DNA from: Clostridiales bacterium
Lineage (GTDB): Bacteria > Bacillota > Clostridia > Oscillospirales > Oscillospiraceae
Assembly: GCA_021201475.1 (NCBI GenBank)
Contig: JAJQEV010000128.1
Span: 1 to 35,954, forward strand
Reading direction: 5' to 3'
DNA: 35,954 nucleotides
The notes beneath the pieces are model-generated. The model did not search any database and was not told where the DNA came from. It was given only the letters and a program-made list of their open reading frames with translations. A program made the translations under genes and the position numbers. Of the stretch, positions 1 through 35,954 are shown one piece after another (position 1 is the first letter of the stretch; every line of letters starts with the position of its first letter).

Positions 1-14
1 AGGATAGGGGGAGG

Positions 15-97
15 GTTCTTAGGGAGGGGCGAGGCCCCGAAGCCCCTCCCTGAGCCGCCTTCTTTCCCCCATTTCTTGGCGGGACAAGAAATGGGGC
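15..97. repeat. Left copy of an 83-bp double-hairpin repeat, inverted relative to the window's right end
   Basis: Reading plus from 15 gives the same sequence as the minus strand from 35954, with one visible mismatch over 83 bp. It holds two potential hairpins: AGGGAGGGGC with GCCCCTCCCT, then CCCCATTTCTTG with CAAGAAATGGGG around the loop GCGGGA. The rest of 1-231, downstream of thiI, shows no gene. This is probably an interspersed intergenic repeat; whether it is an inversion boundary cannot be told from here. Confidence 0.85.
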
Positions 98-231
98 CCC
101 CGGAGGGAAAACACCTATTTCCTTTATCTATCCAACTCTAAGGAAAAACAGCCCCCGGTCGGGCAAGACCATTGTTCCTTCATCAGCCCCTGTCTAAGGG
201 GTGTTATCCCCTCAAATTGCTAACCTTCCAT

Positions 232-1419
232 TCAAACTCCGCTGTCCCGCACAGGGATAACCACCCGCTCGATCTGCTGGAACGCCTCCTGGCACAGCCC
301 CTCGAAGTCGTAGCCCGCCTCAATTTCCCGCAGCTCCGCCACGGCGGGATGGGTGCGGGGGTGGCGTGGGGTGAAGACGGTGCAGCAATCCTCATAGGGC
401 AGGATAGAGGTCTCAAAGGTGCCGATCTGTCGGGCGGTATGAATGATCTCATCCTTGTCCATTCCTACCACGGGGCGGAACACGGGGAGGGTCACAGCGT
501 CCTCGGTGCAGGCCATGGCCTCCATGGTCTGGCTGGCCACCTGGCCCAGGCTCTCCCCAGTGACCAGGGCCCCGGCCTGGATACGCTGGGCCACCAGCTC
601 GGAAATGCGCATCATAAACCGCCGCATGGCGATGGTGAAGTAGGGCTCCGGGCACTTCTCCCGCAGCATCTCCTGAATTTTGGTGAAGGGGACGATGTGG
701 ACGCACAGCTTCCCGGTGTAGGGGGTGATGAGGGAGGCCAGCTCCAGCACCTTGTCCTTTGCCTCGTTGGAGGTGTAGGGGTAGCTGAAAAAGTGGACGC
801 AGTCCAGCCGCACCCCCCGCCGGGCCATCATGTAGCAGGCCACCGGCGAGTCGATGCCGCCGGACAGCAGGGCCACCGCCCGTCCGCTGGAGCCCACCGG
901 GAGGCCGCCGGCCCCCGCCTCGCCGCCGGCGTAGACGTAACCGGCGTAGTCCCGCACCTCCAGATGCACCGTCAGGTCTGGGTTGTGGACATCCACCGGT
1001 GTCTCCGGGAACCGCTCCGCCAGGCAGCCGCCCACATACTGGCTCAGCTGGATGGAGGTCATGGGGAAGGTCTTGTCGCTGCGTTTGGACTCCACCTTGA
1101 AGCTCTTCGCCGTCCGCAGGTCGTCGGAGAGGTACTCCACCGCCGCCCGGACGAAGTCCTCCGCCGTCTTTTCGCAGCTGTGGGCGCGAACCACCGACGC
1201 CACACCAAAGACGTGCTTCAACGCATCGTAAGCCCCCTCCAGGTCGCAGCCCTCGTTTTGCGGCTCCACATAGCAGATGGATTGCAGGGTGTACATCCGA
1301 AAGCTTCCGTAGGGGGCCAGCCGCCTGCGGAGGTTGCCCAGGAGCTGATCCTCAAAGCGGCGGCGGTTCAGCCCCTTCAGCACCATCTCCCCCAGCTTCA
1401 GCAGAAAAAGTTCGTTCAT
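232..1419 (-). CDS. thiI: tRNA 4-thiouridine synthase ThiI
   Basis: 395 aa. ThiI adenylates and thiolates uridine 8 of tRNA and, in many bacteria, feeds sulfur into thiamine thiazole. The N-terminal half matches the ferredoxin-like/THUMP part that binds tRNA. The PP-loop ATPase motif SGGIDS lies near residues 186-191, followed by CYMMARRG. The protein stops after the PP-loop domain and has no C-terminal rhodanese domain, as is usual in Firmicutes, so a separate cysteine desulfurase must supply sulfur; none is seen here. An AGGAGG site lies about 11 nt before the ATG. It is the last gene of a four-gene minus-strand cluster, 32 nt behind the zinc-ribbon gene, and shares with mnmE a role in tRNA modification. 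Identification is secure. Confidence 0.95.
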   Translation of the reverse strand: MNELFLLKLGEMVLKGLNRRRFEDQLLGNLRRRLAPYGSFRMYTLQSICYVEPQNEGCDLEGAYDALKHVFGVASVVRAHSCEKTAEDFVRAAVEYLSDDLRTAKSFKVESKRSDKTFPMTSIQLSQYVGGCLAERFPETPVDVHNPDLTVHLEVRDYAGYVYAGGEAGAGGLPVGSSGRAVALLSGGIDSPVACYMMARRGVRLDCVHFFSYPYTSNEAKDKVLELASLITPYTGKLCVHIVPFTKIQEMLREKCPEPYFTIAMRRFMMRISELVAQRIQAGALVTGESLGQVASQTMEAMACTEDAVTLPVFRPVVGMDKDEIIHTARQIGTFETSILPYEDCCTVFTPRHPRTHPAVAELREIEAGYDFEGLCQEAFQQIERVVIPVRDSGV

Positions 1420-1451
1420 CCTCGTTTGTTCCTCCTCTTTCCAGCGGACGG

Positions 1452-2495
1452 TCAGGCCGCCGTCTGAGAGACGTCACCGGTGTCCGCGCTTGTATCGGCG
1501 GACTCCGGCAGGGTATTCTCGTTATTCATAGAATCCGAATTGGAATTTTCTTCTGTAGTATTACCATCTGTATTGTCTTCGCTGCCTGTATCGCCATCTT
1601 CGACGGCGTCGGGAGTCTCCGTTCCGCCGCTGTCGCCGGTGGTGGAATCAGGGGTGGTCTCCGAAGCCGAAGCATTGTCGTCGCCCTGATTCGAGCCGGT
1701 TTCGCCGGTGCCGTCGGCGGAGCTGTCCCCAGTAGTGCCTTCCGCGGTGTCATTGCCGTTGCCGGAGTCGGAAGATTCCGAGTCGGCGGTCGCCCCGTCG
1801 CTGTCCGTCTGGGCACCGTCCGTCTGACTGCTGTTCTCCTGGCTGCCGTCCGCCTGGACGGAATCGTCCTGCGTGCCGGAGCCGCTCTCCTGACTGCCCC
1901 CGGAGGAGCTGCTGCCCTCCGCCTGGGTGTCGGACTCCGCCGAAACGGCGCCGGAGGAGACGCCTGCCCCATCATCCCCATCCAGGGAAGACAGCAGGGC
2001 ATACCCGCCAAGGCACAGCAGAGCGATCAGTACCACAATAAGTATTGCCGGCACCACCGCTCTCGCCGGTGATTTTCCCTTCCCCTGCGGCAGGTTCTCC
2101 GGGCCGCTGTCGGGCGAAGCGTCCTGCGCTTCATCCTCCGGCTGGGCGGCATCCGCCGGGTCGTCGGGCAGTATCTCGTCCAGCAGGGCCTGGTTATCCG
2201 TCACCTGCTCCGCCTCCGGCGTGAACGCCGCCCCATCCTCCTCGACGGTGGCTGCGTCCTCCGGCATGTGAGGGAAGATTACGGTGGCATCCTGGTCATC
2301 CTCCTGCTCTGCCCGCAGCCTGTTGGACAGTCGATGGTACAGCCCTTCCCGCGTCTTCCCCTGAAAGGCGTCGTTCACGTCCTCCTGGCGGGCCTTTTTT
2401 TCCGCTTCCCTTGCCTCCCGTGCGCAGACTGGGCACTCCGGCAGAGAGGCGTCATAAGGCCGATGACAGTTGGGGCAAAATTTCGTTTCTAACAT
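1452..2495 (-). CDS. Zinc-ribbon, single-pass membrane protein with a long Ser/Thr/Gly/Asp-rich tail
   Basis: 347 aa, function unknown. Residues 7-24 hold a CPNC...CPVC zinc ribbon. An acidic linker follows, then one hydrophobic segment around residues 145-168 (AVVPAILIVVLIALLCLGGY). The last 170 or so residues are almost wholly S, G, D, T, E, N and Q with no aromatic core, so they should be disordered, presumably outside the cell with the zinc ribbon inside. No LPXTG-type anchor is visible at the C-terminus. A GGAGGG site lies 9 nt before the ATG. It sits between mnmE (41 nt upstream) and thiI (32 nt downstream) and is probably cotranscribed. The low-complexity tail makes homology calls unreliable beyond the N-terminus. 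Confidence 0.8.
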   Translation of the reverse strand: MLETKFCPNCHRPYDASLPECPVCAREAREAEKKARQEDVNDAFQGKTREGLYHRLSNRLRAEQEDDQDATVIFPHMPEDAATVEEDGAAFTPEAEQVTDNQALLDEILPDDPADAAQPEDEAQDASPDSGPENLPQGKGKSPARAVVPAILIVVLIALLCLGGYALLSSLDGDDGAGVSSGAVSAESDTQAEGSSSSGGSQESGSGTQDDSVQADGSQENSSQTDGAQTDSDGATADSESSDSGNGNDTAEGTTGDSSADGTGETGSNQGDDNASASETTPDSTTGDSGGTETPDAVEDGDTGSEDNTDGNTTEENSNSDSMNNENTLPESADTSADTGDVSQTAA

Positions 2496-2535
2496 CAGAC
2501 GGTACCCTCCATCCTCTTATTTAGCATCCATGGGC

Positions 2536-3906
2536 TTATTTCCCCACGCAGAACCGGGAGAAGATACGGTCGGTGACATCCTCCGTCACCGTTCCTCCGG
2601 TGACCTCCCCCAGGGCGTACAGCGCCCCCTCTACGTCGGTGAGGACGCAGTCCGGGGGCATTCCGTCCGCCAGCGCCTGGCCCACGGCCTCCAGGCTGTC
2701 CGCCGCCCGGCTGATGGCCTCGGCCTGGCGGGCGTTGGTGATGAGTTCCCCGGTGGGCGGGGCCTCTCCCTCCGCCAGGAGGGCGGCGATGCACCCCTCC
2801 AGGGCCTCCAGCCCTTCCCCGGTGCGGGCACTGACGGCGCACACCTGTGCAAATCGCTGTGGAAAAGATGTGCAACTTACTGCACAGGGCAGGTCGCACT
2901 TATTGACCACCACCACGCAGAGCTTGCCCTCCGGCAGCCCATCCAGCAGCGCCAGTGCCTCCGGCGTCAGCGGCGCGCTGCCGTCCACCACCATCAGCAC
3001 CAGCTCTGCCCGCTCCAGTGCGGCCCGGGAACGGGCCACCCCCAGCTGCTCCACCTGATCGCGGGCCTCCCGGATACCGGCCGTGTCCACCAGCCGCAGC
3101 AGGGTGCCGCCGATGACGCAGGTCTCCTCCACCGTGTCCCGGGTGGTGCCGGGGACGGGAGTGACGATGGCACGGTCATAGCCCAGAAGGGCGTTCAGCA
3201 GACTAGACTTGCCCGCGTTGGGTGGGCCGATCAGGGCGGTGGGCACCCCCTCCGTCAGCCGCCGCCCCCGCCGGTAGGAGGCGGACAGGGTTCGCAGGTC
3301 GCGGACGGCGTCGGAGACGGCACCGGAAATTTCATCGAGCGTGAAGGGGTCGATGTCCTCGTCCGGGTAGTCCAGCACCACGTGGTAGTGGGCCATCAGG
3401 TTCACCAGCCCGTCATAAATCCCCTGAATCTTCCGGCGGATGGCTCCGGAGAGTTGTCCGGCGGCATTCACCGCCGCTGCGGTGGTCTCCGCGTCGATCA
3501 GGTCAATGACCGCCTCTGCCTGAGTCAGGTCCAGCTTGCCGTTCAGGAAGGCCCGGCGGGTGAACTCACCGGCCCTGGCCTGCCGCGCTCCGGCGGCAAA
3601 CAGGGCCTCCAGCCCCGCCGTCAGCACCGCCGGGGAGCCGTGGCATTGCAGTTCGGCGGTGTCCTCCCCGGTGTAGCTGTGGGGAGCCAGAGAAAAGGTG
3701 GCCATACAGCGGTCCAGCAGCGTCCCGTCCTCCCGGTAAAGGGAACCGTACACCAGCGTCCCCGCCGGGCGCGCCAGCAGAGGCGTCTTCCCTGCCGGGG
3801 TGAACACCCTGTCCAGCACCTGACGGGCCTCCGGCCCGGAGAGGCGCAGGATGCCGATGGCGGAACGGCCCTGTCCGGTGGCAATGGCGGCAATCGTGTC
3901 GCTCAT
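2536..3906 (-). CDS. mnmE: tRNA uridine-5-carboxymethylaminomethyl modification GTPase MnmE
   Basis: 456 aa, full length. MnmE works with MnmG to install cmnm5 at wobble U34 of several tRNAs. The N-terminal folate-binding domain begins MSDTIAAIATGQGRSAIGI. The G domain shows the P-loop GPPNAGKS near 227-234, then GTTRDTVEE, DTAG and NKCD. The protein ends FCVGK, matching the conserved C-x-GK tail whose cysteine is needed for modification. Its ATG overlaps the TGA of the upstream lipid kinase by 4 nt (ATGA), a sign of translational coupling, and an AGGAGGAGG site lies just upstream. mnmG is not in this window. Identification is secure. Confidence 0.97.
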   Translation of the reverse strand: MSDTIAAIATGQGRSAIGILRLSGPEARQVLDRVFTPAGKTPLLARPAGTLVYGSLYREDGTLLDRCMATFSLAPHSYTGEDTAELQCHGSPAVLTAGLEALFAAGARQARAGEFTRRAFLNGKLDLTQAEAVIDLIDAETTAAAVNAAGQLSGAIRRKIQGIYDGLVNLMAHYHVVLDYPDEDIDPFTLDEISGAVSDAVRDLRTLSASYRRGRRLTEGVPTALIGPPNAGKSSLLNALLGYDRAIVTPVPGTTRDTVEETCVIGGTLLRLVDTAGIREARDQVEQLGVARSRAALERAELVLMVVDGSAPLTPEALALLDGLPEGKLCVVVVNKCDLPCAVSCTSFPQRFAQVCAVSARTGEGLEALEGCIAALLAEGEAPPTGELITNARQAEAISRAADSLEAVGQALADGMPPDCVLTDVEGALYALGEVTGGTVTEDVTDRIFSRFCVGK

Positions 3907-4835
3907 ACGCTGACCTCCTCCTGGGCGTTATCCTTCTGCCCCTCCTGGGCCAGGCCGCAGACGATGGGCACCGCCTGCCGCAGCAGGGTGATCTCGGTAT
4001 AGGAGTGGTTGCCGCCGAATTCGCCGTCGGTGGTCCACGGAACGGATTCCACCGAGATGAAGGTGACCCGATGGGTCTGGAACATCCGCACATGGCTGTG
4101 GGGCTTCTTATTGGCCAGCGCGTCCAGGATGGCGGCTATCTGTATCATGCTGTCCGGCTTGCGAATCAGCAGTACCTCGAATATGCCGTCGTCCAGCTGA
4201 ACGTTATCTCCCATCAGCCCCTTGAAGCCGCCGACGCTGGTGGAGTTGGATACCATGCCGTAGAGGAATTCTTCCTCTATGACGCCGCCGTCATAGGATA
4301 CCTTCATTTCATAACTGGTGATTTCGCTCAGGCTGCGGATGCCCGCCAGCACATAAGCGGCGTGGCCCAGCATACTCTTTGCCCCCTGGGGGGTGGCATA
4401 GCTCACCGAGGTAAATGCGCCGAAGGCGGCCACATAGATGAAGTTTTGGGTGTTCAGCCGCCCTACGTCCACCGACAGGGCAGGCCCGGACGCGGCCAGG
4501 GCGGCGGCCTCCGCCGGGCGGGTGGGGATTTTCAGGGAGCGGGCATAGTCATTCGTCGTGCCCGACGGGATGTAACCCAGCGGGGGCATAGCCCCCTCTG
4601 ACGCCACCAGGCCGGAAATGACCTCGCTGAGGGTGCCGTCTCCGCCGCCGCAAACCATCCGATCATAGTGGGAGGCCAGGGTGCGGGTGGCCTGGGTGGC
4701 GTCTCCCGGGCCTTTCGTGGCATAAACGGTGACGAGGTAGTCCTGAGCTTGGAAGGCAGCGCAGATGGCCCCCAGGGAGTCGGCGAGTTTCCCCTTGCCG
4801 GCACAGGGATTGTAAAGAAATAGCAGGGTTTTCAT
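3903..4835 (-). CDS. Diacylglycerol kinase / YegS-type lipid kinase
   Basis: 310 aa. A cytoplasmic, membrane-associated lipid kinase of the DAGK catalytic family, expected to phosphorylate diacylglycerol or a related lipid with ATP. The N-terminal strand and loop LYNPCAGKGK (residues 7-16) and the nucleotide-binding signature GGGDGT (63-68) are present, followed by GYIPSGTTNDYARSL, the usual G-T-x-N-D motif. The frame is open upstream to 4997, but the ATG at 4835 was chosen because a GAGGAG site precedes it and the protein then starts at the family's first beta strand. It heads the cluster with mnmE, overlapping it by 4 nt. The exact lipid substrate cannot be told from sequence. Confidence 0.88.
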   Translation of the reverse strand: MKTLLFLYNPCAGKGKLADSLGAICAAFQAQDYLVTVYATKGPGDATQATRTLASHYDRMVCGGGDGTLSEVISGLVASEGAMPPLGYIPSGTTNDYARSLKIPTRPAEAAALAASGPALSVDVGRLNTQNFIYVAAFGAFTSVSYATPQGAKSMLGHAAYVLAGIRSLSEITSYEMKVSYDGGVIEEEFLYGMVSNSTSVGGFKGLMGDNVQLDDGIFEVLLIRKPDSMIQIAAILDALANKKPHSHVRMFQTHRVTFISVESVPWTTDGEFGGNHSYTEITLLRQAVPIVCGLAQEGQKDNAQEEVSV

Positions 4836-4944
4836 GGGTTTGGGCTCCTCTATAGGGCAGGGTGGCGGCGGCAGCCGGGCCTGAAAGGACGCCGGTATGC
4901 AGGCAGCATCCCGTGAGACGCGATGCGCGGATTCTGTTCCTCTT

Positions 4945-4972
4945 ATTATATTGCATTCCTCAAAAAATACAA
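4945..4972 (-). promoter_or_regulatory. Predicted sigma-A promoter of the lipid kinase-mnmE-thiI cluster
   Basis: On the minus strand TTGTAT (4967-4972), a 16-nt spacer and TATAAT (4945-4950) lie about 110 nt before the chosen start. A stretch of AT-rich DNA surrounds it. Confidence 0.5.
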
Positions 4973-5048
4973 CTGTGGAATTGTTAAGATTTTGCACGAA
5001 AACGGGGCGGCGGAATGTGGTGTGAAATGGCGGGGAAGCAAAGCTGTC

Positions 5049-5525
5049 CTACGCAGGCGCTCCCCCGATTTGGTTCGCCGCCGGATGCGCCTCCAGGTAG
5101 GCCCCGCACAGCTCCGCCCCCATCCGCACCAGGGCGGGGCAGGGGCGGCTGGCGTAGTAGTCCGCCGTCCGCCGGCTGGGGACGGCGCTGTCCTCCGGCT
5201 GCTCCAGCCCCAGCAACTCCTTGCAGCGGAGGCTGCCGCCGCTGCGGGCCTTGAACTCCTCCGCCAGATCCTGAATGATGGCGTAAATCTCCCCCTTTTT
5301 GGCGGGGTCCGCCGAGCCGTACAGGGTGGAGATGACGAAGGTCAGGCCGGAGAAGCCGCCGCAGACTTCCCGCAGCCGCCCGAAGCCCGCGCCGAAGCCG
5401 CTGAGCATCCGCAGCACCTGCTCCTCCGGCATCCCCAGCTCCTCGGAGAAGGCGGCGGCCACGCTCTGGGCGCAGCTGCACCCCTGGCGGAAGTAGCCCT
5501 CGGCAATGGCTCCGTAGTCTTTCAT
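5049..5525 (-). CDS. C_GCAxxG_C_C family (putative redox-active) protein
   Basis: 158 aa. It matches the C_GCAxxG_C_C family of small putative redox proteins, whose function is not established. The signature begins FRQGCSCAQSV near residues 13-23 and continues with GFGAGFGRLREVCGGFSG (about 43-60), so the family cysteines C16, C18 and the VCGG cysteine are kept. The C-terminal part has a further RPCPALV cysteine. A GGGAGG site lies 8 nt before the ATG. It stands alone, between a divergently read AT-rich spacer and an unrelated lipoprotein gene. The family call is good; the biochemical role is unknown. Confidence 0.85.
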   Translation of the reverse strand: MKDYGAIAEGYFRQGCSCAQSVAAAFSEELGMPEEQVLRMLSGFGAGFGRLREVCGGFSGLTFVISTLYGSADPAKKGEIYAIIQDLAEEFKARSGGSLRCKELLGLEQPEDSAVPSRRTADYYASRPCPALVRMGAELCGAYLEAHPAANQIGGAPA

Positions 5526-5558
5526 AAAATATGCCTCCCTTGCAGCTGTCGTTCCTAC

Positions 5559-5587
5559 AGTATAACAAATCCGTGGGAGGTTGGCAA
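5559..5587 (-). promoter_or_regulatory. Predicted promoter of the C_GCAxxG_C_C gene
   Basis: Minus strand TTGCCA (5582-5587), a 17-nt spacer and TATACT (5559-5564), just upstream of the GGGAGG site. The -35 element almost touches the stop codon of the preceding lipoprotein gene. Confidence 0.55.
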
Positions 5588-5588
5588 G

Positions 5589-6608
5589 TTATTCCGCCTG
5601 GATGGCAGCGCCGGTGTGATCGGAGGTAACCGTCACCGTGTCCAGCACTGCAAGGTTCCCGTCCGCGTCCTCCCTGTAGAAGGTAATCGTCCAATCGCCG
5701 GTGTTCGGGTCGAAGGTGCCGTTCCAATCCTCCGGGGTGTAGCCGTTCACCAGGGCAAAGTCGGACTTGGCAACCTCCAACGCGTCACCCCAGGGCAGGA
5801 AGTCCCCCTGATATTGCACGGTGGACAGAATGGCGAACACGTCCTCCCCCCATTTGCCCCAAAGGGTGGCGCTCCCGTTGTAGCAGGCTGCCAGGGCGGC
5901 CCCCTCCGGCAGGCCGTCCACGTCCTGATAGACCAGGGTGAACCAGGTTGCCCCCTGAATCTCCTCCGTATAGGTGGTGGCGGTCAGGCCGCCGGGGAGG
6001 GTGACGTCCTCGATGGCGACGCCGGTGCCGCACATCCCGATGCCTGCGGGGTAGAGGGCCAGCGTCACCTCCAGCTCCGGCGCGTCTGACCGCCAGAAGG
6101 CGATGCCGGGATTGTCCGCCTCGTCCAACATCTCCCAGTTCCAGCCGTCCGGCAGCGCTACCCCCAGGGACAGGACGGCAGTGTTGTAAGCGGTGGTGCA
6201 GGCGGCGGTCTCCACTTCGGTGGCGGCCGCCTGCTTCAGCACCGTCAGGGTCAGGACGGGGTGATAGCCCGGCGCACCCTCCACCATCTGGCACTCCGCC
6301 GTCACCCGGTCGCCGACGGCGGCGGACAAATCTCCCCGGCTGTCCGCCAGGAGGGTGCATTGGATTGTGCCGTCCTCCGTCTCCAGAGCCAGCACCTCCG
6401 CCTGGTCCTCGCCTGCGCCCTCAGTGAAGCGGGCCGTGAGAACGCCGGTGTAGTATTCCCGACTGCCGCCTGCCTCCTGCGTCAGATCAGAGAGGGAGGC
6501 GCCCGCCGACGCGGAGCCGTCCGCGCCGTCTGTGGTGGCGGCGGGGGTGCAGCCCGCCAGCAGAAAGGCCAGGGCCAGGAGAAGGGAAAGCAGAAAAAAT
6601 CGGTTCAT
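5589..6608 (-). CDS. Exported lipoprotein of unknown function
   Basis: 339 aa. The N-terminus is a lipoprotein signal peptide: MNRFFLLSLLLALAFLLAGC, with lipobox LAGC at residues 17-20, so the mature protein should be tethered to the outer face of the membrane by Cys20. A Ser/Ala/Gly-rich linker follows. The mature part reads as two beta-rich pieces: an OB-like segment (about 55-130: YYTGVLTARF, DRVTAECQMVEG) and a C-terminal piece ending FYREDADGNLAVLDTVTVTSD. I do not recognise the family. An AGGAGG site lies 7 nt before the ATG. The gene appears monocistronic. Confidence 0.85.
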   Translation of the reverse strand: MNRFFLLSLLLALAFLLAGCTPAATTDGADGSASAGASLSDLTQEAGGSREYYTGVLTARFTEGAGEDQAEVLALETEDGTIQCTLLADSRGDLSAAVGDRVTAECQMVEGAPGYHPVLTLTVLKQAAATEVETAACTTAYNTAVLSLGVALPDGWNWEMLDEADNPGIAFWRSDAPELEVTLALYPAGIGMCGTGVAIEDVTLPGGLTATTYTEEIQGATWFTLVYQDVDGLPEGAALAACYNGSATLWGKWGEDVFAILSTVQYQGDFLPWGDALEVAKSDFALVNGYTPEDWNGTFDPNTGDWTITFYREDADGNLAVLDTVTVTSDHTGAAIQAE

Positions 6609-6713
6609 AAGGATACCTCCTATTGTGTCTGTTCTGCCGCTATAGACGCAAGGCGGGGAGCCGGGGTTGCGGTTTGGACGTGGTTTTTACGCAAACTCCT
6701 GCCCACCCTCTAA

Positions 6714-6870
6714 GGAACCTCTGAACAAATGCACTTCGGCGTCTTGCGGTAAATTTGCGCCATAAATGCGTTGCAAAATCTTGAAATCCGTCAGGATTCC
6801 TGCGCTTTTGCGCCTTTTTCTGACGCAAATTTCCTCGCAATCCACTTTCGTCCTTTTATTCAGAGGTTCC
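6714..6870. mobile_element. 157-bp MITE-like element with 12-bp terminal inverted repeats
   Basis: The ends GGAACCTCTGAA (6714-6725) and TTCAGAGGTTCC (6859-6870) are perfect inverted repeats. The interior has no credible gene and is rich in GCGCAAA/TTTGCGC words that could pair. A shorter structure with the same ends occurs at 24711-24762. No transposase is nearby, so if it is mobile it moves in trans; it could also be a structured intergenic repeat. Confidence 0.6.
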
Positions 6871-6872
6871 CT

Positions 6873-6913
6873 AAAAAAACCGTCTCCCCTCCCGTATGTC
6901 GGGAAGGGAGACG
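6873..6913 (-). terminator. Intrinsic terminator downstream of tagD
   Basis: On the minus strand a 14-bp stem CGTCTCCCTTCCCG / CGGGAGGGGAGACG (one G-T pair) with a 5-nt loop is followed by GTTTTTTT. It lies 28 nt past the tagD stop. Confidence 0.9.
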
Positions 6914-6941
6914 ATTAGACCGTATCAACGGCTCATACGAT

Positions 6942-7337
6942 TCAGTTTTTGTTCAGGTCCTGCTTGATTTGGGTGGTGCTGACCTCCGGCGTTCGGGGCA
7001 GGTAGGCCACCTCCACCCCTTCCTCCTTCAGGAAGTCGAACTTGCCCTGCCAGTCGTCCCCGATAACGAAGGTATCGATATGATACTCGTGCATATCGCT
7101 GCGCTTCTGCTCCCAGGAGGTCTCCGGGATGACCAGATCCACATAGCGGATGGCCTCCACCAGCGCCTTGCGCTGTTCGTAGGGGAAGTAGCACTTCTTC
7201 CCCTTCTCCTGCCAGTTGAACTCATCGGTGGACAGGGCGACGATCAGATAATCCCCCAGCGCCTTGGCCCGGCGGAGCAGGTTGATGTGGCCGTAGTGCA
7301 GCAAATCAAATGTGCCGTAAGTGATAACACGCTTCAT
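6942..7337 (-). CDS. tagD: Glycerol-3-phosphate cytidylyltransferase (TagD-like)
   Basis: 131 aa, the family's usual length. It makes CDP-glycerol from CTP and glycerol-3-phosphate, used for teichoic-acid-like polymers. The nucleotidyltransferase motif GTFDLLHYGH lies at residues 8-17, and the second signature, RTPEVSTTQIK (115-125), corresponds to the family's RTxGISTTxI. The ATG at 7337 was chosen over one 9 nt upstream: AAGGA sits 9 nt before it but directly abuts the earlier ATG, and MKRVITYGTF is the family's normal N-terminus. It is monocistronic with its own terminator; no other teichoic acid genes are nearby. The substrate could be another small phosphoalcohol, but the match to TagD is close. 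Confidence 0.92.
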   Translation of the reverse strand: MKRVITYGTFDLLHYGHINLLRRAKALGDYLIVALSTDEFNWQEKGKKCYFPYEQRKALVEAIRYVDLVIPETSWEQKRSDMHEYHIDTFVIGDDWQGKFDFLKEEGVEVAYLPRTPEVSTTQIKQDLNKN

Positions 7338-7474
7338 AATTCCCATTCCTTTATGCGTTCACCCGCTGCCCGTTGCGAGGGTGATAGTCGTATTATACCC
7401 GAAAGCGGCGGCAAATGCAACCATTTGCCGCCGGGAAATGGGAAGCGGTGCGATATAGCTGCCTGTTCCCGCCC

Positions 7475-9145
7475 TCAGAGGCTCAGCCGCTGAATCGCCA
7501 TCAGGATGGAGGGCATGGTCTGCTTCTTCCGGCTCAGCACGCCGGGCAGGATGGCGCTGCCGTCCGCCGCCGTCACGTTGAAGGCGTCCTGCACCACGTC
7601 CCGGCTGCCCTCGCCCTGGTAGAGCAGCTCGGTACACTCCTCCATGATGTCCGTCAGCATCAGGAACACCATATCCAGGTGGGTGCGTTCCTTCACCATG
7701 GTCATGTAGGGCAGGAGGCGCTTCTTCAGCTTTTCCGTGTTCTCCTTCCCAATGACGCTGACCTGCCCGATGCCGAACTTCAGTTCGTCAGCGTTGAAGG
7801 TCTTGAAGTCCTGGTAGAAGATTTCCTCCTCGGTCTTGTCGTCTGTCCGGCACCCGGCGGCGAACATATTCCGGGCGTGCTCCTCCGTGTCGATGCCCGC
7901 GATGTTCGCCAGCTCCTGGGCAATCATTTTGTCCACCGGCGTGCAGGTGGGGGAGCGGAAGGCCAGCGTGTCAGAGAGGATGGCGGAGCACAGCAGTCCC
8001 GCCGTGTTGGGGTCAACTTCCACGTTGTTTTCCTTGTACATCATGGCGATGATGGTGGCAGTGCAGCCCAGAGGCATATTCCGGAACAGCACCGGCTGTA
8101 GGGTCTGGATGCCGCCGATGCGGTGATGGTCGATGATTTCCACGATTTCCGCCGCGTCGATACCGTCCACGGCCTGGGTCTTTTCGTTGTGGTCCACCAG
8201 AATGACCTGCTGCCGCTGCATATCCAGCAGATTCCGCTGGGAAATCAGCCCCACAAAGCGCTGCTCGTTATCCACCACCGGGAAATACCGGATCCTGCGC
8301 TTCGTCATGACCTGGCGGATGTCCGTCACGAAGTCGTTCTGCCGGAAGGAGACGATTTCCTTCTCCCCCCGCATGACGTGGCGCACCGGCATGGACAGGT
8401 TGATTAAATGAGCCACCTTGAAGGTGTCATAGGGTGTCAGAATGATAACGCAGTGGTTTTCCTCCGCCAAGGCGCGAATCAGCTTGGAAATCTCCTCCCC
8501 CTGGCACAGGCAGACGATGAGCCACTTGGCCCCGCACTCGATGGCGGACAGCAGCGCGCCGGAGCGGTTGCCCACGATGACCATGCTGTTCTGAGTGACG
8601 AACTGGGAGAAGATGCCCTCATTGGCGGCGGCGATGCAGACGCTGCCCTCCTCGAACACATCGTCCATGCTGCCCACTACCAGCTCTCCCGCCAGGGTGT
8701 CCACAATGTTCCGGGCGCTGACCCGGGCGCTGGATAGGGCGGTGGCGGAGTGGTCCTCCATGGAGGAACGGGCCAGATCGCCCTGGGTCACCAGCCCCAC
8801 CAGATGGCTCTCCTCATTCAGGACGGGCAGGGTGCGGAGATTGTCATCCCGCATCTTGTCCCAGGCCCGCCGCAGGCTGGTCTCCGCCGTGACCCCTTCC
8901 GTGGTACGCATGTTCACGTCATGGACCCTGGGCTCCAGGGTGTCGATGTAATCCGGCGAGGGCACCTGAAAGGTGTCCAGCACATATTCCGTCTCCTGAT
9001 TGATGCGCCCGCAGCGCTTGGGCTGATAGTCCTCCCCGGTGAGCCTGGCCTTCAGCCGGGCATAGGCGATGGCGGAACAGATGGAATCCGTATCCGGGTT
9101 TTTATGTCCAATGACAATGGTTGGCTTTGTCATTTGCTCACTCAT
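7475..9145 (-). CDS. CBS-domain-containing, manganese-dependent family II inorganic pyrophosphatase
   Basis: 556 aa. It hydrolyses pyrophosphate to phosphate in the cytoplasm. The DHH phosphoesterase N-terminal motif GHKNPDTDSICSAIAYA begins near residue 13. Inserted after it are a CBS domain (about 70-130), a DRTGG-like region (about 180-240) and a second CBS domain (around VMTKRRIRYFPVVDN). The catalytic DHH motif EIIDHHRIGG and the C-terminal DHHA2 domain (SDTLAFRSPTCT) follow. This DHH-CBS-DRTGG-CBS-DHH-DHHA2 order is that of the adenine-nucleotide-regulated CBS-PPases of Clostridia. The GTG and ATG at 9154 and 9151 crowd the AGGAG site, so the ATG at 9145 (8-nt spacing) was chosen. It is monocistronic. 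Confidence 0.94.
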   Translation of the reverse strand: MSEQMTKPTIVIGHKNPDTDSICSAIAYARLKARLTGEDYQPKRCGRINQETEYVLDTFQVPSPDYIDTLEPRVHDVNMRTTEGVTAETSLRRAWDKMRDDNLRTLPVLNEESHLVGLVTQGDLARSSMEDHSATALSSARVSARNIVDTLAGELVVGSMDDVFEEGSVCIAAANEGIFSQFVTQNSMVIVGNRSGALLSAIECGAKWLIVCLCQGEEISKLIRALAEENHCVIILTPYDTFKVAHLINLSMPVRHVMRGEKEIVSFRQNDFVTDIRQVMTKRRIRYFPVVDNEQRFVGLISQRNLLDMQRQQVILVDHNEKTQAVDGIDAAEIVEIIDHHRIGGIQTLQPVLFRNMPLGCTATIIAMMYKENNVEVDPNTAGLLCSAILSDTLAFRSPTCTPVDKMIAQELANIAGIDTEEHARNMFAAGCRTDDKTEEEIFYQDFKTFNADELKFGIGQVSVIGKENTEKLKKRLLPYMTMVKERTHLDMVFLMLTDIMEECTELLYQGEGSRDVVQDAFNVTAADGSAILPGVLSRKKQTMPSILMAIQRLSL

Positions 9146-9169
9146 CCTCATCACTCCTAAGATAGGGGT

Positions 9170-9198
9170 AGTTTACCATGTTTTTTGTTTCGTTTCAA
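9170..9198 (-). promoter_or_regulatory. Predicted promoter of the CBS-pyrophosphatase gene
   Basis: Minus strand TTGAAA (9193-9198), a 17-nt spacer and TAAACT (9170-9175), 24 nt before the start codon. Confidence 0.6.
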
Positions 9199-9230
9199 TA
9201 CCCGTTTCTGTAAAAAGATGGTATAGGCGA

Positions 9231-9265
9231 AGAAACGCCTCCATCCCCTTTTGCGGGGCGGCGGC
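9231..9265 (-). terminator. Possible terminator after the dihydrouridine synthase gene
   Basis: Immediately after the stop, the minus strand can form a GC-rich stem (CGCC and CCCC pairing with GGGG and GGCG, imperfect) around GCAAAA, followed by TTTCTTC. The T tract is short. Confidence 0.4.
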
Positions 9266-9266
9266 G

Positions 9267-10229
9267 CTACTTCTGCACGAACCGCCGGGCCTCCGCCAGG
9301 GGGCAGCTGGCAAACAGCCAGGCCACGGCGCTTTCATACTCCGCCAGATGCTGCGCCTTGCGGATGCGCTTCATCGCCTTCTCGCAGTCCGCAAAGCTGG
9401 CCTGCCAGTAGCTCCACAGCTCCTTCATCTTATGCAGCACCGGCTTCTCCCCATGCAGTGCCGCCTGATAATCCCGGTAGAGCCGGTCGTGGAAGGCGCG
9501 GAACTGGGCCTCGCTGATAGGGGCTTCCCCCCGCAGTTCCCCCAGCAGGCCGGGGTTGGCAATGAGGCCCCGGCCCAGCATGACCCGCTCCACAGTGGGA
9601 AACCGGCGGTGAAACACCGCCACGTCCTCCAAAGTGAACAGGTCTCCGTTGTAGCACACCGGCATTTTCGCCATGGCCAACCCCTGGGCAAACCAGTCCG
9701 TCCGCACCGGCGCCCGGTAAAAATCCCGCTGGATGCGGGGGTGAATGATCAGCTCCGACAGCGGGTAGCGGTTGTACAGCTCCATCAGCTCCGGGAACTC
9801 CTCCGGGTCGTCCTTCCCCAGCCTGGTTTTGATGGAGATGCGCAGGTCGGGCAGGGCGGTGAAGATGCCGTCCAGCAGCGGCTCCAGCAGTTCCCACTCC
9901 GCCAGCAGTCCGCTGCCCTTCCGTTTTGCCACCACCGTGCCGGAGGGGCAGCCCAGGTTCAGGTTGACCTCCGGATACCCCAGCTGCTGCAGCTTCCGGG
10001 CGGCTGCGACAAAGGGCTCCGGCCGGTTGGTCAGCAGTTGGGGCACCAAATCCATGTCCTGATTGCACTCCGGCTGCACGTCCCGCAGTTCCTTCGTTTG
10101 CAGGCTCTGGCTCTCGGTGGGGGTGATGAAGGGGGTAAAGTACCGGTCCGCCGGGGAGAACTGCCCCCGCCAGGCGTTCCGATACAGGGCGTTGGTGATG
10201 CCCTCCATCGGCGCAAAATAGCAACGCAC
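9267..10229 (-). CDS. tRNA-dihydrouridine synthase
   Basis: 320 aa. A flavoenzyme that reduces specific uridines in tRNA to dihydrouridine. The TIM-barrel start RCYFAPMEGITN is the family's FMN-binding N-terminus. NLGCPSGTVVAKRKGSGLL (about 100-118) carries the catalytic-cysteine motif NxGCP, and HPRIQ, CYNGD and VMLGRGLIANP are later conserved strands. The GTG at 10229 was chosen as start: AAAGGAG lies 8 nt upstream and the protein then begins at the family's first strand, whereas the frame further upstream codes Pro-rich sequence. It lies 22 nt downstream of the tetR-like gene and may be read with it. Which Dus subfamily it belongs to, and so which uridine it targets, is not clear. Confidence 0.9.
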   Translation of the reverse strand: MRCYFAPMEGITNALYRNAWRGQFSPADRYFTPFITPTESQSLQTKELRDVQPECNQDMDLVPQLLTNRPEPFVAAARKLQQLGYPEVNLNLGCPSGTVVAKRKGSGLLAEWELLEPLLDGIFTALPDLRISIKTRLGKDDPEEFPELMELYNRYPLSELIIHPRIQRDFYRAPVRTDWFAQGLAMAKMPVCYNGDLFTLEDVAVFHRRFPTVERVMLGRGLIANPGLLGELRGEAPISEAQFRAFHDRLYRDYQAALHGEKPVLHKMKELWSYWQASFADCEKAMKRIRKAQHLAEYESAVAWLFASCPLAEARRFVQK

Positions 10230-10251
10230 AGGCAATGCTCCTTTCCAAGGG

Positions 10252-10866
10252 TCAGGCGGAGGGGCTGGCGGCTTTGCTGCCCGGCCCCAGCCCATAGGTG
10301 TGGGCGAACACGCCCTCCACCACGCAGGAGGCCAACCCGGCTATATGGGCGGGGGTCTCGGCAAACCCTGTCCGGCACCAGTCCTCCACCAGCCGAACGC
10401 AGCCGGAGGAGATGAAATGATACATCATGTCCAGGGAGGCCGGGTCGACATCCGCGCCCCCGTCGGCTTCCACCGGCTGGATGCCGCGGATGAACCGCTC
10501 GTTCCATTGACTTAGCGGCTGCACCAGGTCGTTGCGCACCAGGGCCTCCACCAGCTCCTTCAGGCTGTAGCAGAACTCAAAATAGTGCAGGAGGCCGCTG
10601 TCCAAATCCCGGGACGGTGGCATCGTCTCCTGAAACGCAGCCCAGAGGCGCTCCGCCATCTGCTCCAGCAGGCCGTCCTTATTCCTGAAATACTTGTAGA
10701 ACGTGTTCCTGGAGAGGCCCACCGCGCTGCAAAGCGCGCTGACCGTGATGTCCCGATAAGGCCGGGTTTTCAGCATTTCAAACAGGGCGGCCAGAAAATA
10801 GTCCACGCTGTCCTCCATCGCGTACCGCTGGAAAAAGCTCTGTGAAGCGCTGATAGATTCATCCAT
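10252..10866 (-). CDS. TetR/AcrR family transcriptional regulator
   Basis: 204 aa. The N-terminal helix-turn-helix is clear: ALFEMLKTRPYRDITVSALCSAVGLSRNTFYKYFRNKDGLL (about 28-68), with NTFYKYF the recognition helix. The rest should be the helical ligand-binding and dimer domain, with no recognisable ligand. The ATG at 10866 follows AAAGGAG by 9 nt and was preferred over an open frame reaching 11052. It is divergent from the GH79 glycosidase gene, and the 270-bp space holds two palindromes (10922-10946 and 10965-10982). The first overlaps this gene's own -35 element, suggesting autorepression. The natural inference is that it controls the glycosidase in response to a glucuronide or its product. 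Confidence 0.92.
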   Translation of the reverse strand: MDESISASQSFFQRYAMEDSVDYFLAALFEMLKTRPYRDITVSALCSAVGLSRNTFYKYFRNKDGLLEQMAERLWAAFQETMPPSRDLDSGLLHYFEFCYSLKELVEALVRNDLVQPLSQWNERFIRGIQPVEADGGADVDPASLDMMYHFISSGCVRLVEDWCRTGFAETPAHIAGLASCVVEGVFAHTYGLGPGSKAASPSA

Positions 10867-10901
10867 GGCAGCGGTCTCCTTTCCCGATTCCGTATGAGAG
10901 T

Positions 10902-10929
10902 ATTGTAGCATATTTCTGGTGATTTTCAA
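10902..10929 (-). promoter_or_regulatory. Predicted promoter of the TetR gene
   Basis: Minus strand TTGAAA (10924-10929), a 16-nt spacer and TACAAT (10902-10907), about 36 nt before the start codon. Confidence 0.65.
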
Positions 10930-10946
10930 CAAAAAATGTTGAGAAT
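10922..10946. promoter_or_regulatory. Candidate operator 1: interrupted palindrome over the TetR promoter
   Basis: ATTTTCAACA and TGTTGAGAAT flank AAAAA; 9 of 10 arm positions pair. It covers the TetR gene's -35 element, so a protein bound here would block that promoter. Confidence 0.5.
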
Positions 10947-10964
10947 TTTTTGGAGCCCTGGGTG

Positions 10965-10982
10965 ACAGAATCCGGATTCTGT
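10965..10982. promoter_or_regulatory. Candidate operator 2: 18-bp perfect palindrome before the GH79 promoter
   Basis: ACAGAATCCGGATTCTGT is an uninterrupted perfect palindrome of a size typical for TetR operators. It ends 26 bp before the GH79 gene's TATAAT and touches the -35 zone. Confidence 0.6.
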
Positions 10983-11014
10983 TTGTATGCAGGGCGGTTG
11001 AGAATTGATATAAT
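10983..11014 (+). promoter_or_regulatory. Possible promoter of the GH79 gene
   Basis: A perfect TATAAT lies at 11009-11014. The only -35-like words are weak (TTGTAT at 10983-10988 with a long 20-nt spacer). A poor -35 next to a palindrome fits a regulated promoter. The leader to the ATG is about 115 nt. Confidence 0.45.
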
Positions 11015-11135
11015 AAAAATATCCCTAAATGATACAGCGCCCGGTCAGGCACTCTGGGCGGGCGGCATCATGGAGGAAAGGAACGACGCGGCAACCGAAC
11101 GAAACGTGCCCGAAAGGGCGAAAGGAGTCCAAAAA

Positions 11136-12650
11136 ATGGCTGAATTTGTCAAACTGAGTCCGGATACATTACAGGCTTTGCGGGAAGGCAATCCCATGAT
11201 GATGTCCTACAACGTGGAATTTGCGGAGGTGACGGGCGGCACCTTCTGGAAGGCGTACACGCCGGGGCAGGTGGCCGGAACGGAGGAGTTCTATGTGGAG
11301 CCCACCGCTGAGGGCATCGCCGCCATGTACAAGGATTTGATGCAGGTCTATCCCCCCATCGACCTGTATAACGAGAAGCTTCGCAGCCTGGCGAAGGAGC
11401 TTGGCCCCGTGTGGATGCGTGTCTCCGGCACCTGGGCCACCAAGACCTACTATGACTTTGACGGCACCACCAACGGCAAGGTGCCGGAGGGCTATCTGAA
11501 CGTGCTGACGAAAGAGCAGTGGATCGGCGTGCTGGACTTTGTCAAGGCGGTGGGGGCCAAACTCATCGTCTCCGTGGCCAACTGCCCCGGCCTCCACTCT
11601 GCGGACGAGCCGTGGAACCCCTCCGAGGCGGAGAAGCTGTTCGGCCTGAGCAAGGAGTACGGCGTACCCATCAACGCCGCCGAGTTCACCAACGAGCCCA
11701 ACATGATGGAGGATACCGGCTTCCCCGCAGGCTACACCCCGGCGGATTATCGGAGAGACCAGGATTTGTTCTTCCAGTGGCTGGATGAGAACTATCCCGA
11801 GTGCATCAAGGTCGGCCCCAGCACCACCGGCGGCGACAGCGTCACCTTTGGCCGCAGCGGCGGCGTGGAGCAGATGGTCTCCGAGTGCTGCGGCTGCGAC
11901 GACCTGATGGCTGGTACCACGGAGCCGCTGGACGTGTTCAGCTATCATTACTATAACGGTGTCTCCGAGCGGCTGGCTTCCGTCATGCCTTCCGGACATT
12001 GGCAGGCTTCGGAGGCCAACGGTGAGGAATACCTGGCCACCGCCCCCACCTTTGCCCGTACCTATGCCCCCTTCCGGGATAAGTACGTTCCCGGCGGCGA
12101 GATGTGGGTCACTGAGTCCGGCGATGCCGGCGGCGGCGGCGACACCTGGGCCTCCACCTATCTGGACGTTATCCGCACCCTGAACGAGCTGGGCGGCTTC
12201 GCCGCCGTCACCAAGGGCGTCATCTTCCACAACACCCTGGCCTCCTCTGACTACGGCTTCCTGGCCCGCCAGGTGTTCGACCCCCGGCCCAACTACTTCG
12301 CTGTGCTGCTGTGGAACCGCCTGATGGGCACCACCGTCTATGACACCGGCGAGCCTGTCCGGGAGGGCGCTCACGTCTACGCCCACAGCCGGAAGGACGG
12401 CCAGGACGGCGTGGTCTACCTGGTCATCAACAACTCCCTGACGGAAGCCACCACGGTGGAGCTGCCGAAGGACGCCCAGCGCTACACCCTGGCCGGGCAG
12501 GACGGCAACATCCGCGCCACCGTCATGACCCTGAACGGCAAGCCCCTGGTGCTGGGCGAGGGCAACACCCTGCCTGAGATGGCCCCAGAGGCCCAGGCGG
12601 CCGGGACTATTACAGTCGCCCCCGGCACCTGCACCTTCTTTGTGCTGTAA
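11136..12650 (+). CDS. Heparanase-like glycoside hydrolase (GH79 beta-glucuronidase type)
   Basis: 504 aa. It resembles the retaining GH79 clan-A glycosidases (heparanase, bacterial beta-glucuronidases) and probably removes glucuronic acid from small glucuronides or glycosaminoglycan pieces. TNEPNMM places the acid/base at Glu187, and WVTESGDAGGGGDTW places the nucleophile at Glu327. The following stretch with RQVFDPRPNYFAVLLWNRLMG lines up with heparanase's FDPLPDYWLSLLFKKLVG. The last 100 or so residues are beta-rich (VYLVINNS...), as expected for the side beta-sandwich. There is no signal peptide, so it should act in the cytoplasm on imported substrates. The ATG at 11136 follows AAAGGAG by 8 nt. 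It is divergent from a TetR gene and has no transporter beside it. The substrate is inferred, not shown. Confidence 0.83.
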   Translation: MAEFVKLSPDTLQALREGNPMMMSYNVEFAEVTGGTFWKAYTPGQVAGTEEFYVEPTAEGIAAMYKDLMQVYPPIDLYNEKLRSLAKELGPVWMRVSGTWATKTYYDFDGTTNGKVPEGYLNVLTKEQWIGVLDFVKAVGAKLIVSVANCPGLHSADEPWNPSEAEKLFGLSKEYGVPINAAEFTNEPNMMEDTGFPAGYTPADYRRDQDLFFQWLDENYPECIKVGPSTTGGDSVTFGRSGGVEQMVSECCGCDDLMAGTTEPLDVFSYHYYNGVSERLASVMPSGHWQASEANGEEYLATAPTFARTYAPFRDKYVPGGEMWVTESGDAGGGGDTWASTYLDVIRTLNELGGFAAVTKGVIFHNTLASSDYGFLARQVFDPRPNYFAVLLWNRLMGTTVYDTGEPVREGAHVYAHSRKDGQDGVVYLVINNSLTEATTVELPKDAQRYTLAGQDGNIRATVMTLNGKPLVLGEGNTLPEMAPEAQAAGTITVAPGTCTFFVL

Positions 12651-12718
12651 TACCTGAACAAACAGCAGGCCCCGCCCTACGGGGTTCTGTGGGGCGGGAC
12701 GCCACACAACAGAAAATG

Positions 12719-12747
12719 AACCGGCGCAGCTGCACGCTGCGCCGGTT
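12719..12747. terminator. Bidirectional terminator between the GH79 gene and ilvE
   Basis: A perfect 12-bp stem AACCGGCGCAGC / GCTGCGCCGGTT with loop TGCAC, followed by TTTGCTTATT on plus and by TTCATTTT on minus. It serves the two convergent genes. Confidence 0.8.
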
Positions 12748-12786
12748 TGCTTATTACAATATACAGGTTTCAGCAGGCGAAGGGCC

Positions 12787-13857
12787 TTACTTGACCTCCA
12801 CCGTCCAGCCCTTGTCGTCGGGCAGCTTGCCCCACTGGATGCCGGTCAGGGTGTCGTACAGCTTCTGGGTCAGGGGGCCGATTTTGCCGTCGCCGATATA
12901 GGCGGTCTCGTCCTTCCACTTCAGCTCCTTCACCGGGGAGACCACGGCGGCGGTGCCGGTGCCAAAGACCTCCTCCAGCTTGCCCTCCTTGGCGGAAGCC
13001 ATGATGTCCGCGATGGCCAGCTTGCCCTCGATGACCTCATAGCCCCAGTCCTTGCACAGCTCGATGCAGCTGCGGCGGGTGACGCCGGGCAGCACGGTGC
13101 CTACGGTGGCAGCGGTGTAGATTTTGCCGTCGATTTTGAACATGATGTTCATGGAGCCGACTTCTTCCACATACTTCTTCTCCACGCCGTCCAGCCACAG
13201 CACCTGGGCGAAGCCCTGTTCCTCGGCCAACTCGCCGGCCTTGATGGAGGCGGCGTAGTTGCCGCCGCATTTGGTGAAGCCGGTCAGGCCGGGGGCGGCG
13301 CGGATATATTCATCCTCTACATAGATGCGCACCGGGTCGATGCCCTCGGCGTAGTACGCGCCAGAGGGGGAGCAGATGATGGAGAAGATATAGTGCTTGG
13401 AGGCGTGAACGCCCAGGCCCACATCGGTGGCGAAGATGTAGGGGCGGATATACAGGGAGGTGTCCGCAGAATGGGGCACCCAATCACGCTCCACGCTGAC
13501 CAGGGTGGAGACGGCCTGAATGAAGTCCTCCTCCGGGATGTTGGGGATGCACAGGCGGTCAGCGGAGTCGTTCATGCGGTGGGCGTTGCAGTCAGGGCGG
13601 AACAGGAGGATCTTGTCCTCTGCGGTGCGGTAGGCCTTCATGCCCTCAAAAATCTCCTGGGCATAGTGGAATACCACGGTGGCGGGGTCCAGGGAGAAGG
13701 GCTGATAGGGGATGATGCGGGGGTCATGCCAGCCCTGGCCCTCGGTATAGTCCATGACGAACATATGGTCGCTGAACAGCTTGCCGAAGCCCAGCTTGCT
13801 TTCGTCGGTGGGCTTCTCCTTCGGACATTTGGTCAGTTCGATTTTAATATCCAACAT
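12787..13857 (-). CDS. ilvE: Branched-chain amino acid aminotransferase
   Basis: 356 aa. A PLP enzyme catalysing the last step of valine, leucine and isoleucine synthesis, or the first of their breakdown, with 2-oxoglutarate/glutamate. Fold-type IV features are clear: the PLP lysine is K196 in FTKCGGNYAAS, and EEVGSMNIMF, VLPGVTRRS and EEVFGTGTAAVVSPV are the later cofactor and substrate signatures. The N-terminus and length fit the BCAT group II (eukaryote-like) family. AGGAGG lies 9 nt before the ATG. A promoter sits about 60 nt upstream with no T-box or long leader, so control by attenuation is not evident. Other branched-chain amino acid genes are absent here. Confidence 0.95.
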   Translation of the reverse strand: MLDIKIELTKCPKEKPTDESKLGFGKLFSDHMFVMDYTEGQGWHDPRIIPYQPFSLDPATVVFHYAQEIFEGMKAYRTAEDKILLFRPDCNAHRMNDSADRLCIPNIPEEDFIQAVSTLVSVERDWVPHSADTSLYIRPYIFATDVGLGVHASKHYIFSIICSPSGAYYAEGIDPVRIYVEDEYIRAAPGLTGFTKCGGNYAASIKAGELAEEQGFAQVLWLDGVEKKYVEEVGSMNIMFKIDGKIYTAATVGTVLPGVTRRSCIELCKDWGYEVIEGKLAIADIMASAKEGKLEEVFGTGTAAVVSPVKELKWKDETAYIGDGKIGPLTQKLYDTLTGIQWGKLPDDKGWTVEVK

Positions 13858-13919
13858 AATATAGAACCTCCTGGTTAAGAGTATCGGAAATAGGCTGCGG
13901 TAGCCTCCGCATTGACTCT

Positions 13920-13948
13920 ATTATAATGCGGGAACCGAAAAGCTGCAA
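13920..13948 (-). promoter_or_regulatory. Predicted promoter of ilvE
   Basis: Minus strand TTGCAG (13943-13948), a 17-nt spacer and a perfect TATAAT (13920-13925). Confidence 0.6.
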
Positions 13949-14012
13949 GGGGATTCTCCGGATTTTTTTGCTTTTCCGCAAAAAAGTTCCGCTTTCTTCT
14001 CCACTTTTCCGG

Positions 14013-14036
14013 AAAGGCAGGGCGGAAGCCCGCTGC
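14013..14036 (-). terminator. Possible terminator after the FAD oxidoreductase gene
   Basis: Minus strand GCAGCGGGC-TTCC-GCCCTGC stem with one bulged base, then CTTTCC. The T tract is poor, so this is tentative. Confidence 0.35.
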
Positions 14037-14040
14037 CGGG

Positions 14041-15441
14041 TCACGCTTTCTCCAATCGCTCCAAAATCACCCTGGCCACCCGCATACCGCTGGCTCCGGC
14101 CTGGGCCAGGCCCCGGGTGGTGCCCGCCCCGTCTCCGGCGGCGAAGAAATTCCGCATGGGGGTCTCCAGCTCGTTGGAGAGCTGGATGCGGCTGGAGTAG
14201 AACTTCACCTCCGCGCCGTAGAGCAGGGTGTCATAGTTGGCGGTGCCGGGGGCCAGCTTATCCAGGGCGTAAATCATCTCAATGATGTCGTCCAGCTGGC
14301 GCTTGGGCATGGCCAGGCTCAGGTCGCCGGGAACAGCGGCCTTCAGGGTGGGCCGGGTGAAGGACTGGCTCAGCCGGTGCTGATTGGTGCGCACGCCCTT
14401 CACCAGGTCGCCGAACCGCTGCACCAGTACCCCGCCGGACAGCATATTGGACAGGCTGGCGATGTGCTTGCCGTAGCGGTACGGCTCGTTGAAGGGCTCC
14501 GTGAAGCGGTTGGACACCAGCAGGGCGAAGTTGGTGTTCTCACTGCGGAGGGCGGGGTCGGAGTAGCTGTGGCCGTTGACGGTGTTGATGCCCTCCACGT
14601 TTTCCGCCACTACATAGCCGTAGGGGTTCATGCAGAAGGTGCGCACCTTGTCGCCGTACTGTTTAGTGCGGTACACCAGCTTGGACTCGTACACCACGTC
14701 TGTGATATGCTCGAACACCTTGGCGGGCAACTCCACCCGCACGCCGATGTCCACTTGGTTATTGATGAGGGGGATACCCATGCCCTTGCACTGGGAGGCA
14801 AACCACTCCGCACCGGAGCGGCCGGGGGCGGCCAGGAGGGTGGTGCAGTCCACATCCTCCCCCCTGCCGCAAACCAGGTGATACCCGCCGCCCTCTATGG
14901 GGCAAATCTGCTCCACGGCGGTGCGGAAGCGGAACTCTGCCTTGTCTTTTAAATACTCATAAATGTTGGTCAGGATTTTCAGGTTGTTCTCCGTCCCCAG
15001 GTGCTTGCACTGGGCCTGGAGCAGGTGGAGGTCATGCTCCAGGGCCTGCTTCTCCAACGCCACGGCCTCCGGCGTGGAGGTGGAGTACAACTCCGTGGTG
15101 GCCCCGAAGCGGACGTTGACAGCGTCCACGTCGTGAATCAGCTTCATCACCTGGGCAGCGGGCATATAGTCCGTCAGCCAGCCGCCAAATTCCGTGGTGA
15201 AGTTAAACTTGCCGTCGGAGAAGGCCCCGGCTCCGCCGAAGCCGCACATGGTATCGCACACAGGGCAGTGGATGCAGCGGTCCACCTTCCCCGCCACGAT
15301 AGGGCAGTGGCGGCTGTAAATGTCCGCGCCCTGGTCCAGCACCACCACCCGCAGATCCGGGCGCTGCTCCGTCAATTCGTAGGCGGCAAAAATGCCGGCC
15401 TCTCCGCAGCCGATAATGGCCACATCTGCCTTGGTCGCCAT
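14041..15441 (-). CDS. FAD-dependent dehydrogenase of the COG2509 type
   Basis: 466 aa. An uncharacterised flavoprotein. The Rossmann FAD motif is VAIIGCGEAGIFAAYEL (about 6-22, GxGxxG with Cys in the loop). A cysteine cluster CPIVAGKVDRCIHCPVCDTMCGFGGAG follows near 46-72, and the C-terminal FAD-closing motif is NFFAAGDGAGTTRGLAQAGASG. The family is widespread in Firmicutes and its substrate is unknown to me; the cysteines may bind metal or an Fe-S centre, which is inference. The ATG at 15441 (7 nt after AAAGGAG) was preferred over ATG and other starts at 15447 and 15468. Its promoter region is shared with the divergent CPBP gene: an extended -10 TGATATAAT lies on the minus strand at 15503-15511. 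Confidence 0.88.
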   Translation of the reverse strand: MATKADVAIIGCGEAGIFAAYELTEQRPDLRVVVLDQGADIYSRHCPIVAGKVDRCIHCPVCDTMCGFGGAGAFSDGKFNFTTEFGGWLTDYMPAAQVMKLIHDVDAVNVRFGATTELYSTSTPEAVALEKQALEHDLHLLQAQCKHLGTENNLKILTNIYEYLKDKAEFRFRTAVEQICPIEGGGYHLVCGRGEDVDCTTLLAAPGRSGAEWFASQCKGMGIPLINNQVDIGVRVELPAKVFEHITDVVYESKLVYRTKQYGDKVRTFCMNPYGYVVAENVEGINTVNGHSYSDPALRSENTNFALLVSNRFTEPFNEPYRYGKHIASLSNMLSGGVLVQRFGDLVKGVRTNQHRLSQSFTRPTLKAAVPGDLSLAMPKRQLDDIIEMIYALDKLAPGTANYDTLLYGAEVKFYSSRIQLSNELETPMRNFFAAGDGAGTTRGLAQAGASGMRVARVILERLEKA

Positions 15442-15515
15442 AAGCATTCTCCTTTGTAAAGCCCCCACTGGAATGGAGGAGTTTTCGTTTCATGCAAAGA
15501 ATATTATATCACACG

Positions 15516-15544
15516 TTGTCAATTTTGTAAAAACCTGTTATACT
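15516..15544 (+). promoter_or_regulatory. Predicted promoter of the CPBP protease gene
   Basis: TTGTCA (15516-15521), a 17-nt spacer and TATACT (15539-15544). It lies back to back with the FAD gene's -10 element. Confidence 0.7.
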
Positions 15545-15578
15545 GAGATGTAACACCAACAGAAAGGGGCTTTTTTCC

Positions 15579-16505
15579 TTGGAAATTGTCTTTTTAAGGA
15601 AGGATTTGCGCAAATGCTACGGTAGAGCCATGATTTGCGTGTTTTGTATTCTTTTGTTCACGCAGCTGTTCGCGGCGGCGGCATACGGCCTGTACGAGTG
15701 GGTGGCGGTGCCGCTGCTCCTGAGGCGGGGCATTGCACCCGGCTACGCCGGTCTGCTTTTGGTCAATGACATCAGCGTCTATCTGCCGCCGCTGGTGATC
15801 ATTCCGCTGGTGCTGCGGAAAATGCCCCGGACGGAGAAGCCCGCTCCCCATCCCCTCCCTCTGCGGGAGTTGGCCATCGCCATCCCCTTCTGCATTGGGA
15901 CGCTGTACCTGTTCGCCTATGTGACCTCCGGCCTCATCGCCGTCATCGAGGCCCTGTCCGGTGTGGAGACCAGCAATATCCTGGATTCCCTCGACGGCAT
16001 TCCCCTGGGGCTTTACGCCTTCACCACCGTCGTTGTGGCGCCGATCTGTGAGGAGTTCCTCTTCCGCAGGCTGTTCCTGAACCGGTGCCGTGCGCTGGGG
16101 GAGGTCAGCGCCATCTTGCTATCCGCTACAGGTTTTGCTCTGATGCATCAAAACTTCTATCAGCTGCTGTACGCCTTCGCCCTGGGCGTCGTGTTGGGCA
16201 GCGTGGCCATCCTCACCGGCCGCCTGCGGGAGTGCATCCTGCTCCACGCCTGCACCAACGCTGTCTCCGTCCTGCTGTCTCTGCCCGTGTCGGATGAGGT
16301 ATATGCCTTCCTGGGGCTGGCGCTGCTGGCCTGTATCGTCTTCACCGTCTATATCTTTTTCAAGCGGTACCGCTATTACAGCTTCGACCCGGGCCCGCTG
16401 CCCTATGACGGAGCCACAAAGCGGCGGATGTGCCTGCGCTCCCCCTGCTTCTGGATCTGCGGGCTGCTGTCCCTGGCGGCCAGCGTCGCCACCATTTTTA
16501 TCTGA
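15579..16505 (+). CDS. CPBP family intramembrane glutamic endopeptidase
   Basis: 308 aa, multi-pass. CPBP (Abi/Rce1-like) proteases cleave within the membrane; in bacteria many have unknown substrates and some protect against self-made bacteriocins. The motifs are in order: EEFLFRR at 158-164 (EExxxR), a histidine in ALMHQNFYQLLYAFALG (about 187-203), and HACTN with H223 and N227 (HxxxN). About eight hydrophobic segments are visible. The start is a TTG at 15579, 9-10 nt behind AAAGGGG; an ATG at residue 18 is the alternative. It is read from its own promoter and followed 18 nt later by prmA. No bacteriocin genes are nearby. Confidence 0.88.
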   Translation: MEIVFLRKDLRKCYGRAMICVFCILLFTQLFAAAAYGLYEWVAVPLLLRRGIAPGYAGLLLVNDISVYLPPLVIIPLVLRKMPRTEKPAPHPLPLRELAIAIPFCIGTLYLFAYVTSGLIAVIEALSGVETSNILDSLDGIPLGLYAFTTVVVAPICEEFLFRRLFLNRCRALGEVSAILLSATGFALMHQNFYQLLYAFALGVVLGSVAILTGRLRECILLHACTNAVSVLLSLPVSDEVYAFLGLALLACIVFTVYIFFKRYRYYSFDPGPLPYDGATKRRMCLRSPCFWICGLLSLAASVATIFI

Positions 16506-16523
16506 AACGAGGAACCATCTATC

Positions 16524-17508
16524 ATGGAACAAGTTTGGCTGGAATGCAGCATTGACACTGCCCCCGGCTGCCTGGACGCCCTGGCGGCCTACCTGACCGC
16601 CTGCGGCGTGGAAGGGCTGGTGCTGGAGGACGAATCCGACTTCGCCGCCTTCGAGGACGAAAACCGCCCCTTCTGGGACGAGGTGGACGACGCCCTGAAA
16701 GCAGAGCGCCGGGGCGTCACCCGGGCCACCTTTTACGTCGCCGCCGACGAGGAGGGCCGCTGCCGCCTGGACGAAATCACCGCCGGGCTGGAGGGCTTCC
16801 GCAGCCGCACCCCTCAGGACGCCGGTACCCTGGCCGTCACCACCCGCGCCCTGCAGGAGGAGGACTGGGCCAACAACTGGAAGCAGTATTACAGCCCCTT
16901 CCCTGTGGGGGAACGGCTCTATGTGGTGCCGGAATGGATGCGGGGGGAGGCCGTGCCGGAGGGGCGGACGCCTCTCTACCTGAATCCGGGGCTGATTTTC
17001 GGCACCGGCAGTCACGGCACCACCCGCCTCTGTCTGGAGGGGGGTGGAGCGCTACGTCCGCCCCGGCGACCGGGTGCTGGATTTGGGGACGGGCAGCGGC
17101 ATCCTCGCCATCGCCGCCCTGCGGCTGGGGGCCGCCTCCGCCGTGGGCTGCGACATTGACCCCAAGGCCACCGCTGTGGCGGCGGAGAACGCAGCCTTCA
17201 ACGGCATCGGCCCGGAGCTGCAGGTCTACACCGGCGATGTCACCCGCGACAGTGCGTTGCAGGCCCGGCTGGCGGGCCGGTATCAGCTGGTGCTGGCCAA
17301 CATCGTGGCGGATGTCATCCTGCCGCTTTGTCCCATGGTGGGGGACTATCTGGCGGAGGGCGGCCTGTTTCTGACCTCCGGCATTCTGGAGGGCCGGGCG
17401 GACGAGGTGGCCGCCGCGCTGACCGCCAACGACTTCGCCATTCTGGAGCGGCGGGAGCGGGACGGATGGGTCAGCTTTACCGCCAGGTTGGAACGCACAG
17501 CGCCGTAA
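16524..17508 (+). pseudogene. prmA: Ribosomal protein L11 methyltransferase PrmA, interrupted by a frameshift
   Basis: PrmA methylates ribosomal protein L11 using S-adenosylmethionine. Residues 1-172 read from the ATG at 16524 (MEQVWLECSID..., EDWANNWKQYYSPF, LIFGTGSHGTT). The reading then jumps to the next frame for the SAM-binding domain (RPGDRVLDLGTGSGILAIAA) and the substrate signature LANIVADVILPL, ending at 17508. The break is at a run of six G at 17039-17044; with five G the frame would read CLEGVERYVRPG without interruption, giving about 327 aa. Both halves are otherwise intact and free of stops, so this may be a sequencing indel, a recent mutation or phase variation. PrmA is dispensable in many bacteria. 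Confidence 0.88.
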
Positions 17509-17526
17509 AAAATACAGTCTGAAACG

Positions 17527-17572
17527 CAAAAAAGAAGTGACCCGGCTCTGAACTCAGAACCGGGTCACTTCT
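17527..17572 (-). terminator. Intrinsic terminator ending the minus-strand micro-ORF unit
   Basis: A perfect 13-bp outer stem AGAAGTGACCCGG / CCGGGTCACTTCT with further inner pairing (TCTGA/TCAGA). On the minus strand it is followed by TTTTTTGCG, a good T tract; on plus only CTGTTCACTG follows, so it mainly ends minus-strand transcription, though prmA may also use it. Confidence 0.85.
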
Positions 17573-17597
17573 GTTCACTGTCAATCTGTAACTTCAT
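17565..17597 (-). other. Micro-ORF C: MKLQIDSEQK
   Basis: Ten codons and TGA, with AAAGGAGG 10 nt before the ATG. The last codons and the stop lie inside the 5' arm of the terminator stem, so ribosomes finishing it would disturb the hairpin. It has the same length and MKL start as micro-ORFs A1-A3. Translation is not shown. Confidence 0.35.
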
Positions 17598-18405
17598 CCT
17601 TCGGATGCCTCCTTTATGCTGATTTTGTTGATGCTGACGTTCCACTTTACTGCTCTGCCAGCTATCCCTCTTTACACAGCGTACCCGCCTTTCTGAACTT
17701 ACGCTTCTCAACTGCAACGCTCAGGGATGGATACGAAGAGCACTCTCATGAGAGCCTGTCACGAAAAGGAATCAAGCAAATGCTTCGTGGTACACCACAC
17801 CTTTTTCTGTGACCGTTCCGTATTGTCCTTCTGTCAGAGCATCCGGTTTCCTGAAAACCAGTGCCCATACAAATCGCCCGATCAAACGATTGAGATGCTT
17901 CGGAAGAGCTTTGGCGAATCCTGCACGGAATCTATCGCCTTTCCTGTGACCTCTGCCGGTCAGTCGTCCGGTCCCTTCGGAACTGCCAATCCTGCGCGCT
18001 GTCATTCGACAGACGGAACACGGAAGGAATTCAGCGAATGCTGTGCGGCCCTCCGCACCCTCTCGTGGAATCCTGCGCTCTGTGACAACTTCTCTGGAAT
18101 CTCAGCTTCCCAACCAATCGTCAACGCTGACGACTGAGAACTGCGGAAGTGGTTCAGCGAATGCCGTACCTTGTACTGTGGCTCCGTCGTGCAACGCCTC
18201 TGCCGATTCCTCGGCCTTGGTACTCTGCACCTGGAGTTGGTTGAAAGGGAAAGTGGAAAGAGTTCGCTTTACCTGTACATTGGCCCGTACCTCCTGGTGT
18301 TATTGTTCTGGTATTCCAGCGTCCTAACACATCCTTTCCTGCAACCGGCTGGAAGAAGGCGGATGGGGCTACGTTAAACTGCACATTGGACTGTACCTCC
18401 TTATG

Positions 18406-18438
18406 TTATTTGCCTGGTTTCTTGAAGTCCAGTTTCAT
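18406..18438 (-). other. Micro-ORF A3: MKLDFKKPGK
   Basis: Ten codons and TAA; GAAAGGA lies 8-9 nt before the ATG inside a small CTTTC/GAAAG hairpin. The series B site AAGGAGG begins right after its stop. Confidence 0.35.
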
Positions 18439-18516
18439 AACATATCGTCCTTTCAAACGAAAGAGGAAAGTGGAAGGAACTAATCAAAACTGTTCATTGG
18501 ACCGTACCTCCTTGTG

Positions 18517-18549
18517 TTATTTGACTGCTATTTTGAAGTCCAGTTTCAT
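18517..18549 (-). other. Micro-ORF A2: MKLDFKIAVK
   Basis: Same layout as A3. Compared with A1 it differs in one synonymous site (AAA/AAG) and in the codon giving V instead of S; length and stop are kept. Confidence 0.35.
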
Positions 18550-18628
18550 AACACATCGTCCTTTCAAACGAAAGAGGGAAAGTGGAAGGGACTAAGCTAA
18601 ACTGTTCATTGGACCGTACCTCCTTGTG

Positions 18629-18661
18629 TTATTTGCTTGCTATTTTGAAGTCCAGCTTCAT
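18629..18661 (-). other. Micro-ORF A1: MKLDFKIASK
   Basis: Same layout as A2 and A3, with GAAAGGA upstream and TAA followed at once by the next AAGGAGG site. Confidence 0.35.
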
Positions 18662-18963
18662 AACACATCGTCCTTTCAACGAAAGAGGGGAAATGGAAGG
18701 GCCTAATGGAAACTGTACATTGGACTGTACCTCCTGCATTCCTGAATCGGCGTCTTGCAATGGAGTTTCGCGTCAACAAGTCCTTTCATACAGAGAAAAG
18801 GGAACAGGCTGTTGTCGAGTCAGCTCTCGTTTTCACTGTTCTTTGGAGGGTACCTCCTTGTTTAGATTTTGCCGGTTACCAGGTCGGCTGCCTGTCTTAC
18901 CTAGGCCTTGGGACTCTCCTCCTTTCCGGTGAAGTGGAATGGGTGGCTTCTTTTGATGAATTA

Positions 18964-18992
18964 AGGATACCACAGTTCCTCCGTCTTGTCAA
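18964..18992 (-). promoter_or_regulatory. Strong predicted promoter of the repeat/micro-ORF unit
   Basis: Minus strand perfect TTGACA (18987-18992), a 17-nt spacer and TATCCT (18964-18969) within an AT-rich upstream region. It points into the repeat array and nowhere else. Confidence 0.75.
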
Positions 18993-19054
18993 GCACTTTT
19001 TTAAATAAAAATCACAAAAATATATTAACAATTTGTGAACGATTGAAAAAACCG

Positions 19055-19083
19055 TTGTGTTCTTTGTCAGTTTCCGTTATAAT
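19055..19083 (+). promoter_or_regulatory. Predicted promoter of the 59-aa membrane protein gene
   Basis: TTGTGT (19055-19060), a 17-nt spacer and a perfect TATAAT (19078-19083). It is divergent from the promoter at 18964-18992. Confidence 0.6.
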
Positions 19084-19160
19084 ACAAAGTGCACACGACC
19101 ACATATACCGCATGCGCCGCCCCAGCGGCCCATGCGCACACGATCTGGAGGAAGAATCAC

Positions 19161-19340
19161 ATGGAATTGCTGAAACGGAAAATTACCTCTGCGGGCAGCG
19201 CCTGCCTGGTCTGCGGCATCATTGCCATTGTGACCGGCATGACCACCGGCGTCATCCTGCTGGCCCATGGCGGCCGCCTGCTGTCCGAGCGGCGGCACTG
19301 CGACGCTTTGCGGGAGCAGCTTTACGGCGGCGACCTGTAA
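19161..19340 (+). CDS. Small single-pass membrane protein, 59 aa
   Basis: A short gene of unknown function. GGAGGA lies 8 nt before the ATG at 19161, a promoter lies about 80 nt upstream and a strong terminator 48 nt downstream, so it forms its own unit. The protein is basic at the start (MELLKRKITSAG), then has one long hydrophobic stretch (SACLVCGIIAIVTGMTTGVILLAHGG, about 12-38) and a charged tail (LLSERRHCDALREQLYGGDL) that looks helical and cytoplasmic or external. The frame is open upstream to 19089, but that extension has no ribosome site. I recognise no family. Confidence 0.7.
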   Translation: MELLKRKITSAGSACLVCGIIAIVTGMTTGVILLAHGGRLLSERRHCDALREQLYGGDL

Positions 19341-19387
19341 CCGGGTATCCTTTTATGTCCCATCCCGCTGTGGGCTGATGCATAACT

Positions 19388-19422
19388 GTGCGGAGAAGCG
19401 TCTGTTTCTTCGCACTTTTTTT
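19388..19422 (+). terminator. Intrinsic terminator after the 59-aa membrane protein gene
   Basis: A 10-bp stem GTGCGGAGAA / TTCTTCGCAC (one G-T pair), loop GCGTCTGT, then seven T. Confidence 0.9.
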
Positions 19423-19546
19423 GCCCTGCTGTCCGGCCGGAAGCGGTTCCCTGTGGCGGTTCCCTGCCGGTACTGCCCCGTCCCGCGAACGCCGAAACGG
19501 GGCATAAGAGCGCAAATTTAGTTCGAAATACAAGATTCTGTCAGTT

Positions 19547-19585
19547 TTGTACGAAATTTTACAAATTTACTACCTGTTTTTTACA
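19547..19585 (+). promoter_or_regulatory. Possible PhoP (Pho box) binding repeats before the phosphate transporter
   Basis: TTGTAC (19547), TTTACA (19558), a poor ACTACC (19569) and TTTACA (19580) recur every 11 bp, the helical spacing of Firmicutes PhoP boxes built on TT(A/T/C)ACA. They lie 35-70 bp upstream of the -10 element. The region is AT-rich, so chance is possible. Confidence 0.35.
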
Positions 19586-19615
19586 GAGGCCGGATATGGA
19601 AATCCTCTGATAAAC

Positions 19616-19624
19616 TGGTATAAT
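19616..19624 (+). promoter_or_regulatory. Extended -10 promoter of the Na/phosphate cotransporter gene
   Basis: TGGTATAAT, an extended -10 element, with no good -35 hexamer 17 nt upstream. This fits an activator-dependent promoter. Confidence 0.55.
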
Positions 19625-19735
19625 AGGGAAAGAAATCCTGCAATGCAACCATGCTTCGGCGTGTTTCTGCATGGTCCGGATCATCCCACGGCCTGCGGCG
19701 CTGCTCTGAGGCCGAGATAAGGGAGCTTGAACGGA

Positions 19736-21364
19736 ATGGAGCTTTTAGATATATTTACCCTTTTGGGCGGGGTAGGGCTGTTCCTCTACGGCATGACGCA
19801 GATGTCCAGCGGCCTGAAGGCCGCGGCCGGCGACAATCTGCGCATCATTCTGCAAACAGCCACCAGCAACCGCTTCGTCTCGGTGATGGTAGGCATCCTG
19901 GTGACGCTGATGATTCAGTCCTCCTCCGCGACGGATGTGATGGTCATCGGCTTCGTCAACGCGGGGATGATGAGCCTGACCCAGGCTATCGGCGTTATCA
20001 TGGGAGCCAATATCGGCACCACGGTGACGGCCCAGCTGACCGCCTTCAACCTCAGCTCCTACGCGCCGCTGATTTTGTTTGTGGGCGCAATCATGTATCT
20101 GTTCCTGAAGAACGGCACGGTGAGGAGCATTGGCTCCGTAATCTTAGGCTTCGGTATGCTGTTTGAGGGCATCGCCCTGATGAAGAGCGCCATTGCGCCG
20201 CTGGCGGAGTCGGAGGCCTTCATCAATATGCTGTCCGGGCTGAACAACCCCTTCCTGGCCATTCTGTTCGGCATTGCGTTCACCGCCCTGCTGCAAAGCT
20301 CCTCCTCCTCCATCGTCATTTTCCAGGCCTTCGCCGCGACGGGCATCCTGAGCTATGATGTGGCGGTATATCTGGTTTTGGGGGCTGCCGTGGGTTCTGT
20401 CACCCCCAACCTGCTGGCCTCCCTCACCGCCAACCGCAACGGGAAGCGCAGCGCCATCCTGAACCTGCTCTTTAACGTGGTGCGGTGCGTCGTGATCGGC
20501 GTTATTATCACGCTGTTCCCCCAGGTGCTGCGGCTAATTCAGAGCCTGTCCCCCAATGACATCGCCCGCCAGATCGCCAATACCCATACCATCTTCGCCA
20601 TCTTCGCCGTGGTCATCGAGCTGCCGCTGACCAACTCCATTGTCCGCCTGGCGGAGCGCATCATCCCCCTCAAGGACGAGGAAACCCGCAAGGCCAAGGA
20701 TCAGCGCCTGGTGTACTTAAACTCCCTGGATAGCCTGCCTGCCGCCGTCTCCCTGAACCAGGCCAAGCTGGAAATTTACCGCATGGGCGAGTTCGCGCTG
20801 AACAACCTGTGCACCGCCATTGACTACTTCTTTGACGATGATGAGTCGAAGATTCAGGAGGTGCTGGACCAGGAGGACACCGTGGACTACCTGGATCACA
20901 ACATCACCCAGGCCCTGATCGACCTGCGGTACCACCACCTGCCCCCGCGGGATTTGAACCGCCTGGGCCGGCTGCTGCTGGACGTGTCCGATATTGAGCG
21001 CATCAGCGACCATGCGGTGAACATCACGGAGTACCGTCAAAAGCTGAACCAGCGGAAGGGTACGCTGAGTAAAGAGGCTATGGACGATCTGCACATCATC
21101 GCCGACGCCACCCTGGCCAGCGTGGAGTACAGTCTCCAGCTGTTCCGGGACGACCGCTTTAACGACCTTCCCCAGGCCGAGGCGCTGGAGCATATCGTCA
21201 ACGAGAGCCAGGATCTGTGCATCTCCAATCACGTGGACCGCATGATGGAGGCGGAGTGCGACCCCATGGGCGGCGTGGTTTACTCTGACATGGTGACGGA
21301 CTTGGAGCGCTGCTCCGACCACGCCATCAAGGTGGCCTATTCCCTCAGCGGGCAGGACAGCTGA
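19736..21364 (+). CDS. Na/phosphate cotransporter with C-terminal PhoU-like domain
   Basis: 542 aa. It imports phosphate with sodium across the cytoplasmic membrane. The two inverted Na/Pi-cotransporter repeats each carry a QSSS motif: QSSSATD at 61-67 and QSSSSS from 187. About eight to nine membrane segments fill residues 1-310. Residues from about 330 on are helical and soluble (IYRMGEFALNNLCTAIDYFFDDDE..., ISDHAVNITEY, ERCSDHAIKVAYSL), the duplicated helix pattern of PhoU-like domains. The ATG at 19736 was chosen, 10 nt after AAGGGAG; a TTG 9 nt upstream abuts that site. It has its own promoter and terminator. The upstream 11-bp repeats suggest phosphate control, which is inference. Confidence 0.93.
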   Translation: MELLDIFTLLGGVGLFLYGMTQMSSGLKAAAGDNLRIILQTATSNRFVSVMVGILVTLMIQSSSATDVMVIGFVNAGMMSLTQAIGVIMGANIGTTVTAQLTAFNLSSYAPLILFVGAIMYLFLKNGTVRSIGSVILGFGMLFEGIALMKSAIAPLAESEAFINMLSGLNNPFLAILFGIAFTALLQSSSSSIVIFQAFAATGILSYDVAVYLVLGAAVGSVTPNLLASLTANRNGKRSAILNLLFNVVRCVVIGVIITLFPQVLRLIQSLSPNDIARQIANTHTIFAIFAVVIELPLTNSIVRLAERIIPLKDEETRKAKDQRLVYLNSLDSLPAAVSLNQAKLEIYRMGEFALNNLCTAIDYFFDDDESKIQEVLDQEDTVDYLDHNITQALIDLRYHHLPPRDLNRLGRLLLDVSDIERISDHAVNITEYRQKLNQRKGTLSKEAMDDLHIIADATLASVEYSLQLFRDDRFNDLPQAEALEHIVNESQDLCISNHVDRMMEAECDPMGGVVYSDMVTDLERCSDHAIKVAYSLSGQDS

Positions 21365-21381
21365 CCCCCGGAAAAACCGAC

Positions 21382-21410
21382 CGGGCTGGCCTCAGGGCCG
21401 ACCCGTTTTT
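21382..21410 (+). terminator. Terminator after the Na/phosphate cotransporter gene
   Basis: Stem CGGG-CT-GGCC / GGCC-GA-CCCG with one internal mismatch and one wobble, loop TCAG, then TTTTT. Confidence 0.75.
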
Positions 21411-21487
21411 GTCGGAAAGAGCCGACCGCTCCGTGCAATCAGGCAAAAGAAACGTCGCTGCCGGTTTGCATCTTGTTCCTTTTGATA

Positions 21488-21516
21488 TTGCAATCTCACT
21501 TTGATTCGGTTATAAT
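21488..21516 (+). promoter_or_regulatory. Predicted promoter of the isocitrate dehydrogenase gene
   Basis: TTGCAA (21488-21493), a 17-nt spacer and a perfect TATAAT (21511-21516). Confidence 0.65.
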
Positions 21517-21603
21517 AGAGGACGTAAACGGCGGAAATGCGAAACGATTTTCGCATCCTCTTGCAAACGGCTGTATGCAATGCGCAGAAATGAGGTATAC
21601 ATC

Positions 21604-22818
21604 ATGGCAAAGATTCCTATGAAAACCCCTTTGGTGGAGATGGACGGAGACGAAATGACCCGCATCCTGTGGCAACAGATCAAGGATGAGCTGTTGCTGC
21701 CCTACATCGACCTGAAAACGGAGTATTATGACCTGGGTCTGCCCATGCGGGAGCAGACTAAGGACCAAATCACCATCGACGCCGCCAACGCCACCAAGCA
21801 GTACGGCGTGGCCGTCAAGTGCGCCACCATCACCCCCAACGCCCAGCGGGTGGAGGAGTACAACCTCTCCCAGATGTGGAAGAGTCCCAACGGCACCATC
21901 CGTGCCATCCTGGACGGCACCGTGTTCCGCGCCCCCATCATGGTCAACGGCATCAACCCGGTGGTGAAGAACTGGAAGCAGCCCATCACCATCGCCCGTC
22001 ACGCATACGGCGACGTGTACCGGGACACCGAGTTCCGCATCCCCTGCACCGGCAAGGCCATGCTCAGCTTCCTGTCGGACGACGGCGCGGTGCAGATGAA
22101 CCAGACGGTGTATGACTTCGAGTGCCCCGGCGTGGTGCAGGCGCTGTATAATAAGGACGACTCCATCCGGTCCTTCGCCCGCTCCTGCTTCCAGTACGCC
22201 ATTGATACGAAGCAGGACTTGTGGTTCTCCACCAAGGACACCATCTCCAAGAAGTATGACCACACCTTTAAGGACATCTTCGCGGAGATTTATGAGGCGG
22301 AATACAGGGCCAAATTCGAGGCGCTGGGCATTACCTACTTCTACACCCTGATCGACGACGCGGTGGCACGGGTCATCCGCTCTCAGGGCGGTTTCATCTG
22401 GGCCTGCAAGAACTACGATGGCGACGTGATGAGCGATATGGTCTCCACCGCCTTCGGCAGCCTGGCCATGATGACCTCCGTGCTGGTCAGCCCTGACGGC
22501 AACTATGAGTACGAGGCCGCCCACGGCACCGTCACCCGCCACTACTACAAGTATCTCAAGGGGGAGGAGACCTCCACCAACCCGGTGGCCACCCTGTTCG
22601 CCTGGACCGGCGCCCTCCGGAAGCGGGGCGAGCTGGACGGCCTGGCAGAGCTGTCCGCCTTCGCGGATAAGCTGGAGCAGGCTACCATTGCTACCATCGA
22701 GTCCGGCGTTATGACCGGCGACCTCGTGGGCCTGTGGGAGGGGGACGCTCCCGCCGTCAAGACCAACAGCGTGGACTTCCTGAAGGCCATCCGCGCCAAC
22801 CTGGACAAGCTGCTGTAA
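21604..22818 (+). CDS. icd: NADP-dependent isocitrate dehydrogenase
   Basis: 404 aa. It oxidises isocitrate to 2-oxoglutarate with NADP, supplying the carbon for glutamate. The type II (eukaryote-like, about 400 aa) form is indicated by MKTPLVEMDGDEMTRI at the N-terminus, ATITPNAQRVEEYNL, the substrate motif WKSPNGTIRAILDGTVFR and the cofactor region YEYEAAHGTVTRHYYKYLKGEETSTNPVAT. The aspartate pair for the metal is in DGDVMSDMVSTAFG. The ATG at 21604 (GAGG 8 nt upstream) was preferred over an upstream ATG at 21580. It is a single-gene unit with a clear promoter and a strong terminator. No citrate synthase or aconitase is in the window. Confidence 0.96.
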   Translation: MAKIPMKTPLVEMDGDEMTRILWQQIKDELLLPYIDLKTEYYDLGLPMREQTKDQITIDAANATKQYGVAVKCATITPNAQRVEEYNLSQMWKSPNGTIRAILDGTVFRAPIMVNGINPVVKNWKQPITIARHAYGDVYRDTEFRIPCTGKAMLSFLSDDGAVQMNQTVYDFECPGVVQALYNKDDSIRSFARSCFQYAIDTKQDLWFSTKDTISKKYDHTFKDIFAEIYEAEYRAKFEALGITYFYTLIDDAVARVIRSQGGFIWACKNYDGDVMSDMVSTAFGSLAMMTSVLVSPDGNYEYEAAHGTVTRHYYKYLKGEETSTNPVATLFAWTGALRKRGELDGLAELSAFADKLEQATIATIESGVMTGDLVGLWEGDAPAVKTNSVDFLKAIRANLDKLL

Positions 22819-22845
22819 GCCGCCGCGTTTTCTCCAAGTAATTAC

Positions 22846-22885
22846 CGCTGCCCGCCTGCGAATGCAGGCGGGCAGCGTATTTTTT
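22846..22885 (+). terminator. Intrinsic terminator after icd
   Basis: A perfect 13-bp stem GCTGCCCGCCTGC / GCAGGCGGGCAGC, loop GAAT, then GTATTTTTT. Confidence 0.93.
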
Positions 22886-23010
22886 GCAGTAAAATATTTC
22901 GTAAAGGAGAAAAATTGATGGACAAATAACTGGAAGAATGATAGAATAAAACAGAAACAGAGCGATAAATCGGAATTTTATCACAAGGAGTATTGGAGGA
23001 GATAGTACAA

Positions 23011-23466
23011 ATGAGCAGAAGTACAAAAGTAGAACTGACAAATATGTGTCTTGTGTATGATGAAAACAGAGTATTAGTTCAGGAAAAGGTTGGAAAAGAA
23101 TACGCTGGTGGACTAATTTTTCCAGGAGGGCATATTGAGGATGGAGAGTCCATATTGGAGTCTGTGATACGTGAGGTTAGAGAAGAAACAGGACTTATTA
23201 TTCACCACCCCGAATTATGTGGTGTAAAGGACTGGTTTGAGGAGGACGGAACCAGATACCTTGTTATGCTCTATAAATGTAATAATTATGAAGGGGAAAT
23301 TAAATCATCAGAAGAAGGAAGGGTATTTTGGCTAGATAGAAGCGCGATTCAAAGCGCAAACCTAATTTACAATATGCGTGAACTGATGCAAATCTTTGAA
23401 GGTGATTATAGTGAGTTCATTACAAGAGAGGTAAATGGTGAATATGTAAGAAAACTTCTGCGGTGA
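23011..23466 (+). CDS. Nudix hydrolase (8-oxo-dGTP diphosphatase-like), AT-rich
   Basis: 151 aa. Nudix enzymes cleave nucleoside diphosphates linked to another group; this one looks like the MutT/YjhB-like group that may sanitise oxidised nucleotides. The Nudix box is complete: G40-x5-E46-x7-REVREETGL (54-62). The ATG at 23011 lies 9 nt after GGAGGAG; an in-frame TTG at 22993 is less likely. The gene and its upstream 120 bp are strikingly AT-rich (many AAA, GAA, ATA codons) against GC-rich neighbours, which points to horizontal acquisition. It has no obvious partner: icd ends with a terminator upstream and the next gene is convergent. Confidence 0.9.
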   Translation: MSRSTKVELTNMCLVYDENRVLVQEKVGKEYAGGLIFPGGHIEDGESILESVIREVREETGLIIHHPELCGVKDWFEEDGTRYLVMLYKCNNYEGEIKSSEEGRVFWLDRSAIQSANLIYNMRELMQIFEGDYSEFITREVNGEYVRKLLR

Positions 23467-23530
23467 GTAGATGCCTTTGCGAGTGATTATCTTCAATAAT
23501 AAATTCCAGTTTATCGAGGGGCCCAGGCCG

Positions 23531-23965
23531 TCACCCCGCCTCCACCCAGTCGTTGCCGTACTCCGCAAGGGCTCTGGGCAGATCCTCGTATACAATCTGG
23601 GTGGAGTCCTCGTCCCCATAGTTGAACACATAGATGCTGCCGTCCTGGAGGGTCAGGACAATGCAGGTGTTCATATTGACGGTCAGGCACAGGGTATAAG
23701 TGCCCCAGGTGTCATTCTCCCACACGCCGTAGCGGAAGGAGCCGTCCTCTCCGCCGTCCACAGCGGCGCCCAAATCGGGCAACTCCTCCAGGGCGATGGA
23801 GGCGATTTCGTCATAGGCCACCTGGAAGCTATACTCATCTGCCCCATTGATGACCAGCGCCTCATCCTCGAAGGACATCGTCACCGCGCCCTCCCTGTTC
23901 AGTAAGGAAAAAAGGGTGACCGCCACTAGGATGGCCAACATCAGAATCCAGTTTCGCTTTCCCAT
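23531..23965 (-). CDS. Membrane-anchored or secreted small protein, 144 aa, unknown function
   Basis: The N-terminus MGKRNWILMLAILVAVTLFSLLN is a signal anchor or uncleaved signal peptide. The rest is acidic and beta-rich (TMSFEDEALVINGADEYSFQVAYDEIASIALEEL, YTLCLTVNMNTCIVLTLQDGSIYVFNYGDED), and it resembles the PH-like fold of small Firmicutes membrane proteins in which a conserved strand pair precedes FNYGD. That resemblance is weak and should not be taken as a function. An AGGAGGAG site lies 6-8 nt before the ATG. It is convergent with the AT-rich Nudix gene and divergent from the LRR gene at 24182. Confidence 0.78.
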   Translation of the reverse strand: MGKRNWILMLAILVAVTLFSLLNREGAVTMSFEDEALVINGADEYSFQVAYDEIASIALEELPDLGAAVDGGEDGSFRYGVWENDTWGTYTLCLTVNMNTCIVLTLQDGSIYVFNYGDEDSTQIVYEDLPRALAEYGNDWVEAG

Positions 23966-24116
23966 TTTGAGCTCCTCCTCCGGCAGGTGGACTGTCGAAT
24001 GCTACCCTTATCGTAACATGGCGGTTCCTGTTTGTCAAGGAACTGTCTGCTCCGTCCGCCGGGGCCGCTTCCGGCAGGTTCCGCAGGGAAAGGGAACCAT
24101 CCTGTCGTTTTTCCGT

Positions 24117-24145
24117 TTGACAAACGCACCGGAACCCTGTACTAT
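24117..24145 (+). promoter_or_regulatory. Predicted promoter of the LRR/zinc-ribbon gene
   Basis: Perfect TTGACA (24117-24122), a 17-nt spacer and TACTAT (24140-24145), 37 nt before the ATG. Confidence 0.7.
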
Positions 24146-24181
24146 GGTACTGTAAAAACAACGAACACGGGAGGAAACACC

Positions 24182-24694
24182 ATGGCGACAGCACAGGAAT
24201 CCCAGGCGGCCCAGTGGGCGGCGCTGGTGGATCGGTACATAGCGGAGGGCAGCTTCGCCGATGCGGAGCGGCTGGTGCGGCGGATGCTGGAGTTTGGCGC
24301 CGGGGATGAGCGGACGGATCGCCTTTACCGCTCCCTGCAAAACTGGAAATATCTGGACGTGCGGAACGGCGTGCTGGTGCGGTATACCGGTCGGGCGTCC
24401 GCCCTGACGCTGCCCGAGTGCATCCATGTGATCGAGGACGGGGCGTTTCAGGATAACCGCCGCCTGACGGCCATCACCCTCCCCGCCAGCGTCCGGATGA
24501 TTGAGGACGGGGCGTTCTCCGGTTGCATCAACCTGAAAATGGTGAACACCCAGGGCGGGGTGGAGACGGTGGGCAAGGCTGCCTTTGAGAACACCCCTTA
24601 TGACCCCATGCGGACGGGCCGCTGCCTCCATTGCGGCGGCGAAATCTCCGTATTCGGCAAGTGTAAAAACTGCGGCAGGCTGCGGGCAAAGTAG
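24182..24694 (+). CDS. Small BspA-type leucine-rich repeat protein with C-terminal zinc ribbon
   Basis: 170 aa, no signal peptide, so presumably cytoplasmic. Residues 1-55 are helical (WAALVDRYIAEGSFADAERLVRRMLEF). The middle has about three BspA-like LRR units (LPECIHVIEDGAFQDNRRLTAITLPASVRMIEDGAFSGCINLKMV), the IxxxAFxxxxxLxxIxLPxSVxxI pattern. The end has CLHCGG...CKNCG, a CxxC pair likely to bind zinc. GGGAGG lies 7 nt before the ATG at 24182; the frame is open further upstream, but the promoter at 24117-24145 rules that out. LRR units of this kind are usually in surface proteins, so a short cytoplasmic form with a zinc ribbon is unusual. The function is unknown. Confidence 0.8.
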   Translation: MATAQESQAAQWAALVDRYIAEGSFADAERLVRRMLEFGAGDERTDRLYRSLQNWKYLDVRNGVLVRYTGRASALTLPECIHVIEDGAFQDNRRLTAITLPASVRMIEDGAFSGCINLKMVNTQGGVETVGKAAFENTPYDPMRTGRCLHCGGEISVFGKCKNCGRLRAK

Positions 24695-24710
24695 GCCCCG
24701 GTCAGTCAGG

Positions 24711-24762
24711 GAACCTCTGAATCAATGCAGCGGCAGAGGCCAACGCACTGCTTCAGAGGTTC
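24711..24762. terminator. Bidirectional hairpin with the same ends as the element at 6714
   Basis: Arms GAACCTCTGAA (24711-24721) and TTCAGAGGTTC (24752-24762) pair perfectly over 11 bp, then TTTCTGTT follows on plus. It lies between convergent genes and may serve both. The arms are identical to the element at 6714-6870, so it may be a shortened copy of it. Confidence 0.6.
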
Positions 24763-24773
24763 TTTCTGTTGCC

Positions 24774-25448
24774 TTATTCTTCGTCGTCCAGCCGACGCAG
24801 CCCCGCCACTGAGGACACCGGCAGGGAGAAGCAGATGGCCCCCGCCCTGGTCTCCGGCCCGGCCTGGCTGGTAATGGCGCGCATGATGGCCGCCTTCTCC
24901 CTGCCGGTGGAGACGATGTAAATCACATCCTTCTCGTCCGCCAGCGATACGCTGAAAAACTTCTCCGACTGGCCTGCGGCTGTGCCCTTAGCGTGGAGCA
25001 CCGTCCCGCCGGCAGCGCCGGCGGAACGGGCTGCATCCATCACCGTGTCGGAGAAGCCCTCGTTCAGGATGACAACGATCAGTTCATATTCAAACTTCAT
25101 ATCCGGTACCCCTCCACTGGGCACGTTGCTGTTGGTCAGATAGGTCAGCGTCCTGCCGCCGCCAACGCTTTTCACGGGCACGGCCATCATAATGCCGTTG
25201 CCCGGAATGTCCAGGAACAGCCTCCGCTTGGCGGCTCTGAACACCTGTTTCTTTGCGTCCGCCCCGGCCACTGCGCTGACCACCGCCTTTTCCGTGCGGT
25301 CCAGGCCGTAAACGGAGAGTTGCTCCCGGGTGGCGGTGCCCTCCCCCAGTTTGGTAAGCACCAGATTCAACCCAACGTCCCGGCAGAGGGCGGCCATCTT
25401 CTCAGTTCTGTCCCGGTCGACGATGCTGATGATATAGTAGAGTTCCGT
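24774..25448 (-). CDS. PII-like protein with two tandem domains, partner of the DUF1538 protein; apparent ACG start
   Basis: About 224 aa. Homology to PII-type signalling folds begins ELYYIISIVDRDRTEK, with a second domain starting near EYELIVVILNEGFSDTVMDAAR. This start region has no ATG, GTG or TTG: the codon in the start position is ACG at 25446-25448, 8 nt after GGGAGG and directly after the TAA of the DUF1538 gene in the same frame. The first ATG (25397) would cut off 17 residues including the first beta strand. Either ACG is used, the ATG was mutated, or the TAA is read through. The pairing suggests a trimeric regulator of the membrane protein. PII identity is by fold pattern; the T-loop ligand site is not clearly recognisable. 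Confidence 0.75.
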   Translation of the reverse strand, partial: TELYYIISIVDRDRTEKMAALCRDVGLNLVLTKLGEGTATREQLSVYGLDRTEKAVVSAVAGADAKKQVFRAAKRRLFLDIPGNGIMMAVPVKSVGGGRTLTYLTNSNVPSGGVPDMKFEYELIVVILNEGFSDTVMDAARSAGAAGGTVLHAKGTAAGQSEKFFSVSLADEKDVIYIVSTGREKAAIMRAITSQAGPETRAGAICFSLPVSSVAGLRRLDDEE

Positions 25449-26975
25449 TTAAGACACCTCCCAAAGCTCAATGATGTCGGCATCGGCGAACTCCGGCACA
25501 GGCTGGCTGACGGCGGCGCGGCGGGTCTTCACCACATAGATAACCCCCATGACCTGCACCGTGATCAGCGGCGTCATGGCAACCAGCGCCACCAGGCCGA
25601 AGGCGTCCGTCATAACGTTCCCGCCCAGGGCGGAGCAGGCCCCCATGGCGAAGGGCAGCAGAAAGCTGGCAGTCAGGGGGCCGGAGGCCACGCCGCCGGA
25701 GTCGAAGGCGATGGCGGTGAAGGTCTCCGGCACAAAGAAGGACAGAGCCAGCGCCACCGCATACCCCGGCACCACGAACCACAGGATGGAGACGCCCGTC
25801 AGCACCCGCACCATGGCAAGCCCCGTGGCCACAGCGATGGCGATGGAGAGGCTCCACTTCATCGCCCCGGCAGAGATGGCTCCGGCGCTGACCTCCTCCA
25901 CCTGCTTGTTCAGCACATGGACGGCAGGCTCCGCGTTGATGATGAACCACCCCATCAGCATAGCCAGGGGCACCAGCAGGAAGGGATAGTTGCTCCCCGC
26001 AATGGCTCCGCCCAGCACATAGCCCAGGGAGGAGAAACCCACGTTGGCCCCGGTCAGGAACAGCACCAGCCCTACATAAGTATACAGCACCCCCACCAGA
26101 ATCCGCAGGAAGGACACCCTTTGCAGGCGGAGCGACACCGCCTGAAACACCAGGAAGAAGGCAAAGATGGGCAGAAGGGCGGTGGCTACCTCCTCCAGGT
26201 AGATGGGCAGGGCGGCCAGGTAACCGGTGCCCAGGGCCACGGTGTCAGTAAAGTCGCGGACGATGGTCTCCGCCGCGCCGCCGGTGCTGCCCGGGTAGAG
26301 GAAGCCCAAAATCAGCACCGCCAGCACAGGGCCGACGGAGCACAGGGCCACCAGGCCGAAGCTGTCCGACTTGGCGTTCTCATCGCTGCGGATGGCGGTG
26401 ATGCCCACGCCCAGGGCCATGATGAAGGGCACCGTCATGGGCCCCGTGGTCACGCCCCCGGCGTCAAAGGCTACCGACAGGAAATCCGGGTCGGAGCAGG
26501 CGGCCAGCAGGAACACCAGCCCGTAACTGAGGAGCAGCAGCGTCCGCAGCGGGATATGGAACAGCGCCCGAAGCATACAGAGCATCAGAAACAGCCCCAC
26601 CCCCACGGAAACCGTCCACATCAGCACAGTGGTGTCGATGCCCGGCACGTTGCCCGCCAGCACCTGTAAATCAGGCTCCGCCAGCGTCACCGCCACCCCC
26701 AGGACAAAGCTGAGCAGCAGGATAAGCCATAGGCGGCGGCTCCTGGTCATCTTCGCGCCGATGTGCATCCCGATGGGGGACATGGCCATATCCGCCCCCA
26801 GGGTGAACAGGCCAATGCCAACGATCAGCAGCAGCGCACCGATGAAGAAGGACAGCATCAGCCCGGTGCTGACCGGGATGAAAAAGAAGCACAGGACGGC
26901 CACAATGACGGTGATGGGCGCCACAGAGGCAATGGCCTCCCTGATTTTTTCCTTGATGATGTCTCCGCTGTTCAA
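25449..26975 (-). CDS. DUF1538 domain multi-pass membrane protein (putative transporter)
   Basis: 508 aa, about 12-14 hydrophobic segments. It has an internal duplication with a period of about 250 residues: FDAGGVTTGPMT from 170 and FDSGGVASGPLT from 424; AEPDLQVL from 100 and AEPAVHVL from 349; DSFGLVAL near 204 and DAFGLVAL in the second half. Such a two-half layout with a GG hairpin motif in each is typical of secondary transporters with two re-entrant loops, but the substrate is unknown. The start is TTG at 26975, 7 nt after GAAGGAG. The gene is followed directly, in the same frame, by the PII-like gene, so the two are translationally linked. Confidence 0.9.
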   Translation of the reverse strand: MNSGDIIKEKIREAIASVAPITVIVAVLCFFFIPVSTGLMLSFFIGALLLIVGIGLFTLGADMAMSPIGMHIGAKMTRSRRLWLILLLSFVLGVAVTLAEPDLQVLAGNVPGIDTTVLMWTVSVGVGLFLMLCMLRALFHIPLRTLLLLSYGLVFLLAACSDPDFLSVAFDAGGVTTGPMTVPFIMALGVGITAIRSDENAKSDSFGLVALCSVGPVLAVLILGFLYPGSTGGAAETIVRDFTDTVALGTGYLAALPIYLEEVATALLPIFAFFLVFQAVSLRLQRVSFLRILVGVLYTYVGLVLFLTGANVGFSSLGYVLGGAIAGSNYPFLLVPLAMLMGWFIINAEPAVHVLNKQVEEVSAGAISAGAMKWSLSIAIAVATGLAMVRVLTGVSILWFVVPGYAVALALSFFVPETFTAIAFDSGGVASGPLTASFLLPFAMGACSALGGNVMTDAFGLVALVAMTPLITVQVMGVIYVVKTRRAAVSQPVPEFADADIIELWEVS

Positions 26976-27110
26976 TGAAAAGCTCCTTCACATTAAAATA
27001 ATTTCACGTTAAGGATACCAGACTTTCCCTGCCGTTGCTTGAAAAAATGTAAATTTTTTGCTCTGCGGCCTGCCGGATGCGGAAAGACTGCCGAACCCGG
27101 CTGCCAGGCG

Positions 27111-27139
27111 TTGACATTTCCTGCCAGATGTATTAAAAT
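27111..27139 (+). promoter_or_regulatory. Predicted promoter of the beta-CASP MBL gene
   Basis: Perfect TTGACA (27111-27116), a 17-nt spacer and TAAAAT (27134-27139), 46 nt before the ATG. Confidence 0.7.
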
Positions 27140-27184
27140 AGTTTTAACTATATCCTTTCTATACGACCCCAAAGGAGTGATCTC

Positions 27185-28783
27185 ATGGAACTTCGGTTTT
27201 TTGGCGCAGCCCACGCTGTCACCGGCTCCTGTCACTGCGTTGCGGCCTGCGGAATGCAGATCCTGGTGGACTGCGGCCTGCAGCAGGGCCGGGATGAGGT
27301 GGACAATCAGGCGTTCCCCTTTTCCGCCAGCCGGATCGACGCCGTCCTGGTGACCCACGCCCACATTGACCATTCCGGCCGCCTGCCCCTGCTGGTGAAG
27401 CAGGGCTTCCGGGGCCCCATCTATGCCACCGGCCTGACCTGCAAGCTGCTGTCCATCATGCTGCTGGACTCCGCCCACATCCAGGAAAGCGACGCTAACT
27501 GGGCCAACCAGAAGGGCCGCCGGGCGGGGAAGGAGGCGGTGGAGCCTCTCTACACCGTCGCCGACGCAGAGGAGGCGCTGAAGCTGCTGGTTCCGGTGGA
27601 GTACGGCCAGACGGTTTCCCTGGGGGAGGGCGTCCGGTTCCGCATGACCGATGCCGGGCACCTCCTGGGCAGCGCCTATGTGGAGCTGTGGCTCCGGGAG
27701 GGAACCGTGGCCCGGAAGCTGGTCTTTTCCGGCGACATCGGCAACGCCAATCAGCCCATCATCCGGGACCCGCAGCCCATCTCAGACGCAGATTACGTCA
27801 TCATGGAGTCCACCTACGGCGACCGGAACCACGGCGCTCACACCGGCTACACCGCCAGGCTGGCGGAGGTGCTGAACGACACCTTCGCCAAGGGGGGCAA
27901 CGTCATTATCCCCTCCTTTGCGGTGGGCCGCACCCAGGAGCTGCTCTACTTTCTGCGGGAGATCAAGCTGGCCGGGCTGGTCACCACACTGCCTGACTTT
28001 GAAGTGGTGGTGGACAGCCCCCTGGCCACCCAGGCTACCCAAATTTTCTCCGGCGACCTGACCGGCTACCTGGATGAGGACGCCCTGGCGCTGGTGGCCG
28101 ACGGCGTCTCCCTGTTTCAGGTGGACGGCCTGCGGCTGACCCAGACCAGCGAGGAGTCCAAAGCGCTGAACGCCGACATGACCCCCAAGGTTATCGTCTC
28201 CGCCTCCGGGATGTGCGACGCGGGCCGCATCCGACACCATTTGAAGCACAACCTCTGGCGACCGGAGTGCGCCGTGGTGTTCGTGGGCTATCAGGCCCAG
28301 GGCACCCTGGGCCGGGCACTGCTGGAGGGGAAGGAGCACGTCCGCCTGTTCAGCGAGGATGTGGCGGTGCGGGCCTCCATCGTCCAGCTGGACGGAATGT
28401 CCTCCCACGCCGACCACGACGGGCTCATCCGATGGATCTCCCAGTTTGACCGGCCAAAGCCCGCCCAGGTATTCGTGGTACATGGGGATGGCGCGGTCTG
28501 CGAGGGCTTCGCATCGGAGCTGAACCGGATGGGCTACCGCGCCCACGCGCCGGAGTGGCGGGAGACCTTTGACCTGGCCGCCGGAGTGGTGACGGAGAAG
28601 GGGGTTGCCCCGCCGAAGAAGCCGGAGTCCAAGTGGCAGGAAGGATCCCCCGCCTACCGGAAACTGGAGGAGGCCGGACGGCAGCTGCTGGAGGTCATCG
28701 GCAGGAACAAGGGAGGCACCAACAAGGATTTGGCAAAGTTCACCGACCAGATCCGCGCCCTCATTCAGAAGTGGGACAGGTGA
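27185..28783 (+). CDS. Beta-CASP metallo-beta-lactamase-fold RNA-processing protein
   Basis: 532 aa. A likely ribonuclease of the COG1236 (Ysh1/CPSF73-like) group. The MBL metal site is HAHIDHSG (58-65), with DAGHLLGSAYV and SGDIGN further on and the STYGDR motif of the beta-CASP group near 207. KVIVSASGMCDAGRIRHHL, FVGYQAQGTLGR and SSHADHDGL are the beta-CASP and C-terminal RMMBL signatures. The tail (about 470-532) is basic and helical. AAAGGAG lies 7 nt before the ATG. It has its own promoter and a strong terminator and is alone in its unit. In Firmicutes this group is separate from RNase J; its RNA targets are not known to me. Confidence 0.92.
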   Translation: MELRFFGAAHAVTGSCHCVAACGMQILVDCGLQQGRDEVDNQAFPFSASRIDAVLVTHAHIDHSGRLPLLVKQGFRGPIYATGLTCKLLSIMLLDSAHIQESDANWANQKGRRAGKEAVEPLYTVADAEEALKLLVPVEYGQTVSLGEGVRFRMTDAGHLLGSAYVELWLREGTVARKLVFSGDIGNANQPIIRDPQPISDADYVIMESTYGDRNHGAHTGYTARLAEVLNDTFAKGGNVIIPSFAVGRTQELLYFLREIKLAGLVTTLPDFEVVVDSPLATQATQIFSGDLTGYLDEDALALVADGVSLFQVDGLRLTQTSEESKALNADMTPKVIVSASGMCDAGRIRHHLKHNLWRPECAVVFVGYQAQGTLGRALLEGKEHVRLFSEDVAVRASIVQLDGMSSHADHDGLIRWISQFDRPKPAQVFVVHGDGAVCEGFASELNRMGYRAHAPEWRETFDLAAGVVTEKGVAPPKKPESKWQEGSPAYRKLEEAGRQLLEVIGRNKGGTNKDLAKFTDQIRALIQKWDR

Positions 28784-28814
28784 GGCGAAGCGCCGGCCTG
28801 CCCAATATATGCAG

Positions 28815-28846
28815 CGAGCGCCGCACAGCTGTGCGGCGCTCGTTTG
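28815..28846 (+). terminator. Intrinsic terminator after the beta-CASP gene
   Basis: A perfect 14-bp-arm palindrome, CGAGCGCCGCACAG with CTGTGCGGCGCTCG (28815-28842), followed by TTTGTTTG. Confidence 0.85.
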
Positions 28847-28882
28847 TTTGCCTGTTTGACGGGTTTGGTCCCTATCGTTCCG

Positions 28883-29017
28883 TTACCGGAACTCAAACAG
28901 TTTATAGAACGGAATATCCGGCGCTTTGGCAATGGTGAACACCACGTCCAGCGACACGGCGCAGCCGCTGTTCCCGATTCCGGATATATGGGTTCGGCTG
29001 ATCTGTTCAGAGGCTCC
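28883..29017 (-). pseudogene. Remnant of an XRE-type helix-turn-helix regulator (C-terminal 44 residues)
   Basis: The minus strand reads EQISRTHISGIGNSG then CAVSLDVVFTIAKAPDIPFYKLFEFR and a stop. This fits the second half of the XRE HTH domain (GISRTHISxIExG...SLDVLxxIAxALxVPxxxLF). A TGA lies just upstream (29018-29020) and no matching first half is seen, although TTGCAG-17-TATAGT lies further upstream on the same strand. A second minus frame, MRQNRPIFMDD...EEPLN, overlaps it and looks degenerate. The rest of the 28843-29366 space holds a terminator and no convincing gene. The fragment is short, so the call is moderate. Confidence 0.5.
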
Positions 29018-29196
29018 TCAAGCTCCGGCTTCTGATATTCAATGCTGAATTCGCATCCCATAAGCGTTTCGCCTTCTGCATCATCCATAAAGATTGGGCG
29101 GTTCTGCCGCATCGTCTTCCCCGTTGCAGAGACTATAGCACAATGCCTCGCCAGCTGCAATCCATGCTTTCCCACTTCCTTTGGACAACAGCGCAA

Positions 29197-29228
29197 AGGG
29201 CCGCCCCACAACTCTGTGGGGCGGCCCT
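29197..29228 (-). terminator. Intrinsic terminator downstream of the PrsA-like gene
   Basis: Perfect 14-bp stem AGGGCCGCCCCACA / TGTGGGGCGGCCCT, loop GAGT, followed on minus by TTGCGCTG. It lies 138 nt past the stop. The T tract is weak. Confidence 0.55.
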
Positions 29229-29366
29229 CCGCTTGGAAAAGAAAAGAGAGGAGAAAAAGAAGAACTTTTGGTCACGGTCATATCGTAGCACACGGACGCG
29301 GGATGTTCTTGAACAGAATTAGAAAAAATTGTAAAGCCTTTATGAACGCCGCCCGGGTTATGGGGA

Positions 29367-30539
29367 TTACGATGCGCTGTCGATGGCCTCCTGCAGGGCG
29401 GCCAAAGCGTCGAAGAAGGCGGTATAGTCCAGCTCCTCCAGCACATCCGCATAGGTGATGTCGGCGGCGGAGATGGCGTCGTTGATAGCGGCGCTGAACA
29501 GTTCATCGGCATAATCCTGCTTCACGCTGGACAGGTTTTCCTCCCCCAGAGGCAGGCGGAGCACCACGAAGTAGCCGTAGTCGGTGGCATCGGTGATGCC
29601 CACCTCATACTCCTCCAGGGCCAGCACCGTGTCGCTGAAGGACAGGTCGCTGGAGGGGCTAACGTAGCACTCCTCCGCGTCGCCGTCCTCGTTCAGCTCT
29701 GCCTGCCGGGCCTGGAATTCCTCCACCAGCTCGTCGCCGCTGAGTTGGGAGAGGGCCTCGTAGCAGGCCTGGGCCTCGGCCTGGACTGCCTCCAGTTCCT
29801 CGTCCTCCAAGTCTACGCCGTTAAACAGAATGTAGCGGCAGTTATAGTAGCCGTTCTCCTCGGCGTATTCCTCAGCCATCTCGTCGGTGATCTCCTCCGA
29901 GCCGCCCTCGCCATAGACCTCCGACTGATAGTCGTTGCCGTAAATGGTGCAGGTGAAGAGGTCCTCCATCACCGCCTCGTTCGCCCCCAGATAGAGCAGG
30001 TCGGACTCCGTCAGGTCGGCCATGGATTCGTCCAGGGAGGTCTGATTCTCCTCAGTGAAGGTGACCTCTGCCTCCTCTGCCAGGCTGCGGGCGACCACCA
30101 TCTGAATGGATGCATCCTCCGCGATCTGGACAAAGAAGTCGGCATAGGTCATGTCGTCGCTGTAGCTGTCCTCCAGGCTGACATCGTAGCCGTAGTAGGA
30201 GAACATCATCATGTAGTACGTCTCATAATAACTCAGGAAGTAGATGAACATATCCGCTGTGACGTCCGCCCCGTTCACAGTGATAACCACGGTGTCATTG
30301 CTCATCACGCCGTCGGTCAGGTAGGACACGCAGTCTTCCCTGGCTTCGGCGGGAACGGCGGCCAGAATGGTCTCCTCCTCACTGGCGAGGCTGGAGCCGG
30401 AGGCGGATTCCGCCTCGGCGGAGGTGCTGCCGGAGCCTGTTTCGCTGTCTGCGGAGCTGCTATCCGCGCCTCCGCCGCAGGCGGTCAGGGGACACGCTGT
30501 GGCCAGCGCCAGCAGCAGGGCAAGGATTTTACGTTTCAT
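29367..30539 (-). CDS. PrsA/SurA-like foldase lipoprotein
   Basis: 390 aa. The signal peptide MKRKILALLLALATACPLTAC has the lipobox LTAC with Cys at 21, so it is tethered outside the membrane. A Ser/Glu-rich linker (22-60) follows. The SurA-N/PrsA-like N-terminal helical part starts at VNGADVTADMFIYFLSYYETYY, and a parvulin-like core is suggested by YNCRYILFNG...SQLSGDELVEEFQARQAELN and later DYGYFVVLRLPLGE. Key parvulin residues are not all recognisable, so isomerase activity is uncertain. The mature protein is very acidic. It should help fold exported proteins. It has its own promoter (TTGACA-17-AACAAT) and is read alone. Confidence 0.82.
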   Translation of the reverse strand: MKRKILALLLALATACPLTACGGGADSSSADSETGSGSTSAEAESASGSSLASEEETILAAVPAEAREDCVSYLTDGVMSNDTVVITVNGADVTADMFIYFLSYYETYYMMMFSYYGYDVSLEDSYSDDMTYADFFVQIAEDASIQMVVARSLAEEAEVTFTEENQTSLDESMADLTESDLLYLGANEAVMEDLFTCTIYGNDYQSEVYGEGGSEEITDEMAEEYAEENGYYNCRYILFNGVDLEDEELEAVQAEAQACYEALSQLSGDELVEEFQARQAELNEDGDAEECYVSPSSDLSFSDTVLALEEYEVGITDATDYGYFVVLRLPLGEENLSSVKQDYADELFSAAINDAISAADITYADVLEELDYTAFFDALAALQEAIDSAS

Positions 30540-30610
30540 AGGGTAGCCTCCATTTTTTCTGTTGCCAGGCCTTGCCGCACGGAAAGCGGCGAAGCCCCTC
30601 TTACTATCCT

Positions 30611-30639
30611 ATTGTTGCAGGAATTCAGTCGTCTGTCAA
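30611..30639 (-). promoter_or_regulatory. Predicted promoter of the PrsA-like gene
   Basis: Minus strand perfect TTGACA (30634-30639), a 17-nt spacer and AACAAT (30611-30616). Confidence 0.6.
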
Positions 30640-30670
30640 GAAAGTTTAGCGCATTTTTTGCAATTTTTCG

Positions 30671-31393
30671 TCAGGAAAGGAGCATACTGACCCCGCCGAT
30701 GACCAGCAGGTGCAGTGGGTAGAACCAGTAGAAGAAGTGCTTCATCCGGCGGCTCCCCCGCTGCCCGTTGTAGGCCAGCAGCAGGAGCAGCGAGAGCAGG
30801 CTGTAGGGCTGCACCCACCCCGTTTGAAGGGACAATAGCAGCAGCCCCACGCCGAAGCCCACCAGGGGCAGCCGCTGACCCAGGAACCGGGGCAGGCGGG
30901 CGCGGCGCTCCGGCGGCAGGTTGCACACCTCGGCCAGTACCGGCAGCAGCACCCCTAAAAAGCCGTAGTCCACCGTGAACAGGGCACACAGCAGATACGC
31001 CCCCAGCAGGCAGAGGGCCACCGCCACCAGATGCAGCCCGTCCCGCTGCCGCTTCCACCCCTGGACGGCATACAGCGCGCAGATGGACAGGGAGAAGGTG
31101 ATTAAGACGTTGCCGTAAATCTCCCCGTCATAGACATAGTAGCCCGTCACGCACACCAGCCCCAGCCCCAGCATTCGGGTCAGGTAGGCCCGCCGGTCGT
31201 GGGTGTACCGGCAGCCCTCATAGATGAAGTAGGCGAACACCGGGAAGGCCAGCCGCCCGATGATGCGCAGGGCGATTACGCCCGGCAGAAGCTCCGCTCC
31301 GATGTGGTCGATCAGCATGGAGGCTGCGGCAATCAGCTTCAGCTGGTTCTGGTTGAGGCCGGGCGCGAACCGTCCGGTTTTGCTCTGTTCCAT
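30671..31393 (-). CDS. TraX family membrane protein
   Basis: 240 aa with seven to eight hydrophobic segments. TraX was named for F-pilin N-acetylation in Escherichia coli; chromosomal Firmicutes members are probably membrane acyltransferases of unknown substrate. The start LNQNQLKLIAAASMLIDHIGAEL and the following RIIGRLAFPVFAYFIYEGCRYTHDRRAYLTRM are the family's signature, with a conserved D-H pair and a GCR-x-T run. The C-terminus FYWFYPLHLLVIGG is also typical. The ATG at 31393 follows GGGAGG by 6 nt. It has a promoter TTGACA-17-TATGAT. No conjugation genes are nearby, so the family name should not be read as a transfer function. Confidence 0.88.
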   Translation of the reverse strand: MEQSKTGRFAPGLNQNQLKLIAAASMLIDHIGAELLPGVIALRIIGRLAFPVFAYFIYEGCRYTHDRRAYLTRMLGLGLVCVTGYYVYDGEIYGNVLITFSLSICALYAVQGWKRQRDGLHLVAVALCLLGAYLLCALFTVDYGFLGVLLPVLAEVCNLPPERRARLPRFLGQRLPLVGFGVGLLLLSLQTGWVQPYSLLSLLLLLAYNGQRGSRRMKHFFYWFYPLHLLVIGGVSMLLS

Positions 31394-31433
31394 AGGCTCC
31401 CTCCCTGGAAGGTTCTGTTGTTTCCATAGGGTT

Positions 31434-31462
31434 ATCATAGAGGGAAGCGCGGCCCCTGTCAA
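31434..31462 (-). promoter_or_regulatory. Predicted promoter of the TraX-like gene
   Basis: Minus strand perfect TTGACA (31457-31462), a 17-nt spacer and TATGAT (31434-31439). Confidence 0.7.
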
Positions 31463-31518
31463 CCCGCTTTTTCCTGCGGAGCTGCTTCCGGGACGCGAAC
31501 AGCAGAACCGCAAAGTAA

Positions 31519-31554
31519 TGAAAAGAAACCCCCAAAGCCGGAGCTTTGGGGGTT
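31519..31554 (-). terminator. Terminator of the tRNA operon
   Basis: Minus strand AACCCCCAAAGC, loop TCCG, GCTTTGGGGGTT, then TCTTTTC. Its first stem base overlaps the 3' CCA of tRNA-Val. Confidence 0.85.
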
Positions 31555-31630
31555 GGTGGAGACTACTGGACTCGAACCAGTGACCTCCTGCGTGTGAAGC
31601 AGGCGCTCTAACCAGCTGAGCTAAGCCTCC
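31554..31630 (-). tRNA. tRNA-Val (CAC)
   Basis: 77 nt including an encoded CCA. The acceptor GGAGGCT pairs with AGTCTCC, TAGCTCAGCTGG forms the D arm, and the loop TTCACAC gives anticodon CAC. GGTTCGAGTCC forms the T arm. Confidence 0.95.
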
Positions 31631-31634
31631 ACAG

Positions 31635-31709
31635 TGGTGACCCGTACGGGACTCGAACCCATGTTACAGCCGTGAAAGGGCCGTGTCTTAACCACTTGAC
31701 CAACGGGCC
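31635..31709 (-). tRNA. tRNA-Glu (TTC)
   Basis: 75 nt including an encoded CCA. Acceptor GGCCCGT / ACGGGTC; the anticodon loop CTTTCAC gives TTC; GGGTTCGAGTCCC is the T arm. It lies 4 nt from tRNA-Val. Confidence 0.95.
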
Positions 31710-31734
31710 ATAATAGAGCCGATCCTGAGGGAGA

Positions 31735-31767
31735 CTTCTCCTGAACACAGCTGGCATTCAGGAGAAG
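31735..31767. other. Perfect 11-bp hairpin between tRNA-Met and tRNA-Glu
   Basis: CTTCTCCTGAA and TTCAGGAGAAG pair around an 11-nt loop. It abuts the 3' end of tRNA-Met and has no T tract, so it is unlikely to be a terminator; it may be a processing signal. Confidence 0.6.
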
Positions 31768-31844
31768 TGGTAGCGGAAACTGGATTCGAACCGGTGACAC
31801 CGCGGGTATGAACCGCGTGCTCTAGCCAACTGAGCTATTCCGCC
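31768..31844 (-). tRNA. tRNA-Met (CAT), probably elongator
   Basis: 77 nt including an encoded CCA. Acceptor GGCGGAA / TTCCGCT with a G-T first pair; the loop TTCATAC gives anticodon CAT. The GGCGGAATAGCTCAG start resembles clostridial elongator tRNA-Met; a lysidine-type tRNA-Ile cannot be fully excluded. Confidence 0.9.
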
Positions 31845-31880
31845 ATAGGGAACTGGCTTCGTACCCACAGGACGGAAGTT

Positions 31881-31909
31881 ATTATATACCCGTTGGACGA
31901 AATTGTCAA
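31881..31909 (-). promoter_or_regulatory. Consensus promoter of the tRNA operon
   Basis: Minus strand TTGACA (31904-31909), a 17-nt spacer and TATAAT (31881-31886), a fully consensus sigma-A promoter. Confidence 0.9.
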
Positions 31910-31936
31910 CCGTTTTCACGAAAAAAATTACCCCGC

Positions 31937-33112
31937 TTACTCTACCAGGTTCAGGCAGCCGTCCTCGTCAAATTCCAGCTTTTGAATGTCAAAGCGCTGG
32001 TTTTTCTGAATCTGGTCCATCTTGACGGCGTCGGTGACGGTGCTGACGAAGGTGTAGCTGACACCGTGCTTCCTGGCCCGGCCGGTGCGGCCGATGCGGT
32101 GAATATAGTACTCCTGCTCGTCGGGCACATCGTAGTTGAACACCACGTCCACATCGTCGATGTCCAGCCCCCGGGCCGCCACGTCGGTGGCCACCAGCAG
32201 GCGGAGCTTGCCGTCCCGGAATTTTTGCAGAGTCTTTTCCCGCTGCTTCTGCTGGATATCGCCGTGGATGGCCTCTGCGTCGATGCCCTGCATTTTCGCC
32301 ATGGCTGCCAGCCGGTCGGCCATGTTCTTCGTGTTGCAGAAGGCGATGCCGCGCTCGTAACCGCCGCCCTCCAGCAGCGCCGCCATGGTGGAGAACTTCT
32401 CCTCCCGGCTGTCCAGCTTTACCAGGTACTGCTGAATGTCAGGCCGGTCCTCTGCCACGGGGCGCACCGTCACCTCCGCCGGGTCCCGCTGGTACACCCA
32501 GGAGATGTCCATCACCTCCCGGCTGATGGTGGCGCTGAACAGACCCAGATTTTTCCGCTGGGGCATCATGTCCAGGATTTTGGTCACGTCCTCAATGAAG
32601 CCCATGTCCAGCATCCGGTCGGCCTCGTCCAGAATCACCGTCTCCACCCTGTCCAGCCGGACGGCCTTCCGTTTCTTGCAGTCCATCAGGCGACCGGGAG
32701 TGGCCACTACGACTTGGGGTTTCTCCTTCAGCTGCTTCAGTTGCTTCTCAATGGGCTGACCGCCGTACAGACAGGTGATGCGGATGCCCGGCTTGAACTG
32801 GCTCAGCTCCCGCAGGTCGTCCCGAATTTGCAGCGCCAGTTCCCGGGTGGGGGCCAGAATCAGGGTTGTGACGGCGGTCTGAGCCGGGTCGGTGTGCTCC
32901 ACGATTGGGATGCCGAAGGCGAAGGTCTTGCCGGTGCCGGTGGGGGCCTTAGCCACGATGTCCTGCCAGTCCATCAGAAAGGGGACGCACCCGGCCTGGA
33001 TGGGGGTGGCCACCTCGAAGCCTTTTTTGCCCAGGGCCTGCATCACCGCGTCGGACAGGTGCAGTTCCTCATAGCGGACGGATTCGTTTCTCTCTATACC
33101 GTTGATTTCCAT
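31937..33112 (-). CDS. DEAD-box RNA helicase
   Basis: 391 aa. An ATP-dependent RNA helicase, core only. Motifs in order: Q motif region ATPIQ, Walker A APTGTGKT (56-63), PTREL, TPGRLMD, DEAD box DEADRMLDMG, SAT (FSATIS), GIAFCNTKNMADRL, LLVATDVAARGLD and the final HRIGRTGRARKHG. It has almost no C-terminal extension past the helicase core, so RNA specificity must come from partners or the core. The ATG at 33112 was chosen, 9 nt after AAGGA; the ATG at 33136 has no such site. The end of the gene is about 30 bp from the tRNA operon promoter. It probably assists ribosome assembly or mRNA decay, which is inference. Confidence 0.94.
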   Translation of the reverse strand: MEINGIERNESVRYEELHLSDAVMQALGKKGFEVATPIQAGCVPFLMDWQDIVAKAPTGTGKTFAFGIPIVEHTDPAQTAVTTLILAPTRELALQIRDDLRELSQFKPGIRITCLYGGQPIEKQLKQLKEKPQVVVATPGRLMDCKKRKAVRLDRVETVILDEADRMLDMGFIEDVTKILDMMPQRKNLGLFSATISREVMDISWVYQRDPAEVTVRPVAEDRPDIQQYLVKLDSREEKFSTMAALLEGGGYERGIAFCNTKNMADRLAAMAKMQGIDAEAIHGDIQQKQREKTLQKFRDGKLRLLVATDVAARGLDIDDVDVVFNYDVPDEQEYYIHRIGRTGRARKHGVSYTFVSTVTDAVKMDQIQKNQRFDIQKLEFDEDGCLNLVE

Positions 33113-33255
33113 ATCATTTGTTCCTTGCCATTCCATACTGAATCTTCACAATTTAACATGAATCAGTGTATCACATTCCGCTTTTAGATGCAAGCGCTCC
33201 CTTCCGCTCCTGAGAAAATTTCAGGAAATTTTCATCTTTTGCACAAACAAATCAC

Positions 33256-33283
33256 TTGCAGACGCGGGAATTTATAGTATACT
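33256..33283 (+). promoter_or_regulatory. Predicted promoter of the XpaC-like gene
   Basis: TTGCAG (33256-33261), a 16-nt spacer and TATACT (33278-33283). The -10 lies in a 14-bp palindrome, TATAGTATACTATA. Confidence 0.6.
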
Positions 33284-33328
33284 ATAAAGAGAGCATGGAA
33301 TTCTGCCTGCCTCCGGGAGGAACGCATT

Positions 33329-34759
33329 ATGTCCGATTTTGATAAACTTCGTGAAGTACTGACCAGTTGGCCTGCCATTATCATCGGCTTCGTCATTGGC
33401 GGCTGGCCCGGTTTCCTGTTGCTGCTGTGGAAGATTCTGCACGAGTCCTCCAGCACCAAAAATAAAAGCGACAGCTGGAAGCGCAGCGTGTTTGGCTCTG
33501 AAAGCGTCAGGCAGGACCTGTACTGGGATCGGGAGACCCAGCGCTGGGTGCGCTACGGGGAGGGCGGTCAGGCAGAGAACATCCGCTATGACGACCCCAA
33601 CGCCACCTACAGCTACACCTATCAAAACGGCCAGCCCACCTCCACCGCCAACCGGGCCGAAAGCTGGGAGAGCCGGGTTGCCAATGCGGAGGAGCGCATT
33701 GACGAAGCCCGCGCCAGGGTAGACCAGGAGCTGAACAAGCGCAAGCAGCAGTCCACCAGGAAGTCGTCCGGCAAGGCCAGAACTGCGCGTTCCGCCAGCC
33801 CCTTCCCCAAAATCAAGGACGGCAAGGGTTTTACCATCGCCGGGTCTATTATGACCGCCCTGTTCGGTATGGTCTCCATCTCCACCTTTGTGGAGGATCT
33901 GTATTACATCGGCCTGGGCTACGCCCTTTCGGACTGTATGGCCGTCATCATGCTCACCGCCCTGGGGGCCGGGCTGCTGCTGTGGGGCCGCTCCAAGTCC
34001 AGGCAGGCCAAGCGGTTCCGGAAGCTGCTGAACCTGATTGGTAATGCGGACGTTATCAGCATCCGCGCCCTGGCCGACGCCATGGGCTGCGGCTACGACA
34101 AGGTGTGCGATATGCTGCAAACCATGATAGACGCGGGCTACCTGGGCTATCGGGCCTACCTGAACGTGGCCACCGGCGAGCTGGTGATGGACGGCAGGCC
34201 CATCTCCACCCCGCCAAAGCAGGACTTAACCAAAAAGGCGGAGGAGCAGGAGCTGACCGTGGAGGAGGACAAGAGCCTCCTGGGGCAGATTCGCGCCGTC
34301 AACGCCGCCATCCGGGATCCGGAGATGACCCGGAAAATTGACCGCATTGAGGAAATCACCGGCCACATCCTGGAGTACCAGGAGAAGCACCCGGCCAAGG
34401 CTGCCGAGCTGCGGAAATTCCTGAGCTACTACTTGCCCACCACCCTGAAGGTGCTGAACACCTACGCTGAGCTGGAGCGCCAGCAGATTCAGGGTGAAAA
34501 CATCACCGCCACAAAGCGGCGCATCGAGGGCATGATGGACAAGGTGGTGGAGGGCTTCGAGCTTCAGCTGGATAAGCTGTTTGAGAACGATATGCTGGAC
34601 ATCACCTCTGACATCTCCGTGCTGGAGAATATGCTCAGCCAGGACGGCCTTTCCAGCGCCGACCAGATGCCGAAGGCGACCCCCGCTCCGGCACAGGCCG
34701 CCGCGCCGGACACCGGCTACACTACGGCGGACGGCATCCGGCTGACCCTGGACCCCTAG
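33329..34759 (+). CDS. XpaC-like protein (5-bromo-4-chloroindolyl phosphate hydrolysis family)
   Basis: 476 aa, a membrane protein of unknown function. The N-terminus has one hydrophobic segment (WPAIIIGFVIGGWPGFLLLLW, 14-34), and a second pair lies near 172-222 (FTIAGSIMTALFGMVS, AVIMLTALGAGLLLWG). Between them is a charged coiled-coil-like stretch (NAEERIDEARARVDQELNKRKQQ). The C-terminal half (about 310-450) is helical and matches the XpaC pattern: IDRIEEITGHILEYQEKHP, FLSYYLPTTLKVLNTYAELERQ, TKRRIEGMMDKVVEGFELQLDKLFENDMLDITSDISVLENML. The name comes from an assay, not a known reaction. GGGAGG lies 8 nt before the ATG. It ends TAG at 34759, directly followed in the same frame by a dtd remnant. 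Confidence 0.85.
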   Translation: MSDFDKLREVLTSWPAIIIGFVIGGWPGFLLLLWKILHESSSTKNKSDSWKRSVFGSESVRQDLYWDRETQRWVRYGEGGQAENIRYDDPNATYSYTYQNGQPTSTANRAESWESRVANAEERIDEARARVDQELNKRKQQSTRKSSGKARTARSASPFPKIKDGKGFTIAGSIMTALFGMVSISTFVEDLYYIGLGYALSDCMAVIMLTALGAGLLLWGRSKSRQAKRFRKLLNLIGNADVISIRALADAMGCGYDKVCDMLQTMIDAGYLGYRAYLNVATGELVMDGRPISTPPKQDLTKKAEEQELTVEEDKSLLGQIRAVNAAIRDPEMTRKIDRIEEITGHILEYQEKHPAKAAELRKFLSYYLPTTLKVLNTYAELERQQIQGENITATKRRIEGMMDKVVEGFELQLDKLFENDMLDITSDISVLENMLSQDGLSSADQMPKATPAPAQAAAPDTGYTTADGIRLTLDP

Positions 34760-34906
34760 GGTACCGCCCAGGCGCAGTACGAGCAGTTCCTGGAGGAGCT
34801 GCGTCTGCGCGGCTTCCATGTGGAGCATGGGGAGTTCGGCGCGAAGATGGAAGTGACCAGTGTCAACGATGGGCCGGTGACCCTCCTGTACGACACCGAC
34901 CAGTGA
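34760..34906 (+). pseudogene. dtd: C-terminal remnant of D-aminoacyl-tRNA deacylase (dtd)
   Basis: 48 residues, GTAQAQYEQFLEELRLRGFH then VEHGEFGAKMEVTSVNDGPVTLLYDTDQ and TGA, equal the last third of Dtd (LRARGxxVETGxFGAxMxVxLVNDGPVTxxLDT). They follow the XpaC-like gene's TAG in the same frame with no start codon or ribosome site, and the first 100 or so residues, including the SxxSQFTL active-site strand, are missing. In related Firmicutes dtd commonly lies next to an MBL-fold hydrolase gene, as here. A deletion joining xpaC-like sequence to the dtd end is the likely history. Confidence 0.8.
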
Positions 34907-34945
34907 CCGCCGCTCAACCGGAGCGGCACAGAAAGGAGCCCTGCC

Positions 34946-35575
34946 ATGTTTGTAGACGCCATGACCGTCGGTCCCGTGGCCACCAACTGCTACCTGCTGG
35001 GGGATGAGACCACGAAGCGCTGCGCCCTCATTGACCCCGGCGCACAGGGGCCGGACATCCTCCGGATGGCCCGGGCGGACGGCTATACGCCGGTGATGAT
35101 TCTCCTGACCCACGGCCATTTTGACCATGTGGACGGGGTGCGGGAGGTGCTGAACCTGGCGGGCAGTCTGCCAGTCTACCTCCACCCTGCCGACTACCCC
35201 TATGCCCCGGCGGGGCCTTGGTCGCCCAGGGGCCTGGGAGAGCTGGAGGGCATCCACCTGTACCGGGAGGGGGACACGGTGACGCTGGACGGCCTGGCGA
35301 TTCATGTGCTGGAGACGCCGGGCCACACGGCGGGCAGCGTGACCCTCCAGGTGGAGGACGCTCTGTTCACCGGGGACACCCTGTTCTGCGGCTCCTGCGG
35401 CCGCACTGACTTTGAGACCAGTTCCCAGGCGGATATGCTCCGCTCCCTGGCCCGACTGGCCCGGCTGGAGGGGGACTACAAGGTCTACCCCGGTCACGAG
35501 GGGGTCAGCACCCTGGCGCGGGAGCGGGAGGGGAACCCCTTCCTGCGGTATGCGGTGGAGCGGATTAGTGGCTAG
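34946..35575 (+). CDS. MBL-fold metallo-hydrolase (glyoxalase II-like, YqgX/YcbL type)
   Basis: 209 aa. A small zinc hydrolase of the hydroxyacylglutathione hydrolase-like group, thioester or phosphoester cleavage expected, natural substrate unknown. The metal motif HGHFDHVDG lies at 56-64, with later ligands in ETPGHTAGSV (His), FTGDTLFCGSCGRTDF (Asp) and YPGHE (His), all in the usual order. GAAAGGAG lies 7 nt before the ATG. It sits 39 nt after the dtd remnant; the two genes are normally neighbours in related bacteria. Confidence 0.92.
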   Translation: MFVDAMTVGPVATNCYLLGDETTKRCALIDPGAQGPDILRMARADGYTPVMILLTHGHFDHVDGVREVLNLAGSLPVYLHPADYPYAPAGPWSPRGLGELEGIHLYREGDTVTLDGLAIHVLETPGHTAGSVTLQVEDALFTGDTLFCGSCGRTDFETSSQADMLRSLARLARLEGDYKVYPGHEGVSTLAREREGNPFLRYAVERISG

Positions 35576-35871
35576 CCGTTAGTTGTTAGCTGCTGGCTGT
35601 TAGTGGTGTGGTTGAAACCGCCAGGTTTCCCCCTATCCAGTAGGGGCGCACAGTGTGCGCCCGACTGGTTGCGCCTTTCATAAGCCCTTCTGAACGGGCA
35701 AACAAGCAACCCCTCCGGCGCTGCGTGCCACCTCCCCTTTCAGGGGCGGCGAGAGGTAACGAAAACTGCTACGTCATTGCCTCCCCTGAAAGGCAATGTC
35801 ATTAATTTAAGGGGATTATTCTCCTTAGACAAGGATACTATAAGGAAATAAAGCGTTTGCCCTCCCGGCGG
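35576..35871. repeat. Gene-free stretch with stacked palindromic intergenic repeats
   Basis: No gene seen. It holds GTTAG-type short repeats (35578-35605), a hairpin GGGCGCACA-G-TGTGCGCCC (35644-35662), and CCTTTCAGGGG / CCCCTGAAAGG inverted repeats around 35738-35792 with a nested CATTGCC / GGCAATG hairpin (35775-35798). These look like several interspersed repeat families placed next to one another before the 83-bp end repeat. Confidence 0.6.
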
Positions 35872-35954
35872 GCCCCATTTCTTGTCCCGCCAAGAAATGG
35901 GGGAAAGAAGGCGGCTCAGGAAGGGGCTTCGGGGCCTCGCCCCTCCCTAAGAAC
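35872..35954. repeat. Right copy of the 83-bp double-hairpin repeat
   Basis: Inverted relative to the copy at 15-97, with one visible mismatch (CTTCC for CTCCC) that weakens the first hairpin. Beyond 35872 leftwards the two copies share only partial similarity. It runs off the window end. Confidence 0.85.

Follow-up and report, generated by a model that had tools for sequence, protein, structure and literature searches.

The window that we analysed, a stretch of DNA of 35,954 nucleotides from a member of the Oscillospiraceae, carries on its minus strand (18992-17533), between prmA and nptA, sequence signals for an RNA gene of about 1.43 kb bracketed by a promoter and a terminator. The promoter (18964..18992, minus strand) comprises TTGACA at 18992-18987, a 17-nt spacer with a TG before the -10 element, and TATCCT at 18969-18964. 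The intrinsic terminator (17533..17572, minus strand) has an 18-pair stem followed by a T tract, and a terminal open reading frame (ORF) contributes its final codons and its stop to the 5' arm of that stem. The element contains nine short ORFs preceded by a Shine-Dalgarno sequence (SD), namely five minigenes of 3-5 codons and four ORFs of 10 codons, three of them internal and one terminal. Its 5' half contains tandem repeat units of about 111 nt, a full unit consisting of a 10-codon ORF and AGGAGG-N9-AUG with a 5-codon minigene; a second repeat series (17758..18206, minus strand), in which no ORF was recognised, has four copies 120-138 nt apart, which were aligned and each carry a GCAUUCGC/GCAUUUGC/GGAUUCGCC motif. 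No minus-strand ORF of 80 or more amino acids lies inside the element, and the four plus-strand ORFs (94-136 aa) gave no NCBIfam match and one Pfam match below threshold (12.6 bits, cut-off 20.1). The initial annotation of this DNA had described a near-consensus promoter, a strong terminator, repeats and the absence of a recognisable protein; all four descriptions hold, with the TG before the -10 element added to the TTGACA-17-TATCCT promoter, the terminator seen as the 18-pair stem and T tract, the repeats as real tandem units, and no significant match in Pfam or NCBIfam.

The next gene downstream, prmA, is convergent with the element. We note that the reading frame of prmA (window 16524-17508, plus strand) breaks at a run of G near 17040, leaving two overlapping frames, and that both parts lie in a single frame in relatives such as G010 and G016; the split may be an assembly error. 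Between the element and nptA, and divergent from the element, is a 59-residue ORF (window 19161-19340, plus strand) that is 88-100% identical in those relatives whose contigs extend there; the frame containing it has no Pfam match.

Applying a strict rule (AGGAG or GGAGG, a start codon, and a stop within 12 codons), we found six SD-led sites on the transcribed strand and none on the opposite strand, and none of 2000 dinucleotide shuffles of the element, which average 0.65 such sites, reached six. The three 10-codon ORFs of the repeats have a weaker SD (AAAGGA) and bring the number to nine. The nine ORFs counted in the initial annotation are thus all present, whereas the uniformly strong SDs attributed to them are not, and in the 5' half, where AGGAGG occurs seven times, the copies at 18923 and 18858 have no AUG. 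The first of these (18906..18923, minus strand) is followed by AGAGTCCCAAGG, and the second motif copy, AGGAGGTACCCTCCAAAGAACAG (18836..18858, minus strand), contains a GGAGG that can pair with its own CCUCC and has a predicted probability of being unpaired of 0.000. The minigenes, all on the minus strand and each with its SD and stop codon, encode MYSFH (18703..18735, SD AGGAGG, ATG at 18720), MNSLA (18592..18624, ATG at 18609), MNSFD (18480..18512, ATG at 18497), MCSLT (18369..18401, ATG at 18386) and MYR (18269..18295, ATG at 18280), the MYSFH minigene preceding the full repeat units and the MYR minigene coming after them. Local folding predicts that the SDs of the repeats are mostly paired (probability unpaired 0.000-0.032) and that the terminal SD is more open (0.60), so that translation looks gated.

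The 10-codon ORF of each repeat forms the loop of a hairpin, GUGUUA-UG...-UAACAC, in which the A of the AUG is paired with the U of the UAA; we call this a caged ORF. Copy 1 (18626..18666, minus strand; ORF 18661-18629) encodes MKLDFKIASK and has the helix GUGUUA:UAACAC, copy 2 (18514..18554, minus strand; ORF 18549-18517) encodes MKLDFKIAVK, and copy 3 (18403..18443, minus strand; ORF 18438-18406) encodes MKLDFKKPGK and shows a compensatory change to AUGUUA:UAACAU, each ORF ending in a stop codon. The last repeat unit (18297..18330, minus strand) has retained the helix and lost the ORF. In an alignment of 38 distinct repeat units (A5), from which the L006 copy, which ends at a contig end, was dropped beforehand, all 226 of 226 cells of the six-pair helix are standard pairs. 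Two of the pairs show two-sided changes (GC:35 AU:2 GU:1 and UA:25 UG:8 CG:5); the seven two-sided cells were reached by none of 500 shuffles, and two pairs with a two-sided change by 61 of 500. RNAalifold recovers the helix unprompted, and when the partner arm is slid as a control the pairing drops to 17-63%. A further helix, CAUCC:GGAUG over the first SD of the repeat, was read by eye and is not claimed, since alignment A7 left its arms unaligned. An ORF of 9 or 10 codons ending at the caging helix is found in 35/38 units, and the three units without one (the last unit of the window, L003 and L004) still have the helix. The 17 distinct internal 10-codon ORFs differ pairwise by 0.305, 0.282 and 0.497 at codon positions 1, 2 and 3, and the amino-acid similarity of their differing codons is positive in the ORF frame only. 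A coding test by column shuffling (1102, shuffled mean 1210) found no excess, which makes the support for coding weaker for the internal ORFs than for the terminal ones.

The terminal SD and ORF (17565..17613, minus strand; SD at 17613, ORF 17597-17565) specify MKLQIDSEQK, and the UGA that closes it (17567-17565) sits in the terminator stem, on its 5' side. We refer to this arrangement, an SD, an ORF of 8-10 codons of the M(x)LD[FIT]K type and a stop codon within the terminator stem, as the 3' module. A covariance model of the module built from 22 sequences (R1) scores the window copy at 64.4 bits and finds matches in 32/32 same-genus genomes at E ≤ 0.01. Our table of micro-ORFs covers 97 sense matches; it excludes antisense matches of palindromic terminators, the weak match L220, which has no such ORF, the low-scoring L024, L025 and L028, and the R1-matched places L165, L166 and L167. 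One ORF was picked per match, with LD or DFK favoured, and the presence of an ORF in 97/97 is therefore partly by construction. The stop is UGA in 90, UAA in six and UAG in one, with CC next in 85. The terminator stem, on an alignment fitted to that stem, is paired in 99.4% of 678 cells, with two-sided changes in 9/11 pairs and 96 two-sided cells in total, and the stop codon is retained while the stem around it changes. Among the peptides, 82/97 fit L[DQ][FITN][KD] and use all six Leu codons, a test conditioned on the motif itself (24 distinct 12-mers in the 82/97 matches). For Asp and Lys of the LD[FIT]K block, synonymous change is more frequent than in any of 300 column shuffles; for Leu (205 synonymous to 0) and for the third site it is not. 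The 29 distinct 10-codon terminal ORFs differ pairwise by 0.355, 0.281 and 0.468 at codon positions 1, 2 and 3, and the amino-acid similarity of their differing codons, again positive in the ORF frame only, reaches 2897 against a column-shuffle mean of 2492 and maximum of 3055. The high variability of third codon positions and the use of all six Leu codons suggest that the peptides may be translated, the column-shuffle controls being mixed.

The ORFs vary like coding sequence, which would also suit a micropeptide operon acting in trans, in which basic MKLDFK-type peptides, each of 10 residues and made in several copies, bind the ribosome, RNA or a protein while the hairpins only tune translation. 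That one terminal peptide type occurs in several Clostridia families, and the internal type three times per window transcript, would agree with such a role. Nevertheless, the C-terminal half of the peptides varies freely, no export signal is apparent by eye, and many members of the family have a single terminal ORF after an untranslated stretch. We regard action in trans as unlikely on balance; it is, all the same, the main rival to a regulatory RNA.

A DNA search with the element gave matches in 18 of 32 same-genus genomes, the window's own included. The unit that had been suggested as a target of comparison between prmA and nptA in relatives was found there: the window type is present in seven genomes (its own, G006, G010, G011, G014, G016 and G020), and 7/7 copies adjoin prmA, nptA or both, as far as the contigs extend. 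The copy in G010 is 94.2% identical to that of the window and the copy in G016 88.7% (148 gap columns), compared with 92.7% (G010) and 90.3-90.9% (G016) for the flanking parts of prmA and nptA. The alignable part of 19341-19726 is 85-86% identical, and the 156 bases upstream of the promoter 87.1% and 90.3% identical, in G010 and G016. Judged from these two comparisons, the element changes about as slowly as its flanking genes. When the window and five orthologues are aligned, both promoter hexamers are identical and the spacer is variable, and SDs, starts, stops and terminator are retained wherever a unit is present; G016 and G014 are without some units, and G020, G014 and G011 contain runs of N. 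A decayed gene or repeat with no conservation of promoter and initiation sites had been named beforehand as evidence against the initial reading; in the six aligned sequences these sites are conserved, and the reading stands. The presence of repeats and the lack of a protein would suit a decayed gene or a selfish repeat, yet the locus is shared by seven genomes, its identity in the two genomes compared is close to that of the flanking genes, and its helices contain compensatory changes; we give that explanation almost no credence. As far as alignments can tell, the element is an RNA gene maintained by selection.

Searches against known families and elements did not place it elsewhere. Rfam 15 finds three tRNAs in the window and nothing else. 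With permissive filters the element itself gave two matches, both to microRNAs and both at its terminator, scoring 19.5 and 16.7 bits where the gathering scores are 84 and 82, and 12 related loci gave four matches, all under the gathering score; these include an ftsZ-DE match (27.7 of 72.2 bits) that overlaps the L198 terminator on the opposite strand, and two tmRNA-type matches in L186, about 1.0-1.4 kb from the element. We note that the tmRNA part-match at L186:1-510 (minus strand, 34.1 bits) is clipped by the end of the locus and lies about 1.4 kb downstream of a family member. A search of 18 related loci returned tRNAs and two skipping-rope RNAs only, the latter (RF02924) lying in tandem at L141:896-1099 (minus strand), far from the minigene motif of the same contig. 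The initial impression that the element belongs to no known RNA class accordingly agrees with Rfam, in which nothing reached the gathering score for the element or related loci. We also rejected other candidate origins or functions: a CsrA sponge, since the CsrA domain (PF02599) is found in 0/32 same-genus genomes and in 3/14 controls; a phage origin, with no similar DNA among phages; and a plasmid origin, with no match among plasmids, a collection from which records near the window's own genome are possibly excluded.

The 3' module is widespread in the genus. A second model (R2) finds 1-6 matches in each of the 32/32 same-genus genomes at E ≤ 0.001, a few of these being one terminator read on the opposite strand too (as in G000), and copies of the module lie mostly away from the prmA/nptA place. 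R1 matches were found in 7/148 genomes of the class and 10/41 of the family, the window's own included, in a search that used stricter filters and a model drawn from few subtypes. The window's own genome has a second locus (C32:14372-14696) that is 97% identical to one in G020 and ends in MKLLISSEQ and a stop at the terminator; between G000 and G020 this ORF differs by two synonymous changes only. For 53 distinct same-genus copies the upstream sequence covers 1.2 kb or more, and a promoter of the form TTGAC[AT]-N15..19-TAnnnT lies upstream of 52 in the sense direction and of four in the antisense direction, at a median distance of 262 nt from the 3' module. A predicted promoter and the 3' module are the traits common to the same-genus set. 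The span from promoter to terminator is 218-752 nt in 61 of 67 distinct same-genus elements and 1345-1488 nt in the other six, which puts the window RNA at the long end of the family.

In several other Clostridia the minigene motif comes straight after the promoter, and the RNA ends with MLDIKSEQK or a similar peptide on the terminator. Roseburia faecis M72 (L058) has the motif too and, judged by eye, a short ORF beside a terminator. We note that tandem copies, each with its own promoter and terminator, occur in metagenome-assembled genomes of Clostridia (three in L127, two in L041). It is conceivable that end-proximal micro-ORFs only shield the RNA from RNase J and 3' exonucleases, the structured middle being the working part, and an SD-minigene near the transcript start in some members (L041, L043, L117), together with a 3'-terminal ORF that overlaps the terminator, would be expected of such an armour. 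The conservation of LDFK and the recurrence of ORFs in the repeats would then have no explanation, and we consider this account doubtful.

The genes downstream of the family members lie on either strand, suggesting that the members are standalone units and not leaders. Called by codon use, the downstream gene is co-directional in 16 of 59 cases, opposed in 25 and uncalled in 18; this procedure was right for all five prmA loci checked, whereas picking ORFs by length alone (25 co-directional and 32 opposed of 57) miscalled the prmA loci L164 and L173. Short ORFs with a stop beside a terminator do resemble the leaders of antibiotic and amino-acid genes, although with 16 co-directional against 25 opposed genes in the 41 that could be called, and with prmA convergent in the window, it is very improbable that the element is a leader-peptide attenuator of a neighbouring gene.

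The minigene motif AGGAGGTACRGTCCMATG is found in at least 119 stretches in genome contigs of 84,980 species, against about 30 expected by chance according to a hand estimate from the degeneracy of the pattern, and the 80 matches listed are mainly from Lachnospiraceae, Oscillospiraceae and other Clostridia. An in-frame stop follows the AUG of the motif within five codons at 86 of 127 distinct sites. The other two frames give 26 and 27, and 1000 shuffles a mean of 41 and a maximum of 56; when units of the window type are left out the figures are 60 of 101 in frame and 21 and 23 in the other frames. Like bar minigenes, these sites combine a strong SD with an in-frame stop within a few codons. 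Matches ahead of long ORFs look like chance matches or ordinary ribosome-binding sites and were set aside. We note that L138 carries, at 991 and 2343 (plus strand), two ORFs of 338 codons, each led by a AGGAGGTACAGTCCAATG site that is here an ordinary ribosome-binding site; over their first 30 residues the two are identical and read like glyceraldehyde-3-phosphate dehydrogenase. In Lysinibacillus (L074:6778 and L101:4672) the SD motif starts a 4-codon ORF, MVKK and a stop; an inverted repeat and a longer ORF containing THAHWDHF come next, and the arrangement looks like a leader peptide attenuator. Among viral contigs the motif occurs in four, and in three of them an ORF of 84-124 codons begins with it.

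Strong SD-minigenes could also make the RNA a sponge for ribosomes or for the anti-SD, holding 30S subunits or initiator tRNA and damping translation as overexpressed minigenes do, and both the excess of strict sites in the 1.43-kb element and the keeping of minigenes of 2-5 codons in frame would be in line with this. Such a sponge would not be expected to conserve its peptides, however, the SDs of its repeats are predicted to be paired, and 42/67 distinct same-genus elements have no strict site while 14/67 have three or more. We find the idea improbable, more so than end protection. In elements lacking strict sites the terminal SD is weaker (GAGAGG, for example), and caged ORFs and strong minigenes are confined to part of the family.

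Several smaller motifs are shared. A pattern search and pair count identified a compact pseudoknot, CGAG-AGCUGA-CUCG ... CAGC, at 18804..18832 (minus strand), and the pattern CGGNAGCUGNNCCG...CAGC is present in 28/67 distinct same-genus elements in the sense direction and in 0/67 in the antisense direction. In an alignment (A9) drawn from 20 distinct segments, with the window in place of L164 and with L260 omitted, 98.7% of 152 cells are paired; the pattern used to choose the set holds GCUG, CAGC and the outer C constant, so that only the remaining pairs are informative, and two of these show two-sided changes. We also note a common sequence, TTGYCAATTGMAAA, over or just ahead of the -35 region in L041, L043, L044 and L047, with near-matches in L123 and L127, which is possibly an operator. 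The Lachnospiraceae copies L048, L052, L078 and L106 share a short motif, ACAUAGAU/AUAUAGAU, close to the minigene motif, and the similar AUAGAU is present in copies from other Clostridia; this recurrence is a hint of deeper homology.

Taken together, covarying helices and coding-like variation of the ORFs support two of the possibilities first raised for this locus, a structured RNA and a micropeptide operon, not as alternatives but jointly, and leave the third, an RNA that titrates ribosomes, improbable. Our tentative reading, in which our confidence falls a little short of the halfway mark, is that the element is a standalone RNA gene from an undescribed Clostridia family of structured, ribosome-engaging RNAs whose fold, stability or partners would be set by occupancy of the micro-ORFs. 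Somewhat more tentatively, it may represent a new class of RNA gene, with a hairpin coding unit closed by its own start and stop codons, a handover from the stop to an SD-minigene and a last ORF ending in the terminator, the whole acting as a ribosome-gated switch built of repeated, translation-coupled folding units. In such a scheme the micro-ORFs would be translated at low, gated rates. A ribosome initiating on a caged ORF would open the hairpin and would terminate at the stop in the 3' arm, beside the following SD, from where initiation could pass to the minigene; the last ribosome would terminate inside the terminator hairpin. Occupancy by ribosomes would thereby alter the fold, stability or partners of the RNA, which could report or buffer the state of translation. 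The most likely function would be that of a regulatory RNA whose fold or lifetime tracks ribosome occupancy. As LDFK is kept despite a product of about 10 residues, the short peptide probably exerts its effect in cis, while still nascent within the ribosome. The trans-acting peptide is the strongest competitor of this regulatory RNA, and end protection and the ribosome sponge are weaker.

If this reading is right, an undescribed family of RNA genes exists in each of the 32 genus genomes searched and in other gut Clostridia, in which a standalone RNA employs ORFs of 3-10 codons for structural ends, and the start-stop caged hairpins and the stop in the terminator offer concrete sites for probing whether bacteria use micro-ORFs in this manner. 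Such genes have perhaps been overlooked because the frames are too short for gene finders and because structured-RNA screens filter out alignments that look coding. A literature search, with most subscription papers and preprints outside its scope, found no description of the family. One human-microbiome screen for structured RNAs applied a coding-potential filter (PMC8040213), and a filter of that kind could drop such RNAs. The cyanobacterial downstream-peptide motif (PMC2864571) likewise joins a structured RNA to a short ORF backed by synonymous changes; there the structure is a 5' UTR ahead of one ORF, typically of 17-100 residues, whereas here the ORFs have 3-10 codons and occupy internal and terminal positions in a standalone RNA.

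The long structured RNAs OLE, ROOL and GOLLD, also from Clostridia or other Firmicutes, are comparable in kind, although the family described here has no Rfam match and 61/67 of its elements are within the short range of spans given above. CsrB and RsmZ sponge RNAs similarly present repeated GGA or SD-like motifs in hairpins, but the same-genus genomes are without CsrA. Erm- and Cat-type leaders resemble our elements in having ORFs of 8-10 codons with a hairpin at the stop, and differ in that here there is no consistent downstream gene. Minigenes, dual-function RNAs and leader peptides are precedents for single traits, and we know of no precedent for their combination. The dual-function RNAs SgrS, RNAIII and SR1 are structured RNAs with their own promoter and terminator, as these elements are by sequence; they also encode a small protein, whereas here several putative peptides of 3-10 residues would be encoded per RNA, by ORFs that coincide with a helix or with the terminator. 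The minigenes of the lambda bar RNA likewise place a strong SD ahead of an ORF of 2-5 codons, whereas the element in the window is a chromosomal RNA gene in which several minigenes are combined with hairpins and with a conserved ORF of 10 codons.
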